Assembly: GCF_963677875.1 (NCBI RefSeq)
Contig: NZ_OY782565.1
Span: forward strand, 186,001-250,000
From: Thiomicrorhabdus sp.
Lineage (GTDB): Bacteria > Pseudomonadota > Gammaproteobacteria > Thiomicrospirales > Thiomicrospiraceae
Length of the DNA stretch: 64,000 nt
Direction of reading: 5' to 3'
Part shown: positions 1 through 64,000 of the stretch, one piece after another
Layout of the letters: each line of letters begins with the position of its first letter
Numbering within the stretch: the stretch's first letter is position 1
Notes under the pieces: generated by a model
The model's input: only the letters and a program-made list of their open reading frames with translations
The model's database searches: none
Told to the model about the DNA's origin: nothing
Translations under genes and position numbers: made by a program

Positions 1-323
1 GAACCGACACCGTCAGGATAAACCGCAATAAAGCCGTTTTTATCCGCAAGCGCATTTAGTCCAATGCGTTTGGAGACATCTTCTCCCGAAGATTTCCCTC
101 CGCCATGCAGAAATAAAAATAGCGCCGTTGAGCCCTTCGCTCTGTTTTGAAAATTCGGTGGGTAGTGCAGATGATAAGAACGATCAAGACCATCAACCTG
201 AATTTGATAATGTTTTAGATCGTCAGAGGGCTCGACCTCGGTACTCAACAAAAAAATACAAACGAACATCGCCAACAGCAAACTGCAACGACCATCTGAA
301 TGAGTGAAGAACGAGAGATTCAT
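1..323 (-). CDS. LpqC/PHB-depolymerase-type esterase, 3' end cut by window edge
   Basis: The reading frame runs from an ATG at 323 down to base 1 without a stop, so the C-terminal part is missing. The start is supported by AGGAGGG seven bases upstream. The N-terminus has a hydrophobic stretch (SLLLAMFVCIFLL, about residues 14-26) that could be a signal peptide or anchor. It is followed by YQIQVDGLDRSYHLHYPP and then LFLFLHGGG, the oxyanion-hole segment of alpha/beta hydrolases of the poly(3-hydroxybutyrate) depolymerase / feruloyl esterase type. FIAVYPDGVGS near the edge also fits that family. The catalytic serine lies outside the window, so the substrate cannot be inferred. The 165 bases between this gene and the next show nothing clear. 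Confidence 0.7.
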   Translation of the reverse strand, partial: MNLSFFTHSDGRCSLLLAMFVCIFLLSTEVEPSDDLKHYQIQVDGLDRSYHLHYPPNFQNRAKGSTALFLFLHGGGKSSGEDVSKRIGLNALADKNGFIAVYPDGVG

Positions 324-488
324 AGAGCAGCCCTCCTGAGATTTGGAAACGGGTCCAGAACATTCTTAGAACATGGCCTCTGCCCGCCTGAGACTGGCTA
401 TAGCCTACCACGGGCAACACGGAGATAACAATGGAAAATCAATGAGATAAAGAAGATAAAAAGATATTGAACGGCCAGGCATGTCGGC

Positions 489-770
489 TCACTCAGTGGA
501 ACGAATCAGCGTTTCCTTTAAGGATTTCGAAAGCTTCTTTATCTCAAGCTCGCGCTTTAAAGCCGCTCGACGGGACTCGACTGTCTCCCGGTAAACCAGC
601 TGGCAAGGGCGACGCGATTGAGTGTAACGCGCACCCCCTTTGATTTCGCCATTATGCTGACGCAAGCGTTTTTCCAGCTGATTGCTGATTCCGCAGTACA
701 GAGACTGGTCGGCACAGCGTAGCAGATAAACCTGCCAGCCGCCTTCGAAAGAGGGATCAGGACTGTTCAT
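489..770 (-). CDS. GIY-YIG nuclease-domain protein (YhbQ/URI type)
   Basis: A small protein of about 93 residues consisting of one GIY-YIG fold. The signature reads WQVYLLRC, then [18 protein letters not shown], which contains the YxG pair and the conserved Arg of the family. Members of this stand-alone group are common in bacteria, and their cellular role is poorly defined. The ATG at 770 gives the conventional N-terminus ([12 protein letters not shown]). The frame stays open to 830, but that extension lies inside moaC. The chosen start overlaps the moaC end by 14 bases, so translational coupling at the end of the moeA-moaC unit is likely. Confidence 0.75.
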
Positions 771-1248
771 CCTGACGTTGCCAATGACCGGATTTGCCGC
801 CTTTTTTCTCCAGCAGCTTGACCTGGTCAATCACCATTCCGCGGTCGACCGCTTTGCACATATCATATAGAGTCAAAGCGGCAACCGAAGCAGATGTCAA
901 AGCTTCAATCTCGATCCCAGTCTGACCAACAGTTTTACAGGTTGCAGAGATCTCGACACAACTGCGTTCCAGATCCGGAGTCAATTCGACCTTCACCGAG
1001 GTAATCATCAACGGATGACACATTGGAATCAAATCAGGAGTACGTTTGGCCGCCATAATCCCGGCAATGCGTGCCGTGGCCATCACATCGCCTTTTTTAT
1101 GCTTGCCTTCAACGATCATCTGCAGAGTTTCCAGCTGCATAAAGATGGTTGCTCTTGCCGTTGCTTCACGCTGAGTATGCGCCTTATCACCGACATCAAC
1201 CATACGGGCCTGGCCCTTTTCGTCCAAATGCGTTAATTCGTTTGTCAT
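757..1248 (-). CDS. moaC: cyclic pyranopterin monophosphate synthase MoaC
   Basis: MoaC acts with MoaA in the first step of molybdenum-cofactor synthesis, converting the MoaA product to cyclic pyranopterin monophosphate. The 163-residue length is normal. Conserved segments are visible: [16 protein letters not shown] near the N-terminus, [13 protein letters not shown] (active-site region) around residue 70, and [11 protein letters not shown] near residue 128. It lies 15 bases downstream of moeA on the same strand, so the two probably share a transcript. The cofactor is needed by the nearby SoxC. Confidence 0.95.
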
Positions 1249-1263
1249 TCTCTCTCCTAAAAA

Positions 1264-2472
1264 TCAGACAAAAGTGCTAAATGGATAAAAAGCCACCTTG
1301 TCACCTTTCGCGATTGTAGTATCTTCCGGAATAACCGCAAACCCTTCCGCCCAAGAGGCTGACATCAGGACACCCGACCCTTGGTGCGGGAAAATTTCGA
1401 CAACCGATTCCTGACGCTTGTTGACAATACGCGCACGTACAAAATCACGGCGGAAGTTCGCTCTCGGCCAATCAAAATCGGCTTTCAACCAGATCGGGCG
1501 GCTGCTCAACTCGGTCGCACCCTGCATTTTCATCAGATACGGACGCGCAAACAGTTTAAAGGTCGCAAAGGCGGAAACTGGATTCCCCGGCAGACCGATA
1601 AACGGAATCGAGCCATATTCTCCAGCGATTTTGCCATATGCGATCGGTTTACCCGGCTTCATTTTGACTTTCCACATATGCAATTCACCCAGCGTATCCA
1701 ATGCCGGTTTGATGTGATCTTCTTCACCGACCGAAACACCGCCAGTCGTCATAACCACATCCGCAACCGCTGCAGCCTTTTTCATTGCGTCGATTGTCGC
1801 CTCCAGCGTATCTTCGACTCGTCCCATATCAATCCGTTCAAAACCAAGTTGCGGAATCAAACCACTCAAGGTGTAGCGGTTGGCATTATAGATTTTGCCT
1901 TCCTGCGGCTGATCGCCCGGTTCAAGCAATTCATCGCCCGTAGAAAAAGTGGCGATTTTCAACGGTTGATAGACTTGAATTTCACCGATGCCGATTGAAC
2001 TGATCAGACCGAGTTCCTGTGGACGAAGACGGGTTCCCGCCTTGAGAATTACTTCTCCCGCTTTGATGTCTTCGCCTTTGCGACGAATATTTTCTCCGGG
2101 TCTTGCCGCGACCTTGATCTGGATTTGCCCGTCAACTTCTTCGGTATCTTCCTGCATAACCACCTGGTTGGCTCCGGGAGGGATCGGCGCACCGGTAAAA
2201 ATGCGCGCTACGGTTCCGTTTTCAAGCTCCTCGCCAACTTCTCCGGCGGCAATCCTCTGACTGACAGGAAAAACATGAGCATGTTCCAAATCAAAACTGT
2301 GCAAGGCGTACCCATCCATCTGACTGTTGTCATGCGGGGGCACATTGACCGAAGAGACGATATCCTCGGCAAGAATTCTCTGCAGGCCCTCAGAGACCTG
2401 AATGGTTTCGGTTTTCGTAGTGACCTGCACATCGGATAGCAGGGCATATAAGGCTTCTTCGAATGTTTTCAT
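1264..2472 (-). CDS. moeA: molybdopterin molybdenumtransferase MoeA
   Basis: MoeA inserts molybdate into adenylylated molybdopterin, the last step of the basic cofactor pathway. The 402-residue protein shows MDGYAL near residue 53, FTGAPIPPGAN, STGDEL in the MoCF-binding domain, TTGGVSVGEEDH and LPGNPVSAFATF, all characteristic of the family. It starts just downstream of a strong minus-strand terminator-like palindrome that separates it from moaE. It therefore either has its own promoter in that short gap or is expressed by read-through. Confidence 0.95.
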   Translation of the reverse strand: MKTFEEALYALLSDVQVTTKTETIQVSEGLQRILAEDIVSSVNVPPHDNSQMDGYALHSFDLEHAHVFPVSQRIAAGEVGEELENGTVARIFTGAPIPPGANQVVMQEDTEEVDGQIQIKVAARPGENIRRKGEDIKAGEVILKAGTRLRPQELGLISSIGIGEIQVYQPLKIATFSTGDELLEPGDQPQEGKIYNANRYTLSGLIPQLGFERIDMGRVEDTLEATIDAMKKAAAVADVVMTTGGVSVGEEDHIKPALDTLGELHMWKVKMKPGKPIAYGKIAGEYGSIPFIGLPGNPVSAFATFKLFARPYLMKMQGATELSSRPIWLKADFDWPRANFRRDFVRARIVNKRQESVVEIFPHQGSGVLMSASWAEGFAVIPEDTTIAKGDKVAFYPFSTFV

Positions 2473-2483
2473 TACTCTTACTC

Positions 2484-2508
2484 AAAAAAACCCCACGCAT
2501 GCGTGGGG
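2484..2508 (-). terminator. Rho-independent terminator between moaE and moeA
   Basis: On the minus strand a perfect 18-base palindrome CCCCACGCATGCGTGGGG is followed by seven T. It lies downstream of moaE and only 12 bases upstream of the moeA start, so it could end the moaA-moaD-moaE transcript or act as an attenuator in front of moeA. Confidence 0.8.
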
Positions 2509-2547
2509 AAGACAGATAGTGTAGATAAATTTCAAGATGACGGGAAT

Positions 2548-3015
2548 TCAGGATGCCCAACGCCGCTCGGCTTCTTTGTCGCTGATTCGGGCATCCACCC
2601 AGCGTTCGCTCCCATCAGGCAGGGTTTCTTTTTTCCAGAAAGGTGCGTTGGTCTTCAAATAATCCATAATAAAATGCGCTGCATAGAACGCATTTTCACG
2701 GTGACGGCTCGCAACCGCCACCATGACAATTTGATCGCATGGATACATTTTACCGATACGGTGAATAATGCGACTGGATTCCAGATGCCAGCGATCGTGT
2801 GCCTCAAGGCGAATTTTTTCAAGCGCCTTCTCGGTCATGCCGGGATAATGCTCCAATTCCAGGATACTGACTTCGTCACCTTCGTTAATATCGCGTACCG
2901 TACCGACAAAGGTCACTACCGCACCGATATCCTTGTGACCTTCACGTAAACGGGCCGTTTCCGCAGTCAAATCGAAGTCTTCTTCCTGAATCTGGATATG
3001 AGGAAAGGCTGTCAC
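2548..3015 (-). CDS. moaE: molybdopterin synthase catalytic subunit MoaE
   Basis: MoaE is the large subunit of molybdopterin synthase, which transfers sulfur from the MoaD C-terminus to cyclic pyranopterin. The 155-residue protein shows VGTVRDINEG, LELEHYPGMTEK, ASRHRENAFYAAHFIMD and the lysine-bearing active-site segment APFWKKE. It lies six bases downstream of moaD and is followed by a strong terminator. Confidence 0.95.
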   Translation of the reverse strand: MTAFPHIQIQEEDFDLTAETARLREGHKDIGAVVTFVGTVRDINEGDEVSILELEHYPGMTEKALEKIRLEAHDRWHLESSRIIHRIGKMYPCDQIVMVAVASRHRENAFYAAHFIMDYLKTNAPFWKKETLPDGSERWVDARISDKEAERRWAS

Positions 3016-3021
3016 GTTCCA

Positions 3022-3270
3022 TCAGCCCCCGGTTACCGGCGGAAAGAAAGCAATTTCATCACCGGCTTTGATTTCTGTTTGCCGAGTGGCAACATCGTGA
3101 TTTACGGCAATCTGCAGATTCTGGTTTTCCAGCAAAGCCTGCTGCCAAGACTCACCACGCTCCGCCAAAGCGTTCAACAAACAATCGACGGTATGAAAAC
3201 GCGCCGGTAACTCTTCATTTCCCTTACCCAGGATTTCGCGAAAGCTGGCAAAATACAGAACATTTAACAT
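3022..3270 (-). CDS. moaD: molybdopterin synthase sulfur-carrier subunit MoaD
   Basis: A ubiquitin-like sulfur carrier of 82 residues, the usual size. It begins MLNVLYFASFREILG and ends FFPPVTGG; the terminal Gly-Gly is the residue pair that carries the thiocarboxylate. It sits between moaA and moaE on the same strand with gaps of 29 and 6 bases, the expected operon arrangement. Confidence 0.95.
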   Translation of the reverse strand: MLNVLYFASFREILGKGNEELPARFHTVDCLLNALAERGESWQQALLENQNLQIAVNHDVATRQTEIKAGDEIAFFPPVTGG

Positions 3271-3299
3271 TTTACTTAATCCTCTAGATCCGGTCGGAC

Positions 3300-4301
3300 T
3301 TAACCGCCCAGTTGAACCATTTGTCTGAATTCGATATTGTGAACGTTTTCATTGAAGAAATGCCGTTCCGGCTTTTTGGCAATCGCCTGAATAATCAACT
3401 GCTGTAACTCCGCATCGCTGATACCTTCCCGTAGGGGCGTGCGCAAATCAACGGAATCTTCCTGCCCCAAACACAAGGCCAGTACCCCACGCGCGGTTAA
3501 ACGCACACGGTTGCAGGTTTCGCAGAAATGCTGCGAAACAGCAGAAATGACACCAATTCGCGCCGAAGTCCCCGCAATGCGGAAATTCCGTGCCGGTCCG
3601 GCATCCGAACGGTCAGTCGATGGAATCAAATCCGACCCCACATGAGCCTTGACGCGCTTGAGAATTTTGTCGGCGGCATAGTGCTGATCCATCATGCTGA
3701 CACCGGCAGGTCCGATTGGCATGGTTTCGATAAAACGTACTTCCACACCTTTTTCGATGCCGTAATCGACCATCGCTTCGATTTCGTCATCATTGGTGCC
3801 TTTCATAACCACCATGTTGAATTTGACCGGCTTCATGCCGATTTCCAAGGCCTTATCGACACCTTTCAAAACCTTCTCTAAATCCCCGCCGCGAGTGATT
3901 TTGTTAAAACGCTGAGGACGCAGAGAATCGATCGAGATATTGCAGCGGTTCACTCCCGCCTGATGCAATTTTTCCGCTTCACGCTCTAAATGATGGGCAT
4001 TGGTCGATAACGCAATATCTTCCAAGCCGTCGAAAGGTTGGATCATTTCCACCAGTTCATACAAACGTTTACGCACCAATGGCTCACCACCGGTCAAACG
4101 GATTTTGGAAACACCCAATTCAACAAAGGCCTTAATGATTCTTGCCAGTTCTTCATACGATAAATACTCCGCATGGTGACCATCGGGATGCACTCCCTGC
4201 TCCGGCATACAGTAACCGCAGCGATAGTTGCACAGATCGGTTACCGATACCCGCACATATTCGATCCGGCGCTCAAACGGATCAATCAGTGATTTACTCA
4301 T
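3300..4301 (-). CDS. moaA: GTP 3',8-cyclase MoaA (radical SAM)
   Basis: MoaA uses S-adenosylmethionine and two [4Fe-4S] clusters to convert GTP to 3',8-cyclo-GTP. The N-terminal radical-SAM motif reads CNYRCGYC (about residues 24-31), followed by LTGGEPLVRK. The C-terminal cluster motif is CETCNRVRLTARGVLALC, with the third Cys in place. The length, 333 residues, is normal, but the protein ends in VQLGG rather than the usual GG after a longer tail. It is the first gene of the moaA-moaD-moaE unit. Confidence 0.95.
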   Translation of the reverse strand: MSKSLIDPFERRIEYVRVSVTDLCNYRCGYCMPEQGVHPDGHHAEYLSYEELARIIKAFVELGVSKIRLTGGEPLVRKRLYELVEMIQPFDGLEDIALSTNAHHLEREAEKLHQAGVNRCNISIDSLRPQRFNKITRGGDLEKVLKGVDKALEIGMKPVKFNMVVMKGTNDDEIEAMVDYGIEKGVEVRFIETMPIGPAGVSMMDQHYAADKILKRVKAHVGSDLIPSTDRSDAGPARNFRIAGTSARIGVISAVSQHFCETCNRVRLTARGVLALCLGQEDSVDLRTPLREGISDAELQQLIIQAIAKKPERHFFNENVHNIEFRQMVQLGG

Positions 4302-4544
4302 AGCCCACCTTTTATTTTCTCAGCGACGTTATAGTCACTTGGGAATAGCGAATTTTACACTGGTTTCATATTAGAAATCAATTATTTAAAGACTAAATAT
4401 CCCTATTGAACCCATAAACAAAGACTATTAGCTTTCCAGTAAACAAACTGATGCTGTCAAGCTCACCCCAATAATGAACTGAAGTACAAGATGCCCTTTC
4501 GATTTCCTGAAGATTTACAAGCAGGAGATAATTACCATGAACGC
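4302..4544. other. Intergenic region upstream of moaA
   Basis: A+T-rich sequence that should hold the minus-strand moaA promoter. No molybdenum-cofactor riboswitch was recognised by eye. On the plus strand AGGAGA is followed by an ATG at 4537 that opens a 25-codon frame running through the next terminator (see findings). Confidence 0.5.
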
Positions 4545-4581
4545 AAAAAGCCCGACACTGAAAACAGTATCGGGCTTTTTT
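4545..4581 (+). terminator. Bidirectional Rho-independent terminator
   Basis: AAAAAGCCCGA, a loop, then TCGGGCTTTTTT forms a stem with A and T tracts on both sides. It lies in the moaA-soxD gap about 270 bases downstream of soxD on the minus strand. On the plus strand it would end any transcript crossing this gap. Confidence 0.75.
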
Positions 4582-4687
4582 AGTACGTTTTTTAACAGGC
4601 TATTGGGTCTCTAGGCTCGCTAGATCAAGGCCGGATAAGAGAGCTTACATTAAGTAATGTGACTCCTTTCAAACTCTATAAATGACA

Positions 4688-4718
4688 AAACCCCGTCAAT
4701 TAAAAATTGACGGGGTTT
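4688..4718 (-). terminator. Terminator hairpin downstream of soxD
   Basis: AAACCCCGTCAAT, a short A-rich loop, then ATTGACGGGGTTT makes a stem of at least ten pairs. It is placed to end the soxCD transcript on the minus strand. Confidence 0.75.
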
Positions 4719-4769
4719 CTAGCATGTTTTGCGTTTTGAAAACTGCACTGGGTGCGGCTTAGTCAAAGC

Positions 4770-4809
4770 TGTCATTCTGTCGCTTACTTAGTGTAAGCTC
4801 AGAATGACA
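4770..4809. repeat. Long imperfect hairpin, REP-like
   Basis: Two perfect 10-base arms, TGTCATTCTG and CAGAATGACA, enclose a second inner pair GCTTAC / GTAAGC. It lies 45 bases downstream of the soxD stop and could protect the transcript end. It lacks a T run and may be one copy of a dispersed palindromic element. Confidence 0.5.
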
Positions 4810-4853
4810 ATGCAGGATAAGCTGTGCATAGCGCAGATTTTCATCCGCAAAAA

Positions 4854-5924
4854 TTACATACCTGCGTGACCGACACCTGGCGGATCTTCATGCATACGTT
4901 GTGGAACGTTATACTGAGGAGTTCCGTCTGGTAGACGACGTGCTTGACGATAGTTATGAATATCGCCTTTACCATCACCAACTTGCGCATCAGGACAGTT
5001 TGTCATGCAACGCTCGTTGTGAATAACAGGACGGTGATCACAGAAGAAGTTACCCTGGTTCTTCATGTACTTGTTCATTTTCATCAAGATTTCAGAGTTG
5101 AAGAAAGTATCATCTTCAAGCTCGGTACCTTCGTCATCCATAGGAACATAGTTCGACTGAAGGATGTAACCAGTGATACCAAGGTAACCTTTATCGCCGA
5201 TGAACGGAGCATTTGGTGTCCAGAAAGGCATGGTACGACGAACATAATCAAAGATCGTTGTCGCATATGGCCAGTAGTTACCGACTGTTTTCATCGGAGC
5301 AGGCTCGAAGAAGTCAGAAGCCACAAGTGACTCATCAACCGCTAGAGGAAGGTAACCTTTTGCACCTTCACCGAACTCACCGTGACACATACCACAGAAC
5401 TGAACGTAAACCTTACCACCTTCTTCAACAGTCATACCGACTGATGGATCAGGAAGACCGTTACCGTCACCGTCAACAGTGATATTCCACTTAGCTACCG
5501 CCGCTTCAGCGATTGGCTTACCGAAACCGTAAGCAACGAAATCTGAATCGTTGTAGTAGTTTTTAGCCGCACTGTCGTGAACTTCAGTAAACGCCGCAGG
5601 AACTTTACACTGAGCGTTACCGTGGTTACCACCGTCGATGCTGTCATCAACTTCGAAAGAGTATGGGTTAGCAGGATCCAGCTTACCTTCAAGACCGTCA
5701 CGGCCGTAAGCAGCATCTTTACCCAAAATCGCTTCGATGACTTTAGCGTCCAGGTATTTACCGTCCGCTTTTTCGATGATTTCTTTATAGTTAGCGGCGT
5801 ATTTACCGTCGATTTTTTCACCGGAAGCAGAGTTGCTGTCTGATGAACCAGACATTGCCATCGCAGAACCGGCAAATAGCGTTGCAACCGTTGCTGCAAC
5901 CAAAGTTTTCTTAGTACTGAACAT
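4854..5924 (-). CDS. soxD: SoxD-type cytochrome c subunit of sulfane dehydrogenase
   Basis: The predicted electron-accepting partner of SoxC in periplasmic Sox(CD)2, which oxidises the SoxY-bound sulfane sulfur and passes electrons to the respiratory chain. A signal peptide is clear (KKTLVAATVATLFAGSAMA). One haem-c motif, CGMCH, lies about residue 179, with distal methionines in the following FWTP...YVPMDD region. Only one CxxCH is present; longer SoxD proteins have two. The C-terminus has extra cysteines (CDHRPVIHNERCMTNC) without a CxxCH. The ATG at 5924 overlaps the end of soxC by 14 bases; a TTG at 5930 lies closer to the GGAGG and is an alternative start. Confidence 0.85.
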   Translation of the reverse strand: MFSTKKTLVAATVATLFAGSAMAMSGSSDSNSASGEKIDGKYAANYKEIIEKADGKYLDAKVIEAILGKDAAYGRDGLEGKLDPANPYSFEVDDSIDGGNHGNAQCKVPAAFTEVHDSAAKNYYNDSDFVAYGFGKPIAEAAVAKWNITVDGDGNGLPDPSVGMTVEEGGKVYVQFCGMCHGEFGEGAKGYLPLAVDESLVASDFFEPAPMKTVGNYWPYATTIFDYVRRTMPFWTPNAPFIGDKGYLGITGYILQSNYVPMDDEGTELEDDTFFNSEILMKMNKYMKNQGNFFCDHRPVIHNERCMTNCPDAQVGDGKGDIHNYRQARRLPDGTPQYNVPQRMHEDPPGVGHAGM

Positions 5925-7272
5925 TTTCAATCATGCCTCCGTTTTTGCCGTCATCCCAAGCGTGTACGCGCCATGTAACCATAGCAGTACGGTGATAAAC
6001 GTTGTTAGTTCCTTCCAGGGCACGCATTTGCGGCATAGGAGGTTGAACGTAACCGGTTTCATCAGTAACACGGCTCATCAGGAAGGCTTCGGAACCATCC
6101 CAATCCCATTCCAGTTCGAAACGCGTCCAGGCCTTATCCAGAACCACAGAAGTGAATTGCGCTTCAGTCCAGTTCTTACCGCCATCTGTAGAGATATCCA
6201 CGTGGGCAACTTTACCGCGTCCGGACCAAGCTAGACCACGAACCATGTAACGTCCAGGACCTTGCATTTTGAAGTCTGGAGATGGGTAAGTGATTACAGA
6301 GTTAGGCTCCATGTACCAAGAGAAACGCTGTGCTGTACCGTCCGGCATAAGCTCGGTGTACTTAGAGGTTTCTTCACGGTGCTGTGCAGGTACATCGTGA
6401 ACCTGAATACGACGCAGGTATTTGATCCACATGTTCGCTTCACAACCAGGAACAACCAAACGGATCGGGTAACCTTGCTCACGACGTAGTGCCTCACCGT
6501 TTTGCGCGTAAGCAACGAAACAGTCATCCATCGCCAGATCAATCGGGATAGAACGAGTCAAACCGGAAGCATCCGCACCTTCAGGAATAATCCACTTACC
6601 TTCAGGCTTGATACCGGCTTCTTTCAATAGATCAGATAGACGAACACCAGTGTACTCGACACAAGACATCATACCGTGAGTCCACTGTACAGAGTTCAAC
6701 TGAACCCCTTTCCATTCCATCGCACCGTTAGCTGGACATTCGATGAAGTGAATACGTGAGATTGATGGGAAACGTTTCAGATCGTCAACAGTGAAGATCA
6801 ATGGACGCTCAACCAAACCGTGAATAACCAGACGGTGTTCTTCAGGGTTGATGGTCGGAACACCACCATGGAAACGTTCAAAGTGTAGACCGTTAGGCGT
6901 GATGATACCATTCAAGCTTTGCAGCGGAGTCATGGTGATCGACGCCATTGAATCTGGAGTCAACCATTCCAATGTACGACGCTGTACTTCTTTCTCGTAA
7001 GGTGAAGGCATACCGTATGGGTATTTACGAACACCGAAACCAAGAGATTTACGCGCAGCACCGTCTTCCAGTACCTTGGTAATCTCTTCTTTACCAGCGT
7101 AAGGTGCTACGGCTTTTTTAGGATCGAATCCTGCACCTTCTGCTGCGTTAGCTGCTTTAGTGAACATCACACCACCAGCTACGGCAGCGCTACCTTTTAG
7201 AAAGGCACGACGTCCTTGGTTGCGGCTCTCTTCCGTTTGCAACGCAACCTTTTCTACGTTTTTATCTGTCAT
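5911..7272 (-). CDS. soxC: SoxC-type sulfane dehydrogenase molybdopterin subunit
   Basis: A sulfite-oxidase-family molybdoenzyme of 453 residues. A Tat signal is present (RRAFLKGSAAVAGG, residues 21-34), as expected for a cofactor-loaded periplasmic protein. The molybdenum-ligand cysteine lies in FIECPANGAMEW. The C-terminal dimerisation domain contains VRGLAWSGRGKVAHVDIS. Overlap with soxD indicates a two-gene operon. Its position next to five molybdenum-cofactor genes fits its cofactor demand. A sulfite dehydrogenase of the SorA type is the alternative, but a SoxD-like partner argues for SoxC. Confidence 0.9.
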   Translation of the reverse strand: MTDKNVEKVALQTEESRNQGRRAFLKGSAAVAGGVMFTKAANAAEGAGFDPKKAVAPYAGKEEITKVLEDGAARKSLGFGVRKYPYGMPSPYEKEVQRRTLEWLTPDSMASITMTPLQSLNGIITPNGLHFERFHGGVPTINPEEHRLVIHGLVERPLIFTVDDLKRFPSISRIHFIECPANGAMEWKGVQLNSVQWTHGMMSCVEYTGVRLSDLLKEAGIKPEGKWIIPEGADASGLTRSIPIDLAMDDCFVAYAQNGEALRREQGYPIRLVVPGCEANMWIKYLRRIQVHDVPAQHREETSKYTELMPDGTAQRFSWYMEPNSVITYPSPDFKMQGPGRYMVRGLAWSGRGKVAHVDISTDGGKNWTEAQFTSVVLDKAWTRFELEWDWDGSEAFLMSRVTDETGYVQPPMPQMRALEGTNNVYHRTAMVTWRVHAWDDGKNGGMIENVQY

Positions 7273-7293
7273 TTATTGCTCCTTGACGGTTTT

Positions 7294-7306
7294 ACTGTCG
7301 GACAGT
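7294..7306. promoter_or_regulatory. Palindrome upstream of soxC, possible operator
   Basis: ACTGTCGGACAGT is a perfect inverted repeat around a central G, 22 bases upstream of the soxC start in the 5' untranslated region. It could be a repressor site or an mRNA hairpin. No known regulator can be assigned from the sequence. Confidence 0.35.
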
Positions 7307-7520
7307 AATACCCCAGATTCAAGAGTTAAATTTATTTTTTGTAGCCTGTACTGTTTTGGCATCAATACAGCCCACACAGTTATTGCTAGCGGCTAATGAT
7401 AAATTTAATGACAGGTGACTTCAAGCGCTATCACTAGAAAAATTAGGATTTGCTTATATAATTTTTTTATGGGTGGTAACAGCGCTTTCTATCCTATTGA
7501 AAAATCGTTTAAAAACCACA

Positions 7521-7967
7521 TCATATAGTAGGTAGATCGCGACGAGAACAGATTGGCCCGCTTTTTGGCTCTTCAATGTCTTCGGCAACCTGTGCCAGAA
7601 ATTGCTGCAGTTCATCGACGCTCAAAACCGATAGAATTTTATTCATGGTTTCCGGATGAATTGCAACAGTGGTATAGATTCCGGACTTAAGCTGAACCTG
7701 AACGCCGCACGCATCCGCCAACGCACCAGAACCATCATTGCCTTCGATTTCGGAAGCCTGATCCCCGAAAAACAATTCATCATACTGCTCTTCCAGCTTT
7801 TCAATCAGGCTCTCATCCGCTGTCGTGACGGTAATATTGAAAACCTGTCCGTCATCCGCCGGAGAGACTTCTTCTTCTAGCTCGGCCGCTACCTCAAGCT
7901 CACGACAAAAATCCATGTACTTCTGTGCAAGCACCTGACTAAAAAAGGTAAACTGCATCTCTTCCAT
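7521..7967 (-). CDS. Conserved-looking hypothetical protein
   Basis: A 148-residue acidic protein with no recognised domain. It starts MEEMQFTFFSQVLAQKY behind AGGAG. The central part (FNITVTTADESLIEKLEEQYDELFFGDQ) is predicted to mix strands and helices. The tail contains CSRRDLP close to the stop. It is monocistronic between soxC and hemB on the minus strand. No function is proposed. Confidence 0.6.
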   Translation of the reverse strand: MEEMQFTFFSQVLAQKYMDFCRELEVAAELEEEVSPADDGQVFNITVTTADESLIEKLEEQYDELFFGDQASEIEGNDGSGALADACGVQVQLKSGIYTTVAIHPETMNKILSVLSVDELQQFLAQVAEDIEEPKSGPICSRRDLPTI

Positions 7968-8046
7968 TTGGCTTCACTCCTTTCGACCAAGATTAAGGCA
8001 TTTCATAAAGGTTAAGATTATAAGACGATTTTGCCATCACAAATAA

Positions 8047-9153
<1,107 letters not shown>

Positions 9154-9162
9154 AGTGATGCG

Positions 9163-9178
9163 ACGCCCTCACGGGCGT
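9163..9178 (+). terminator. Short hairpin after hemB
   Basis: ACGCCC, TCAC loop, GGGCGT, located eight bases after the hemB stop. The following T run is weak, so termination here is uncertain and aroE may be read from the same message. Confidence 0.4.
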
Positions 9179-9272
9179 AAAATTCGTCCGCCGCCATGAG
9201 CGATTTTTCCATCTCGTCTTTTGGCGGGCGCATTTCGGAAACTTGCTCATCGTCTTAGATTGAACAGAAAAT

Positions 9273-10112
9273 ATGACCGATAAATACGCCGTTGTAGGCA
9301 ATCCGATAGCCCATTCGAAATCACCGCTGATTCACCGCTTGTTTGCCGAACAGACACAGCAGGACATCAGCTATGAAGCCATTTTGATCGACAACGAAGA
9401 AGTGACCTTCCAATGGGCAATTTCCGACCTGCGGCAACGCGGTTACAGAGGACTGAACGTTACCGTTCCGTTTAAGCTGGACGCTTTCGAAATGGCAGAC
9501 ACCCTCTCCAGCCGCGCACAAAGTGCGCATGCCGTAAATACCTTGGTCTTCCAGGCCGACGGCAGCATTTTTGGCGACAATACCGACGGCATCGGCCTGG
9601 TCAACGACATCCAGATCAACGGGCAGCACCCGTTTAAAGGCAAAAGCGTTTTGATACTCGGTGCAGGCGGCGCCGTTCAGGGCATAATGGAACCTTTGTT
9701 GGAACAAAACCCCAAAAGTGTGCATATCGCCAACCGTACCGCTAAACGCGCCGAAGTGCTGGGACAGCGATTCACGACTGAAATTCCAATCAGCGGCAGC
9801 GGCTGGGACGAGATTCCTTTAGACACAGGTTACGATATTATTATCAATGGCACCTCTGCCAGCCTGGACGGCAAGCTACCGCCAGTCTCACCGCAATGCC
9901 TTAAAACAGACAGCCTGGTATACGACATGATGTACTCGCAGAAGCCGACCGTTTTTTTGCAATGGGCCAAAGAACATCAACCGGATTGCACGATTATGGA
10001 CGGTTTAGGTATGCTGGTCGGTCAGGCGGCGGAATCATTTTATATCTGGCGCGGAATCCGCCCACAAACACAAAACGTCATCGACGAAGTTCGCCAACGG
10101 ATGAATCAATAA
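9273..10112 (+). CDS. aroE: shikimate dehydrogenase AroE
   Basis: Reduces 3-dehydroshikimate to shikimate with NADPH in aromatic amino acid synthesis. The 279-residue protein opens YAVVGNPIAHSKSPLIH, the shikimate-binding segment. It continues with NVTVPFK (catalytic Lys), DNTDGIGLV and the nucleotide-binding GAGGAVQGI. NRTAKRAE after the second strand carries the NADP-selective Arg-Thr pattern. Confidence 0.95.
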   Translation: MTDKYAVVGNPIAHSKSPLIHRLFAEQTQQDISYEAILIDNEEVTFQWAISDLRQRGYRGLNVTVPFKLDAFEMADTLSSRAQSAHAVNTLVFQADGSIFGDNTDGIGLVNDIQINGQHPFKGKSVLILGAGGAVQGIMEPLLEQNPKSVHIANRTAKRAEVLGQRFTTEIPISGSGWDEIPLDTGYDIIINGTSASLDGKLPPVSPQCLKTDSLVYDMMYSQKPTVFLQWAKEHQPDCTIMDGLGMLVGQAAESFYIWRGIRPQTQNVIDEVRQRMNQ

Positions 10113-10167
10113 CGCCCGGCGAATTCACCCCGAACCTTCAAGCGGTAAATCAGGAGAGTCCAAATCC

Positions 10168-10680
10168 ATGCAGGATAACAATCTCAACCTTGCCGCCAAT
10201 TTTCCTCGCGAAGCCAAATGGCTGAAAACACTTGTCGTGATCACCACCATTTTGCTGATCGTCGGCCTGACCACCCCCATTATCACTCTTAAAAAATTCG
10301 TTTTGATCGAGAATACCTTTTCGGTACTCGGCGGCGTGGTTCAACTCTTAAGCGAAGGGCAATTTCTGCTTTTTGTCCTGATCGGCAGCTTTAGCGTTAT
10401 CCTGCCATTTCTAAAAATACTGATGCTCTTCAAACTGCTCGGCAAACAGACCGACCCGCGCCACTTACGGAAATACCTGCACTGGATGCATCTGTACGGT
10501 AAATGGTCGATGCTCGATGTCTTTGTGGTCGCCGTTCTGGTCGTAGCCGTCAAACTCGACGCCATTGCCAGCGTAGAGATCCAATCCGGCCTCTACGCCT
10601 TTGCCGCCGCCATACTGCTGACGATGTATATTACGGCGAAGGTCGTCAACCTATTCGATCTCTTAACAGAAAAGAAGTAA
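10168..10680 (+). CDS. PqiA-family inner-membrane protein
   Basis: A 170-residue membrane protein with four hydrophobic segments, equivalent to a single PqiA (paraquat-inducible protein A) domain. The family signature YGKWSMLDVFVVAVLVV is near residue 110. PqiA/LetA-type proteins work with MCE-domain proteins in envelope lipid transport, but no MCE gene is in this window. The start follows AGGAGAG. It lies 55 bases after aroE and may be cotranscribed. Confidence 0.8.
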   Translation: MQDNNLNLAANFPREAKWLKTLVVITTILLIVGLTTPIITLKKFVLIENTFSVLGGVVQLLSEGQFLLFVLIGSFSVILPFLKILMLFKLLGKQTDPRHLRKYLHWMHLYGKWSMLDVFVVAVLVVAVKLDAIASVEIQSGLYAFAAAILLTMYITAKVVNLFDLLTEKK

Positions 10681-10684
10681 GACG

Positions 10685-11215
10685 TTACTCTTCCCTCTGA
10701 TAGTCATTTTTCAGCTTCACATAGTGTGCAGCGGAGTATTTAAAGAACTCGATCTCTTTTTCGGTGAGCGGGCGGGCCTGCTTAACCGGTGAGCCGAGAT
10801 ACAGATAACCACTCTCCAACACTTTGCCGGGTGGCACCAGACTATTGGCACCGATCAGAACATGTTTTTTGACCACAGCATTATCCAGAACGATTGCCCC
10901 CATACCGATCAAACATTCATCTTCGATAATGCAACCGTGCAGAACCGCATTATGCCCAACCGTAACATCCTTTCCGACAATACACTCGGAGTTATTCGTC
11001 ATATCGCTTGCATGCGTACTGTGCAGAACACAACCGTCCTGAACATTCGAGCGCTCGCCGATTACGATCTTATTGACATCTCCGCGCAAAGTGGCATTCG
11101 GCCAGATGCTGGCATCTTTTCCCAACTCGCACTTGCCGATCACGACGGCACTGTCATCCACCCAGGCGGACGCCTCGATTTGTGGTTCAAATTCTTTATA
11201 ACTCCGAATAGCCAT
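10685..11215 (-). CDS. gamma-carbonic-anhydrase-family protein (YrdA type)
   Basis: A left-handed beta-helix protein of 176 residues made of hexapeptide repeats (for example GKDASIWPNATLRGDVNKIVIGE, given here in part: SIWPNATLRGDVN). The candidate zinc-binding histidines lie in LHSTHASD and VGHNAVLHGCIIED. The family is homologous to Cam carbonic anhydrase, but many members lack demonstrated activity, so the enzymatic role is uncertain. It converges on the pqiA-type gene with only four bases between stops. Confidence 0.85.
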   Translation of the reverse strand: MAIRSYKEFEPQIEASAWVDDSAVVIGKCELGKDASIWPNATLRGDVNKIVIGERSNVQDGCVLHSTHASDMTNNSECIVGKDVTVGHNAVLHGCIIEDECLIGMGAIVLDNAVVKKHVLIGANSLVPPGKVLESGYLYLGSPVKQARPLTEKEIEFFKYSAAHYVKLKNDYQREE

Positions 11216-11290
11216 TATTTGATTCCTTTTAATTTTTAATCTTGCCTATTGTGGACAAGTTGTCTGCCATCGTCCAGTCTGCAGGCAACA

Positions 11291-11326
11291 AAAAAGCCGG
11301 TGCAGAGAACACTCGACACCGGCTTT
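11291..11326 (-). terminator. Rho-independent terminator downstream of gor
   Basis: AAAGCCGGTG and CACCGGCTTT form the arms of a stem with an A/T-rich flank, 21 bases past the gor stop on the minus strand. Confidence 0.8.
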
Positions 11327-11346
11327 CAGAAGAGGCTTCGATTCGC

Positions 11347-12717
11347 TTATTTAAGAATCATCGGTCTCATAGTCACCAACTCTTCCGAAGAAGAAGGATG
11401 AATCGCAATGGTTGCATCCAGATCCGCCTTGGTCGCTCCCATTTGAACAGCAACCGCGAAACCTTGCATCATCTCATCGGCACCGTCGCCAACAACATGA
11501 ATTCCGACAACCTTCTGCTCTTCACTAACGCACACCAGTTTCAAAGCAGTCTTAATCTGATGCTCCGTAAAGGCATAACGCATCGGCGTAAATACCGAAG
11601 AGTAAACTTGAACGTTATCGTGACCATACTGACTGCGCGCATCGTGTTCGGCCAGGCCGATGGTTCCCACCGGGGGATGCGAGAAAACCACAGTCGGTAC
11701 TTTGGACAAATCCATTTTGATATTCGGCTGGTTATTATACAAACGCTCTGCCAGATAACGACCGGCGCGAATGGCAACTGGTGTCAAAGGCGCCTGCCCG
11801 GTAACATCGCCAATCGCATAGATATTATCAACCGAAGTTTTATGATAGTCGTCTACCTCGATGAAACCGCACCCATTCGCGCTCAAGCCGGCATTTTCCA
11901 GTTTTAAGGGTTCAGTCAGAGTATTCCGGCCCACAGCCCAAATTACCTGATCAAAACCTTCCAGATGCTGACCGTCTTCACTTTCAACTGTAATCGTACC
12001 GTTAGCCGCCTTGATCAGTTTTCTGACTTTGAAATGATATTCTTTATGGATGCCGGAAGTGATCATCGCATCGGTCAAGGTTTCGCGGATCATATCGTCA
12101 AAACCGCGCAATACCAGGTCTTTACGACTTAACAAACTGGTATCGGTTCCCAGCGCCTGAAGAACCCCGGCCAATTCAACGGCAATATAACCGCTCCCGA
12201 TCACCGCCACTTTTTTCGGTTGCTCTTTCAACGCAAAAAAACCGTCCGAAGTGATCCCCAAATCGGCATTTTCCGTTTCCTGGGGAATTGCCGGCACACC
12301 ACCTGGAGCAATAACAATGGTTTCCGCCGTGTAGGTTTTACCGTCGACATCGATTGTATGGGCATCCACAAAGCTTCCCCAACCCTGCAGAACATCAACC
12401 CCTTTCTCTTCCATATAACCGCCGTACCAGGTGTTGATGTTGCTGATGTATTGTTCACGCTTTTCAACCAGGGTCGTCCAGTCGAAACCCTTCTGCTCCA
12501 CGTGAAACCCAAAATCCGGCGCATCACGCACCGCTTCGGCGATATGCGCCCCAAACCACATTACTTTCTTCGGAACACACCCAACATTCACACAGGTTCC
12601 GCCGATTTTTTTGGCTTCCACCACGGCACATTTTTTGCCGTATTCCGCAGCGCGCTCGACCACCGATAAACCGCCACTTCCGGCACCGATCGCAATCACA
12701 TCGTAATCATAAGCCAT
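11347..12717 (-). CDS. gor: glutathione-disulfide reductase
   Basis: An FAD flavoprotein that reduces glutathione disulfide with NADPH. The FAD-binding motif is [14 protein letters not shown]; the redox-active pair lies in [16 protein letters not shown]. The second nucleotide motif is [13 protein letters not shown], and the C-terminal catalytic histidine is in [11 protein letters not shown]. Length is 456 residues. It lies 104 bases downstream of the peroxiredoxin-glutaredoxin gene on the same strand, but a terminator lies between them. Reduced glutathione made here would serve that fusion enzyme. Confidence 0.95.
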
Positions 12718-12752
12718 GTTTTTTCCTTTTCTTTATCGAAAATTGAGAGATT

Positions 12753-12774
12753 AAAAAAGGGGCCGAAGCCCCCC
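12753..12774 (-). terminator. Terminator downstream of the peroxiredoxin-glutaredoxin gene
   Basis: On the minus strand GGGGCTTCGGCCCC with a stable TTCG loop is followed by six T. A second hairpin without a T run (GCTTGTCAG / CTGACAAGC, 12793-12813) lies between it and the stop codon. Confidence 0.85.
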
Positions 12775-12821
12775 TGTTAAGATTTGCAGCCCGCTTGTCA
12801 GGGGCTGACAAGCCTTAATGA

Positions 12822-13559
12822 TTATTTAGCCAGATAGGCTTCAAGATCATCGGAACCGCCGATATATTGACCTTCGATAAAGATTTGCGGAACGGTACCG
12901 GCATTTGCAACCGCACGCAGAGTACGGGAAGTTACACCACTGTTAGAGATCATAATCTCTTCGTAGTGGATGTTGTTGTCTTCCAGCATTGACTTCGCTT
13001 TGGCGCAGAAAGGACAACCAACCTTAGTGAAAATAGTCGCAACACGCGGAGGTTGAGCGTTTGAGTTGATGTAATTCAACATGGTATCCGCATCGGAAAC
13101 TTCAAACGGGTCACCCGGGACTTCCGGCTCAATGAACATCTTATCGATTACGCCATCTTTCACCAGCATCGAATAACGCCATGAACGCATCCCGAAGCCC
13201 AGGTCTTCTTTGTTCACCAACATCCCCATACCGTCGGAGAATTCACCGTTACCGTCAGGTAGCAAACGAACGTTATCCGATTCCTGATCTTTTGCCCATT
13301 CGTTCATAACGAAAGTGTCGTTGACTGACAGACAAACGATTTCATCGACACCGTTTTCAAAGAAAACCGGCGCCAACTCGTTAAAACGAGGAAGGTGAGT
13401 TGAAGAACAGGTTGGAGTAAACGCACCTGGAAGAGAGAAAACAACGACCGTTTTTCCTTTAAAAACATCGTCAGTGGTCACATTGACCCATTCATTATTT
13501 TCACGAACACGGAATGTGACGTTAGGTACTTTCTGACCTTCGCGATTTGGTAATGCCAT
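12822..13559 (-). CDS. peroxiredoxin-glutaredoxin fusion
   Basis: A 245-residue hybrid enzyme that reduces peroxides with electrons from glutathione. The N-terminal Prx5-type domain (about 1-160) has its peroxidatic cysteine in [16 protein letters not shown]. The C-terminal glutaredoxin (about 170-245) has the CPFC active site in [14 protein letters not shown] and the GSH-binding segment [19 protein letters not shown]. The arrangement is the known hybrid found in Haemophilus and other gammaproteobacteria. The location directly upstream of gor supports a shared glutathione-peroxide function. Confidence 0.95.
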
Positions 13560-13749
13560 ATGTTGAGTCTCCTAAAAGTTATTGGTATAAATTTTGGCAA
13601 AAAAGTGAGTGTCATCTCTGACTTGGAATCTAGTTTATAGAAAGCATGCCGTTGAGTAAAATTGAATATTTTAACCTCATTAATTAATTTTATCTATCAT
13701 ACATTATTCATATAATAGAAAATACTAATAAATAAAACGGGCACGCATT

Positions 13750-14199
13750 TTACTGAAGCGTCGCCCCTTGCAAAGCACGCATAAACGGCTCTAAAAGCTC
13801 TCTCTCCTGCGCGTATTTCATCAACAGCCCCAGCACAGCCTGATCTTCATGCTGCGAAGCGATACGCGCCGCCAATTGAAAGTCTTTTCCCGTCACGCTG
13901 CCACCGAAACCTCCCAGCTCCAGTAATGCAGCCACAACGCCAACATTTTTCAACAGGCACGCCGCCTGCAGCGCTTTGACCGGCTCTCCAGCGGCATCTT
14001 TTCCAACTTCCAGCTGTGGAGAAACAAAATATTCCTGAACCAGAACCATGGTCATCCAATAATTCATTTCCGGCTCGGCCTCGCTTTCCAAAGCGTGAAT
14101 AAACATCTCCTTCGGATCAGTCTTATGTTTCTGTACCAGTGTTTTAACGATACTGGAAAAAGAATCGCGATTTTTTTCATCAAGATTCAACAAATTCAT
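13750..14199 (-). CDS. Hypothetical helical protein
   Basis: A 149-residue protein, not recognised, mostly helical (LQAACLLKNVGVVAALLELGGFGG; only part shown as ACLLKNVGVVAALLEL). The ATG at 14199 follows AAGAGA. The frame stays open upstream to 14523, but that stretch is the antisense-like second frame of the neighbouring flavoprotein gene and is not used. It is separated by 190 bases from the prx-grx start. No function is proposed. Confidence 0.6.
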   Translation of the reverse strand: MNLLNLDEKNRDSFSSIVKTLVQKHKTDPKEMFIHALESEAEPEMNYWMTMVLVQEYFVSPQLEVGKDAAGEPVKALQAACLLKNVGVVAALLELGGFGGSVTGKDFQLAARIASQHEDQAVLGLLMKYAQERELLEPFMRALQGATLQ

Positions 14200-14266
14200 A
14201 TTTTTCTCTTTTGGTCTATTCTTGTTAAATTTATCTCTACCATCGCTTTGCAAACAACCTGTCCAC

Positions 14267-15481
14267 TCACAAAGCATTTCCGCAGGCGACCGCCGATGCC
14301 CAGGCCCATTGAAAATTATAACCGCCAAGTTGCCCGGTAACGTCCAGGACTTCGCCGATAAAATACAGATTCGGGCAGCGCTTGCTCTCGAAGGTTTTCG
14401 AGGAAATCTCGTCGGTATCCACACCTCCCAATGTGACTTCAGCCTTGTCATAACCGCCGTCTTCACTCGGATACAGGTTCCAATGCTGCAATTGCTCTGC
14501 CAATGTCCCCAACGCTTCGTCACCGGCGTTACTTAAACGCGCCGGAGCCGGATACAAAGTCAACCACATCTGAGTAAAACGCTTCGGCCAGAAAGTATTT
14601 AACCAGTGGTGAAAATTGCGGTTTTGCTGACGGATCGCTTTCAATTCAGACAAAACATCCAAATGCGGCAAAAGATCAATTTCTATCGAGTCACCGTGTC
14701 GCCAGTAGTTGGAGATCTGTAAAATGGCCGGGCCGCTTAATCCTTGATGCGTAAACAGCATTGCTTCCTGAAAGCCGCGCTCACCGCAAGAGGCTTTCAC
14801 CTCCAGAGACAAACCGGCCAGATCGGAAAATCGCTGCTGCCATTTACCGGAAAAGTTCAACGGCACCAGTCCTGGTCGGGTATCCACCAGCTTCAATCCG
14901 AACTGACGAGCGATCCGATAGCCGAAGTCCGAAGCTTTGAGCTTTGGAAACGACAAGGCGCCGGTTGCAATAACCAGCTTCCGCGTGTTCAAAAGCCCCT
15001 GAACCGTGTGCAATTGAAATCCGCCACTCTTCAGCTTCGTCACTGTCTCTATCTCGGTTTTCAGTGAGAATTCAACCTGCGCCCAATCACACTCGGTTCT
15101 TAAAATCTGAATCAGATCCGAAGCCCGGTTAGAACAGAACAGTTTGCCGAGTTCGCGCTCTTCATACTCCAAACCATGACGATCGACCAGATCGATAAAC
15201 TCGCGGCTCGGGTAGCGCGACAAAGCGCTTTTGACGAAATGCGGATTGCTGCAAATGTAATTTTCCGGCGCGGCACCGACGTTGGTGAAATTACACTTTC
15301 CACCCCCGGAAATACGGATTTTCGCCGCCGCCTTAGGAGCATGGTCCACGACCAGAACCCGCCTGCTGCGGTAACCGGCGGTCGCAGAACACATCAAGCC
15401 TGCTGCTCCCGCCCCCACAATCACCACATCCCAAAAAGCCTCATCCTGTACCGGCTCGGCAGAGCATATCTCCGGGTTCAT
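14267..15481 (-). CDS. HI0933/YhiN-family NAD(P)/FAD-dependent oxidoreductase
   Basis: A flavoprotein of 404 residues in the HI0933/BaiN family, whose physiological substrate is not established. The N-terminal FAD-binding motif is VVIVGAGAAGLMCSATAG. The family signature is KIRISGGGKCNFTN. The C-terminal part, ending NLYFIGEVLDVTGQLGGYNFQWAWASA, matches the second conserved FAD contact of the family. Nine bases separate it from the CinA-like gene, so the two are probably cotranscribed. Confidence 0.85.
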   Translation of the reverse strand: MNPEICSAEPVQDEAFWDVVIVGAGAAGLMCSATAGYRSRRVLVVDHAPKAAAKIRISGGGKCNFTNVGAAPENYICSNPHFVKSALSRYPSREFIDLVDRHGLEYEERELGKLFCSNRASDLIQILRTECDWAQVEFSLKTEIETVTKLKSGGFQLHTVQGLLNTRKLVIATGALSFPKLKASDFGYRIARQFGLKLVDTRPGLVPLNFSGKWQQRFSDLAGLSLEVKASCGERGFQEAMLFTHQGLSGPAILQISNYWRHGDSIEIDLLPHLDVLSELKAIRQQNRNFHHWLNTFWPKRFTQMWLTLYPAPARLSNAGDEALGTLAEQLQHWNLYPSEDGGYDKAEVTLGGVDTDEISSKTFESKRCPNLYFIGEVLDVTGQLGGYNFQWAWASAVACGNAL

Positions 15482-15490
15482 AAAGTTATT

Positions 15491-16234
15491 TCACAACTCC
15501 TGCCAATTCGCTTCGCGGCGCAGAGCTTCTTCTTTCAGCGCTTCCCACCCCTTGCGCGCCTCTTCAGGAATCCCTTCGACGCCGAGGTCAATCCGACGAC
15601 GATTCTCGGCATCAATCGTCGGCAGACTGAATAACCGAAGTTGCGGGAAACGGGCTTCGAATGCTTCCATAAACTCGACCCATTCCGATTCCTGCCCATC
15701 GAAAATACGGATTCCTAATTCGATTGTCTGCTCCTGCACCCAATCGGTATAGTAATGATCCAGCACCCACTCCATCATCGGCCCGGCCATCATCGGAAAG
15801 CCGGGCATAAAATGGTGCCCGCGAATCGAAAACCCCGGAACGCGATTATAAAAATTCGGAATAATCGAGGAGCCGGCCGGATACTCCGCCATGCGAATGC
15901 GTTGCGGATAAGCCTCCGCGCCGAATTGGGCTTCGATCTCAGCAACCGCTTCGGGATGCGCCTCAATCGGTAATTGCAATGCCGATGCCGCCGCTTGGCG
16001 GGTGCGGTCATCCGGTGTCGCACCGATGCCACCGAAGCAAAAAACACATTCGTTTTCTGCGAAACTGCGCGTCAGCATGCGAACCAAAAGCGTTTCATCA
16101 TCGCTTAACATCCACACCCAGCTGACCGCCAATCCACGGGGCTTCAGCAAGGCATTGGCCTGCGCCAGATGTTTATCCTGTCGTTTGGAAGACAAAATTT
16201 CATCACCGATGATAATCAAACCGATTTCCGGCAT
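15491..16234 (-). CDS. CinA N-terminal (MoCF) domain protein
   Basis: A 247-residue protein with the molybdopterin-binding-fold domain found in the N-terminus of CinA and in MoeA/MogA. It starts PEIGLIIIGDEILSSKRQDKH and includes FGGIGATPDDRTRQA, both typical. The C-terminal deamidase domain of full CinA is absent, as in many COG1058 proteins. Such proteins may act as nucleotide pyrophosphatases; the role here is inferred from family only. It is divergently placed from thiD with 88 bases between starts. Confidence 0.8.
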   Translation of the reverse strand: MPEIGLIIIGDEILSSKRQDKHLAQANALLKPRGLAVSWVWMLSDDETLLVRMLTRSFAENECVFCFGGIGATPDDRTRQAAASALQLPIEAHPEAVAEIEAQFGAEAYPQRIRMAEYPAGSSIIPNFYNRVPGFSIRGHHFMPGFPMMAGPMMEWVLDHYYTDWVQEQTIELGIRIFDGQESEWVEFMEAFEARFPQLRLFSLPTIDAENRRRIDLGVEGIPEEARKGWEALKEEALRREANWQEL

Positions 16235-16322
16235 ATTGCATAATCCTCTTTCTCAGAAAAGCCTCTCGACCGGGCAATTCAACAAACTTTTACCTGATCG
16301 GCAATCGGGGTATGATAGCCGA

Positions 16323-17171
16323 ATGACAACCACTTCCCTGCCCACCGTTCTCACTCTGGCCGGCTTTGATCCATCCGGAGGCGCCGGACTGCAGGCCGAC
16401 ATTAAAACGGTACATGCACTCGGCGGTTATGCATTAAGCGTCGCCTCCGCTTTTACCGTGCAAAACAGCCAGGGCGTTGCCGCCGTTTATGATACCGACC
16501 TCTTGCAAGGAACCCAAGTGCTCCAGCATTTGCACAAAGACTACCAGTTCGATGCCGTCAAAATTGGCATGCTGCCCAATCTCGGCTGGGTGCAAACCTG
16601 TCATCGCGAACTTCTGCAACACAGTCAGGTTCCAAGCGTTTTGGATCCGGTTCTGATCAGCAGCAGCGGATTGCCGCTGATTGACGAAAACGCCATTCGG
16701 GAACTGGTTGAAACTCTGTTCCCGCATGTCACCTTAATCACACCCAATTTGCCGGAGCTGAATTATTTTCTGGGAACCAGCTACCTCGGCCAGCTTGAAG
16801 AGATGGAAGAAATCGGACGGCACTTAAAACGCCTGCAGGTAAAAAATGCATTGATCAAAGGCGGACATGCTCAGGGGGATTTTGCCATCGACTATCTGAT
16901 TCAGAATCCGGGTGATCAGCGTTTGAGAGTGACACCGTTTCAGAGTCCCAGATTAAAAGTTCAACACGATCACGGTACCGGCTGTACCCTCTCTTCAGCC
17001 ATCGCTCTTTCTCTGGCGAAAGGCAAAAAACTGGTAGAAGCCGTCTCCGAAGCCAAGACGTATCTCAACCGCGCCCTAAGCGAGGCCGATCACTTCCAGC
17101 CTCACTACCGGCAAGGGCCTGTGCAAAAAAATCGTCGCGGCGGACTGCACCATTTCTTCGAGCGCCGTTAG
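16323..17171 (+). CDS. thiD: hydroxymethylpyrimidine/phosphomethylpyrimidine kinase ThiD
   Basis: Phosphorylates HMP and HMP-phosphate in thiamine synthesis. The start MTTTSLPTVLTLAGFDPSGG (ATG at 16323) gives a normal 282 residues; the frame is open further upstream to 16002, but that part runs across the divergent CinA-like gene. Conserved motifs are LAGFDPSGGAGLQADIKT at the N-terminus, LDPVLISSSG, LITPNLPE and DHGTGCTLSSAIALSLA, the anion-hole and ATP-binding segment. Confidence 0.93.
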   Translation: MTTTSLPTVLTLAGFDPSGGAGLQADIKTVHALGGYALSVASAFTVQNSQGVAAVYDTDLLQGTQVLQHLHKDYQFDAVKIGMLPNLGWVQTCHRELLQHSQVPSVLDPVLISSSGLPLIDENAIRELVETLFPHVTLITPNLPELNYFLGTSYLGQLEEMEEIGRHLKRLQVKNALIKGGHAQGDFAIDYLIQNPGDQRLRVTPFQSPRLKVQHDHGTGCTLSSAIALSLAKGKKLVEAVSEAKTYLNRALSEADHFQPHYRQGPVQKNRRGGLHHFFERR

Positions 17172-17407
17172 GTGCCGGAATTTTCTCCGTCCTTGACCTC
17201 TTTCACGACTTCACTGCCATCGTCTTGCATATCAGAGATTAAACCTTGCAGCTGATCCCCGGTTTTCTCTAATTGCTCGACCGCGACCAAAGCGTTTTCC
17301 AAGCCTGCCCGAACCAGATCGCGGCTTCCCAGCCAGTCGAACATGACTGCAACCGCGATTGCGACCGTTATCCAAATCAGCAAGCTGATGGCACCGAAAA
17401 TTCTCAT
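17168..17407 (-). CDS. Small single-pass membrane protein
   Basis: A 79-residue protein with one N-terminal hydrophobic segment (FGAISLLIWITVAIAVAVMF) followed by an acidic, helical tail (LEQLEKTGDQLQGL). Not recognised. It overlaps the thiD stop by four bases on the opposite strand and lies 92 bases downstream of the end of mnmC. No function is proposed. Confidence 0.5.
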   Translation of the reverse strand: MRIFGAISLLIWITVAIAVAVMFDWLGSRDLVRAGLENALVAVEQLEKTGDQLQGLISDMQDDGSEVVKEVKDGENSGT

Positions 17408-17498
17408 TATGATTCCGTCCGTTTAAAAATTTTTCTCATTATAGGCAGATTTCCGTGCAGAAAGCCACCTCCTTTATTTGACACTCGCGCCAGAGAAA

Positions 17499-19504
17499 TC
17501 AGTCCTGCATTTGCCCGCTGCGCCAGTGGCGAATTTGAAATCGGGCAGGATGAGTCGCCTGATAAAGAGACAGAGGCAAGGGCAAAGCCTCTCCGTCAAT
17601 TTCCGCTGCCAGAATTTCCGCTGCCAGAAACACCGACATCAATCCGCGCGCACCATGTCCGTTAGAAACATAAAGTCCAGGCAGATAACGCTGCTCGGGG
17701 TAACGGTACACCGCATGGGTATGCGACTGACTGAAATAAGCCTCATGCATGAAATCAGTGTCTGCAACCGGCCCGATAATCGGCAGGTGATCCGGAGTCG
17801 TGGGGCGAAAAGCAATGCGCCCCGACTCAGGATGCTCTTCGAAATATTCTTCGGCCTTTGACGATAACCAGTTCGGTAAGGCCTGACGAGCATGCTGCAA
17901 ATTGGCAGCATGCCCTTGAATCGAGAGTTGAATCCCCATATCCGGAGCTTCGAACGTAGCTCCACTCACCCAGCGTCCCCCGGCGGCAGGGGAAGAGTAA
18001 CCCGCATGGGTCACGGCCATTCGCAACGGTTCGGCAACCGACGCTTCATCCAAATGCGTTACCTGTCCTTTTACCGGCCGGATCGGCAAACCGAAACGCC
18101 GATTCAGCGTTTCATCCAGGCTACCGCTGGCCAAAATGACGCAATCGGCAGATCGAGAACCCTGTGAAGTGTGAAGCACCCAGACATCTTTCTCACGTCG
18201 CAGGTCGACGAGTCGACATCCAAAAACGCTCTCTACCCCTTCATGGCCTAAACACGTCTCGACGACTGAACGAGGGTGAATCCAACCGCTGTCAGGATAA
18301 AAAACTCCTGGATAGTGACTTTGCATTCCCAGTAAATCGGAAGCCTGTTCCGGGCTGCATTGCCGTGCGAAAATCTCATGGAATGCAAAACGATTAAACG
18401 CATTCTGCATGACCTTAACGCTCTTTTCATCTGTCAGCAACTGCAACAATCCCCCAAATCTCCGCAGACTTCTCCTTTATTCAACCAGTCTCCGAGCCAA
18501 CTTTGCGCCGATTCATAACCGCGCAGATACCATTGACTGCGCAAATTCCAATCGGCGGTGATTAACGGATGCAGAGTGCCGGCAAGATTACCGGATGCCA
18601 AGCCGGCGGGTTCCGGCTGCGCTTCCAAAACCGTGACTCGCCAACCGTTCTGCGCCAGCCGAAAAGCAACACTGGCGCCGGCAAGACCGGCGCCAACCAC
18701 CACCGCCTGCCGACCGCTGATTTTTTGCGAACGTGCAAACCACGGTGCTTTTGAACTATAAGGGCGTCTTTGCGGCAAAGACCCGAAACACATTTCACGT
18801 TTTTTACCGTATCCCTTATCTTTTTCAACCTGAAAACCGACCGCTTGCAACCCGCGGCGAACCTCACCAGCCGCGGTAAAGGTTGCAAAGCTACCGCCTG
18901 TCCGTGTCAGGCGCGCCATCTGCTTATAGAGTTCCGGTTGCCACATCTGCGGGTTTTTCGCCGGCGCGAAACCGTCCAGAAACCAAGCATCCACTCGACT
19001 GCTCTCCGAAGCCTCGCACTGCGGCAGACCATCGGCAACATCGCCAAACCACAAAGTCAAGCGAACCCGACCGTCAAAGAGCAAAAGCTCGTGCCATCCC
19101 GGTAATCTTAGCGGATAGGCCTCTCTCAAAACCTGAGCATAATCGTGCAAATCGGCATAACTGGCATGAACCTTCGCCAGATCTTCCGGCTCCATAGGAA
19201 ACTTCTCAAAGGAAAGAAAATGCAGTTGCCGATCGTCACTCGAGACTTCCAGCCAAAGCTTGACCGCCATCAAAAAATTCAACCCGGAACCGAAACCGGT
19301 TTCAGCGATCCGGAAAACGGATTGCGCAGGCAGGTTTTTAAATCGTTGCGGCAGATCGTTATGATCGATAAAATTGTAACGAATCTCTTCAAGGGCATCG
19401 TCTTTGGAGAAGTAGATATCGTCGAATTGTACGGAACGCGGCGTTTTAGCATCCACCCAATCGATCTTGGCCGAATGCAACGCCTTGTCTGAGCGGCTGG
19501 TCAT
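17499..19504 (-). pseudogene. mnmC: mnmC, bifunctional tRNA 5-methylaminomethyl-2-thiouridine enzyme, apparent frameshift
   Basis: MnmC finishes the mnm5s2U34 modification of tRNA wobble uridine, combining an FAD-dependent demodification domain and a SAM methyltransferase. The 5' frame (19504 to 18434) encodes the methyltransferase, with AETGFGSGLNFLM, and the first part of the FAD domain, with VVGAGLAGASVAFRLA. It then ends GEVCGDLGDCCSC. The 3' frame (18449 to 17499) resumes with LQLLTDEKSVKVMQNAF and runs to the end of the FAD domain. One extra G in the five-G run at 18451-18455 would join them as GDLGGLLQLLTDEK. It is therefore a one-base deletion, either real or a sequencing error. Confidence 0.88.
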
Positions 19505-19624
19505 AATGGTATCGTCGTTCGTTTCACGTCCGAGGTTTTACCAGCATGGGCAAACCGCAAACATCGATATGATTCAAGCTGACCGGCCTCATCGGGCCGG
19601 TTCAAGTCTTCGGGGAGAAATTAT

Positions 19625-20038
19625 ATGCCGAAAACCGTCGAGAATTCTAAGAGTCTTTCCGAAGCCGATTGGAAAGCGCAACTGACCGATGAACAATTTG
19701 CCGTCTGTCGATGCGGTGGCACCGAAGCCCCGTTCAGCGGGAAATACTGGGATGTCAAAGCCGCAGGGATCTATCATTGTGCCTGCTGTGAAAATGCCCT
19801 GTTCTCATCCGAACACAAATACGATTCCGGCTCAGGCTGGCCAAGTTTCTGGCAACCGATCGAACGCACAGCGGTCAAGGAGAAACTTGATCGTTCGCAC
19901 GGCATGATCCGCACCGAAGTGATTTGCTCCCACTGTTCATCGCACCTTGGTCATGTTTTCACCGACGGCCCGGAACCAACCGGCCTGCGCTACTGCATCA
20001 ACTCGGTTTCTCTGAAGTTTGTTCCTGCCGGAGCCTGA
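19625..20038 (+). CDS. msrB: peptide-methionine (R)-S-oxide reductase MsrB
   Basis: Repairs oxidised methionine R-sulfoxide in proteins. The 137-residue protein has the zinc cysteines in CACCENALF and [10 protein letters not shown]. The catalytic cysteine is in [20 protein letters not shown] and HGMIRTEV are further family marks. The start follows GGGGAGAA. A GC-rich hairpin (ACCGGCC / GGGCCGG) lies just upstream in the leader. Confidence 0.95.
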
Positions 20039-20047
20039 TCGACTCAA

Positions 20048-22204
20048 ATGCATCCTCTCCGCCGCAAATTGCATTCCGCCGGACACCGCGGCCTGCTGAT
20101 TCTCAGCGGTAGCCGCGACTGGCAACAGGAACAGATTGCCTCTTTATGGCATGCTTCCGAACAGGTTCTGCTCCTTGGTGAAACAGCTGCCCGCACCGAA
20201 CAGCTTAAGGCCTCGGCACACCTTGTCGACGGTCGGCAACTTATCCATTATCTCGGGCAGGAAACCGACGGTATTGTGCTGGATGCCCGTCAGGGATTCA
20301 GCGCCAATGCGCTTGGTATCACAGCCGGAATGATTCGTGCAGGCGGACTGCTGGTCGTACTGACGCCACCGAAAAAATACTGGCGACAGCTACCCAACCT
20401 TGAGAACCGGCGTTTCCTTAATACTCCCTTCAAAGCCGATCAAACCCCCGGGTACTTCTTCCCTTATCTGATCAATCGCCTGAAACCCATGGCTGAAAGC
20501 GGGCTGATACATTGGCTGCAGCAGGAAAACCCGCCATCCTTAAACAACATAACACTCGGTGGCGGCACGAAATCGGGGGAGATGCCACAGCCGAGCTTAC
20601 TCGATGCGACGATGCTCCGTCCCTCACCGGAACAGGCAGAAGCGATACAAGCCATTCGCAGCGTCGCTTTCGGGCACCGCAAACGTCCGTTACTGGTTCA
20701 CGCCGATCGAGGACGAGGCAAAAGCGCATTACTCGGGCTGGCCGCCGTCGATTGCCTTTTACAGGGAAAAGAACATATCGCAATAACTGCGGCTCGTTTC
20801 GACCAGGCAGCCACCGCTTTTCAAACCGCCGAAAAGCACCTTGTTCAATCCGGTTTTGTTCTGGAAAAAAGCCGTCTGGAGCTGGCCTTTGTTCATCAAG
20901 GCCGCCGCAAAACCTTGCACTTTGTCGCTCCGGACGAATTACTCGAGGAGCCCAGCCATGCCGATTTGCTTATGGTCGATGAAGCGGCTCACCTGCCGAC
21001 GCCGCTGCTTGAACAACTTCTACGCACTCATCATCGGATGCTGTTCGCTACGACTCTTCACGGATATGAGGGCAGCGGACGCGGCTTTGAACTGCGTTTT
21101 GCCGCAATTCTCGATCGGCTGACACCAAACTGGAAGCGAATACAGCTTCACCACCCCTTGCGCTGGAACGAACATGATCCACTTGAAGAGGTCATCAATC
21201 GCCTATTGCTGCTGAAAACCGCGCTGTCGGATCCCCTTTCGGAAACTTCTGGCTCCAAGCCCCCCAAAATTGTTGACCTGGATGCGAAACAGCTGATTGA
21301 GCGCCCGGCCATGCTGGAATCGCTGTTTGCACTTTTGAGCGGAGCGCACTACCAGACATCACCGAATGACCTGCAACAACTGCTGGATTCACCGAATCTG
21401 CAGATTCTCTGCTCGCTTGATGCGGCATCACAGGTTATCGGTGTCTGTCTAGCCATTGAAGAAGGCGGCCTGAAGCCTGATATGGAAAATCTGCACGGCC
21501 ACTTGATTCCCCGTCTACTGGTCAAAAACTACGCCGACAAGGAGTTTTTGCAACTGAAAACCTGGCGGATCATGCGCATTGCCGTTCACCCGCAACAGCA
21601 AAGACAGGCAATCGGGACCTCTCTGATAGAGCAACTTGTCCAAAAGGCCGAGCAGGCTTGCGTCGACTACCTGAGCAGCAGTTTCGGCGTCACTCCGGAT
21701 CTTTTGCCCTTCTGGTTTCATCAGGAATTCAAAGCCATACATCTTGGCGTGAAACGCGATAAAGCCAGTGCAACACATGCTCTGGCGGTGGCACGTCCGC
21801 TAAGTCGCCAAGCCGACTGGCAGCTGCAGAGCATTACCGACGCCTTTAAGGCCCAATTGCCACACCTGTTAATGGAAAACGTTTTCCGCCAGTCCGACAA
21901 TGAACTGCTGTGGTCCATTCTTGCCAGCCTGCAGGAAGCGTCTGGATCGAATAGCGAACAATCCGCGCTGCAAGCCTACCTTGCAGGACATAGGCCCTAT
22001 GAAGCGATCAGCGGTATTCTGTGGCGGTGGAGTCTGGAGCAAGCGCCGCGTCTGCAAAACAGGGCATCAAAAGAAGCCCTTGGTGTCTTGATCGACAAGG
22101 TACTGAAGAAACACGCTTGGCAAACTGTTGCTCAAGATCACAAGCTCGCCGGGCGTCGCGGCGTGGAAGATGTTTTAAAGGCTCTGCTGCAAGCCGTTTT
22201 ATAA
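20048..22204 (+). CDS. tmcA: tRNA(Met) cytidine acetyltransferase TmcA
   Basis: TmcA forms N4-acetylcytidine at the wobble position of elongator tRNA-Met using acetyl-CoA and ATP. The 718-residue protein has the expected order: an N-terminal DUF1726-like domain, a RecD-like ATPase with Walker A HADRGRGKSALLG near residue 219 and Walker B LLMVDEAAHLP, a GNAT domain with IAVHPQQQRQAIGTSLIEQL, and a C-terminal tRNA-binding region. It starts nine bases after the msrB stop, so the two are probably cotranscribed. A terminator follows. Confidence 0.93.
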   Translation: MHPLRRKLHSAGHRGLLILSGSRDWQQEQIASLWHASEQVLLLGETAARTEQLKASAHLVDGRQLIHYLGQETDGIVLDARQGFSANALGITAGMIRAGGLLVVLTPPKKYWRQLPNLENRRFLNTPFKADQTPGYFFPYLINRLKPMAESGLIHWLQQENPPSLNNITLGGGTKSGEMPQPSLLDATMLRPSPEQAEAIQAIRSVAFGHRKRPLLVHADRGRGKSALLGLAAVDCLLQGKEHIAITAARFDQAATAFQTAEKHLVQSGFVLEKSRLELAFVHQGRRKTLHFVAPDELLEEPSHADLLMVDEAAHLPTPLLEQLLRTHHRMLFATTLHGYEGSGRGFELRFAAILDRLTPNWKRIQLHHPLRWNEHDPLEEVINRLLLLKTALSDPLSETSGSKPPKIVDLDAKQLIERPAMLESLFALLSGAHYQTSPNDLQQLLDSPNLQILCSLDAASQVIGVCLAIEEGGLKPDMENLHGHLIPRLLVKNYADKEFLQLKTWRIMRIAVHPQQQRQAIGTSLIEQLVQKAEQACVDYLSSSFGVTPDLLPFWFHQEFKAIHLGVKRDKASATHALAVARPLSRQADWQLQSITDAFKAQLPHLLMENVFRQSDNELLWSILASLQEASGSNSEQSALQAYLAGHRPYEAISGILWRWSLEQAPRLQNRASKEALGVLIDKVLKKHAWQTVAQDHKLAGRRGVEDVLKALLQAVL

Positions 22205-22253
22205 ACTTGTCGCATTTGCGGCCGTTGCCGGAAATTCATTCAGAACACGGCCA

Positions 22254-22283
22254 TAAAAAAACCGGATAAAAATCCGGCTTTTT
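22254..22283 (+). terminator. Bidirectional terminator between tmcA and purU
   Basis: AAAAAAACCGGAT, loop AAAA, ATCCGGCTTTTT. The A and T tracts on both sides allow it to serve the convergent tmcA and purU genes. Confidence 0.85.
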
Positions 22284-22304
22284 ATGGCATGACATCGACA
22301 AGAA

Positions 22305-23162
22305 TCAGTCGGCGAAAACAACCGTTTTATTGCCGTGAATCAAAACGCGGTCTTCCAGATGATAACGCAAACCGCGCGCTAGAACGGTTTTCTCAACATC
22401 TCGGCCAAGGCGTTTCATATCATCGATGGTATGCGAATGCGTGATGCGAATCACATCCTGTTCGATAATCGGCCCTGCATCCAGCACTTCGGTGACATAA
22501 TGACAAGTCGCTCCGATCAGCTTGACCCCGCGTTCGTTCGCTTGATGATAAGGTCGCGCTCCGACAAACGATGGCAGGAAACTATGATGAATATTAATCA
22601 CCTGACCGGAATAATCGGAACACATCTGCGGCGGAAGAATCTGCATATACCGCGCCAGAACAATAACATCGGCGTTGTATTTTTCGACCAGCTGTTCGGT
22701 TTCGGCAAATGCCTGCGGTTTACTCTCCGGAGTAACCGGCACATGATGAAACGGAATCTGATACCACTCAACCATTGAACGCAAATCATCGTGATTGGCA
22801 ATGACGCACACCACTTCTCCCGGAAGTTCATCTTCATGCCAGCGATGCAATAGATCCGCCAGACAGTGCGATTCTTTGGAAGCAAACAGCGCAATTTTTT
22901 TCGGCTTGGCGGAATCCGAAACATACCACTGCATCTCAAACGCTTTGGCAATCGATTCAAATCCTGCGGAAAAAGCTTCCAGACCGCCGTTTAAAGAGTC
23001 CGCCAAAATTTCGTGACGCATAAAAAACCAACCGTTCGCTTGATCGGTATGATGATTGGCTTCAACAATGGTTCCACCCTGCTCGGCAATGTATTGGGCA
23101 ACGGTGGCGACAATACCGACCTGATCCGGGCAGGAAATCACTAAACGATAAACGTGACTCAT
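22305..23162 (-). CDS. purU: formyltetrahydrofolate deformylase PurU
   Basis: Hydrolyses 10-formyl-THF to formate and THF, balancing one-carbon pools. The N-terminal ACT-like domain begins YRLVISCPDQVGIVATVAQYI. The catalytic domain shows INIHHSFLPSFVGARPYHQA, with the His and downstream Asp of formyltransferases (GPIIEQDVIRITHSH). The length of 285 residues is normal. Confidence 0.95.
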   Translation of the reverse strand: MSHVYRLVISCPDQVGIVATVAQYIAEQGGTIVEANHHTDQANGWFFMRHEILADSLNGGLEAFSAGFESIAKAFEMQWYVSDSAKPKKIALFASKESHCLADLLHRWHEDELPGEVVCVIANHDDLRSMVEWYQIPFHHVPVTPESKPQAFAETEQLVEKYNADVIVLARYMQILPPQMCSDYSGQVINIHHSFLPSFVGARPYHQANERGVKLIGATCHYVTEVLDAGPIIEQDVIRITHSHTIDDMKRLGRDVEKTVLARGLRYHLEDRVLIHGNKTVVFAD

Positions 23163-23264
23163 AATTTTATCTTTCTCTTTAAATACAACAATGGCCGCAA
23201 CATTCTGCCGGCCAGCACTTGTCTCGTCTTACAACGGGCAGCAAAATTCGACTGAAGGGGCCAG

Positions 23265-23693
23265 TTATACCACGCAAGGCTCTTTCAATACAACGGTCGA
23301 ATTTTCAGTAGACGGAATTTCCGTCTCTTTTCCAGCTGCCTGCCAGGCATCCATACCACCAAGCATATTGATCACATTACCGAACCCCATCTGCTGTAAG
23401 GTGTCGGTTGCCAAAGCTGCACGACCACCGGATTTACAGACCACAACCCACGGATCTTCGCGATGATCGCGCAACGCCGGATTTGCACCGGCATATTCCA
23501 GATCGGCCGCCGGTTCCAGAACGCCACGAGGAATATTGATGGCGCCTGGAATCGCTGCCGCCAGGTATTCACCCGGTTCACGTACATCCAGAATACGATA
23601 ACCGTCCGCCATCAATTGCTGCGCTTCATCCAGATCAACTTCCTTAATGCGCTCTTTGGCAGCCAGAATGTATTCCATTAACGTCTTACTCAT
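23265..23693 (-). CDS. Rhodanese-domain protein
   Basis: A single rhodanese domain of 142 residues with the active-site cysteine in VVVCKSGGRAALA and the preceding RILDVREPGEY. It may carry sulfane sulfur between thiol partners, which is plausible in a sulfur oxidiser, but the specific partner is unknown. The C-terminus ends KEPCVV, giving an extra cysteine. It is monocistronic, 102 bases downstream of purU on the same strand. Confidence 0.85.
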   Translation of the reverse strand: MSKTLMEYILAAKERIKEVDLDEAQQLMADGYRILDVREPGEYLAAAIPGAINIPRGVLEPAADLEYAGANPALRDHREDPWVVVCKSGGRAALATDTLQQMGFGNVINMLGGMDAWQAAGKETEIPSTENSTVVLKEPCVV

Positions 23694-24014
23694 AATATCT
23701 TCTCCATTTGATGGCTAAAAACCGGTGCAATGAAATTTACATGCAACGTACATACAAAAAAAGATTTTAGCGCGCCCTAAGAAAAATTACAGACTAATTT
23801 GATCCATCCGAATAAATTCACTTTATTCCCACACTTCTCCCCCCCGGCACCCACAATCAAAAAACAACCCCGTCAATAACCTTAAAATTACCGCGGTAAA
23901 AACCGTTCCGACTGCATCCTAAGCGTATTAATTTTCAGCATTTTCCGCTATAATCCCTGCTCCTTTAAATCAGGATCGACCGAACGGTTCCAGCCAAACC
24001 TTCAGGAGCAGAGC
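23694..24014 (+). promoter_or_regulatory. Intergenic promoter region of xthA and the rhodanese gene
   Basis: Non-coding. It contains a -10 hexamer TATAAT at 23949-23954, about 60 bases before the xthA start, and a perfect 12-base palindrome TTACCGCGGTAA at 23888-23899 that could be a regulator site. The xthA start is preceded by CAGGAG. Nothing else is recognised. Confidence 0.5.
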
Positions 24015-24836
24015 ATGAAAATCGTCTCTTTTAATACCAATAGCGTCCGCCTAAGACTTCACCAGCTTCAGGCTCTGACCGATCAGCAGGCCCCGGACAT
24101 TATCGGATTACAAGAAACCAAGGTTCAAGACCATGAATTCCCAGTTCAGGATTTGAACGACATGGGCTACGATGTCGCTTTTATGGGGCAGAAAACGCAT
24201 TATGGCGTTGCACTGCTGTACCGTAAGGGGATCGAATTGATCAGCCTGCAAAAAGGCTGGAAACACGATGACGAAAGCGCGCAGAAGCGCATGATTATCG
24301 GTGACTTTAAACTGGAAGACGGACGCGAAGTTCGCGTGATTAACGGCTATTTTCCTCAAGGCGAAAACCGTGAACACCCGATCAAATTCCCCTCCAAACA
24401 GAAATTCTACGCCGATCTGATGGACTATCTGCACACGGACTGCGACCCGCAACAAAATCTTGTCGTCATCGGCGACTTCAACATCTCGCCGACCGATCTC
24501 GACATCGGCATCGGTGAAGCCAACCGCAAACGCTGGTTACGCGATGGAAAGACCAGCTTCCTGCCTGAAGAACGCGAAATGTGGGCTCGCTTGATTGACT
24601 GGGGACTTTTCGATACTTTCCGTACGCTTCACCCGCAAACCGACGACGTTTTCAGCTGGTTCGACTACCGCTCAAAAGGCTTCGAACGCGAACCACGCCG
24701 CGGCCTGCGCATCGATACGGTTCTGGCAACCGCTCCCCTGAATAGCAAAGCGATTTCCAGTGAAGTCGGCTATGACATTCGCGGAATGGAGAAACCATCC
24801 GATCACGCACCTGTCTGGACCGAGTTTCAGGCTTAA
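24015..24836 (+). CDS. xthA: exodeoxyribonuclease III XthA
   Basis: AP endonuclease and 3'-5' exonuclease of base-excision repair. The 273-residue protein has the exonuclease-endonuclease-phosphatase motifs: KIVSFNTNSVRLRL at the start, IIGLQETKVQD (metal-binding Glu), VIGDFNISPTDLDIG and KPSDHAPVWTEF at the end (catalytic Asp-His). It is expressed with the flavin reductase gene 39 bases downstream. Confidence 0.95.
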   Translation: MKIVSFNTNSVRLRLHQLQALTDQQAPDIIGLQETKVQDHEFPVQDLNDMGYDVAFMGQKTHYGVALLYRKGIELISLQKGWKHDDESAQKRMIIGDFKLEDGREVRVINGYFPQGENREHPIKFPSKQKFYADLMDYLHTDCDPQQNLVVIGDFNISPTDLDIGIGEANRKRWLRDGKTSFLPEEREMWARLIDWGLFDTFRTLHPQTDDVFSWFDYRSKGFEREPRRGLRIDTVLATAPLNSKAISSEVGYDIRGMEKPSDHAPVWTEFQA

Positions 24837-24875
24837 GATTCATACGAACCACAAACCAGATTCAAGAGCATTCTC

Positions 24876-25556
24876 ATGGCCGAAGCCACACACCTTATGA
24901 TTGCGGTTCAGGTTGAAACCCTGGCACCGAATATTATCCGCCTGTTTCTAAAAGCGGAACATCCGATTTCTTACTCGGTCGGGCAGTATGTCATGCTCGG
25001 CTTCGACACCGAAACCCTGAAACCTTTCTCGATCGCCTCAGCCCCTCGCGAAGACGGCCTGTTGGAATTTCATATCCGCGACCATGACCACAGTGACTGG
25101 ATGAAACGTCTGATTGCCGTCCGAACCGGAGATCACCTGGTCATGCAAGGCCCTAAAGACCAGATGCAATTGCAACCGCCTCATCAACCGGTTATCTTTG
25201 TTGCCGGTGGTACCGGATTTTCGCCAATGAAAGCCATGCTGGACGAACTGTTGCGTAATAAGGCAGAAGTCCCGATTCATTTCTTCTGGGGCGCACGTCG
25301 TCGCGAGGAACTTTATCTGCATGAAGAGATGATCGAACTCAGCCAGCAACACGCCAATCTGGATTATATCCCGGTCGTTTCCGATGATTTTCACGACTGG
25401 AACGGTTTAACGGGGCTGGTACATGAACAAGTATTGGCAAACTTCCCCAACCTGCATCACCATAGCGTCTATCTGTGCGGCCCGTGGCCGATGATCGAAA
25501 CGGCAAAAAGCGCATTCTTTGCAGCCGGACTCGAAGAAAAACACTGTATTCACTGA
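24876..25556 (+). CDS. NAD(P)H-flavin reductase (Fre/LuxG type)
   Basis: A 226-residue ferredoxin-reductase-fold enzyme. KPFSIASAP is the flavin-binding segment and IFVAGGTGFSPMKAML the pyridine-nucleotide motif; VYLCGPWPMIETAK is the C-terminal conserved segment. No [2Fe-2S] domain is present, so it belongs to the free-flavin-reductase group. In this context a role in flavin or iron reduction is possible but not shown. A GC-rich hairpin follows the gene. Confidence 0.85.
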   Translation: MAEATHLMIAVQVETLAPNIIRLFLKAEHPISYSVGQYVMLGFDTETLKPFSIASAPREDGLLEFHIRDHDHSDWMKRLIAVRTGDHLVMQGPKDQMQLQPPHQPVIFVAGGTGFSPMKAMLDELLRNKAEVPIHFFWGARRREELYLHEEMIELSQQHANLDYIPVVSDDFHDWNGLTGLVHEQVLANFPNLHHHSVYLCGPWPMIETAKSAFFAAGLEEKHCIH

Positions 25557-25584
25557 TTCTAATTACAAAGAACAGAACGCAAAA

Positions 25585-25607
25585 CGCCGCGGAAATCGCG
25601 GCGCTTT
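25585..25607 (+). terminator. Hairpin terminator between the flavin reductase gene and hemY
   Basis: CGCCGCG, GAAAT loop, CGCGGCG, then CTTTC on the plus strand; A tract on the other side. It serves two convergent genes, although the T run is short. Confidence 0.65.
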
Positions 25608-25633
25608 CAATGTCAAAACCTTCTTTCAAAGCT

Positions 25634-26809
25634 TCAGGATTTCTTTTCCAGTTGTAGAATCGCTTCCTTATAGGTCAGAGCGGCCTGAGTTTCCTGCCCT
25701 TCCGATTCATAACATTGCGCCAAAGCGTGAAAGGTTTCCACCTGTGGTTGCAATCGCAGACTCTGCTTCAAATAACTTTGTCCAAGCCCCCATAACTGAC
25801 TTTGACAAGCCAGACGCCCCAGAGTCAGTAATAACACCGGATTCGACTCGCGCCCTTTGAGCCATTTTTCAGAAGTCTTCAAACGATCAAATGCCGGTCC
25901 GAGCGTCAAACGACCATACTGATAAGCCAGGCGATCATCCCACTGCTTCTTCAGAGCATTTTCCAACCATTGGGCCAGACCGACTTCCTGCCCCCATCCG
26001 AGACAGCGCTCGACATACTCGGCCAACACTTCCGGAATCAGCTTCTGTTTGGGTGACAGGGATTGCCATAAGCGATCCAACGTCTCTTCATCGGCCGCAA
26101 TGGCCAACTGCCCGGCCCAAAGCTCTTTCTCCAGCGCGATCAGATGCTCTTTATCAAACGCCTTGTATTTTTTCAAATACGGCATTAAATCGCGAATTCT
26201 CGTCCATTGCGCAAGCTGCTTTAAAACCGCAACCAGCTCTGCCAGAACCGTCGGATGATTCGGGTTTTCCGAATAGAGACCTTCAAGAACCCCCAAAGCC
26301 AATTGCGGCGATTTTTCGCTCAACAGACGTGACTCGACCAAACCGATGGTCACATAGTCTTCCGGATACTGATCCCGTGCCTGCTGCAGATAGCTGTCGC
26401 GACGAATGTCAGCCCCCTGATTATGCGCCATTTTGGCGGCGCTGAGATAATGCACCAAACCCGCTTCACTCTGCCGGGCACTCTTGATTAAATACTTCTC
26501 GGCTTTTTGCCAGTCGCCGTATTCCAGTGCGATCATTCCCTCCGCCATCGCACTTTCCGCTTTACTGTAACGACGGATTCTACGGCGATTCCGCCAAAAT
26601 TTAGGGAAACGCCACAAATTCCACAGCAGACGAATCACAGCATAACCGCCAATAAAAAGCGCCGCCGCCGCCGCAATCATAAAACTCAAACTGGTTTCAA
26701 TCACCCAGTCATTCCAAGCCATCGAAACCTGGCCGTTATCGTAGAGCATCAAGCTTGTCAGCAAGGTTCCGGCAGCCAGAACCAATGCCCAAATGACGAT
26801 TTGTTTCAT
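25634..26809 (-). CDS. hemY: HemY-type TPR membrane protein
   Basis: Last gene of the hemC-hemD-hemX-hemY operon. Two N-terminal hydrophobic segments (VIWALVLAAGTLLTSLMLY and FMIAAAAALFIGGYAVIRLL) are followed by TPR-like helical repeats, as in proteobacterial HemY. The protein is linked to haem synthesis only by gene order, and its exact role is not settled; it is distinct from Bacillus HemY oxidase. It begins one base after the hemX stop. Confidence 0.85.
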   Translation of the reverse strand: MKQIVIWALVLAAGTLLTSLMLYDNGQVSMAWNDWVIETSLSFMIAAAAALFIGGYAVIRLLWNLWRFPKFWRNRRRIRRYSKAESAMAEGMIALEYGDWQKAEKYLIKSARQSEAGLVHYLSAAKMAHNQGADIRRDSYLQQARDQYPEDYVTIGLVESRLLSEKSPQLALGVLEGLYSENPNHPTVLAELVAVLKQLAQWTRIRDLMPYLKKYKAFDKEHLIALEKELWAGQLAIAADEETLDRLWQSLSPKQKLIPEVLAEYVERCLGWGQEVGLAQWLENALKKQWDDRLAYQYGRLTLGPAFDRLKTSEKWLKGRESNPVLLLTLGRLACQSQLWGLGQSYLKQSLRLQPQVETFHALAQCYESEGQETQAALTYKEAILQLEKKS

Positions 26810-26810
26810 A

Positions 26811-28196
26811 TCAGTTTACACCCTCCCCGGAAACCGGCTCTTCCGCGGAATTTAAACCACCGCTTTGTAAGATGGCCAGTGGCTGCGGCTGTTTGAACGC
26901 CACTTCACGCAATGGCTGCATTGTTTGTCGAATCGACTCTTCCGCCTGCGGAAAATGCTGTTTTATATAAGAGTCAATCGCGCTGACAGCTTCGTGGTAA
27001 CGCGTACCGTCGCCGGTTTCCGCCGCCCATTGCAAACGATCGACCAGAAGAAGAAGGCGCTGCTTCAATACCTGCTGCATCAGCAGGCTCTCGACTTTGC
27101 TCATATCGTCTTCGCCTTCGCGTTTTTTAATGGTCACCAGCTGGGAAAAACGCTGTAACAAGGTCTGCCATGCACTTTCCTGATCAACGGTTTCCAACGA
27201 GGCGTCGGGGCGATTTTCCCGGGTAACCGTCGACTCTTGAACTGGTGGTGCAAAATGCAAACTTTTTACCGCATCTCGCAATGCCTGAAATTGCGGTATC
27301 TGCGCTGTCTCCTGTTGGCCGAAGTGCTTCAAATAAGCCATGTCTTCACCGATCAGGCGAGACAAGTGTTGCGAATTTTGCGGGTTACTGAAAACGATGG
27401 CTTGCTCTAATGCCAGCAATTGCTGTTGGGTTGTCTCCGGTTCAGCTTTCAACAACCATTGCGTATTGATCGCCAAAATCCATTCCTGGAGTTGCATGCC
27501 GGTCAGAATCTGCTCTTTTTCCTTAGAGACTTCTTGCGGCTTTTTCTCCCACAGCTTGGCAATTTCCTGCCCCATATCGTTGAGTTTCTGTTGCCACTGA
27601 TTTTCCAGAGCTTTAAATCCCTGCAATGCCTCGCCATCCGGTTTCATCGCATCACCGGCTTGATCCAGCGCATCGGCGAACTGAGAACTCAGTTGAGCCA
27701 ATTTTGACTGCAATTTATCCAACTGTTCCTGGGTCGTCTGCCGGATCGCTTGCAGATCCCCCTGACTGACCAGCGGTTGGTTATCCGGATTCTGCGCCGC
27801 TTTGGCAACCTCTTTCTTCAGCTTTTCTTCCAGTGCCGTTTCTTGCAGCTGCAACTGCGTTTTCAGTTGCGCCTGTTGCTCGTTCAAAGCAGCAACCTGA
27901 GCCTGCAAGCGGTTGATATGATCGACTTCCCAGTCGTTGTTCGGCCGGCTATACACCAAAGCCGCGGCAACGCCAATCAGCAGACCGCCCCATAAAAACT
28001 GTTTTAGGTTTCGTCGAAGAAAAGACGGGCCGGAAGGCGGCCGTTCAGACTGTTTTCGAGCCGAGTTTTTGCCCTCCGCATCGCTCTGTTCAGTAGATTC
28101 ATCGCCGGTTTTCGACGCTTTCTGATAGAGATTTTCGGCCATGACTTCCCCTTCGTAAACCGAACCGTCATTAGAAGAATTTTGTTTTTCTGACAT
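26811..28196 (-). CDS. hemX: HemX-type membrane protein
   Basis: A 461-residue protein with a charged cytoplasmic N-terminus, one transmembrane segment (FLWGGLLIGVAAALVYS, about residue 69) and a long periplasmic coiled-coil region rich in Gln and Leu (LQAQVAALNEQQAQLKTQLQ). This is the usual layout of HemX, once misnamed uroporphyrinogen-III methyltransferase. It is placed between hemD and hemY as in other gammaproteobacteria. Enzymatic activity is not expected. Confidence 0.85.
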   Translation of the reverse strand: MSEKQNSSNDGSVYEGEVMAENLYQKASKTGDESTEQSDAEGKNSARKQSERPPSGPSFLRRNLKQFLWGGLLIGVAAALVYSRPNNDWEVDHINRLQAQVAALNEQQAQLKTQLQLQETALEEKLKKEVAKAAQNPDNQPLVSQGDLQAIRQTTQEQLDKLQSKLAQLSSQFADALDQAGDAMKPDGEALQGFKALENQWQQKLNDMGQEIAKLWEKKPQEVSKEKEQILTGMQLQEWILAINTQWLLKAEPETTQQQLLALEQAIVFSNPQNSQHLSRLIGEDMAYLKHFGQQETAQIPQFQALRDAVKSLHFAPPVQESTVTRENRPDASLETVDQESAWQTLLQRFSQLVTIKKREGEDDMSKVESLLMQQVLKQRLLLLVDRLQWAAETGDGTRYHEAVSAIDSYIKQHFPQAEESIRQTMQPLREVAFKQPQPLAILQSGGLNSAEEPVSGEGVN

Positions 28197-28230
28197 AGCT
28201 GCTTTCCCAAATGAGCCTTATGAATTGGCC

Positions 28231-29022
28231 TTATGAATTGATTACTCGGCGCATGGCCTCAACCACACCCTCGTCGCTTTGCGTTTCAACGACTTCAATT
28301 TCCGCCGACCAGCCGTCTTTGCGAAGATATTCACCGATTCTGGCACTGAATACGATCGCGGCATAAACTGAGCGCCACGGATGGGATTCAGTATTCAGCA
28401 TCGCTTTCAAAGCCAGATAGCTGTCCAAGCTGCTAAACAGAATCACCGGCCTCGCCGCTCGCTTGAACGTCCTCCAGCCTTCGGAGTCAAACTCTTCCCG
28501 ACAACGCTTGTAAAGATTCAGCTCAAAAACCTGCGCGCCGCGTTCGGCAAAAGTCTCCACCAGTTTGCGGCGTCCGCCGTGGCCTTTCAACATCAGAATT
28601 TTCTGACCGTCTAGGCTTTGCATCGATGCATCGGCCAACAGCGCTTCGCTATCAAATTTTTCCCGACTGAAACAATGCAACGGTAATCCCTGCCCCCGAC
28701 CGACCTCCTGAGTTTTCGCACCGATCGCCAACCAGCGGGCTGTGCTGACAGCATTCAGGCACTCCGCTTTTTCCTCGCAGCTCATGCTCTGCAAACCTTC
28801 TTGCCAGCTCTGCAAGGCATTGACGCTGGTGACAACAACCTGATCAAACACTGCGTTCAAATCACGACAGGAAAAGTGGCACCAACGGATCCGCAAGGTC
28901 GGCAGCAAAACACTTTTCACGCCGAGAGCCGCCATTTTCTGTTGCAAACCGCCAGCTTGCGCAAGCGGCCGGGTGTTTAAAAATGCGAAGGACTCCCCGG
29001 TAGTGTTCAATCGATTAACCAA
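28231..29022 (-). CDS. hemD: uroporphyrinogen-III synthase HemD
   Basis: Cyclises hydroxymethylbilane to uroporphyrinogen III. The family is poorly conserved; support comes from the N-terminal strand FAFLNTRPLAQAGGLQQKM, the motif LMLKGHGGRRKLVETFAERG, VILFSSLDSYLALKAML and the position between hemC and hemX. The start is uncertain. A TTG at 29022, a few bases after the hemC stop and behind AAAGG, gives the usual N-terminus. ATG codons at 29061 and a start at 29079 would overlap hemC. Confidence 0.8.
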   Translation of the reverse strand: MVNRLNTTGESFAFLNTRPLAQAGGLQQKMAALGVKSVLLPTLRIRWCHFSCRDLNAVFDQVVVTSVNALQSWQEGLQSMSCEEKAECLNAVSTARWLAIGAKTQEVGRGQGLPLHCFSREKFDSEALLADASMQSLDGQKILMLKGHGGRRKLVETFAERGAQVFELNLYKRCREEFDSEGWRTFKRAARPVILFSSLDSYLALKAMLNTESHPWRSVYAAIVFSARIGEYLRKDGWSAEIEVVETQSDEGVVEAMRRVINS

Positions 29023-29026
29023 CCGC

Positions 29027-29968
29027 TTAACCTTTATGCAGATCGTCGGCGTAAACTTCATCCAGAATCTGTTTAGCACCTTGCGCCAGCAGAGCGTCCG
29101 CCAGCTGAACTCCTAGAGATTGAGCATCCTGAATCGCACCACGGATTTCCGAACGCAGAATCCGACTGCCGTCCAGCGTACCAACCAGACCGCGAACATA
29201 AATTTCAGCGTCTTGCAGTTCAGCATAAACGCCAATCGGCACCTGGCATCCGCCTTCCAGACGATGATTCATCGCACGCTCAGCCGTTGTGCGGATTTCG
29301 GTTTCCGGATGATTCAACACCTGAATCAGCTGGAAAACGTCTTCGTCTTTAGAAAAATATTCGATTCCCAAAGTACCTTGAGTCACAGCAGGCAGACAGG
29401 TTTCCGGCGGCAATTCATGGCGAATGCGGTCATTAAGGCCCAAACGCTGCAAACCGGACGTCGCCAGAACAATCGCATCATATTCACCGGCATCAAGTTT
29501 CCCGAGACGGGTTCCGACATTACCCCGCAAATCTTTTACAATCAAGTCGGGACGCAAAGACATCAGCTGTGCTTTCCGGCGAAGACTGGATGTGCCCAGC
29601 ACCGCACCCTGCGGCAGTTCTTCAAACGCGGCATATTGATTGGAAACGAAGGCATCAGTCGGTGCATGACGTTCCAGAATCGCTCCCAAAGCAAACCCTT
29701 CCGGTAGTTCCATCGGCACGTCTTTCATTGAATGCACGGCAATATCCGCTTCACCGGCCATCATGCGGTCTTCCAACTCTTTGGTAAACAGACCTTTTCC
29801 ACCGATTTTCGCCAGAGGCACATCAAGAATTTTATCGCCCTTGGTCGACATAGGCAGCAACTCGACCTGCAAACCGGGGTGGGCTTTCTCCAGTTCCGAT
29901 TTAACAAATTCGGCCTGCCACATGGCAAGCGGGCTTTTACGAGTTGCGATACGTAATGTCTTTTTCAT
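29027..29968 (-). CDS. hemC: porphobilinogen deaminase HemC
   Basis: Polymerises four porphobilinogen molecules to hydroxymethylbilane. The 313-residue protein has [19 protein letters not shown] at the start, the conserved [19 protein letters not shown] with the arginine pair that holds the dipyrromethane cofactor, and [13 protein letters not shown] with the cofactor-attaching cysteine. First gene of the hem operon on the minus strand; its promoter lies in the 186-base gap shared with the divergent thioredoxin-like gene. Confidence 0.95.
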
Positions 29969-30154
29969 TGAAACTCCAAATAGATCCGGCGAAGACTGCG
30001 CGTAAGTCAGGCTTTAGAAAACGGCAGCAAAATTAAATTAACGCGAATAAAACACCCCCCATTTTACTAAAATACCCGCAAAGTTTTAGTTAAAATAGAA
30101 AGGGTTTAGGGAAGGATTGATAACAGACTTTCCGCATCGCGACGAGCAAGGAAA

Positions 30155-30739
30155 ATGCTGCAGAGTTTCGATTGGCCGCTTCTGCACCAAAGCGCAATTA
30201 AGCGACGGATATTGACCTTCGGTCTCTGGCTGTCAGCGCTGACGGTAATATCCAATCCGGCAAGCGCCCGGCCTTTCACCGGCATTGAGGAATTGGAGAA
30301 CCTCCAAGCGCTGGCAGTCCAGTCGCAACAGCAACAATTACCGATCATGCTGATGTTCGGTGCCGAATGGTGCGAATACTGCGAGCAGTTACGCCAAGAG
30401 GTTCTAGATCCGATGGTTGCCGGCGGTCTTTACGAAGGTAAAGTTGTGCTGATGCGCCATGTCGGTGTTGATGAAAGAGCCCCTTTGCTCGAATGGTCGG
30501 GACATTCCGTGAAAAAGGCCGACTGGGCCTATCAGTTGGATGCTGATCTGACGCCAACAATCCTGTTTTTCAACAGCCGGGGACAGGAAGTAGCACCGAG
30601 AATTGTCGGCATTGCCGAAATCACACTGTTTACCAATGTGATTCATCGCAGTTTGAATATTGCCTACCGAAATATGGGGCTCGACAAGCAGATTCCGCCG
30701 ACAGCCGAACTGTTAGAAAAACAGAGCAAACTAGAATGA
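30155..30739 (+). CDS. Periplasmic thioredoxin-fold protein
   Basis: A 194-residue protein with an N-terminal hydrophobic signal ([20 protein letters not shown]) and a thioredoxin-like active site CEYC in [16 protein letters not shown]. The C-terminal part contains [20 protein letters not shown] with the cis-proline region. SoxW- or DsbD-gamma-like relatives reduce periplasmic thiols, which would suit a Sox organism, but the partner is unknown. It lies 13 bases before argH. Confidence 0.75.
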
Positions 30740-30752
30740 AATTGAGAAGCGA

Positions 30753-32152
30753 ATGAGTAATAACCAACACAACCAAGAAAAATTATCCAGCGCCCGTTTC
30801 AGCGAAGCGACCGACGCTTTCGTCGAAGCATTTACCGCCTCTATCGAGTTTGATCAACGCATGTACAAACAGGACATTCAAGGCTCTATCGCCCATGCGA
30901 CCATGTTGAGCAAAGTCGGCATTCTCACCGAAGAAGAAAAAAATGATATCGTCAAGGGTCTGAATCAGGTACAAAGCGAAATCGAAAACGGTGAATTCGG
31001 CTGGTCGATCAAGCAAGAAGATATTCATATGAATATTGAAGCGCGCCTGACGCAACTGATCGGCATTACCGGCAAGAAACTGCACACCGGACGTTCACGT
31101 AACGATCAGGTCGCCACCGACATTCGTTTGTACATGCGTGACGAAATCGACGCCATTATTCCGGAAATGATCCGCCTGCAACAAGGCCTGGTCGAATTAG
31201 CCGAGCAGGAAGCCGACAGCATTATGCCGGGCTTTACCCATCTGCAAACCGCCCAGCCGGTCACCTTTGGCCATCACATGATGGCGTGGTTTGAAATGAT
31301 CAAACGTGATCTGGAACGTTTGCAGGATTGCCGCAAGCGCGTGAACACCCTGCCGCTTGGTTCCGCAGCTCTGGCCGGAACGACCTATCCGATCGACCGC
31401 GCCATCACGGCCGAACTACTGCAATTCGATCGCATCAGTGAAAACTCATTGGACGGTGTTTCCGATCGCGATTTTGCCATCGAATTCACCCATTTCGCGG
31501 CCACCCTGATGATGCACTTGTCACGCTTCTCAGAAGAATTGGTTTTATGGTCTTCGGCACAATTCCAGTTTATCGATCTGCCGGATCGTTTCTGTACCGG
31601 TTCTTCGATTATGCCGCAGAAGAAAAACCCTGACGTGCCGGAACTGGTGCGCGGAAAAACGGACGGGTTTACGGTCATTTGATGAGCCTGCTGACCCTGA
31701 TGAAATCTCAGCCGCTGGCTTATAACAAAGATAATCAGGAAGACAAAGAACCGTTATTCGACACCGTTGATACCGTCAAAGGCAGCTTGAGAGCTTTTGC
31801 CGATATGGTTCCGGCAATTATCGTTAAACGCGAAATGACTTATGAGGCGGCGAAACGCGGCTTCTCAACCGCAACCGACCTAGCCGACTATCTGGTTGGA
31901 AAAGGCTTGGCTTTCCGCGACTCCCACGAAGTTGTCGGATTGGCCGTTGCCCACGGTGTTAAGACCGGGCAGGATCTATCGGAAATGTCATTGGAAACCT
32001 TGCAAGGTTTCAGCGATAAAATTACCGATGACGTTTTTGAAGTGCTGACACTGGAAGGTTCGGTGGCGGCACGTAATCATCTGGGCGGAACCGCACCGGA
32101 TCAGGTTCGTGCCGCGGTGATCCGCGCCAAAGCCTATCTGCAAAGCCTGTAA
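30753..32152 (+). pseudogene. argH: argH, argininosuccinate lyase, apparent frameshift
   Basis: ArgH cleaves argininosuccinate to arginine and fumarate. The first frame (30753-31682) carries [32 protein letters not shown] and the signature [21 protein letters not shown]. It then diverges to DGFTVI and stops. The second frame (read from about 31663 to 32152) continues with [26 protein letters not shown], here given in part as [16 protein letters not shown], and the normal C-terminus. Adding one G at 31661-31662 restores [13 protein letters not shown]. Loss of one G from a G run therefore explains the break, either as a real mutation or as a sequence error; arginine synthesis depends on which. 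Confidence 0.9.
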
Positions 32153-32174
32153 AATTCGTTTACCCCAAAAAAGA

Positions 32175-32211
32175 AAAACGGCAGGCAAATTGAATTTGTC
32201 TGCCGTTTTTT
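32175..32211 (+). terminator. Bidirectional terminator between argH and apt
   Basis: AAAACGGCAGGCAAAT, short loop, ATTTGTCTGCCGTTTTTT: a long stem with one mismatch, with A and T tracts on the two sides, between two convergent genes. Confidence 0.85.
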
Positions 32212-32229
32212 ATGCCGGTAATGGATCCA

Positions 32230-32748
32230 TCAGTCTTCCAGTTGAATCACCGAACGCACCGACATCTCCTTATAGCGGAACTGATTCAAGGCAACTAGAT
32301 CCACCACACACGCCATGCCTGCGACTTCATAACCAACCTTCTCACACAATTCAGCCGCCGCACCCATGGAACCACCAGTGGCAATCAAATCATCCAATAA
32401 AACCACTCGACTTCCATCCCCTTTTTGCATTTCCAAAGCATCGCTACCGTATTCCAAACCGTAAGCGATAGAGGCACAAACATTCGGTAATTTTCCAGGT
32501 TTGCGGACTTTAATAAACCCTTTATTGTGTTTATACGCCAGACCGGCGGCAAAAATAAATCCTCGCGATTCGATACCGGCCAAGCAGTCAATCGAAGCCC
32601 ACTCCTCTTCGGAAAAGAGCGCACTTAAGGCATCAATCGTCTCATTAAAATGCGACTTGAGAAGCGGGGAAATGTCACTGAAAAGGATACCGGGTTTCGG
32701 AAAATCCGGCACCTGGTCCAAATATTGTGCAAGAGGGTGTGTCGCCAT
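32230..32748 (-). CDS. apt: adenine phosphoribosyltransferase
   Basis: Salvages adenine to AMP using PRPP. The 172-residue protein has the PRPP-binding motif VVLLDDLIATGGSMGAAAEL, the N-terminal FPKPGILFSDISPLL and GIESRGFIFAAGLAY, all typical of the family. It converges with argH across a shared terminator. Confidence 0.95.
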   Translation of the reverse strand: MATHPLAQYLDQVPDFPKPGILFSDISPLLKSHFNETIDALSALFSEEEWASIDCLAGIESRGFIFAAGLAYKHNKGFIKVRKPGKLPNVCASIAYGLEYGSDALEMQKGDGSRVVLLDDLIATGGSMGAAAELCEKVGYEVAGMACVVDLVALNQFRYKEMSVRSVIQLED

Positions 32749-33058
32749 AGCTGCAATCCATTTTGAAAAACCCTGTTATTTTAATCAATTCGCGAGAATG
32801 AAAAAACAAAAAACCGTCTGCCGCTCAAGCGAATGCCGACAACGAATCAAACCGACCGATGCCTCCCGATCATCACAGCGAAACCAAAGCAAACTTCAAA
32901 TGCACTCCCCTGTTCTCGGGATGGGCAGTCTGTTGCAGATTTCATACCATATCAGAACCCATGGTATTTTCTCCGGGCGCCTTCTCTGCCGTGCGGTTAA
33001 TGAAACCGCGGAGAAAAATGGCAAAGTGCAGAACGCCACGAAAAATAAGGAAAAGAAC
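32749..33058. other. Intergenic region before the lipoprotein gene
   Basis: Mixed sequence with no recognised gene. The plus-strand frame open through it is a random extension of the lipoprotein frame across the divergent apt gene. AAGGA at about 33047 supplies the ribosome binding site of the next gene. Confidence 0.4.
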
Positions 33059-33928
33059 ATGAAAATCCAAAACTCGCTTCTTATCGTCTTTTTATCGATT
33101 TTCCTCTTCGGATGTAACGAGGAGACTTCAACAAACAATCAAACGACTTCAGGAACCGGTAACACCAACGAAAGCAGTGCGACCATTCCAGCCAGCATCA
33201 GCGGGCAATATACCTTTACTTTTACAGAATCTCAAACCGGCTCGGGTATTGCCGACGGTACTGTGACGGTTTTCAATATCGGTAATGACGGCACTCTGGT
33301 CATCGACGGCACAAAAACCTTAACAAACCCCGTTCTGTATAAAAACAATCCATACGAAGCAATCTGGACCGATACGTCCGCGCAATTGAAATATGCCGCC
33401 TCGTCGATTATCGATGGAGAAACCCTGAGAGAAATCAATATCAGCAACAACACCTATTATGACGACACCGCAAATTTCAAGTTCTACGGTCAGTACAAAG
33501 ACTCGTCGGCTAATCCGGCTCAATGTGTGACAGGTTACGGTACTGTGAATATCACTCCCGAAGCCCAGTTGACCGAAACGGAAACCAAAGGATTTACCAG
33601 TTTCTGTCCGACAGAAACACCAAGCATTACAGCCAACGACAGTGACACTCTCGCCGTACAATACACCGGCACCGAAAGCTCCCTGACGATCTACGATCGC
33701 TATTACATCAATTTTGCTGATGTCACCTTACACATTGGCTATTATCGCTGGAAACTGGAAGGAAGCGGAAACCTGTCAGACTTGCCAGGTGTCACACTGG
33801 ATAAAAACGCCAAAACAGTCAAATTTGAAAATGCGGTGTTGGTACCCAAAAAAGTGACGTTCAACGGCACCACTTATCAAGCCAGCGGCAGTCTTACTTT
33901 AAACGGCACCTTGGCTTACGCACTTTAA
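33059..33928 (+). CDS. Hypothetical lipoprotein
   Basis: A 289-residue secreted protein. The signal peptide KIQNSLLIVFLSIFLFGC ends in a lipobox LFGC with Cys 19 as the acylation site. It is followed by a Ser/Thr/Asn-rich linker (ETSTNNQTTSGTGNTNESS) and a region of probable beta strands. Not recognised beyond that. The ATG at 33059 follows AAGGA, and the longer upstream frame is not used. Located upstream of and facing the 34-37 kb repeat-protein gene; the shared hairpin at 34041-34074 ends both. Confidence 0.65.
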   Translation: MKIQNSLLIVFLSIFLFGCNEETSTNNQTTSGTGNTNESSATIPASISGQYTFTFTESQTGSGIADGTVTVFNIGNDGTLVIDGTKTLTNPVLYKNNPYEAIWTDTSAQLKYAASSIIDGETLREINISNNTYYDDTANFKFYGQYKDSSANPAQCVTGYGTVNITPEAQLTETETKGFTSFCPTETPSITANDSDTLAVQYTGTESSLTIYDRYYINFADVTLHIGYYRWKLEGSGNLSDLPGVTLDKNAKTVKFENAVLVPKKVTFNGTTYQASGSLTLNGTLAYAL

Positions 33929-34040
33929 ACAGGAGCCTATCGCCGAATTTCTGATCGGCCGACTTGTCTAGCTGACAACCAGCGGAAACATCTCTTCCGG
34001 CATGTCGGAAGGCTTCTTTAAAAAAGCACCAGCCAAAACA

Positions 34041-34074
34041 AAAAACCGCCGGTACCCAAATCGGATACCGGCGG
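34041..34074 (-). terminator. Terminator downstream of the first retention-module gene
   Basis: CCGCCGGTA and TACCGGCGG arms; on the minus strand the stem is followed by TTTTTTGTTTTGG. It ends the repeat-protein gene and may also stop the convergent lipoprotein transcript. Confidence 0.8.
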
Positions 34075-34124
34075 CATAAACACAATCGACGACTTTTCGT
34101 GCCGATTCGGTTTAACCGGGCTCT

Positions 34125-37103
34125 TTAACTCTGTGAAGGATCATTGTTTGAATGAGTGTTCAGCAGAATACTCAACAAACCACCACCGACATCAGCGGAT
34201 GTCGAACTGCCACCAGAAGTAATACTGGTTTCCGCCTCAGCAACCTCTTGATCCCCCTCTTGATCCCCACCAAGTGCCGATCCAAGCAAACCGTCCAGCG
34301 TCTCATCAACGGTGGAAACCAGATCACCGATCAAATCACCGGCATCCAAAGGATTGGCTTCCCCTTCGCTTCCTGCCGTGTTTAAAACACCGTCCAGCAC
34401 TCCACCGACTTGATCAAGAACCCCGGTAATTTCCGAAGCATCCGCCAGAGAAGTTTCCGGTAACACCGACTCAAGCGTATCGGTCACCGAGCTGACCAGA
34501 CCATCTAGGTCGGTAAGTTCAGAGATATCTCCATTTAAGGTCTCGCCAAGCTGACCGACGACCTGCTCAACCACCCCGTTCAGCTCTCCGCTATCGGCAA
34601 GACTGGTGTCTCCTAAAAGACCTTCCAAGCCTCCAATTACGGCATCTGCCAGATTCCCTGTCTCCAGAAGATCACTGCCAAGTCCTCCAGATAACGAATC
34701 CACGCCAAGAACTGATGTCAGTTCTTCACCAATCTGGCTCAACAGTTCCGGCCCATCCACCGAGTCTTCAAAGCCATTCTGGCTCAAAATACCGTCCAAA
34801 GTGCTTTGTACCGTATCAATCAGTTCTCCATTATCAAGCAGTTCAGCAATATCCGTCGGGTCACTTCCCAAAGCATCGCTCAACTCGCTGGAAACCTGAT
34901 CGACAATTCCGCCAATATCCGTAATCTCCGCCAACGACGATGTATTCAAAATCGATTCGATTGTCGCAGAAACGGTAGAAATCAGATTTTGCGGCTGAAC
35001 AAGGCTGTCGGAGGAACCCGACGACAGTACACCAGCCACATCACCGGTTAGCAGCTGACCGACGCTGCTGGTTACCTCATCGACCGTTTGATCAAGTCCG
35101 CTCAAATCAATACCAGCAGCATCCTCAAGCACATCGCTCACTCCGGCAACCAACTGATCCACCGATCCCGAATCGCCAACAAAATTATCGATCGATTCTA
35201 CAAGCGAGTTTTCACCATTAAGCAGGTTTTGCACATCGGTTGTCACCTGATCTTCTGGCTGATCAATCGCGCCCAAATTAGTCCCCAGGGCATCATCGAC
35301 AACGTCCGTAACTCCATCAACGACCTGATCCGCCGAACCTTGTTCGCCAAGCAAGCTTCCGCTCGAAGAACCCAATACACCAGTCAATCCTTCCAACAGA
35401 TCAGAAACCGCTGTCGTCACACTATCCAGTGGTTCATCTAGAGCGCTTAAATTCGTTCCCAGCAAATTGTCGACTAGATCGGTGACCCCATCGACCACCT
35501 GATCTACCGAGCCTTCATCGCCCAGCAGGCTTTCGACCGTCTCACCCAAATCCGCTTCGCCGGTCAACAGGTCTTCAACATCAGTAGTGACATTGTCCAG
35601 TGGCTTGTCAATCGCTCCCAGATCGGTTCCCAACAGATCGTCAACCACATCGGTGACCCCATCGACCACCTGATCTACCGAGCCTTCATCGCCCAGCAGA
35701 CTTTCGACCGTCTCGCCCAAATCCGCTTCGCCGGTCAACAGGTCTTCAACATCAGTAGTGACATTGTCCAGTGGCTTGTCAATCGCTCCCAGATCGGTTC
35801 CCAACAGATCGTCAACCACATCGGTGACCCCATCGACCACCTGATCTACCGAGCCTTCATCGCCCAGCAGACTTTCGACCGTCTCGCCCAAATCCGCTTC
35901 GCCGGTCAACAGGTCTTCAACATCAGTAGTGACATTGTCCAGTGGCTTGTCAATCGCTCCCAGATCGGTTCCCAACAGATCGTCAACCACATCGGTGACC
36001 CCATCGACCACCTGATCTACCGAGCCTTCATCGCCCAGCAGACTTTCGACCGTCTCGCCCAAATCCGCTTCGCCGGTCAACAGGTCTTCAACATCAGTAG
36101 TGACATTGTCCAGTGGCTTGTCAATCGCTCCCAGATCGGTTCCCAACAGATCGTCAACCACATCGGTGACCCCATCGACCACCTGATCTACCGAGCCTTC
36201 ATCGCCCAGCAGACTTTCGACCGTCTCGCCCAAATCCGCTTCGCCGGTCAACAGGTCTTCAACATCAGTAGTGACATTGTCCAGTGGCTTGTCAATGGCT
36301 CCCAGATCGGTTCCCAGCAGATCGTCAACCACATCGGTAACCCCATCGACCACCTGATCTACCGAGCCTTCATCGCCCAGCAGGCTTTCGACCGTCTCAC
36401 CCAAATCCGCTTCGCCGGTCAACAGGTCTTCAACATCGGTAGTGACATTGTCCAGTGGCTTGTCAATCGCTCCCAGATCGGTTCCCAGCAGATCGTCAAC
36501 CACATCGGTGACCCCATCAACAATTTCATCGACAACGCCATCTGGCCCCAACAAAGTTTGGTCTGTACCGTTATCTCCTCCCAGATCATCAAGTAGCGAA
36601 GAAGCTTTCTGGGCCAAAGAACCTCGTCCCACCAGCATTTCATTACCAATCCCACCTACCCCCGTCGGCAGTCCATAGCCTGAATCGACAGCCCCATCAT
36701 ATGCCAGACGATCCACTACCAACCCAGTAGCGGAACCACTGCCAATGACGTCTTCTTCGCCGGCTGCCGGCGTATCCAGGTCATTGATATCTTCGACACT
36801 CAAAGCACCCTGCGGCGTCAAGTTATCCAAAGCTGCCTTTGATGCCCCGACAGCTCCTTCTTTAGAAGAGAGAAAACTGTCTAAATTTAATTCAGAAAAC
36901 GGTCCGACAGGAACGTTCTCTCCGTTGACCAGACCCAAAACCAGGCTGCCTGACTGAGTTTGCAGAATATCTCCACTGAAAACCTGATCACCCATATCAA
37001 GAGTACGCAGCTCGCCTGTCACGGGATTAAGGGCTTGGACCACCCCTTCTATTGATGTAATTTCACCGACTTGTGGTTCATTATGTCCTCCAACACACTT
37101 CAT
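34125..37103 (-). CDS. Repeat-rich protein with LapA-type retention module and PAAG site; start apparently frameshifted
   Basis: About 1,000 acidic residues. The N-terminal module (VGEITSIEGVVQALNP ... VFSGDILQTQSGS) matches the retention domain of LapA-type adhesins, which holds the protein in the outer membrane. It ends in PAAG (36759-36770), a form of the di-alanine motif cut by the periplasmic protease LapG. Then come six near-identical 57-residue repeats (VDQVVDGVTDVVDDLLG), diverged repeats and a short hydrophobic C-terminus. A type I secretion route is inferred. GGAGGA followed by ATG (37081) is in the wrong frame by one base; the annotated ATG at 37103 has no clear ribosome site. One added G would give MEPQVGE. 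No lap secretion genes are in the window. Confidence 0.7.
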   Translation of the reverse strand: MKCVGGHNEPQVGEITSIEGVVQALNPVTGELRTLDMGDQVFSGDILQTQSGSLVLGLVNGENVPVGPFSELNLDSFLSSKEGAVGASKAALDNLTPQGALSVEDINDLDTPAAGEEDVIGSGSATGLVVDRLAYDGAVDSGYGLPTGVGGIGNEMLVGRGSLAQKASSLLDDLGGDNGTDQTLLGPDGVVDEIVDGVTDVVDDLLGTDLGAIDKPLDNVTTDVEDLLTGEADLGETVESLLGDEGSVDQVVDGVTDVVDDLLGTDLGAIDKPLDNVTTDVEDLLTGEADLGETVESLLGDEGSVDQVVDGVTDVVDDLLGTDLGAIDKPLDNVTTDVEDLLTGEADLGETVESLLGDEGSVDQVVDGVTDVVDDLLGTDLGAIDKPLDNVTTDVEDLLTGEADLGETVESLLGDEGSVDQVVDGVTDVVDDLLGTDLGAIDKPLDNVTTDVEDLLTGEADLGETVESLLGDEGSVDQVVDGVTDVVDDLLGTDLGAIDKPLDNVTTDVEDLLTGEADLGETVESLLGDEGSVDQVVDGVTDLVDNLLGTNLSALDEPLDSVTTAVSDLLEGLTGVLGSSSGSLLGEQGSADQVVDGVTDVVDDALGTNLGAIDQPEDQVTTDVQNLLNGENSLVESIDNFVGDSGSVDQLVAGVSDVLEDAAGIDLSGLDQTVDEVTSSVGQLLTGDVAGVLSSGSSDSLVQPQNLISTVSATIESILNTSSLAEITDIGGIVDQVSSELSDALGSDPTDIAELLDNGELIDTVQSTLDGILSQNGFEDSVDGPELLSQIGEELTSVLGVDSLSGGLGSDLLETGNLADAVIGGLEGLLGDTSLADSGELNGVVEQVVGQLGETLNGDISELTDLDGLVSSVTDTLESVLPETSLADASEITGVLDQVGGVLDGVLNTAGSEGEANPLDAGDLIGDLVSTVDETLDGLLGSALGGDQEGDQEVAEAETSITSGGSSTSADVGGGLLSILLNTHSNNDPSQS
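35508..36533 (-). repeat. Six tandem 171-bp repeats (57 codons)
   Basis: Six units of exactly 171 bases, starting at 36533, 36362, 36191, 36020, 35849 and 35678 on the minus strand. The last five encode identical peptides beginning VDQVVDGVTDVVDD; the first differs only in VDEIVDG. The inner copies are nearly identical in DNA, including synonymous positions, which points to recent duplication or ongoing homogenisation. At least three further diverged units follow towards 35000. Confidence 0.95.
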
Positions 37104-37243
37104 TAACTTTAAGATTGCGACCCAAACCCATGCCCACAGGTTTGCCTTATTTAAAGTTAACGGCCGATGACCGGGAGCCTTAAGAGAAAAAAACAACAAT
37201 TGTCGAACAGAGAAAAAACGAGAGAAAATAAGAAGTTATAGAC

Positions 37244-37270
37244 AAAAAAATAGCCCCATAAAGGGGCTAT
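37244..37270 (-). terminator. Terminator between the two retention-module genes
   Basis: On the minus strand ATAGCCCC, TTAT loop, GGGGCTAT, then seven T. It ends the second retention-module gene before the next gene starts. Confidence 0.85.
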
Positions 37271-37294
37271 CAAACATCATGGATGAATATTTAA

Positions 37295-39571
37295 TTACGA
37301 GTTGTCATTATTACCTAACAGGTTCAAGTTCAGAATATCCAAACCGCTCAACAAACCTTCTCCACCACTGCTTTCAGGAGGATTAGCTGTTGAATCCACA
37401 CCGTCAACAACATTATCAACTGCGTCAGTCACCTGGTCAGCAAGCAGATCAACCGCCTGAGTCACATCGTTGGCACCAAGAATGCTGTCCAGAACATCAG
37501 TCACTTCGTAAACCACATTATCAACGGTGTCAGTCAAAGAGCTGACGTCGGTAAGTGCTTCCAACTCATCAGTCACACCATCAACCAGGTTATCCACCAC
37601 ACCGGTCAATTGAGTTGTATCCAAACCAAGTGCGTCACCGGCAAATTGATCAACCGCATCAGTCACATCATCAATAAACGGATCCAATTGATTTGCAACA
37701 CCTTCTCCGTAACCGATCAACAAGCTATCGACACCATCGGTTACACCATCAACCAAATCGGTTAGCGGATCGGTAAGCTGATTCAGTCCCAGTGCATCAC
37801 CCAAACCACCAACAACTTGATCAACAATACCGTCAACCGTATCAGTCAAGCCGCCACCAGCGCCGTTCGGGCCAGTGACCAGATCGTCGACACCTTGAGT
37901 CAATTGAGCGACAAGATCGTCGACACCCTGAGTAATACCAGAAGTATCAATGCCCAATCCACCGGCCAGATAATCCACACCGTCAGTCACATCGTCAACC
38001 AGTTCATCAACCGAATCGGTCAATCCAGTACCGGTATCATCCGCTGCTGGCGCAGCTCCGCTGTTTGAATCACCAACCAACAGATCACCAAGAACCGGAA
38101 TACCACCAAGCAGATCGCCTACAACCGGGATTCCACCAAGTAGACCACCCAGAAGACCGCTGTTACCGCTGCTACCACCGGTTAGACCGGTTAGTAGTCC
38201 GGAAACACCATCGGTAATATCATCAACTAGATCATCAAGCGGGCTCAAGTCAGCACCACCTAGCAGATCGCCAAGAGTGTCCGTCAAACCATCAACAACC
38301 TGATCAACCGAACCGGCATCACCAAGCAGGTCATCAACCGTTTCGCCCAAACCATCCTGACCGGTCAGAAGTTCTTCAAGGTCAGTTGTCAGGTTATCAA
38401 CTGGCTGATCCAATGCGCTTACATTAGTACCAAGCAGGTCATCAACCGTATTTGTCAAACCGCCAACCAGCTGATCGGCAGAACCAACAGGCCCCAACAG
38501 ACTGGTCAAGAAGTTTGGCAGATCCAAATTTCCGGAAAGGAGTTTATCCACCAGCTCTTGAACATCCGTAGTCACTTCATCAACCGGCTGATCCAGTTCT
38601 CCAAGGTTGGTTCCCAGCAAGTCATCAACGGTTGTGGTGACGCCGTCAACCAACTGATCGGCAGAACCGACCGGACCAAGAAGGCCTTCCAGGAAACCAT
38701 CCAAATCCAAATTACCGGCAAGCAACTCGTCTACCAGTTCCTGAACATCGGTTGTCACTTCATCAATCGGTTGATCCAAAGCACCGGTATTGGTGCCAAG
38801 AAGGTCATCTACCGTATCCGTTGCACCGCCAACAACCTGATCCACGGAACCATTTTCACCCAGAAGGTTATCAACGGTGCCAGCCAAGTCTTCTTTACCT
38901 GTCAACAGGTCTTCAAGGTCGGTTGTCAACTGATCTGTCGGATCATCAAGCGCGCCAAGATTCGTACCCAGTAAATCATCCACCAGAGAGGTTACATCGT
39001 CGATCAACTCATCCGCATAACCATATGGTCCGAGAAGGGTTCTATCGCCATCGGTCGGAGTGGTTGAAGGAGGCGTCACAATTCCGTTCGTTTCGCTTTC
39101 ACCGCCCATGGACGTACGGCCGACGATGACAGGGCCACCGATACCACCGTTCTCAGCGAGACCGAATCCAGAAGTAACACTACCTTCCGCACCAGTACGG
39201 TCAACAACATACCCGTAACCTGCAGCACTGCTTGGCGCACCAGCATCACCGGCTGCTGTAGCTTCCAATTCATTAATATCGGAAGTACCCAGCGCTTCGC
39301 CGATACTTTCCGCACCTGCAGCCGCATCCGTCGGATCCATTAGTTTTGCAACCGAAGTCACATCACCGTCCAAACGCATTTTAGTGTTGCTTCCAAGGTT
39401 AAGCTCATCGCCGTTCATCATGCTGACGCTGACTTTACCATCAAGAGTTTGTAACATTTCGCCACTGAATACCTGACTACCTACACCCAAAACTCTAACT
39501 TCACCGGTTGTAGGGTTTATAGCCTGTACAACGCCTTCAAGGCTTGTTACTTCTCCAACTATAGTAGACAT
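37295..39571 (-). CDS. Repeat-rich protein with LapA-type retention module and TAAG site
   Basis: About 758 residues from the ATG at 39571, which has GGAGGA four bases upstream; the longer frame starts inside that ribosome site. Residues 1-104 form the retention module (TIVGEVTSLEGVVQAINP, VFSGEMLQTLDGKVSV, ELNLGSNTKMRL). Residues 105-108 are TAAG, coded at 39248-39259, at almost the same residue number as the LapG site of Pseudomonas LapA. YVVDRTGAEGSVTSGFGL follows, as in LapA-type proteins. The rest is Asp/Val/Leu-rich imperfect repeats (VDDLLGTNLGALDQP) and GIPVVGDLLGGIPVLGDLL, a motif shared with the next gene. No RTX calcium repeats are seen, and no membrane segment. Confidence 0.75.
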   Translation of the reverse strand: MSTIVGEVTSLEGVVQAINPTTGEVRVLGVGSQVFSGEMLQTLDGKVSVSMMNGDELNLGSNTKMRLDGDVTSVAKLMDPTDAAAGAESIGEALGTSDINELEATAAGDAGAPSSAAGYGYVVDRTGAEGSVTSGFGLAENGGIGGPVIVGRTSMGGESETNGIVTPPSTTPTDGDRTLLGPYGYADELIDDVTSLVDDLLGTNLGALDDPTDQLTTDLEDLLTGKEDLAGTVDNLLGENGSVDQVVGGATDTVDDLLGTNTGALDQPIDEVTTDVQELVDELLAGNLDLDGFLEGLLGPVGSADQLVDGVTTTVDDLLGTNLGELDQPVDEVTTDVQELVDKLLSGNLDLPNFLTSLLGPVGSADQLVGGLTNTVDDLLGTNVSALDQPVDNLTTDLEELLTGQDGLGETVDDLLGDAGSVDQVVDGLTDTLGDLLGGADLSPLDDLVDDITDGVSGLLTGLTGGSSGNSGLLGGLLGGIPVVGDLLGGIPVLGDLLVGDSNSGAAPAADDTGTGLTDSVDELVDDVTDGVDYLAGGLGIDTSGITQGVDDLVAQLTQGVDDLVTGPNGAGGGLTDTVDGIVDQVVGGLGDALGLNQLTDPLTDLVDGVTDGVDSLLIGYGEGVANQLDPFIDDVTDAVDQFAGDALGLDTTQLTGVVDNLVDGVTDELEALTDVSSLTDTVDNVVYEVTDVLDSILGANDVTQAVDLLADQVTDAVDNVVDGVDSTANPPESSGGEGLLSGLDILNLNLLGNNDNS

Positions 39572-39741
39572 ATTGTCCTCCAAATATATTGTTAGGCTGT
39601 AAATCGAATCTTTCTTAAGTTAACTAAAGTTTATCGAAGCCAGCCCCAGCCTGCTAGTGTACCAATGGACAGTATTGACACTTTTTTCTAAAAAAATGTA
39701 TCGGGCAACATCCGCTTTAGTGAATACTTCACCGAAAAAAC

Positions 39742-39768
39742 AAAAGGACACTCGAAGGTGTCCTTTTT
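39742..39768 (-). terminator. Bidirectional terminator after the third repeat-protein gene
   Basis: AAAAGGACAC, TCGAAG-type loop, GTGTCCTTTTTT; A and T tracts on both sides. It ends the gene at 39822 on the minus strand. Confidence 0.85.
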
Positions 39769-39821
39769 TCTATATCAACATACTGGCTTGACCGACTGAC
39801 GTCAGCTTTCAGCGAAGTCGA

Positions 39822-41165
39822 TTAACCCAACAGGCCGTCAAGCAAACCGGTAACCGGAGCCAGAATACCCAGAAGGCCGGCGTCACCGCTGGTTGACGCA
39901 GAGGCTGACGCGTTGCTGCTACCGGCTGATGCATCTGCAGATGCAGAACCTTCCGCAGCACCAGGATCAATACCTAGAAGCGTATTCAACAGACCGCCAA
40001 TTAAACCGTCATCAGCCAGTAAATCTTGGATATCAAGCGCTTCAGCACCATTGTTGATTAATTCACCAACAATCGGCAAACCACCAAGTGGGCTGCTGTC
40101 ACCCAACAAAGCACCGCCCAATCCTTCAGCACCCAACAGGTGAGTTAACACGCCGTCTTCACCTAAAACAACGCCAACCAGCTGTCCGGCAAGACCTTCG
40201 GCACCCAAAAGACCGTCAACACCAGCGATATCGTGGATGATGCCGGAAGTTCCAAGAATGTCGCCAACAATCGGAAGGTCTCCAAGCGTACCAAGAAGAT
40301 CACCGACCAACGGCAAACCGATCAACAAACCGCCATTATCACTTCCGAAGAAGTCACCTACTACAGGAAGACCGGATAGAAGGCTTCCACCACTCAGCAA
40401 GTCACCAACTAGCGGCAAATTACCAAGCAGACCACCAACCAGACCGTCTTCAGCAAACAGACCACCGATTACCGGAAGATTGCCAAGAATCGGAATTGCC
40501 CCACCATCAAAAATTCCATCAACAATGTGTGAAATTTCAGTCAACAAGTTTCCTGCCGGAATGGTTTCATGCAAATAATCCGTCAATTCAGTAATCAAAG
40601 GACTCGCCGCACGCAATTCACCGATCAGAGGCTTGACCAGCAACTCGGTAACATCACCAACAACCGGAATCGATTCCAAAAGCGTAAAAGTACCTGCGAC
40701 GCCGTCACCTTGCAACAACCCACCGCCTAAAGGAAGCAAATCACCAAACATCAAGGCCGAGTCCAAGATTTCATTCACAACCGGAATACTGCCCAAAGTT
40801 GTCAAAGCCGGCTCAATACCCGCTCCGATTACCGGAATTTTATAACCGACTTCAACAAGATCCGACGCTGTTCCGGTTCCCATGAAAGGCTCTGAAATGG
40901 TTTGCAACTCCTGAATGATCGGCGATGCAGCAACTTTTGCAGTGATCGGTTCAATGATAGACGCACCAGGCACAGCAGCGTGCAGAGTGCTTGTCAGGAA
41001 ACCGACATCTTCACCAATATACGGAATAAAAGGGGAACCTACGGCAAGCAAATTCAAACTTGGCCCTACCAAAGGCAATTCATTGACCAATTGAAGCGCG
41101 GCGGCGACGCCGTCGTCGGGATGAGGGTTTGTATTTGGATATACATTCAAGAAACTTGTTAACAT
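39822..41165 (-). CDS. Glycine/leucine-rich repeat protein, third of the cluster
   Basis: A 447-residue protein of imperfect repeats around a core like LPVVGDLLGG / LPIVGDILG. The N-terminus (MLTSFLNVYPNTNPHPDDG) lacks both a retention module and a clear signal peptide. A Ser/Ala-rich linker (ASADASAGSSNASASAS) leads to a short hydrophobic tail GLLGILAPVTGLLDGLLG, similar in character to the tails of the two upstream-lying proteins. GGAGCAG precedes the ATG. The shared VVGDLLGG motif and location suggest the three genes have a joint function, probably surface or secreted, but this is inference. Confidence 0.6.
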   Translation of the reverse strand: MLTSFLNVYPNTNPHPDDGVAAALQLVNELPLVGPSLNLLAVGSPFIPYIGEDVGFLTSTLHAAVPGASIIEPITAKVAASPIIQELQTISEPFMGTGTASDLVEVGYKIPVIGAGIEPALTTLGSIPVVNEILDSALMFGDLLPLGGGLLQGDGVAGTFTLLESIPVVGDVTELLVKPLIGELRAASPLITELTDYLHETIPAGNLLTEISHIVDGIFDGGAIPILGNLPVIGGLFAEDGLVGGLLGNLPLVGDLLSGGSLLSGLPVVGDFFGSDNGGLLIGLPLVGDLLGTLGDLPIVGDILGTSGIIHDIAGVDGLLGAEGLAGQLVGVVLGEDGVLTHLLGAEGLGGALLGDSSPLGGLPIVGELINNGAEALDIQDLLADDGLIGGLLNTLLGIDPGAAEGSASADASAGSSNASASASTSGDAGLLGILAPVTGLLDGLLG

Positions 41166-41689
41166 GATTCTGCTCCGATTTCTAATTAGATAGGATTTTT
41201 AATTAAAGTTTTCCGATCCCGGCCGATATTTGTTTTTTATAGGCTCTAAATCAGACCGTTTTTCCACTTGTGATGCCATATTACCGAAGTCAAATCGGCA
41301 TAACTACTGTACCGTGGTACAGTCTATGTATGGCAACCATGCTTTTCAGGCAGAAAAAACCAAATATATTGTTGATATATAAAAATAAACACACTAAATA
41401 TGGTAAAAGTTTTTTCTGCAAAAAATATTTCTAATTATCTATAAGTAAAATCTTTCAACACTCATCTATTTTATTTATTATTAACCTCTGAAGCAGGCCT
41501 CGTAATTCTGCCATTTATTCTCCAGTGCAATATCTGATCAATGATTCACGGAGATTTCATGTAAAGAAAATTTCACAAATCACCTGCCGCTATCCCGTTG
41601 AATAGGTTTGATTTTCCAATCACTATAAAATAAACTTATCTATGCATAAGAAATTAAAGATTTCTTCATACTTCTTCAAGTTTTCGTAA
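41166..41689. other. Long A+T-rich intergenic region
   Basis: No coding potential is recognised. It should contain the promoter of the minus-strand repeat-protein gene, with the LexA-like palindrome listed separately. The sequence is clearly richer in A+T than flanking genes. Confidence 0.5.
41305..41324. promoter_or_regulatory. LexA (SOS) box-like palindrome
   Basis: ACTGTACCGTGGTACAGT (41306-41323) matches the CTGT-N8-ACAG pattern of gammaproteobacterial LexA boxes with 8-base arms. The central bases are more GC-rich than the usual AT-rich consensus. It lies about 140 bases upstream of the 39822-41165 gene. Whether it controls that gene or a plus-strand transcript is unknown. Confidence 0.4.
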
Positions 41690-41864
41690 TTGACCGCCTA
41701 TTTGGCCAGGAGTAAACTAAACCCGTGCTTAAATAATTCAGATTGAAATTTCGGATTTATCTAAGTCGGACTTTTCTTATAGTCTATTTGTTTTCTTCCT
41801 CCCAAGAGGAAAACATTGCTCCTCAGCTTAAAAGCGTAGTAAGACCAAGTGCTACGCTTTTTTT
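41690..41864 (+). ncRNA. Candidate small RNA or attenuated leader with promoter and terminator
   Basis: TTGACC (41690-41695) and TAAACT (41713-41718) are separated by 17 bases, a good sigma-70 promoter. About 110 bases later AAAGCGTAG / CTACGCTTT plus seven T (41830-41864) forms a strong intrinsic terminator. The next gene begins 63 bases further on. A transcript of about 140 bases is predicted. It could be an independent RNA or a leader that controls read-through into the next gene. Confidence 0.45.
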
Positions 41865-41927
41865 ATTTCCGGCTGTTTTACTTTCTGCCAGCCTCCGTCT
41901 TCCCAGCAATTTCAAAAAGGTTTTCCG

Positions 41928-42389
41928 ATGTCGAATGAGAATCCCAATAACCGGCCTTATAAACATGGCCACGGCAGCGATGAACAACACCGCCAAGATC
42001 AAGCCCTTTTCAGCACTCTGTTAGAACACCATCAACAGTTAAAACGGGAAACCGAAAAACTTCCGAACGGTATCCGCAGTTGCACCACGTCGGAAAACTC
42101 CGAACTGGCTCGTATCATTCAAGAACATGTCGTCGGCATGGAAAAACGCTTTGCCGGCGGACGGGCAATTCGTTCTTGGGATCCGCTGTTCGCAGCGCTG
42201 TTTGAATATAAAGATCAGATCAATATGCAATACAATATGATTGATGGTGGTGTCGAAGCTGTTCTGACAAGTGACGATCCGAAGTTGATCGAGTTGATTC
42301 ACTGTCACGACGACACTCTGCACGGCTTCGTCAATCGCGGTTTTGCCGCCGGTGGTGAAGAAAGCCCAAAACCGGGCTGGCTGGAATAG
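41928..42389 (+). CDS. Hypothetical His-rich protein
   Basis: A 153-residue soluble protein with many histidines: KHGHGSDEQHRQDQ, LLEHHQQLKRE, IIQEHVVGMEKRF and HCHDDTLHGFVNRG. The spacing of His in helices resembles hemerythrin-like or metal-binding helical bundles, but no family can be assigned. It lies 91 bases before the disrupted trxC and may share its promoter. The preceding leader carries a terminator, so expression may be attenuated. Confidence 0.6.
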   Translation: MSNENPNNRPYKHGHGSDEQHRQDQALFSTLLEHHQQLKRETEKLPNGIRSCTTSENSELARIIQEHVVGMEKRFAGGRAIRSWDPLFAALFEYKDQINMQYNMIDGGVEAVLTSDDPKLIELIHCHDDTLHGFVNRGFAAGGEESPKPGWLE

Positions 42390-42479
42390 AGCAAACCTGC
42401 CAAAAGAGAAACCCTGATTCCTTGAAAATTACGAAAGCGACTCTATATATCAGCCAATAGAGACAAGGAGATCCACGGT

Positions 42480-42692
42480 ATGATTACAATGTGTCCGCAC
42501 TGCGGCGCTCTCAACAGAGTCGCCGAAAACCAACCCTCAGCCAAAGCCACCTGCGGCAAGTGCAAGCAATCCCTGTTTACCGGTAAACCGGTAGAAATGA
42601 ATGCCGAACAGTTTCAACGCACTTTAAATAAAAGCGATCAACTACTGGTTGTGGACTTTTGGGCACCTTGGTGCTCATTTTATGGGAACTAA
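42480..42692 (+). pseudogene. trxC: trxC (thioredoxin 2), 5' fragment
   Basis: Encodes the N-terminal half of thioredoxin 2. The zinc motif is CPHCGALNRV and CGKCKQSLF (two CxxC pairs), followed by the thioredoxin fold up to LLVVDFWAPWC. The codon TGC at 42672-42674 is the first active-site cysteine. The reading frame then continues six codons into foreign sequence and stops. The missing part (GPCKGFAPVFAQ onwards) is found at 49293. AAGGAG supports the start. Confidence 0.92.
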
Positions 42693-42934
42693 TTTTTATG
42701 CTTTACCGATAAAAATAATGGTAAAGGCGACATTCACTAATACCAATCTTAAAAATTGTGCATTTCCAACCCCAACATCTAAATCTAAAATTGAGAAAAT
42801 CCCCCAAAATAAGAACAATGTTTGAATAAACATTAATGTCCGTGTTCGCCCATCTAAGAAAAATTTCGTAGAGAAACTTGCTTGACCACTCAATAAAAGC
42901 CATACTTTGGAAAAATATAAATACAGATAGGCTT

Positions 42935-45900
42935 ATGGATATTCAGTACTTGGACCCCAATGGAATTAACCCATTTGAAGTTAAAGCTCATAACAAGCTA
43001 AGAAAAGCACTACCCGATTCATGGAAAGCGTATGCTTCTCTTGAAATTCTGGGAGTCCAGAAAGGCGTAGCCCCTGAAATTGACTTAGTCATCGTCGCCC
43101 CGGATAGAATCATTCTTGTCGATCTTAAAGAATGGAACAACACCATAACATCAAAAAATGGCAATTGGATTAGCGCTGGCCATACTCATCCCTCACCAGT
43201 TCGAAAAATCAACTACAACGCTAAACTACTGCTCCAGAAGATTCAAAAACATGCCTATAAGCTGCCACAGAAAAAACCTCCTTTTATCATGGGGTGTGTT
43301 GTGCTTTGCGGCACAGCAGGAAAAGAAAAACTCAGTGAAGAAGAGCAGGCAAAGGTATTTACCTGCGATGAATTTGCACAAATAGGCAAGCAAGAAGTTC
43401 GCGACGAACTTTTAGGTCAAGTTTATACAAAATTTGCTAACCGAGAAGAAAGACCAAATGCCTATTTAGCGTTTTGGGACAAGTTTTTTTCAACAGACAG
43501 CAATGATTTTGCGCCCAGAGCCTATACTTTTTCTCAATACAAACAAGTCGGAAGGCCACTGTTTAAACATAGAAATGGTATCTATAAAGAGTTCGAGTCC
43601 GTGCATGTAGAGAACAAGTCTTATCGAGCGTTAATGAGAAGATGGGATTTTCTTGCAAGCGACATAAATGACCTTGGAATTGATCCCAAAAAAAGAAAGG
43701 AAATAGCGAATCGTGAATTCAACGTTCTTGGCTACCTAGATCAATTTGGTGACCGCGATGTAGAAGAAAGCCATCTTAAGATTAAAATGGTTCCATCGGC
43801 CGGCGACATCCCTCTGGATTTTTGTGAGCTTTATGATTGGCCAAAAAACAAAATGCGGCTTGATGACTTTATGGCACGTAACAATGCATTAAGCATTGAA
43901 ACCAAAATCCCGCTAATGGAAAAGGTTTTATTAAACCTTTCCAAGATTCATGAATTAAACGTAGCACACAGAGATTTAGGCATTCATAGTATCTGGATGG
44001 CATTGCCAGCTGAAGTCATATTTTCAAATTTCTTGAGCTCAACGTATCCTGACAACAAAGGTATTAGCGTTAATAATCTTAGGGGATTGTTAAGCAACAA
44101 CAGTTCAAGTCTTCCTGAAGACGTCTACGATGATCCTAATGGCACACCATTTTCTCGAGACATCTATCAAATTGGTGCCGTCATTCATTATATCGCTTAC
44201 GGAAGTTACCCAGCCAAGAATACAGATGGTTTCTATATCATCGACGCTCAAGAAGAATCCAAACTGTCTCAAAAGCTATATGGCTGGATGAAGACGGCTT
44301 TAAGCGAAGATGCGACCAAACGATTTAAAAATGCAACAGATGCGCTAGAAAGCTTTGTCGATGTCGTTAAAGGTGATTTTGAAAGCAAATTAAGCGTCAA
44401 GACAAACTTTATCGAGAATCTCATCACTGACATCAACCCTTATCTAGATTTCAAGATAGGAGAAATGATTTCTCAAAATGGCAATGCATCAACATACAAG
44501 GATACAGAAGGTTACCACGTCATCAAAATCTGGTCGGGTGCAAATCTTTATAATCCGGACAAAACACCAAAAGTTAGAGCCATTAACTTTCTCGAGAATA
44601 TTGAATCTCTAAAAGAGTCGAAGCTTAACTGCACACCTGAAATTGTAGACTTCGGTTACAGCCAGTTAACATCCTCTATTTATTTGCGATATAAATGGAT
44701 AAATTGGGCAACTTGGGAGTCTTGGTCGGAAGTGGCTACCGATATAGACTTGGTACATCCTGTTGCCCAAAAGCTGCTTAAATCTGTCGGCGAATTACAT
44801 GACCACGGCTTTTCTCATCTTGATATGCAGCCAAAAAACATCATTGTCAATGAAGATGAAAACAAGCTGGTATTTATCGACCTGTTTGGGTCGCCAGGGC
44901 AACATATTGAAGAGACTCCGGCATATCTGCCTGAAAACCATGAAGCACTTAGTGACGCATCCAATAACCGATTCGCAGCAATCAAGCTTATTCACGAGCT
45001 CTACGAAAAGCTTGGCGAGGTGGCTATAACACTTCAAACCGAGCAGCTTTTAGAAAAGACAGAAATCATCTCAAAAGACGTTGAAGACTTTCAAGAAACT
45101 CTAGAAAAAATCATTAACCCGGTCGAAGAGGTTCAGACCCCGATATTTACCATAAAGAGTAAGTTTTTTGAAAACGAGCATGAGTTACTAGCAGACAATG
45201 GCGTATTTTATGTCCATTTTAGAATACAAAACAACAGGAAGGGAAAGGATCCACAATTAAAGATCACGATAACTGGCCGTTTAGAGCAGCTTGAACTCTC
45301 TTTCAATGAAAAGTCACTAGCATTTGAACACGCAAGAATTAAAGAAATTGACCAAGCAAGGTTTATCTCCAATAAGCGGTCTTGCCATTTAAGCCTTGAA
45401 GCCAAAATATCTATAGAGAGCAATCACTTTTTAGCTTGCGAAGCGTTACCTGAACTTTTATTTACGAGGCCAGAATATAAAGACTTCATCGCCCCTGAGG
45501 TAGACAATTCTAAATATAACGGTGAATTGTCCAGCAAAGAACTTGCGATTGAAACCAAGGAAATCTGGAAGGCCTTGATGGACACCGAAGAGGATGCCCA
45601 TCCAAAAATAGAAGTTCAAGGCAATATCTTTGAAAAAGGAGAGTCTCGAGAGCTCTGCTTTAAGTATACAAGCGCCAGTACATTCGAGTTTGATTTAAAA
45701 ACAGATGAAATACAACTTAAAAGAAAAGTTGGAGGCAAGTCTACACAAATAGCGAAAGTCATTGATTATGACGGCAATCTCATGACTATTCTGAGAACAC
45801 GTGGTAGTTTTGCGAACACGATTAAAGCGGGAGATTCTTTTACTCTTGTGAGTACGCTGAGCCAATCTTCAATACACAAAAGACATAAAGCAATCACAAA

Positions 45901-47794
45901 CATCATTCAACAAAAATGCGTCATTAAAAATCTCACGCGATACTTCAACCCAACTCTTAATCTGCCGCCAGAGGATTATGGAGTAGTCGTAAGCGATGCA
46001 GAGCTTGATATTTATTCAGAAGTAGATGAAAACGGAAAATTCATCAAAGGCCTGAATGAAAGTCAAAGAAAGGCGTTTAAGAACCTCTATCGCTATGGTC
46101 CGGTAGGTTTATTACAAGGACCACCCGGTACAGGTAAAACCTCGTTCATCAGTTCCTTTATTCATTATTTGATTTCCAAAGGTGAGAAACATATTTTGTT
46201 GGTCAGCCAGTCCCATGAAGCTGTCGACAATGCCGCGCATAAAGTTAGAACTCTTTTTAGGGAAAACAATATTGAATTGGACATTGTCCGACTAGGTGAT
46301 GAACGACAAGTTTCTTCTGAATTGAGAGATGTTCAAGAAGATTCGCTAAGAGAAGCATTCAGAAGCAAATTCCAAGCAGAGTTTAAACAGCGTTTTTTGT
46401 CTTTATCCAAAGTCTTTGGGATTAAGGAAGCTTACCTAAAAGAGATAATTGAATTTGAAAAATTCTTAGGTATAACGCTCGAAAGGTTGATTTTCCTGAA
46501 AAAAAACAAGAGTTCTTCTTCCGAAATTAAGAGAAAATGCGACAAAACAGAGCAATTATTCGAAGAAAAATTTGAAGCATTTTGCGATGGCAAAGAGCTT
46601 AAGTTTCCACAGCAAGACACCCCTATAGACAAGATAAGAGATAGGATTTATGAGTTATTGGCACAAAAACATGAAGTTCATAATGAAAACACTGTAGACA
46701 GGGTTAAGAAAACCTTTTTGTTAACGAAAGAGTTTATAGACACATTGTCTAATTCAAAAGCGAAATTCCAAGACTTTTTGGTACGCTCTCGCTCTCTAGT
46801 ATGTGGAACATGTGTCGGGATTGCTCGAAATCATTATGAATTAGAGCAAAATACTTTTGATTGGGTCATTATTGATGAAGCAGCTCGCTCTACAGCCAGC
46901 GAGCTTTCAATCGCGATGCAAGTCGGTAAAAGAATCCTTCTGGTGGGAGACCATAAACAGCTGGCACCCATGTATGAAGAAGAGCATATCAAAAGTGCGC
47001 TTTCTGAGCTTAGAGGGATTACTGAAGAACAATTAGTCCGCAGTGACTTTGAGAAAGCCTTCTTATCCGGATATGGCCAAAATATCGGACAAACCTTATC
47101 GGTTCAATACCGGATGGTTGAGCCGATAGGCAATTTGGTCTCAGATTGCTTTTATGACGGATTCTTATCAACCGGAAAGACATCAGGCGAGTCCTATTTT
47201 AACGAACTGCCAAAACAATTCGGTGGCACAGTTACCTGGGTGGATACATCGGATGCCGGTTCCAACGCCTATGAAAAGAAGGTTGGCAATACCTATCAAA
47301 ACAAATATGAATCGGACTCAATCTTAAAGCTTGTTGAGGAGCTCTCTTCTCAGGAAGAGTTTTATGAAGAGCTGAAGACAAAAAGCGACAAAGAAGTACC
47401 GATTGGGATTATTTGCATGTACAAGGCACAAAAAACAGTGTTACTTCGCTCACTCTATGAAACTTCATGGGGAAAAAACATGATTCAACAAGGAATGCTC
47501 AAAGTCGATACTGTAGATAGCTATCAGGGTAAAGAAAACGAAATCATTATTCTAAGCCTTGTTCGTAGCAATAAGAGGCAAAAGTCTGGTTTCTTAGCTA
47601 ATGAGCAGCGCTTAAATGTGGCGCTTTCCCGTGCAAAAGAAAGGCTCTATATTTTTGGTAATACAGATATGTGGGCCAAAAAGAACAATAAAACTCCTAT
47701 AGAAAAAGTCTTAAATTATATCCAAAGCAATAAAGACTCTGATTATCAAATCATCCCATCGACATCATTTTTAAAAGGCGACACTCATGAGTGA
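42935..47794 (+). CDS. NERD / kinase-like / SF1 helicase protein, resembles Mokosh type I MkoA
   Basis: A 1,619-residue multidomain protein. An N-terminal NERD domain has APEIDLVIVAPDRIILVDLKEW, with the Asp and Lys of nuclease-related folds. A first kinase-like region (HRDLGIHSIW, about residue 344) lacks the usual Asn and looks inactive. A second (HLDMQPKNIIV, about 627, then FIDLFG) keeps the catalytic loop pattern. The C-terminal third is an SF1 helicase of the COG1112 kind: GPPGTGKTSF (about 1061), VIIDEAARS (about 1313), DSYQGKENEIIILS and LNVALSRAKERLYIFG. Start chosen at ATG 42935 rather than TTG 42878. The stop overlaps the next ATG by eight bases. Anti-phage function is inferred from the domain set. 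Confidence 0.8.
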   Translation: MDIQYLDPNGINPFEVKAHNKLRKALPDSWKAYASLEILGVQKGVAPEIDLVIVAPDRIILVDLKEWNNTITSKNGNWISAGHTHPSPVRKINYNAKLLLQKIQKHAYKLPQKKPPFIMGCVVLCGTAGKEKLSEEEQAKVFTCDEFAQIGKQEVRDELLGQVYTKFANREERPNAYLAFWDKFFSTDSNDFAPRAYTFSQYKQVGRPLFKHRNGIYKEFESVHVENKSYRALMRRWDFLASDINDLGIDPKKRKEIANREFNVLGYLDQFGDRDVEESHLKIKMVPSAGDIPLDFCELYDWPKNKMRLDDFMARNNALSIETKIPLMEKVLLNLSKIHELNVAHRDLGIHSIWMALPAEVIFSNFLSSTYPDNKGISVNNLRGLLSNNSSSLPEDVYDDPNGTPFSRDIYQIGAVIHYIAYGSYPAKNTDGFYIIDAQEESKLSQKLYGWMKTALSEDATKRFKNATDALESFVDVVKGDFESKLSVKTNFIENLITDINPYLDFKIGEMISQNGNASTYKDTEGYHVIKIWSGANLYNPDKTPKVRAINFLENIESLKESKLNCTPEIVDFGYSQLTSSIYLRYKWINWATWESWSEVATDIDLVHPVAQKLLKSVGELHDHGFSHLDMQPKNIIVNEDENKLVFIDLFGSPGQHIEETPAYLPENHEALSDASNNRFAAIKLIHELYEKLGEVAITLQTEQLLEKTEIISKDVEDFQETLEKIINPVEEVQTPIFTIKSKFFENEHELLADNGVFYVHFRIQNNRKGKDPQLKITITGRLEQLELSFNEKSLAFEHARIKEIDQARFISNKRSCHLSLEAKISIESNHFLACEALPELLFTRPEYKDFIAPEVDNSKYNGELSSKELAIETKEIWKALMDTEEDAHPKIEVQGNIFEKGESRELCFKYTSASTFEFDLKTDEIQLKRKVGGKSTQIAKVIDYDGNLMTILRTRGSFANTIKAGDSFTLVSTLSQSSIHKRHKAITNIIQQKCVIKNLTRYFNPTLNLPPEDYGVVVSDAELDIYSEVDENGKFIKGLNESQRKAFKNLYRYGPVGLLQGPPGTGKTSFISSFIHYLISKGEKHILLVSQSHEAVDNAAHKVRTLFRENNIELDIVRLGDERQVSSELRDVQEDSLREAFRSKFQAEFKQRFLSLSKVFGIKEAYLKEIIEFEKFLGITLERLIFLKKNKSSSSEIKRKCDKTEQLFEEKFEAFCDGKELKFPQQDTPIDKIRDRIYELLAQKHEVHNENTVDRVKKTFLLTKEFIDTLSNSKAKFQDFLVRSRSLVCGTCVGIARNHYELEQNTFDWVIIDEAARSTASELSIAMQVGKRILLVGDHKQLAPMYEEEHIKSALSELRGITEEQLVRSDFEKAFLSGYGQNIGQTLSVQYRMVEPIGNLVSDCFYDGFLSTGKTSGESYFNELPKQFGGTVTWVDTSDAGSNAYEKKVGNTYQNKYESDSILKLVEELSSQEEFYEELKTKSDKEVPIGIICMYKAQKTVLLRSLYETSWGKNMIQQGMLKVDTVDSYQGKENEIIILSLVRSNKRQKSGFLANEQRLNVALSRAKERLYIFGNTDMWAKKNNKTPIEKVLNYIQSNKDSDYQIIPSTSFLKGDTHE

Positions 47795-49163
47795 AAACCC
47801 AAAAGAAATCGTACTAAATGAAGTCAACTTTACACTTCCTGTTAAAAGGTTTTTAATCGAATTTTCGGAAAGAAAACAAAAAGAAATGTCGGTCACCCGG
47901 GAGTTTGTTTTGCGTTTCATTTTTTTAAGTGAGGCATGCACACCGGCTGACATAACTGAATTTTTTGGATTTACGTTTAAAGAGGCAAAATATGTATTAA
48001 AGTCTCTGGAAGAATCGAGCTATATCAAATGGGTTAACGACAGCGTATCGTTAACCGACTATGCAAAGAACAACTTTATCGCTAAAGAAGATAAGGATAT
48101 GCCGCGCTTTTTTGAAGTATCAGATGATACAAGGAATATTGGTTTCGAACTATCGGGTTATAACATACTGACGATTCCTAAATCAGAACAAAATAATAAG
48201 CTAAGTATTGACCTAAAAGTCTCGAATGAAAACTATATAGATATGGCAGAGAAAGCTAGAAAAGCCTTTAGTCAGCAGTATTATGAGTTTACCAATAACA
48301 TAATCAAACTAGGTGGTGACAGAGAACTTTACAAGATTAATCATGTTGAGCCTAAGACCGATAGTCTCTTTACATTTAAAACCGAAGTTTCCTTGGACGA
48401 ACCCAGCTATAGAAATGTGTTTTTGACCTTCGATGATGAAAGAGTATACGACCTAGATACTGAGGGGCGCATTTCAGGCATCATCAATGACTCATGGGAA
48501 AAGCCCAAGCCGCTAAACATACATAGATTAAACACTGGCTTACAAATATTTATAAAGGAGACCAAGAACACGTTGCTCGCAAATTATTTAAGAGATGGGG
48601 TTTTTTCGGTCACTCAGTTAATGAAAGACTTTGCGACAAGCAATATAAAACAGGACGTGGATACTCAACTAATTATTGGTAATCTTTATACAAAAGAAAA
48701 TCGAATCAAAATTAAGGCGCTGCTCGAATATGCAGGCAAAACTTCATTATCGCGGCCAAAAAGAATGTTCTGGACGGTTGACCCTGAAGGAAAACAATGG
48801 GGGCATACGTCCTCTATAATGGATTTAGTAAAAACGTTTGTGAACTACATCGATGGTGATTTAAACAATCTAAATTTGCTTCTCAATACAGGGGCTAATA
48901 ATCAAGAACTGTTTTACCAGTATAAGGATAGCTATCGTAGTGCTTTTTATACAATAGAAAGCACGAGAAATAGCTTTATCAACGAGGCCACAGAATTTGT
49001 GGTAATTCCAGGCTTATTTGCGGCCGGCATATTCCATTTAGACGGTGTAAATGACAGTCGAATGCCGGTACCGATAGGAATGATTACGGTAAACCCTGAA
49101 CAAGTTGAAATGATTACAGAAAAGTTCAATGAGTGGCTAGATAAGCCAAATACATTGAACTAG
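47787..49163 (+). CDS. Partner protein of the NERD-kinase-helicase, MkoB-like candidate
   Basis: A 458-residue protein without a recognised enzymatic domain. Residues about 35-90 (TPADITEFFGFTFKEAKYVLKSLEESSYI; key part ADITEFFGFTFKEAKYVL) fit a winged helix-turn-helix. The rest is a mixed alpha/beta region with no motif that I can name. Its ATG lies within the end of the helicase gene (ATGAGTGA overlap), which indicates translational coupling and a joint complex. In two-gene Mokosh type I systems the second gene is likewise of unknown fold; the match here rests on gene order and size only. Confidence 0.7.
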   Translation: MSENPKEIVLNEVNFTLPVKRFLIEFSERKQKEMSVTREFVLRFIFLSEACTPADITEFFGFTFKEAKYVLKSLEESSYIKWVNDSVSLTDYAKNNFIAKEDKDMPRFFEVSDDTRNIGFELSGYNILTIPKSEQNNKLSIDLKVSNENYIDMAEKARKAFSQQYYEFTNNIIKLGGDRELYKINHVEPKTDSLFTFKTEVSLDEPSYRNVFLTFDDERVYDLDTEGRISGIINDSWEKPKPLNIHRLNTGLQIFIKETKNTLLANYLRDGVFSVTQLMKDFATSNIKQDVDTQLIIGNLYTKENRIKIKALLEYAGKTSLSRPKRMFWTVDPEGKQWGHTSSIMDLVKTFVNYIDGDLNNLNLLLNTGANNQELFYQYKDSYRSAFYTIESTRNSFINEATEFVVIPGLFAAGIFHLDGVNDSRMPVPIGMITVNPEQVEMITEKFNEWLDKPNTLN

Positions 49164-49292
49164 ACGATTGGCTAGGGAAGCGCAGAACAAGTCCAAATGA
49201 CTTCAGGCAAAGTAAAATTTAGGCTAAGCTGAATTAGTTCAGACCCAATCTGACACCTCGCTGAAGTCAAAGGGGACTTTATAACCCCTTAT

Positions 49293-49523
49293 TGCGGGCC
49301 CTGTAAAGGTTTCGCCCCTGTGTTTGCTCAGGCAGCTTCGCAGTTTGAACCTAAAGCGCGATTTGTTAAGATCAACACCGAAAACGAGCAGATGCTGGCG
49401 GCTCAATACGGAATTCGTTCGATTCCAACGCTGGCGCTTTTCCGAAACGGCAAAGAAATTACCCGCGTTTCCGGGGCGATGGACCTGCAGAATTTCAGCC
49501 GCTGGCTGCAACCGCATCTGTAA
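49293..49523 (+). pseudogene. trxC: trxC (thioredoxin 2), 3' fragment
   Basis: Continues trxC from the first active-site cysteine: CGPCKGFAPVFAQAASQF, then FVKINTEN, the cis-proline segment IRSIPTLALFRNG and the normal end NFSRWLQPHL. No start codon with a ribosome site is in frame, so no protein is expected from this half alone. Joined to 42480-42674 it gives an ordinary thioredoxin 2. Confidence 0.9.
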
Positions 49524-49552
49524 CCCGGACAACCTTTAAAAGGAATAAAAAG

Positions 49553-49804
49553 ATGGAAATCGGTTCACAGGCCCATAAAGCGTTACTTACCAAAGGCATC
49601 GTTAAAGTTGCCGTCAAAACCGCCACAATCGGCCTGTTTATCGGTGGTTTGTTACTGATTCCGGCTATTTTCAGGGAAAACGACTTCTCCACCGGCTTGG
49701 CCTACATCGGCAGTACCATTATTTTCGGCTCGCTCGGTTACGCTTCCTGGATTGCCTATCAAAAATATCGACGTTTAATCAAACCTTTTAACGCAAATAA
49801 TTGA
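49553..49804 (+). CDS. Small two-pass membrane protein
   Basis: An 83-residue protein with two hydrophobic segments (TIGLFIGGLLLIPAIF and YIGSTIIFGSLGYASWIAY). AAAGGAA precedes the ATG. Not recognised. It follows trxC by 29 bases and was probably the second gene of that operon before the insertion. Its end overlaps the convergent batD by 46 bases. Confidence 0.6.
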   Translation: MEIGSQAHKALLTKGIVKVAVKTATIGLFIGGLLLIPAIFRENDFSTGLAYIGSTIIFGSLGYASWIAYQKYRRLIKPFNANN

Positions 49805-51285
49805 CGGATCGCCCCGGAAACTCTTCTGGCCAGCAAAGAACGGAATGAAAGCCGACTGATCCAGAAAAGCGCCTGTTTTCGTAACGTCTCAACCTTTACC
49901 GTCTCATTTGCTTCTGCGTCTGAGGCATAGAACGCACGATTCAACGCGGCATTCAACTGTTCCAGCGCTTCACTCTTCCCGGCCATTTGCTGCACCTGAC
50001 TCACCCACCGAAGAAGCGACAGGTTAGAACAGCCTCCTCTTTGGTTCATAACCTGACACGGCCAAGTTTGCAACACCGCCCAAAGCGTATTCAAAGAATC
50101 AGCGGCGCCAATTCGATAGCGAAACTGCTGCATTCGCCATAGAATATTCAACCCCAGCAGCAGCAACCCAAGCAGTATTGCCAAAAAAAGGCCTGCTGCG
50201 ATATCGATCACAACCCACGCCCAAAACGGCAAGACCCACAAAACCTGCTCACCGATGACAACACGCTTCAATTTTCCGCCTTCCGGGTCAAAGTACGTCA
50301 AATGCATCTTCGGTAAGCGAACGTTACCCGAATCCCGGAAACGTAACGGCCACTCAACCAATAGGCTGCCAATTCCATCTTGATGTTCGATTTTATAAGA
50401 CGGCGAGAACCACTCTATTGATTCGGTTCGGCGCTGAGCATCCAATTGCAGTTGAAGCCCTTGGCGTAAAGCTTCCGGATCAATCTGCCGTGAGCTTAAA
50501 CGCCATTGGAAATAAAGAAGATCACCCGTTGAAGCAACAGCGGGTAACGGCTTTTGCTGCCATTGCAAGTCACCGATCCAGACAGACGGCGGCAAAAAAT
50601 TCGGTAGCGGCCGCACCGAAATTTTGACGGGCCGATCAAAAAATTTCCAAGGGCGAATTGTCTGGTGCGATACCGAAATCTGCGGCGAAAAAAGGCTTAC
50701 TGTTTCGCGCTGCCCGGAATGCAGATCCGGCGCCCAGCGATACCCTGAGCGAAAGGTTGCGCTTGTGTCCGACCCCACCAAAAAATTCTGCTTTGGCAGA
50801 TTCAGCGCAATCTCACGAGGATTCACAAACTGCAAACCTCCTTCGTAATTGGAAAACTCAGCCCGGTAAGCCGGGTTGTGCAGCGTAACTTTTGCACTCC
50901 ACAGAGCATTTTGTCCCTCATAAATCCACTTACCCGGTGCTTGCCACTCAATCTGAACTTCAGGATTTGCACGGACATGAAGATGTGTTTCCGGCAAATG
51001 AAAATTAGCAAACTTCTGCTCACTCAATTGCAGAGTACCCGCCGCATAAGGGTACAGATGCAACCGCAAAACCGTTTGTGATTCAGAAACCACTGCGACA
51101 GCAAACTGCTCCTCGATTTCCCGCCAATCAAATGTCTGCTTCAACGCCTGCAAATGATCGCTTTTCAAAAACATTTTGACTGGTTCACCCATCATCAGAT
51201 GACTTGGCTCGATGCGTATTTCGGCAGCCTGAAGCGACCAGGGCAGCGCCGCACACAACCACAAGAACAACAGACGACTTACCAT
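49759..51285 (-). CDS. batD: BatD-like protein
   Basis: Last gene of the Bat operon, 508 residues. A signal peptide (VSRLLFLWLCAALPWSLQA) is followed by a large periplasmic domain with beta-sandwich character and one transmembrane segment (AWVVIDIAAGLFLAILLGLL, about residue 362) before a cytoplasmic tail. BatD is associated with aerotolerance operons; its molecular function is not known. The start overlaps the preceding gene by seven bases. Confidence 0.8.
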   Translation of the reverse strand: MVSRLLFLWLCAALPWSLQAAEIRIEPSHLMMGEPVKMFLKSDHLQALKQTFDWREIEEQFAVAVVSESQTVLRLHLYPYAAGTLQLSEQKFANFHLPETHLHVRANPEVQIEWQAPGKWIYEGQNALWSAKVTLHNPAYRAEFSNYEGGLQFVNPREIALNLPKQNFLVGSDTSATFRSGYRWAPDLHSGQRETVSLFSPQISVSHQTIRPWKFFDRPVKISVRPLPNFLPPSVWIGDLQWQQKPLPAVASTGDLLYFQWRLSSRQIDPEALRQGLQLQLDAQRRTESIEWFSPSYKIEHQDGIGSLLVEWPLRFRDSGNVRLPKMHLTYFDPEGGKLKRVVIGEQVLWVLPFWAWVVIDIAAGLFLAILLGLLLLGLNILWRMQQFRYRIGAADSLNTLWAVLQTWPCQVMNQRGGCSNLSLLRWVSQVQQMAGKSEALEQLNAALNRAFYASDAEANETVKVETLRKQALFWISRLSFRSLLARRVSGAIRQLFALKGLIKRRYF

Positions 51286-53195
51286 GGCTGAACCCCGGGA
51301 ATTTCATGGGCACTTTTCTGATCGGCATGAAAACCGGCTTCCCGTTCAAAAAGACGCTTCAGCAAGTAAGTCTGATCATCCTGCAGACGGCGCATCTTCA
51401 CAGCAAATAGCTGTGCTTGCTGCAACTGCCGTTCCTGCAATTCAATTTTGCGGGCCACCGTATCCGGACCGACGGCATTCAATCCGGACGACAAAGGTTT
51501 TGAACTGACCGAATAATCGGTCATTTCACTGGTTTCAGGCAGAGGCCCGCGCTTTCCACTACGCTCGCCTTCCGGTGCATTGCCATCAGCACCGGAACCC
51601 GCTTCGTCGCTATTGGATTTCGGCTTTTGCCCTCCATAGAAAGCCCCTTCCTGACTGCGTCCTTTCCCTTTTTCATTTTCGCCTTCAGCATCGTCTCCGG
51701 CTTTCGGGGCGATTTGCTGACGTTTCATCGCTTCGGCCACCGCCAGATTGTGCATCGCCTTGTCATAATCGGGGCGATAAAGTAACGCCTGACGATAGGA
51801 TTCGACGGCAAGCGCGCCTAAATTCGCCCGGTAATAGCTGTTACCAAGGTTAAACAGAGCCTTAGCTCGTGCATCATCATCCGGCGCCTGCCACGCTGCC
51901 TGACGGAAATACAGAACCGCCGACGCCAGATCATCATTTTTATAAGCCGCCGCCCCGGCACCAAACCAACCGGAATAATCACCAGCACTTTCATACAGCG
52001 ATTCGGCCTGTTCGTACTCTTTCTGCTGATAAGCCTCAAAAGCCTGCTGGGCCAGTTCTCCAGCTTGCGCAAAAGAAGCCGGGCTGTAAAACGAAGCCAG
52101 CATCAAACTCAAACCAAGACTGTAAATCACCGTCTTAAACGGTAAAACCTCTTTCATCCGCAACGTGCCGAAAAGATAAAACGCCATTATCAGACAGAAG
52201 AATGCCGCCAAAATAAACGGCCGGTCATATTGCGTCCAAACTTGCGACTGACGATTTGATGCCCTCTCTTCGGGTGTAAGCTGCACAGCCTGCACCAACT
52301 GTTGTATAAAATCGGCACTACCGTCGCCATGCAAATAAATCCCCTGGTGACTTTGCGTCCACTGGCGTAGCGAAGCCTCCTGAAGACGGGTTTTGACCAA
52401 TAAACCGTTGACATGCAACTGGCCGCTTTTATGCGTCGGATCTGCAATCGGAACCGCCTGAGAACCACCTATTCCAACTACCACCAAACGCACATTCCGC
52501 GCATCACGATAAGAATGCAAAAGCGCCTCCGCTTCTGGGTAAACCGGCGGTTTCCAAAATGGCGGCGCGCCATTGGAAAACACCAGCAGCACTTTTGCAC
52601 CTTCACCGCTCGTTTTAAAGAACGCCATCGCCCGCGCCCAGGCCAATTCCAACCATGTACCCTTCAACGGCAACATACCCGGTTGCAACGCCCGTAACTG
52701 ACTGGAAAACAAAGCCCGATCAAAACTCAGGGGCGCAACAATGTGCGCGTCTCCGGCAAACGCCATTAACCCCAGGCGATCTTTCTGTGGCAAGTGATTC
52801 GAGAGGGATTCAACAAGCGTTCTCGCAAAACCGAAACGATCCGGCGCTTCATCCGTTGCCGTCATCGAAGTCGATAGATCAATTGCCGCAAGAATATCCA
52901 CGCCTGCCAGCTGATCAGCGCGATCTTGCCAGTCCAGCGTTCTCGGCCCGGCCAGCGCGATAATCAATGCCACCCATCCCAATGCCAAAAAACGCAGCGG
53001 CGACCAATGCCAAAGCCATTTGCGAAACGAACCCCTTGCTGAAGAAGACGCTTCGAGCCACGGCCAAAGCGCTTCATCCGCATAGCGCTCGCGCAAAGTC
53101 CGGCGACGCAAGCGTAAAAACAAAACCACTAAAACCGGAAAAAGCAATCCCCACAACCATAAGGATTCCCGCCACTGAAAAGTTTCCCAAATCAA
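51279..53195 (-). CDS. BatB/BatC fusion: VWA domain plus TPR repeats
   Basis: A 638-residue membrane protein. Two N-terminal hydrophobic segments flank residue 70. A VWA domain has an intact MIDAS motif DLSTS (AAIDLSTSMTATDE). Two further hydrophobic segments (PFILAAFFCLIMAFYLF and FKTVIYSLGLSLMLASF) are followed by TPR repeats (YQQKEYEQAESLYESAG, ALFNLGNSYYRANLGALAVE) and a charged tail. This corresponds to BatB and BatC joined in one protein. Confidence 0.82.
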   Translation of the reverse strand: MIWETFQWRESLWLWGLLFPVLVVLFLRLRRRTLRERYADEALWPWLEASSSARGSFRKWLWHWSPLRFLALGWVALIIALAGPRTLDWQDRADQLAGVDILAAIDLSTSMTATDEAPDRFGFARTLVESLSNHLPQKDRLGLMAFAGDAHIVAPLSFDRALFSSQLRALQPGMLPLKGTWLELAWARAMAFFKTSGEGAKVLLVFSNGAPPFWKPPVYPEAEALLHSYRDARNVRLVVVGIGGSQAVPIADPTHKSGQLHVNGLLVKTRLQEASLRQWTQSHQGIYLHGDGSADFIQQLVQAVQLTPEERASNRQSQVWTQYDRPFILAAFFCLIMAFYLFGTLRMKEVLPFKTVIYSLGLSLMLASFYSPASFAQAGELAQQAFEAYQQKEYEQAESLYESAGDYSGWFGAGAAAYKNDDLASAVLYFRQAAWQAPDDDARAKALFNLGNSYYRANLGALAVESYRQALLYRPDYDKAMHNLAVAEAMKRQQIAPKAGDDAEGENEKGKGRSQEGAFYGGQKPKSNSDEAGSGADGNAPEGERSGKRGPLPETSEMTDYSVSSKPLSSGLNAVGPDTVARKIELQERQLQQAQLFAVKMRRLQDDQTYLLKRLFEREAGFHADQKSAHEIPGVQPW

Positions 53196-54331
53196 ACTTT
53201 TGCCTCCTCAAAGTCATCACCTCTGGCGAACCACAGCAACAACACATAGCAGACAAACAAAATCAGAGAAAACAAAATAAACCAATGACTCAACTCCAGC
53301 CAATGGCGCTTCGCACTCGCCTGCGGCACAACAACCCCTTCCAACCGATCAATGGATTCCAGCACCTGACGAAGTCCTTCTCCGCTCCCGACTTCAAAAT
53401 AACGCCCGTTTGTCTGCGCGGCGATCTGCTGCAAAGAATCCGCCTCCAAAGGTTGATACAGCAAACCGGAAAAACGGCGCAAATCTGCCCGAGACGAACT
53501 CGACCCCACGCCAACGGTATAAACCGGAACTTTCAGCACTTGTGCATAATTCACCGCTTCATCCAGCGAAACCCGGCTCGGTTGATTCATGCCATCGCTG
53601 ATTAGAACGACAACCCGCTTTCTCTGCGAAGCCTGCAAATCAGTTACCTTTTGCATATCGGCGCGCGTCTTATCCGCCTCCCGCAAAGCCAAACCAAGAG
53701 CTTCCCCCATCGCTTCGTCCGTACGTCCGGCCAGATAAGGCTTCAAACGTTGAAGGTTCGCTTGCGCAGCCTGCTGATCGGCCGTCAGTGGCATAAGAGT
53801 AAAAGCCTGCTCGGCATAGGTCGCGACAGCAAAGCGATTCCCCTCCAAGGCCGCGATAAAGTTTTGCAATACCCGTTTCACAACCTCCATTCGCGTCTGA
53901 TCCCGGCCTTCGAAATGATAATCCGGCAGCAAAAAAGACGCCGAACTTTCAACAACAAACACCAGATCACGTACCGTTTTAGGGTTCGGTTGCGCTTCGG
54001 GAGCCAATGGCTTCTGAGGTTGCGCTAAGGCGGCCGCCAGACAGACAATCATCCCGCCGCGGAACAGCTCAAGCAACCAGATGGAAAATGCTGTTTTTTC
54101 AACCGGATTGCGCGTTTCCTCAGAATCAGCAGAGTTTTGCTGCAACATTCGCCCGATCAGAACATGTCTTGCCGATAAATGTCCGCTGGATTTCAACGCC
54201 TGACGATCATCCCAAACTGAACGCCAACGCGACCAGAACCACAACAGTGGCCACAGAAGAATCAACCAGAAATATTCCGGAGTCTGCCATTGCACTTGCG
54301 ATGAACTAACCGCCTGCCAAAAATCCATCAC
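53192..54331 (-). CDS. batA: BatA-like VWA membrane protein with altered MIDAS motif
   Basis: A 379-residue VWA protein anchored by an N-terminal segment (FWLILLWPLLWFWS) and a C-terminal one (WFILFSLILFVCYVLLLWF). The expected DxSxS metal site reads VVESSASF, so the first Asp is Glu. Other VWA elements, such as VVVLISDGMNQPSR, are present. It overlaps batB/C by four bases. The substitution may reduce metal-dependent adhesion, or Glu may substitute. Confidence 0.8.
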   Translation of the reverse strand: MMDFWQAVSSSQVQWQTPEYFWLILLWPLLWFWSRWRSVWDDRQALKSSGHLSARHVLIGRMLQQNSADSEETRNPVEKTAFSIWLLELFRGGMIVCLAAALAQPQKPLAPEAQPNPKTVRDLVFVVESSASFLLPDYHFEGRDQTRMEVVKRVLQNFIAALEGNRFAVATYAEQAFTLMPLTADQQAAQANLQRLKPYLAGRTDEAMGEALGLALREADKTRADMQKVTDLQASQRKRVVVLISDGMNQPSRVSLDEAVNYAQVLKVPVYTVGVGSSSSRADLRRFSGLLYQPLEADSLQQIAAQTNGRYFEVGSGEGLRQVLESIDRLEGVVVPQASAKRHWLELSHWFILFSLILFVCYVLLLWFARGDDFEEAKV

Positions 54332-54807
54332 AGCAACGAATCCTTAGCGAAAAAGCGCCGAATAACACAGAGGAGCGAATAACGCTTAGAACTCAACGCG
54401 CGATCCAGTTCATCCAGACAGGAGAGAAAAGTTTCACGTGAAACCATCGAAGTTGCAGAAGACGCCGCCAGCGCCAGATTTTCGCCGAGAGCGCTCCATT
54501 GCGGATTCAGCCGAAGCGCGTCGGAACGACCGCTGCGATTCAACCGCTGCCAGACATCGTAAGCAAGCCACAAATTTTGTTCGTTAACATCGGAAGCCCG
54601 CAGAACCCGCAGACGCGTGCGCAAACGGCGATGGTCTCTGTGCCGCCTCCATCCCCAAAATACTGCCGCCGCTAAAATCAAAACCATCAGCACACCGAAG
54701 CCCTCAAAACCGCTTTCCGTTACCAAAGGAGTGGAAGGTGCTTCAATATCCAGCAACACCTGCGAAGAAATCGAGTGGCTGTTTGCCGCTTCCATCATCT
54801 CAGCCAT
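54328..54807 (-). CDS. DUF4381-like small membrane protein of the Bat operon
   Basis: A 159-residue protein with one transmembrane segment (GFGVLMVLILAAAVFWGW) and a basic cytoplasmic domain with WLAYDVWQRLNR, in the usual place between DUF58 and batA. The order identifies it as the DUF4381-type component. Starts and stops overlap or touch those of its neighbours. Confidence 0.7.
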   Translation of the reverse strand: MAEMMEAANSHSISSQVLLDIEAPSTPLVTESGFEGFGVLMVLILAAAVFWGWRRHRDHRRLRTRLRVLRASDVNEQNLWLAYDVWQRLNRSGRSDALRLNPQWSALGENLALAASSATSMVSRETFLSCLDELDRALSSKRYSLLCVIRRFFAKDSLL

Positions 54808-55779
54808 TTACAACTCCAACTGCCGGAGCAATATCGGCAGTAGCGCTTCCACTTCCGCCGTTGTCTCAATAAAACTCGCTTCAACGCCGGCCTGACAAAG
54901 CGCGCGTTCACCATCGGAAAAATACGCTTTCGCCCATGTACGGTAAGCCGCCAACTGATCCGGCGTTTGAATCTGAAAATCTATGGTTTCGCTTGAACGC
55001 AAACGCATCCCGGGAATTTCCGGCAAAGCTTTTTCAACCGGATCAATCAGCCATAACGCATGCAGATTCAAACTTTGCGACAAAGCCGAAAACCGTTGCA
55101 GGTTCTGCTCAGAAAGATCAAAAAAGTCACTCAAAATCCATAGGCGATCACCGCCTTTTAATTTCGGCAAGAGGTGATCTAACGCCGCTTCCAGACTCGG
55201 CCATCGAATCCGATTCGATGCCGGGCATGCCTGGTTTGCAAACGCCATAGTCTGTGGAAACAGGTTGCGCCCGAACAATGTAGGTAAATGAGCCAGCTCC
55301 TGATCCAAGCGGAGCAAATTCAAACGCAACCCCTCATTTTGCGCAATCCAAGCCAAAATGCCGGCCAATCTCGCTGCCTGAGTGACCTTAAGGCGCTTGC
55401 GGGTGCCGAAACGCATACTCTCCCGCGAATCAAGCAAAACCCACCACTGGGATTGGCGCGTCTCCTCAAAGCGTTTACTAAACGCCTCCCCGGTTCTGGC
55501 CATCAGGCGCCAATTCATATGCCGCAATTCATCTCCCGCCTGATACGGTCGACTCTCTTCGTACTCCATACCCGAACCACGAAATCGACTCGTCTGTCGT
55601 CCCTGCCGCAACGCTTGGCTCAAACGTTCCTTCCAAGCACCGTTAGAACGCCAAAGTGTCAATGAATTTGCCAAATCGGCAATCTCCTCTTCCGACAACA
55701 ACGCCGCTTCCTGCGCCTCAATCGGCGCGCTGGCTTGTCGTTTTAATGCATTCCACACTCTGGACAAATCGGACCACAC
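54808..55779 (-). CDS. DUF58-domain protein of the Bat operon
   Basis: A 323-residue protein with the DUF58 core: SRFRGSGMEYEESRPYQAGD, DELRHMNWRLMART (family GDDxRxIDWxxxAR) and WWVLLDSRESM. These proteins accompany MoxR ATPases and VWA proteins, probably as chaperone-complex partners. The order MoxR-DUF58-VWA is typical. Confidence 0.85.
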   Translation of the reverse strand: MWSDLSRVWNALKRQASAPIEAQEAALLSEEEIADLANSLTLWRSNGAWKERLSQALRQGRQTSRFRGSGMEYEESRPYQAGDELRHMNWRLMARTGEAFSKRFEETRQSQWWVLLDSRESMRFGTRKRLKVTQAARLAGILAWIAQNEGLRLNLLRLDQELAHLPTLFGRNLFPQTMAFANQACPASNRIRWPSLEAALDHLLPKLKGGDRLWILSDFFDLSEQNLQRFSALSQSLNLHALWLIDPVEKALPEIPGMRLRSSETIDFQIQTPDQLAAYRTWAKAYFSDGERALCQAGVEASFIETTAEVEALLPILLRQLEL

Positions 55780-55785
55780 AACCGA

Positions 55786-56754
55786 CTACCCCTCGACCGG
55801 AACCGGCACCCGATCCAATAAACGCCGAATCACCCTCTCAGCATCCCACTGTGCAGAACGACCGGCAAAACTGACCGCCAGGCGATGACGAAGCACATCA
55901 GGCACCATAGCCACAACATCTTCCGGAGTGACAAAATCGCGGTTTTTCAACCAGGCCCAGGCACTGGCTGCATGCAACAACGCAATCGAAGCTCTCGGCG
56001 AAGCACCGATTTCCAACACACCGGCCAATTCCCGATCATACTGTTCCAACTTTCTAGTCGCCGTGACCAACGCCACCATATAGCGCTCCACCGGTTCGGC
56101 CACATGCATTTCCGCAATCTGTCTGCGCGCAGCCAACACCGTTTCCGGCGACAAAGATCCTTTCATTATCTCGCGATCCTCGCCAAAATGATGGCTACGG
56201 TCGCGGCGCAAGATTTCCAGCTCCTCAACCTCATCCGGATAATCCAACAACAAATGCAACATAAAGCGATCCAATTGCGCCTCAGGAAGAGGATAAGTAC
56301 CGCTCTGCTCCAGAGGATTCTGAGTCGCCAACACCAAAAACAACGCCGGAAGCGAACGCGTCTGGCCTCCGGCCGTCACCTGCTTCTCAGCCATCGCCTC
56401 CAATAAAGCAGACTGAACCTTCGGAGGCGCTCGGTTAATCTCATCCGCCAGTACAATTTCGTTGAAAATCGGCCCTTGAACGAAACTCAAGTGTCCGGTC
56501 GCCGGATCCAATACTTCCGACCCCATCACATCTCCCGGCATTAAATCAGGGGTAAACTGAATGCGCTGGAAACTCGCATGCACACCATTTGCCAAAGCTT
56601 TCACCGCCGTCGTCTTCGCCAACCCCGGCGGCCCCTCCAAAAGCACATGTCCACCGGTTAACAACGCCACCAACAGCTTATCCAGCAACGCCTCCTGACC
56701 AACAATCACTCCCTGTAAATACTGCTTTAAAAGCGCAAACTCGCCACGCATCAC
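55786..56754 (-). CDS. MoxR-family AAA+ ATPase
   Basis: First gene of the Bat operon, 322 residues. Walker A is LLEGPPGLAKTTAVK (near residue 39). Walker B is IVLADEINRAPPKVQSALLEAM, with the Asp-Glu pair, here given in part as LADEINRAPPKVQ. ATQNPLEQSGTYPLPEAQLD is sensor 1 with the arginine region. It is likely a chaperone that activates or assembles metal- or VWA-containing partners. The moxR promoter lies in the A+T-rich 155 bases between here and the CRISPR array. Confidence 0.9.
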   Translation of the reverse strand: MMRGEFALLKQYLQGVIVGQEALLDKLLVALLTGGHVLLEGPPGLAKTTAVKALANGVHASFQRIQFTPDLMPGDVMGSEVLDPATGHLSFVQGPIFNEIVLADEINRAPPKVQSALLEAMAEKQVTAGGQTRSLPALFLVLATQNPLEQSGTYPLPEAQLDRFMLHLLLDYPDEVEELEILRRDRSHHFGEDREIMKGSLSPETVLAARRQIAEMHVAEPVERYMVALVTATRKLEQYDRELAGVLEIGASPRASIALLHAASAWAWLKNRDFVTPEDVVAMVPDVLRHRLAVSFAGRSAQWDAERVIRRLLDRVPVPVEG

Positions 56755-56908
56755 CGACTCCCAGAAAAATCCAAGCTAATATTGTGACAGACATAAGCAA
56801 CGCTTAATAAAAAAATACTTAATCCATATATAAAACTAAAGACTTAATCATCGAAGTCAGCGATTCAATTACGCTTCTCTTGATGTAAATATCCCCCCTG
56901 ACACTCAA

Positions 56909-59900
56909 CCTTTAAACTACCTATACGGCAGCGAGCACCGGAAAAAGTTACCCGGACCGGCGATGCCTTTTCTTAGCTGCCTGAACGGCAGCGAGCTTGT
57001 TGAGTATGAGGGCAACGCAAACGCACTATTTCTTAGCTGCCTGAACGGCAGCGAGCGCAACTCGTCATCATCAAGATCGCACTTGCCATTTCTTAGCTGC
57101 CTGAACGGCAGCGAGCAGGTCATGCAGTCGGCAAGATCAACGGACAATTTTCTTAGCTGCCTGAACGGCAGCGAGCTGTCGGCCGGTTGCTTGGTAAATT
57201 CCGGTTGATTTCTTAGCTGCCTGAACGGCAGCGAGCCAGCTGGGATGCATACTACGCAACATGGGATCTTTCTTAGCTGCCTGAACGGCAGCGAGCAATC
57301 TTGTGCTGAATAATCTCGTCAATGCAACTTTCTTAGCTGCCTGAACGGCAGCGAGCGCCTGCAAAAGCAGAATAACCAACACCACCAATTTCTTAGCTGC
57401 CTGAACGGCAGCGAGCGATGATCGATACCATATCCGATGCCATCGTCATTTCTTAGCTACCTGAACGGCAGCGAGCAAAGACAGTATTTTGCAGGATGAG
57501 TTTGTACTTTTCTTAGCTGCCTGAACGGCAGCGAGCAAAAGTGCGTTACTCTCGAAGAGTTTGGTTATTTTCTTAGCTGCCTGAACGGCAGCGAGCAACG
57601 GCAACTAAAACCAACGCTATTTTCTGACTTTCTTAGCTGCCTGAACGGCAGCGAGCGCATGAGGTTGCGTGCCCAAGTTGAATAATTTTTTCTTAGCTGC
57701 CTGAACGGCAGCGAGCGATCGCAACGTCAACATGTCGGCCGGTTGCTTTTTCTTAGCTGCCTGAACGGCAGCGAGCTTAGGATTCCTCTTGGGGCGTGTC
57801 TTTGCATCTTTCTTAGCTGCCTGAACGGCAGCGAGCTCGGCATCAATGAGATCGCCGGGGTGGTGCATTTTCTTAGCTGCCTGAACGGCAGCGAGCAGGC
57901 TGCGCTGGCAGCATTTAATGATCAATACTTTCTTAGCTGCCTGAACGGCAGCGAGCTCCAGCACAACTTCAGCGTCTTTGTCGTAGCCTTTCTTAGCTGC
58001 CTGAACGGCAGCGAGCCTAAAGAATTCTACAGCGCAAAAGAGCTAGCTTTTCTTAGCTGCCTGAACGGCAGCGAGCTTATCCGGCATTGAGTCTATTTGG
58101 GATTTGGCTTTCTTAGCTGCCTGAACGGCAGCGAGCACAGCAGGCATCATGCGGTAACCGATGATGAGTTTCTTAGCTGCCTGAACGGCAGCGAGCGCAA
58201 TGCGGATTTCATCAATCGGATGATCTTTTTTCTTAGCTGCCTGAACGGCAGCGAGCGAACCGGTCCGCCAGAGGCATATCCGCGAAGACTTTCTTAGCTG
58301 CCTGAACGGCAGCGAGCATGCAGAATATCGTGCTGAACTTGAAACCGACTTTTCTTAGCTGCCTGAACGGCAGCGAGCCATTACCGCCGGACTCGGACGC
58401 GAACAAATGTTTTCTTAGCTGCCTGAACGGCAGCGAGCATGCCAGTATTGCTTTTTCGGATGGTTATCTTTTTCTTAGCTGCCTGGACGGCAGCGAGCTT
58501 GTACCGAGGTACTCTTTTTCCGTTGTCACGTTTCTTAGCTGCCTGGACGGCAGCGAGCAACTGAAAATTACCAAGGGGATGTTGATGATGTTTCTTAGCT
58601 GCCTGGACGGCAGCGAGCTCCCTGCATCGAGTCGTATCTGTCCGTATTGTTTTCTTAGCTGCCTGGACGGCAGCGAGCACGTACATTTTTAGTGGAGTAA
58701 CGGTTTTGATCTTTCTTAGCTGCCTGGACGGCAGCGAGCTGGCCAGAGTCAAGTGGCATTGGTGCAATGGGTTTTCTTAGCTGCCTGGACGGCAGCGAGC
58801 CAACATCTCAATCAACATAAGTAAACTTAACTTTTCTTAGCTGCCTGGACGGCAGCGAGCAAACTGCGCATACAAGCAAACCGCTTTTGCAATTTCTTAG
58901 CTGCCTGGACGGCAGCGAGCTTCACCGAGCGCGAATAACCGAAAATTACCAATTTCTTAGCTGCCTGGACGGCAGCGAGCAGATAACCATCCGAAAAAGC
59001 AATACTGGCATATTTCTTAGCTGCCTGGACGGCAGCGAGCTCGGGCATTACGGTCTGCTTGGGAAAATGCGTTTTCTTAGCTGCCTGGACGGCAGCGAGC
59101 AACAGCATGGGAGCCAGTCCACAGCTTAAAGTTTTCTTAGCTGCCTGGACGGCAGCGAGCGTTACCGCTACCAGCTTCAAAATAACGCTGTATTTCTTAG
59201 CTGCCTGGACGGCAGCGAGCAGAAAGCGTATCTACCCATTCTTTAATCACATTTCTTAGCTGCCTGGACGGCAGCGAGCTTATGTAAAATTGTTGGTTAT
59301 TCGCAACTTAATTTCTTAGCTGCCTGGACGGCAGCGAGCTTCATCCAGCGGATCCCATCCGCATTTATGATTTTCTTAGCTGCCTGGACGGCAGCGAGCC
59401 CCATTCCCGTTCGATCTTTGCCCATTCTCTGTTTCTTAGCTGCCTGGACGGCAGCGAGCAAAAGTGCAGTCAACCGCTATGCGCAGCGTATTTTCTTAGC
59501 TGCCTGGACGGCAGCGAGCGGCCGTTCGGGTGCGTGTAGTTATTCTGCATATTTCTTAGCTGCCTGGACGGCAGCGAGCACGCAGTGGCCGATGCGCTGG
59601 AATCCACGCTTTTTCTTAGCTGCCTGGACGGCAGCGAGCCGCATGTGTTCTTGCGGCCGTCAGAATTGGCGTTTCTTAGCTGCCTGGACGGCAGCGAGCC
59701 GTGGCGCGTTGTAAAAGTCGGATTTTTGACATTTCTTAGCTGCCTGGACGGCAGCGAGCACTGGACCGATGTTGCAGATCCATACCCTGCATTTCTTAGC
59801 TGCCTGGACGGCAGCGAGCGTGGCATTCAGCTGGTGACCAAAAAAATTGAATTTCTTAGCTGCCTGGACGGCAGCGAGCATAGCGTATGCCGATCAGTTG

Positions 59901-62821
59901 GATCTGGCGCATTTCTTAGCTGCCTGGACGGCAGCGAGCTTGATCTTGTATGGAGAGCAAACGTCGATGCTTTTCTTAGCTGCCTGGACGGCAGCGAGCT
60001 TATTGTTCCGCAATGATTTCTGCCGAATCCGTTTCTTAGCTGCCTGGACGGCAGCGAGCGATCACCTGCCCGCTCGGATAACCAAGCTTTCGTTTCTTAG
60101 CTGCCTGGACGGCAGCGAGCTGTAAGTTATCTTACACATAATGCATAATTAATTTCTTAGCTGCCTGGACGGCAGCGAGCTTACGGCCGCGCTGTTGCGC
60201 CCGGCGTTTTACTTTCTTAGCTGCCTGGACGGCAGCGAGCTCCTCAATGGAAATCATGCAGCCGACCGATTCTTTCTTAGCTGCCTGGACGGCAGCGAGC
60301 TTTTAGACGTGGTTTTTCGTGCGGACCGAGTTTTTCTTAGCTGCCTGGACGGCAGCGAGCTAATCGTTGATGACTCTGTACCGGCTTCGGGATTTCTTAG
60401 CTGCCTGGACGGCAGCGAGCGCCAAGAAAGCCGCAAACCCTACCATTAAGCATTTCTTAGCTGCCTGGACGGCAGCGAGCTTCCGCTGAAGATTTCGCGT
60501 CCTGCCCGTAAATTTCTTAGCTGCCTGGACGGCAGCGAGCGCACGTGGCGAAACAACTATCCCAACCTTTTTTTTCTTAGCTGCCTGGACGGCAGCGAGC
60601 TAGAATCGCACTACCCTGATTAACATACAATTTTTCTTAGCTGCCTGGACGGCAGCGAGCGCATTAAATGGCGATATTGATCCGGCGATTCATTTCTTAG
60701 CTGCCTGGACGGCAGCGAGCACCAACTTTAGCGCCCCGGCGTTTATCGATGCTTTCTTAGCTGCCTGGACGGCAGCGAGCGCCCGTCTTTTGTATCAATT
60801 GGATACTTCAATTTTCTTAGCTGCCTGGACGGCAGCGAGCGAAACAATCAACTCTTTAATCTGATCGGTAGATTTCTTAGCTGCCTGGACGGCAGCGAGC
60901 AACTGGAAGCGGTGTCCCAGACTAGCGAATAATTTCTTAGCTGCCTGGACGGCAGCGAGTGTGAAGCTGATCGACGATACTCCGGTTGAGATTTTCTTAG
61001 CTGCCTGGACGGCAGCGAGCTCGGGTATCTATGTTGTGCTGCCCGAGATTCCTTTCTTAGCTGCCTGGACGGCAGCGAGCCAGTACCCCGGCTAAGACCA
61101 CGTTTAACGACTTTTCTTAGCTGCCTGGACGGCAGCGAGCACTAAGTACGAGCTTGAGGGGACATCGTACGATTTCTTAGCTGCCTGGACGGCAGCGAGC
61201 GTAATCGTTATATATTTGTCATAATCCACGTCTTTCTTAGCTGCCTGGACGGCAGCGAGCTGCCAGCGCAGTTAATTGATGACATGAAGGGTTTTCTTAG
61301 CTGCCTGGACGGCAGCGAGCTCTCATCCGACCAAGCTGACGACCGTTTTACCTTTCTTAGCTGCCTGGACGGCAGCGAGCTTTTCTGATTTTAGAACTTA
61401 TTTAACGGCAAATTTCTTAGCTGCCTGGACGGCAGCGAGCAGCAAAACAGTACACGGAACAGGCATTAAAGTTTTCTTAGCTGCCTGGACGGCAGCGAGC
61501 ACGGCGGTAACAAGAAAAAGGTTGATGCCGGCTTTCTTAGCTGCCTGGACGGCAGCGAGCCGACGCGCAATCATAAACAAGCGTTTGCGGATTTTCTTAG
61601 CTGCCTGGACGGCAGCGAGCAATTAAGCGGCATCAACAACGAGCCATTCTTTTTTCTTAGCTGCCTGGACGGCAGCGAGCGCAAACTGGTCGTCCGTCAT
61701 CGAGCCGCCAGCTTTCTTAGCTGCCTGGACGGCAGCGAGCAACGATAATCTGATGTCAACGGCGACTATCGATTTCTTAGCTGCCTGGACGGCAGCGAGC
61801 TCAATATCGCCGTTTAATGCGGCATCGATGGTTTTCTTAGCTGCCTGGACGGCAGCGAGCTTTGATCCCGGCAATTCTGGATAAGTCCTTTTTTTCTTAG
61901 CTGCCTGGACGGCAGCGAGCTTTCAATCATTACCGGATTTTTTACGGTAAGCTTTCTTAGCTGCCTGGACGGCAGCGAGCAAGGTTGTTATGGTTTCAGA
62001 TGCAGAGGCGCATTTCTTAGCTGCCTGGACGGCAGCGAGCACACGGCTGGAGCTATAACGGTGGGCGCAACTTTTCTTAGCTGCCTGGACGGCAGCGAGC
62101 GATAACTGATGCCACTTTCCCATGAGAGTTTCTTTCTTAGCTGCCTGGACGGCAGCGAGCGACAAGATCGTCACCGAATTCCACTGGCTCCATTTCTTAG
62201 CTGCCTGGACGGCAGCGAGCGCATCGAGATAGATGTTTGCAAACAACTGACTTTTCTTAGCTGCCTGGACGGCAGCGAGCGCAGTGATGGCCGCATCCGG
62301 CGGCAATATGAATTTCTTAGCTGCCTGGACGGCAGCGAGCTCAGAGCGTAAATGTCAAAAAGAAACGGGCAATTTCTTAGCTGCCTGGACGGCAGCGAGC
62401 ATCATCACCGAGTTTCATTGGCTCCAAGAACATTTCTTAGCTGCCTGGACGGCAGCGAGCTGACGGCATAACGGTTTACCGCGCTCTTGGAAATTTCTTA
62501 GCTGCCTGGACGGCAGCGAGCAAGCTTATATTGAAGATGTTGCACATCATGGTTTTCTTAGCTGCCTGGACGGCAGCGAGCCGGAAGACAGACCATTTTT
62601 GCTGACAAACATTTTTCTTAGCTGCCTGGACGGCAGCGAGCGCATCTTCCGACGATACTCCGGTATCGATAATTTTCTTAGCTGCCTGGACGGCAGCGAG
62701 CCCAAGCGCAACGCCTTCTTCAGCTCGTAGTTTTTTCTTAGCTGCCTGGACGGCAGCGAGCGATAAAGGGCATTGACGATGGCGACCATATTTTTTCTTA
62801 GCTGCCTGGACGGCAGCGAGC
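56909..62821 (-). CRISPR. Type I-F CRISPR array, 99 repeats and 98 spacers
   Basis: 28-base repeats, on the plus strand starting TTTCTTAGCTGCC and ending ACGGCAGCGAGC, alternate with 32-base spacers (a few are 31 or 33). The crRNA-sense strand is minus: it contains CTGCC and GGCAG, the Cas6f stem. The leader end is at 62821 beside cas6f. The terminal repeat (56909-56936) is degenerate, so this is the trailer. The 25 trailer-side repeats from 56969 carry A, and the 73 leader-side repeats from 58471 carry G, at plus-strand position 16. Single variants: 57459 (G to A) and 60960 (C to T). Array ORFs are artefacts of the 60-base period. Confidence 0.98.
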
Positions 62822-62950
62822 TATTCATTCTTTTTGAGGAAGTGAATAAAATTAAAGACTTACAATTTTTTTCTGGGTTTATCCAAAAATTCCGCCAAAA
62901 TCGTAAGCCATTGATTTTCCAAATTTTTAAAGAGCGGTTAAAAATTTGGG
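62822..62950 (-). promoter_or_regulatory. CRISPR leader
   Basis: A 129-base A+T-rich stretch between the cas6f stop and the first repeat, on the leader side of the array. New spacers should be inserted next to it. It should hold the array promoter and the IHF-bound integration signals typical of type I-F, but no convincing -10/-35 pair could be fixed by eye. Confidence 0.75.
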
Positions 62951-63517
62951 TTAAAAGTCAGGTACTGGGTTATTTAAGCCATAAGCATTAAAAATCAATC
63001 CTCGATCTTCATCTAAAGGCACTTCTTCTTGCCGAAGAATCAAGCGCAAATTTTGCTTCGTACTTAAACTCTTTAAATTGATAAACGGTAAATTTGGAGA
63101 TGACTTTTTATTTAAAAGTGCAAAAGCTTCTTCGAGTTCTATATTATGACGCTTCGAGAAACGTCTGGCATAACTTTGATTTTTCTGCTTCGGCTGTACT
63201 CTCTTAAAAAGCGTTTTACGGCTGATTGAATCCGGTACAGATCGCACCCCCGTAATATGCACGTAGTCCTCAAATTTTCGCAATGCTTTTTTAAGTGCCA
63301 ATTCATTTAAAACCTGCTCATTTAGGGCAAAAATTCTTAACTTATCACCTAATGTCTTAGGTGAGTACTTAGGAAAAGAAACACTCACCCAATTCTCTTG
63401 AGGCTTCGATTTAGTCTCCACCATTAGCATATGCAGAGGTTGATAAATCTTTTGCCAGAGAAAGTATTGCGATATTTCCGGTGACGGCAATAGTGTAATC
63501 TCTTGATAATACTTCAT
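62951..63517 (-). CDS. cas6f: Cas6f (Csy4), type I-F crRNA endoribonuclease
   Basis: Cleaves the repeat hairpin to make crRNA and stays bound to its 3' stem. At 188 residues it has family length. It begins MKYYQEITLLPSPEIS, matching Shewanella/Vibrio-type Csy4. The catalytic His is His29 in YQPLHMLMV, and the arginine-rich helix is present as SYARRFSKRHN. It lies three bases downstream of cas7f and directly before the leader, the normal I-F order. Confidence 0.93.
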   Translation of the reverse strand: MKYYQEITLLPSPEISQYFLWQKIYQPLHMLMVETKSKPQENWVSVSFPKYSPKTLGDKLRIFALNEQVLNELALKKALRKFEDYVHITGVRSVPDSISRKTLFKRVQPKQKNQSYARRFSKRHNIELEEAFALLNKKSSPNLPFINLKSLSTKQNLRLILRQEEVPLDEDRGLIFNAYGLNNPVPDF

Positions 63518-63520
63518 GGA

Positions 63521-64000
63521 TTAGTCCTTGCCGCTTTCGCCGAAAACACCGCCTCTAACCAAAACGGCCATCACATAGTGCTGATCTTGTTCATTTTCCA
63601 AGGCTTCGCCTTGAGAGAACCGGTCAAACAGGGTGTAAAAATCGGCTTTTTGTTTGGGTGTGCGGTACGCCTTACCTAAGTTAGTCACAGCGCCGTAAGG
63701 TTCAATTGCGATTGGCCCTGTTTCCACGTCACCATAATCGGGATACCAGGTATCAATACTGCGAATGGCATTGCCGATTTTTTGCGAATGCATGGCGGCT
63801 ACGCCGTCTACATCGTAGAGAATTTTGCTTTTTTGGCCTTTAGCGTTGGATTTATCCAGTACCAATTCTTCACTTGGATAAACATCCTGTGCCAAACCAA
63901 CTTGCGCATAAGCGGTGATTTCCAATAGTAAGAACTCTTGTTCACCGGACAGTGTTTGAGCTATTTTTTCGGCCAGTTCCGCAACTTGTGCATCCGCATG
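63521..64000 (-). CDS. cas7f: Cas7f (Csy3) backbone subunit, 5' end cut by window edge
   Basis: The C-terminal 159 residues of Csy3, which forms the crRNA-covering backbone of the I-F Cascade. The frame is open to base 64000 (reading HADAQVAELAEKIAQTL at the edge), so the TTG at 63925 is internal. It contains EITAYAQVGLAQDVYPSEEL and ends VMAVLVRGGVFGESGKD, the family tail. csy1, csy2, cas1 and cas2-3 would be expected beyond the window. Confidence 0.93.
   Translation of the reverse strand, partial: HADAQVAELAEKIAQTLSGEQEFLLLEITAYAQVGLAQDVYPSEELVLDKSNAKGQKSKILYDVDGVAAMHSQKIGNAIRSIDTWYPDYGDVETGPIAIEPYGAVTNLGKAYRTPKQKADFYTLFDRFSQGEALENEQDQHYVMAVLVRGGVFGESGKD

Follow-up and report, generated by a model that had tools for sequence, protein, structure and literature searches.

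A thioredoxin gene split by two defence genes

Within the window (the whole stretch of 64,000 nucleotides analysed, from Thiomicrorhabdus sp.), trxC, which encodes thioredoxin 2, is interrupted by 6,618 bp and then resumes in frame (Table 1). The left half supplies 65 TrxC residues, the last of them reading FWAPWC, after which the open frame adds SFYGN before a stop at 42692, and the right half begins CGPCKGF and reads through to its own stop. TGC, the first active-site cysteine codon, stands at both junctions and is the sole exact duplication there. Once one TGC is removed, the joined halves form a frame of 420 nt, stop excluded, that contains no frameshift and has the length of the intact homologue (L002) in the closest relative, G014, to whose TrxC the left half is 86% identical over 66 residues. 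That genome has trxC in one piece, and its flanking DNA aligns at 77-83% identity on either side; the trxC frame is also open in all 28 of the relatives with a TrxC-like match. The proposal in the initial annotation that trxC was once a single gene, split at the first Cys codon of WCGPC, holds. It had also envisaged a target duplication of 3 or 9 bases: the 3-base TGC is exact, while the 9-base match, CCTTGGTGC on the left and CCTTATTGC on the right, is imperfect (7/9).

By comparison with homologues the trxC halves are undecayed, with dN 0.052, dS about 2, no frameshift, and two private changes at otherwise invariant columns, a number equalled by two intact homologues. A second thioredoxin, of 124 aa and with WCGPC, is encoded on contig C6 of the same genome.

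Table 1. Coordinates of trxC, the insert and its parts within the window.
Feature	Position	Strand	Basis or remark
trxC (thioredoxin 2) 5' half, through first active-site Cys codon	42480..42674	+	PF21352 Zn ribbon, PF00085
TGC, left junction copy	42672..42674	+	Direct reading of sequence
Insert	42675-49292		6,618 bp; G+C 0.386 vs 0.500 in rest of window
Left non-coding part of insert	42675..42934	.	No homologue found
mkoA, 1619 aa	42935..47794	+	PADLOC MkoA; NERD nuclease-like, two kinase-like and SF1 (Upf1-like) helicase regions
mkoB, 458 aa	47787..49163	+	PADLOC MkoB, 267 bits, profile positions 1-439 of 454
MITE left part with terminal inverted repeat	49173..49229	+	Tip pattern 49173-49194
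IS481-family terminal inverted repeat remnant inside MITE	49230..49259	+	Matches L087 and annotated IS481 end
MITE right part	49253..49292	+	27 bp at 96% to G013 copies
TGC, right junction copy	49293..49295	+	Direct reading of sequence
trxC 3' half, CGPC to stop	49293..49523	+	PF00085 on ORF 49320-49523; frame fits 5' half

Judged by profile matches, the two genes of the insert are a complete type I Mokosh anti-phage system, MkoA plus MkoB. Both PADLOC profiles are matched nearly full length (for MkoA, 1496 bits over profile positions 1-1602 of 1607), and the genes are adjacent in the order kept by type I systems, with mkoB directly downstream of mkoA and the reading frames overlapping by 8 bases. 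The start of mkoA was placed by alignment at M20 of a longer ORF (42878-47794), since a Met at ORF position 20 is invariant in six proteins. Pfam assigned the first gene to NERD, kinase and SF1 helicase families, and the nuclease-like, kinase and helicase motifs are all present, so that MkoA combines these regions in one long protein, as in type I Mokosh; the second gene had no match at E 0.001. Neither protein contains a recognised integrase or transposase domain in Pfam, as the initial annotation had stated of the insert. The solved structures nearest to the MkoA helicase are Upf1/NAM7, in agreement with PMC10925250, where MkoA is classed with Upf1/NAM7-type helicases. For MkoB, an AlphaFold2 model (mean pLDDT 80.4; Foldseek TM-scores low) predicts an N-terminal winged helix followed by a weakly PLD/TrmB-like part. 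The system differs from others of its type in its location inside trxC and in its divergence, MkoA sharing only 37-38% identity with the closest two of the full-length relatives that were found (Thalassotalea loyana and Aliiglaciecola lipolytica).

Among the genomes sampled the pair is confined to the source genome, which is the one hit for MkoA among 369 genomes of the class (E 1e-100) and for MkoB among the same 369 and among 32 of the genus (E 0.001). A contig scan with one MkoA protein found no relative; repeated with an MkoA alignment as the query, it confirmed 198 loci, of which 80 were kept. Twenty other mkoA loci were compared, 16 of them with an mkoB match. In viral contigs, 14 loci match the helicase part of MkoA only.

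The two edges of the insert

On alignment, the right edge of the insert is a scar, a miniature inverted-repeat element (MITE) remodelled by an IS481-family inverted repeat. The left part of the MITE has an intact tip and is 95-97% identical over 57-62 bp to its closest copies in genome G013. The IS481 piece inside it is identical to locus L087 at 28 of 30 positions and to the end of an annotated IS481 element on Xenorhabdus plasmid II at 31 of 37 (E just 0.4 in the plasmid search), and none of 500 shuffles did as well against any of 10 reference ends. We rejected an earlier reading of a 30-bp match in G013 as the end of a mobI-like gene, as comparison with annotated IS481 elements indicates an IS481 inverted repeat overlapping that gene's end. 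No exact match to the piece was found in viral contigs. The insert thus shares with the IS481 family a 30-bp terminal inverted repeat, but holds it as a remnant, without a transposase and away from the trxC junction. In the right part of the MITE, the 33-base end was equalled by 0 of 500 shuffles for each of five reference tips, mostly through its inner part; its outermost 13 bases do not significantly match the canonical tip (34.5% of shuffles as good). The window's MITE copy is, by these comparisons, itself a remnant, intact terminal inverted repeats not being present at both ends.

The MITE tip pattern occurs once in the source genome, in the insert, and has 181 hits in G013, 36 in G042, 10 in G011 and none in G014, the reversed pattern giving 0 hits in all five; these counts suggest import from a MITE-bearing relative. 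Across the genus, members of this MITE family have TA plus the tip at both ends in 19 of 32 fetched loci. The remaining 13 were truncated by a contig end, had diverged or escaped the pattern, and one of them, L203, plainly reads CA at one of its sides.

The left edge offers no comparable landmark. DNA searches with the left non-coding part gave no significant match in its own genome (best other E 0.27), 31 other genomes of the genus (best E 0.016, short), plasmids (E 0.8) or phages (E 0.3). A hydrophobic-looking minus-strand frame at about 42696-42929 may be a truncated gene; the tested part (42699-42893) had no match in Pfam (to E 5) or plasmids (to E 1). The left end does not resemble the MITE tip: of 300 shuffles in each orientation, 251 and 102 scored as well. 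The 9-bp word GAACTAATT, common to the vicinity of both insert ends in inverted orientation, prompted a comparison of the left end with 10 IS481 reference ends in two orientations, and over these 20 comparisons 31 to 300 of 300 shuffles were as good, so that we rejected an IS481 end on the left. An inverted repeat between the insert ends was matched by 209, 21 and 33 of 300 shuffles at 40, 60 and 100 bp, respectively, the value at 60 bp being borderline. Neither end has a second copy in the source genome, and Rfam had no match at three loci around the junctions.

How the insert may have entered trxC

We consider it probable that a horizontally acquired Mokosh fragment entered trxC without being targeted to it, probably by an illegitimate join. 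The mkoA-mkoB pair would have come from a MITE-rich congener, as donor or as intermediary, on a fragment already scarred at its right edge, where an IS481-family end had remodelled a MITE of the mostly TA-flanked family. Alternatively, the mko genes may have arrived first and the MITE inserted later. The fragment would then have been inserted into trxC at the first active-site Cys codon, overlapping it by 3 bp (TGC), and would have disrupted the gene while the other thioredoxin gene stayed in place. Mokosh would presumably act against phage here in its usual way, through MkoB and an Upf1-like helicase that also has nuclease-like and kinase-like parts. The G+C content of the insert (0.386 against 0.500) and the absence of mko hits from every other sampled genome of the genus and class argue for horizontal acquisition. 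It is the MITE by itself that points to a donor lineage, because the mko genes were found in no congener by a single-sequence search, which can miss a very distant MkoB. On this reading, known parts (Mokosh and debris of two unrelated mobile elements, a MITE and IS481) lie in an unusual place, apparently by chance and not through targeting by a new kind of element. A compact defence system that brings no mobility genes of its own can land in a conserved redox gene by a seemingly accidental join, and remains of mobile elements at one edge can give a hint of the donor lineage. Our literature searches on Mokosh, MITEs and trxC as an island site, partial in coverage, found no description of such an insertion. 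Of the routes initially suggested for an insert without a recombinase (movement in trans, a recombined cargo or a flank lost earlier), the best fit is a recombined cargo or lost flank, in view of the MITE/IS481 scar at the right edge, which has no second copy in the genome.

A fully random join must accept as coincidence the short distance, about 13 bases, between the right junction and the expected end of the MITE tip. A transposase acting on the right-edge MITE, either one-ended or with a second, left MITE since lost, might have mobilised the mko genes and delivered them to trxC, which we regard as unlikely. The right part of the MITE does reach the insert boundary, its 33-base end being better than all shuffles, and gene-carrying MITE composites are known (e.g. 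TIME-COMPs, PMC13367494), which the insert resembles in having a MITE end as the boundary of its genes on one side. It differs from these composites in having one MITE only, remodelled and with a broken tip, and no feature seen in the insert ties it to Tn3-type elements. Against mobilisation by the MITE, most copies of the MITE have TA at both tips, yet there is no TA at the trxC join; the outermost 13 bases have no significant similarity to the tip, and the left end shows no tip. The DDE_3 domain (PF13358, an IS630-type guess at the partner transposase) was found in 0 of 5 genomes, in a search limited to that transposase family.

Next, and improbable, is a non-autonomous transposon with diverged ends of its own, moved in trans and leaving a duplication of 3 bp (TGC) or 9 bp. 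The TGC on both sides, the 7/9 match and the borderline inverted repeat at 60 bp favour such an element, the latter two also counting against an untargeted join, and some transposases also leave 3 bp. However, the inverted repeat is not significant at 40 or 100 bp, neither end recurs in the source genome, and a recent 9-bp duplication should be perfect, because trxC shows no decay.

The initial annotation had suggested that the highly conserved DNA for WCGPC would be a good target for a site-specific element; such an element now seems very unlikely. The insertion does lie exactly on these codons, and G064 has a contig that ends at the same codons. TrxC was matched in 163 of the 369 sampled genomes of the class (162 besides the source genome), and among the matches listed (about 150 of the 163) the frame is short only in the source genome and in G064, where it stops because the contig ends, at TGGTG; no second split at this codon was demonstrated among them. 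In none of the 20 other mkoA loci does TrxC adjoin the mko genes as far as the fetched flanks reach (some are short), and neither protein of the insert contains an integrase domain. It would be a long shot, too, that recombinase-free defence cargo, moved in trans through MITE/IS481-like ends, lands repeatedly in the DNA for the thioredoxin active site, with the insert and the G064 break as its instances and a sense orientation that lets the trxC promoter, which is redox-controlled in some bacteria, drive the defence operon; if true, such recurrence would point to an unrecognised route for defence genes. Least credible of all is an assembly artefact, for which nothing specific speaks: a single contig of 486 kb contains the insert with both trxC halves around it and, next to them, DNA that aligns to G014.

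Interruption of trxC

In the source genome (2.58 Mb, nine contigs), trxC is split at the first Cys codon of WCGPC by an insert of 6,618 bp, the G+C content of which is 0.386 against 0.500 in the remaining window. When one of the two TGC codons is removed, the parts join into a 420-nt frame equal in length to the intact homologue of the closest relative, G014, in line with the initial annotation, in which the halves join into a single gene. Relatives with the uninterrupted gene could also be found: 29 of 40 related genomes gave a match at E 0.001, and in the 28 besides the source genome the TrxC-like matches (E 1.7e-11 or better) each lie in an open frame of 141-205 aa. A script recovered an intact trxC coding sequence by pattern in 15 of 19 fetched loci.

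Coordinates of features in the window
Feature	Position	Strand	Remark
Imperfect-repeat protein gene	37295-39583	minus	
Imperfect-repeat protein gene	39822-41165	minus	
trxC 5' part	42480-42692		TrxC only to 42674; last five residues (SFYGN) and stop insert-derived
Terminator-like hairpin	42660-42677		left junction
Open frame, hydrophobic peptide	42696-42929	minus	about 77 residues
mkoA	42935-47794		start placed by alignment of six MkoA proteins
trxC 3' half	49293-49523		

The halves carry no frameshift, their dN is 0.052 with a dS of about 2 (not computable for the right half), and they show two private changes at otherwise invariant columns, the same number as two intact homologues; together these features suggest a recent, if undated, insertion. 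The gene is broken in this genome, where no second trxC was found: the search gave two matches, the left half and a gene on contig C6 for a 124-aa thioredoxin with WCGPC.

The Mokosh genes

The two genes of the insert are firmly identified by PADLOC as the Mokosh type I genes mkoA (1496 bits, profile positions 1-1602 of 1607) and mkoB (267 bits, positions 1-439 of 454). The start of mkoA was set inside the mechanical ORF, since the Met common to the aligned MkoA proteins lies 19 residues past its start. The MkoA sequence retains a D...DxK stretch of nuclease-like character and a pair of kinase-like catalytic loops; it also has Walker A and B together with the later helicase motifs of SF1. The solved structures nearest to it by sequence are NAM7/Upf1 helicases, in agreement with the SF1_Upf1 class assigned to MkoA in PMC10925250; PMC11291487 describes degradation of viral transcripts by Mokosh. 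For MkoB, a structure model (13 sequences, mean pLDDT 80.4) retrieved TrmB-like regulators and phospholipase-D folds, including Zucchini and NucT, in Foldseek. A winged helix plus a PLD-like part may be proposed as a lead only, because the query TM-scores are just 0.12-0.24.

No MkoA relative was found at a strict E of 1e-100 in 368 other sampled genomes of the class, and no MkoB relative at E 0.001 in these or in 31 other genomes of the genus, in a single-sequence search that can overlook distant MkoB (aligned MkoB relatives are only 18-27% identical). The nearest MkoA proteins found, from Thalassotalea loyana and Aliiglaciecola lipolytica, are 37-38% identical, and a shortened copy on a Providencia plasmid is 36.6% identical. 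A mkoB match accompanies mkoA in 16 of 20 compared loci, and in none of the 20 does TrxC adjoin the mko genes in the flanking sequence retrieved, which for some loci is short; the sole thioredoxin-like match near other mko loci (L125) is weak, with 33% identity over 51 aa about 3.2 kb from mkoB.

Both mko genes lie in sense orientation relative to trxC. The left junction forms a hairpin followed by TTTTAT, where the trxC sequence GCACCTTGGTGC is nearly palindromic. Transcription from trxC may read through into the mko genes, because 0.6 (sd 0.8) terminator-like sites are expected by chance, against this one hairpin straddling the junction.

Edges of the insert

At the left edge, 42675-42934 has no significant match elsewhere in the source genome, in 31 other genomes of the genus (best E 0.016), or among plasmids and phages. 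The tested part of the minus-strand open frame here has no Pfam or plasmid match. No MITE tip was found at the left end (one orientation was equalled by 251/300 shuffles, the other by 102/300), nor a significant inverted repeat between the insert ends (209/300, 21/300 and 33/300 shuffles as good at 40, 60 and 100 bp, the 60-bp value being borderline).

The right edge is of another kind. The sequence 3' of mkoB also occurs 3' of intact trxC in the congener G013 (L008:1922-2166), because a multi-copy element, a MITE, sits there. Copies scored as full at both tips measure 260-308 bp, and many forms have internal deletions. With up to 3 mismatches, the tip pattern occurs 88+93 times in G013, 18+18 in G042, 5+5 in G011, and never in G014; the source genome has a single occurrence, at the edge of the insert. 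A control with the pattern reversed gave 0 in all five. A looser similarity search (E 0.01) gave some match in 15 of 32 genomes of the genus, the source genome counted, with high scores over most of the MITE in G013, G011 and G042. The L008 copy of G013 directly follows the stop of the same gene that is split here, its contig ending within the MITE; given 181 tips in G013, this adjacency is probably coincidence.

The window copy lacks its middle and has instead a 30-bp piece resembling an IS481-family terminal inverted repeat. The piece is 28/30 identical to a G013 locus (L087) and 31/37 identical to an IS481 element end in Xenorhabdus plasmid II, where both ends form an inverted repeat flanking an annotated transposase; against each of 10 reference ends, 0/500 shuffles were as good, and a direct plasmid search scored the Xenorhabdus match at E 0.4 only. 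An IS481 insertion into the MITE, followed by deletion, may have produced this scar, with CACCTC as possible microhomology. The right part of the MITE is discernible as far as GGGGACTT. Whereas the last 13 bases before the right TGC compare poorly with the canonical tip (34.5% of 2000 shuffles as good), the whole 33-base right end was matched by 0/500 shuffles against each of five reference tips. The region L087:941-2981 resembles the border of an integrative element: a gene for a MobI-like protein (PF19456) and one for a tyrosine integrase bearing an Arm-DNA-bind_3 domain point towards each other, and IS481-type ends lie in the space that separates them.

Entry into trxC

With moderate confidence, we infer that an imported fragment was joined illegitimately into trxC. 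This is favoured over transposition because the two edges do not resemble each other and no more than 3 bp are duplicated exactly, and because one of the edges is a broken scar of mobile-element origin, of which the genome has no second copy. Mobilisation through the MITE is possible, since the join with trxC lies so near the MITE end. A site-specific element at the WCGPC codons, as initially proposed, is unlikely, because among the roughly 150 matches listed (of 163 matching genomes in a class sample of 369) only the source genome and G064 have short trxC frames. In G064, contig 200 (L230) ends inside trxC at TGGTG, the very codons of the present split; the assembly may simply break there, or another element may have inserted, and this contig end neither proves nor excludes the latter.

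All recognised parts of the insert are known kinds of thing, and it is their arrangement that is unusual. The presence of soxC in the window makes a sulfur-oxidising host probable. Two long proteins of imperfect repeats (DDLLGTN..., LPVVGDLLGG...) are encoded upstream of trxC and are possibly surface proteins.
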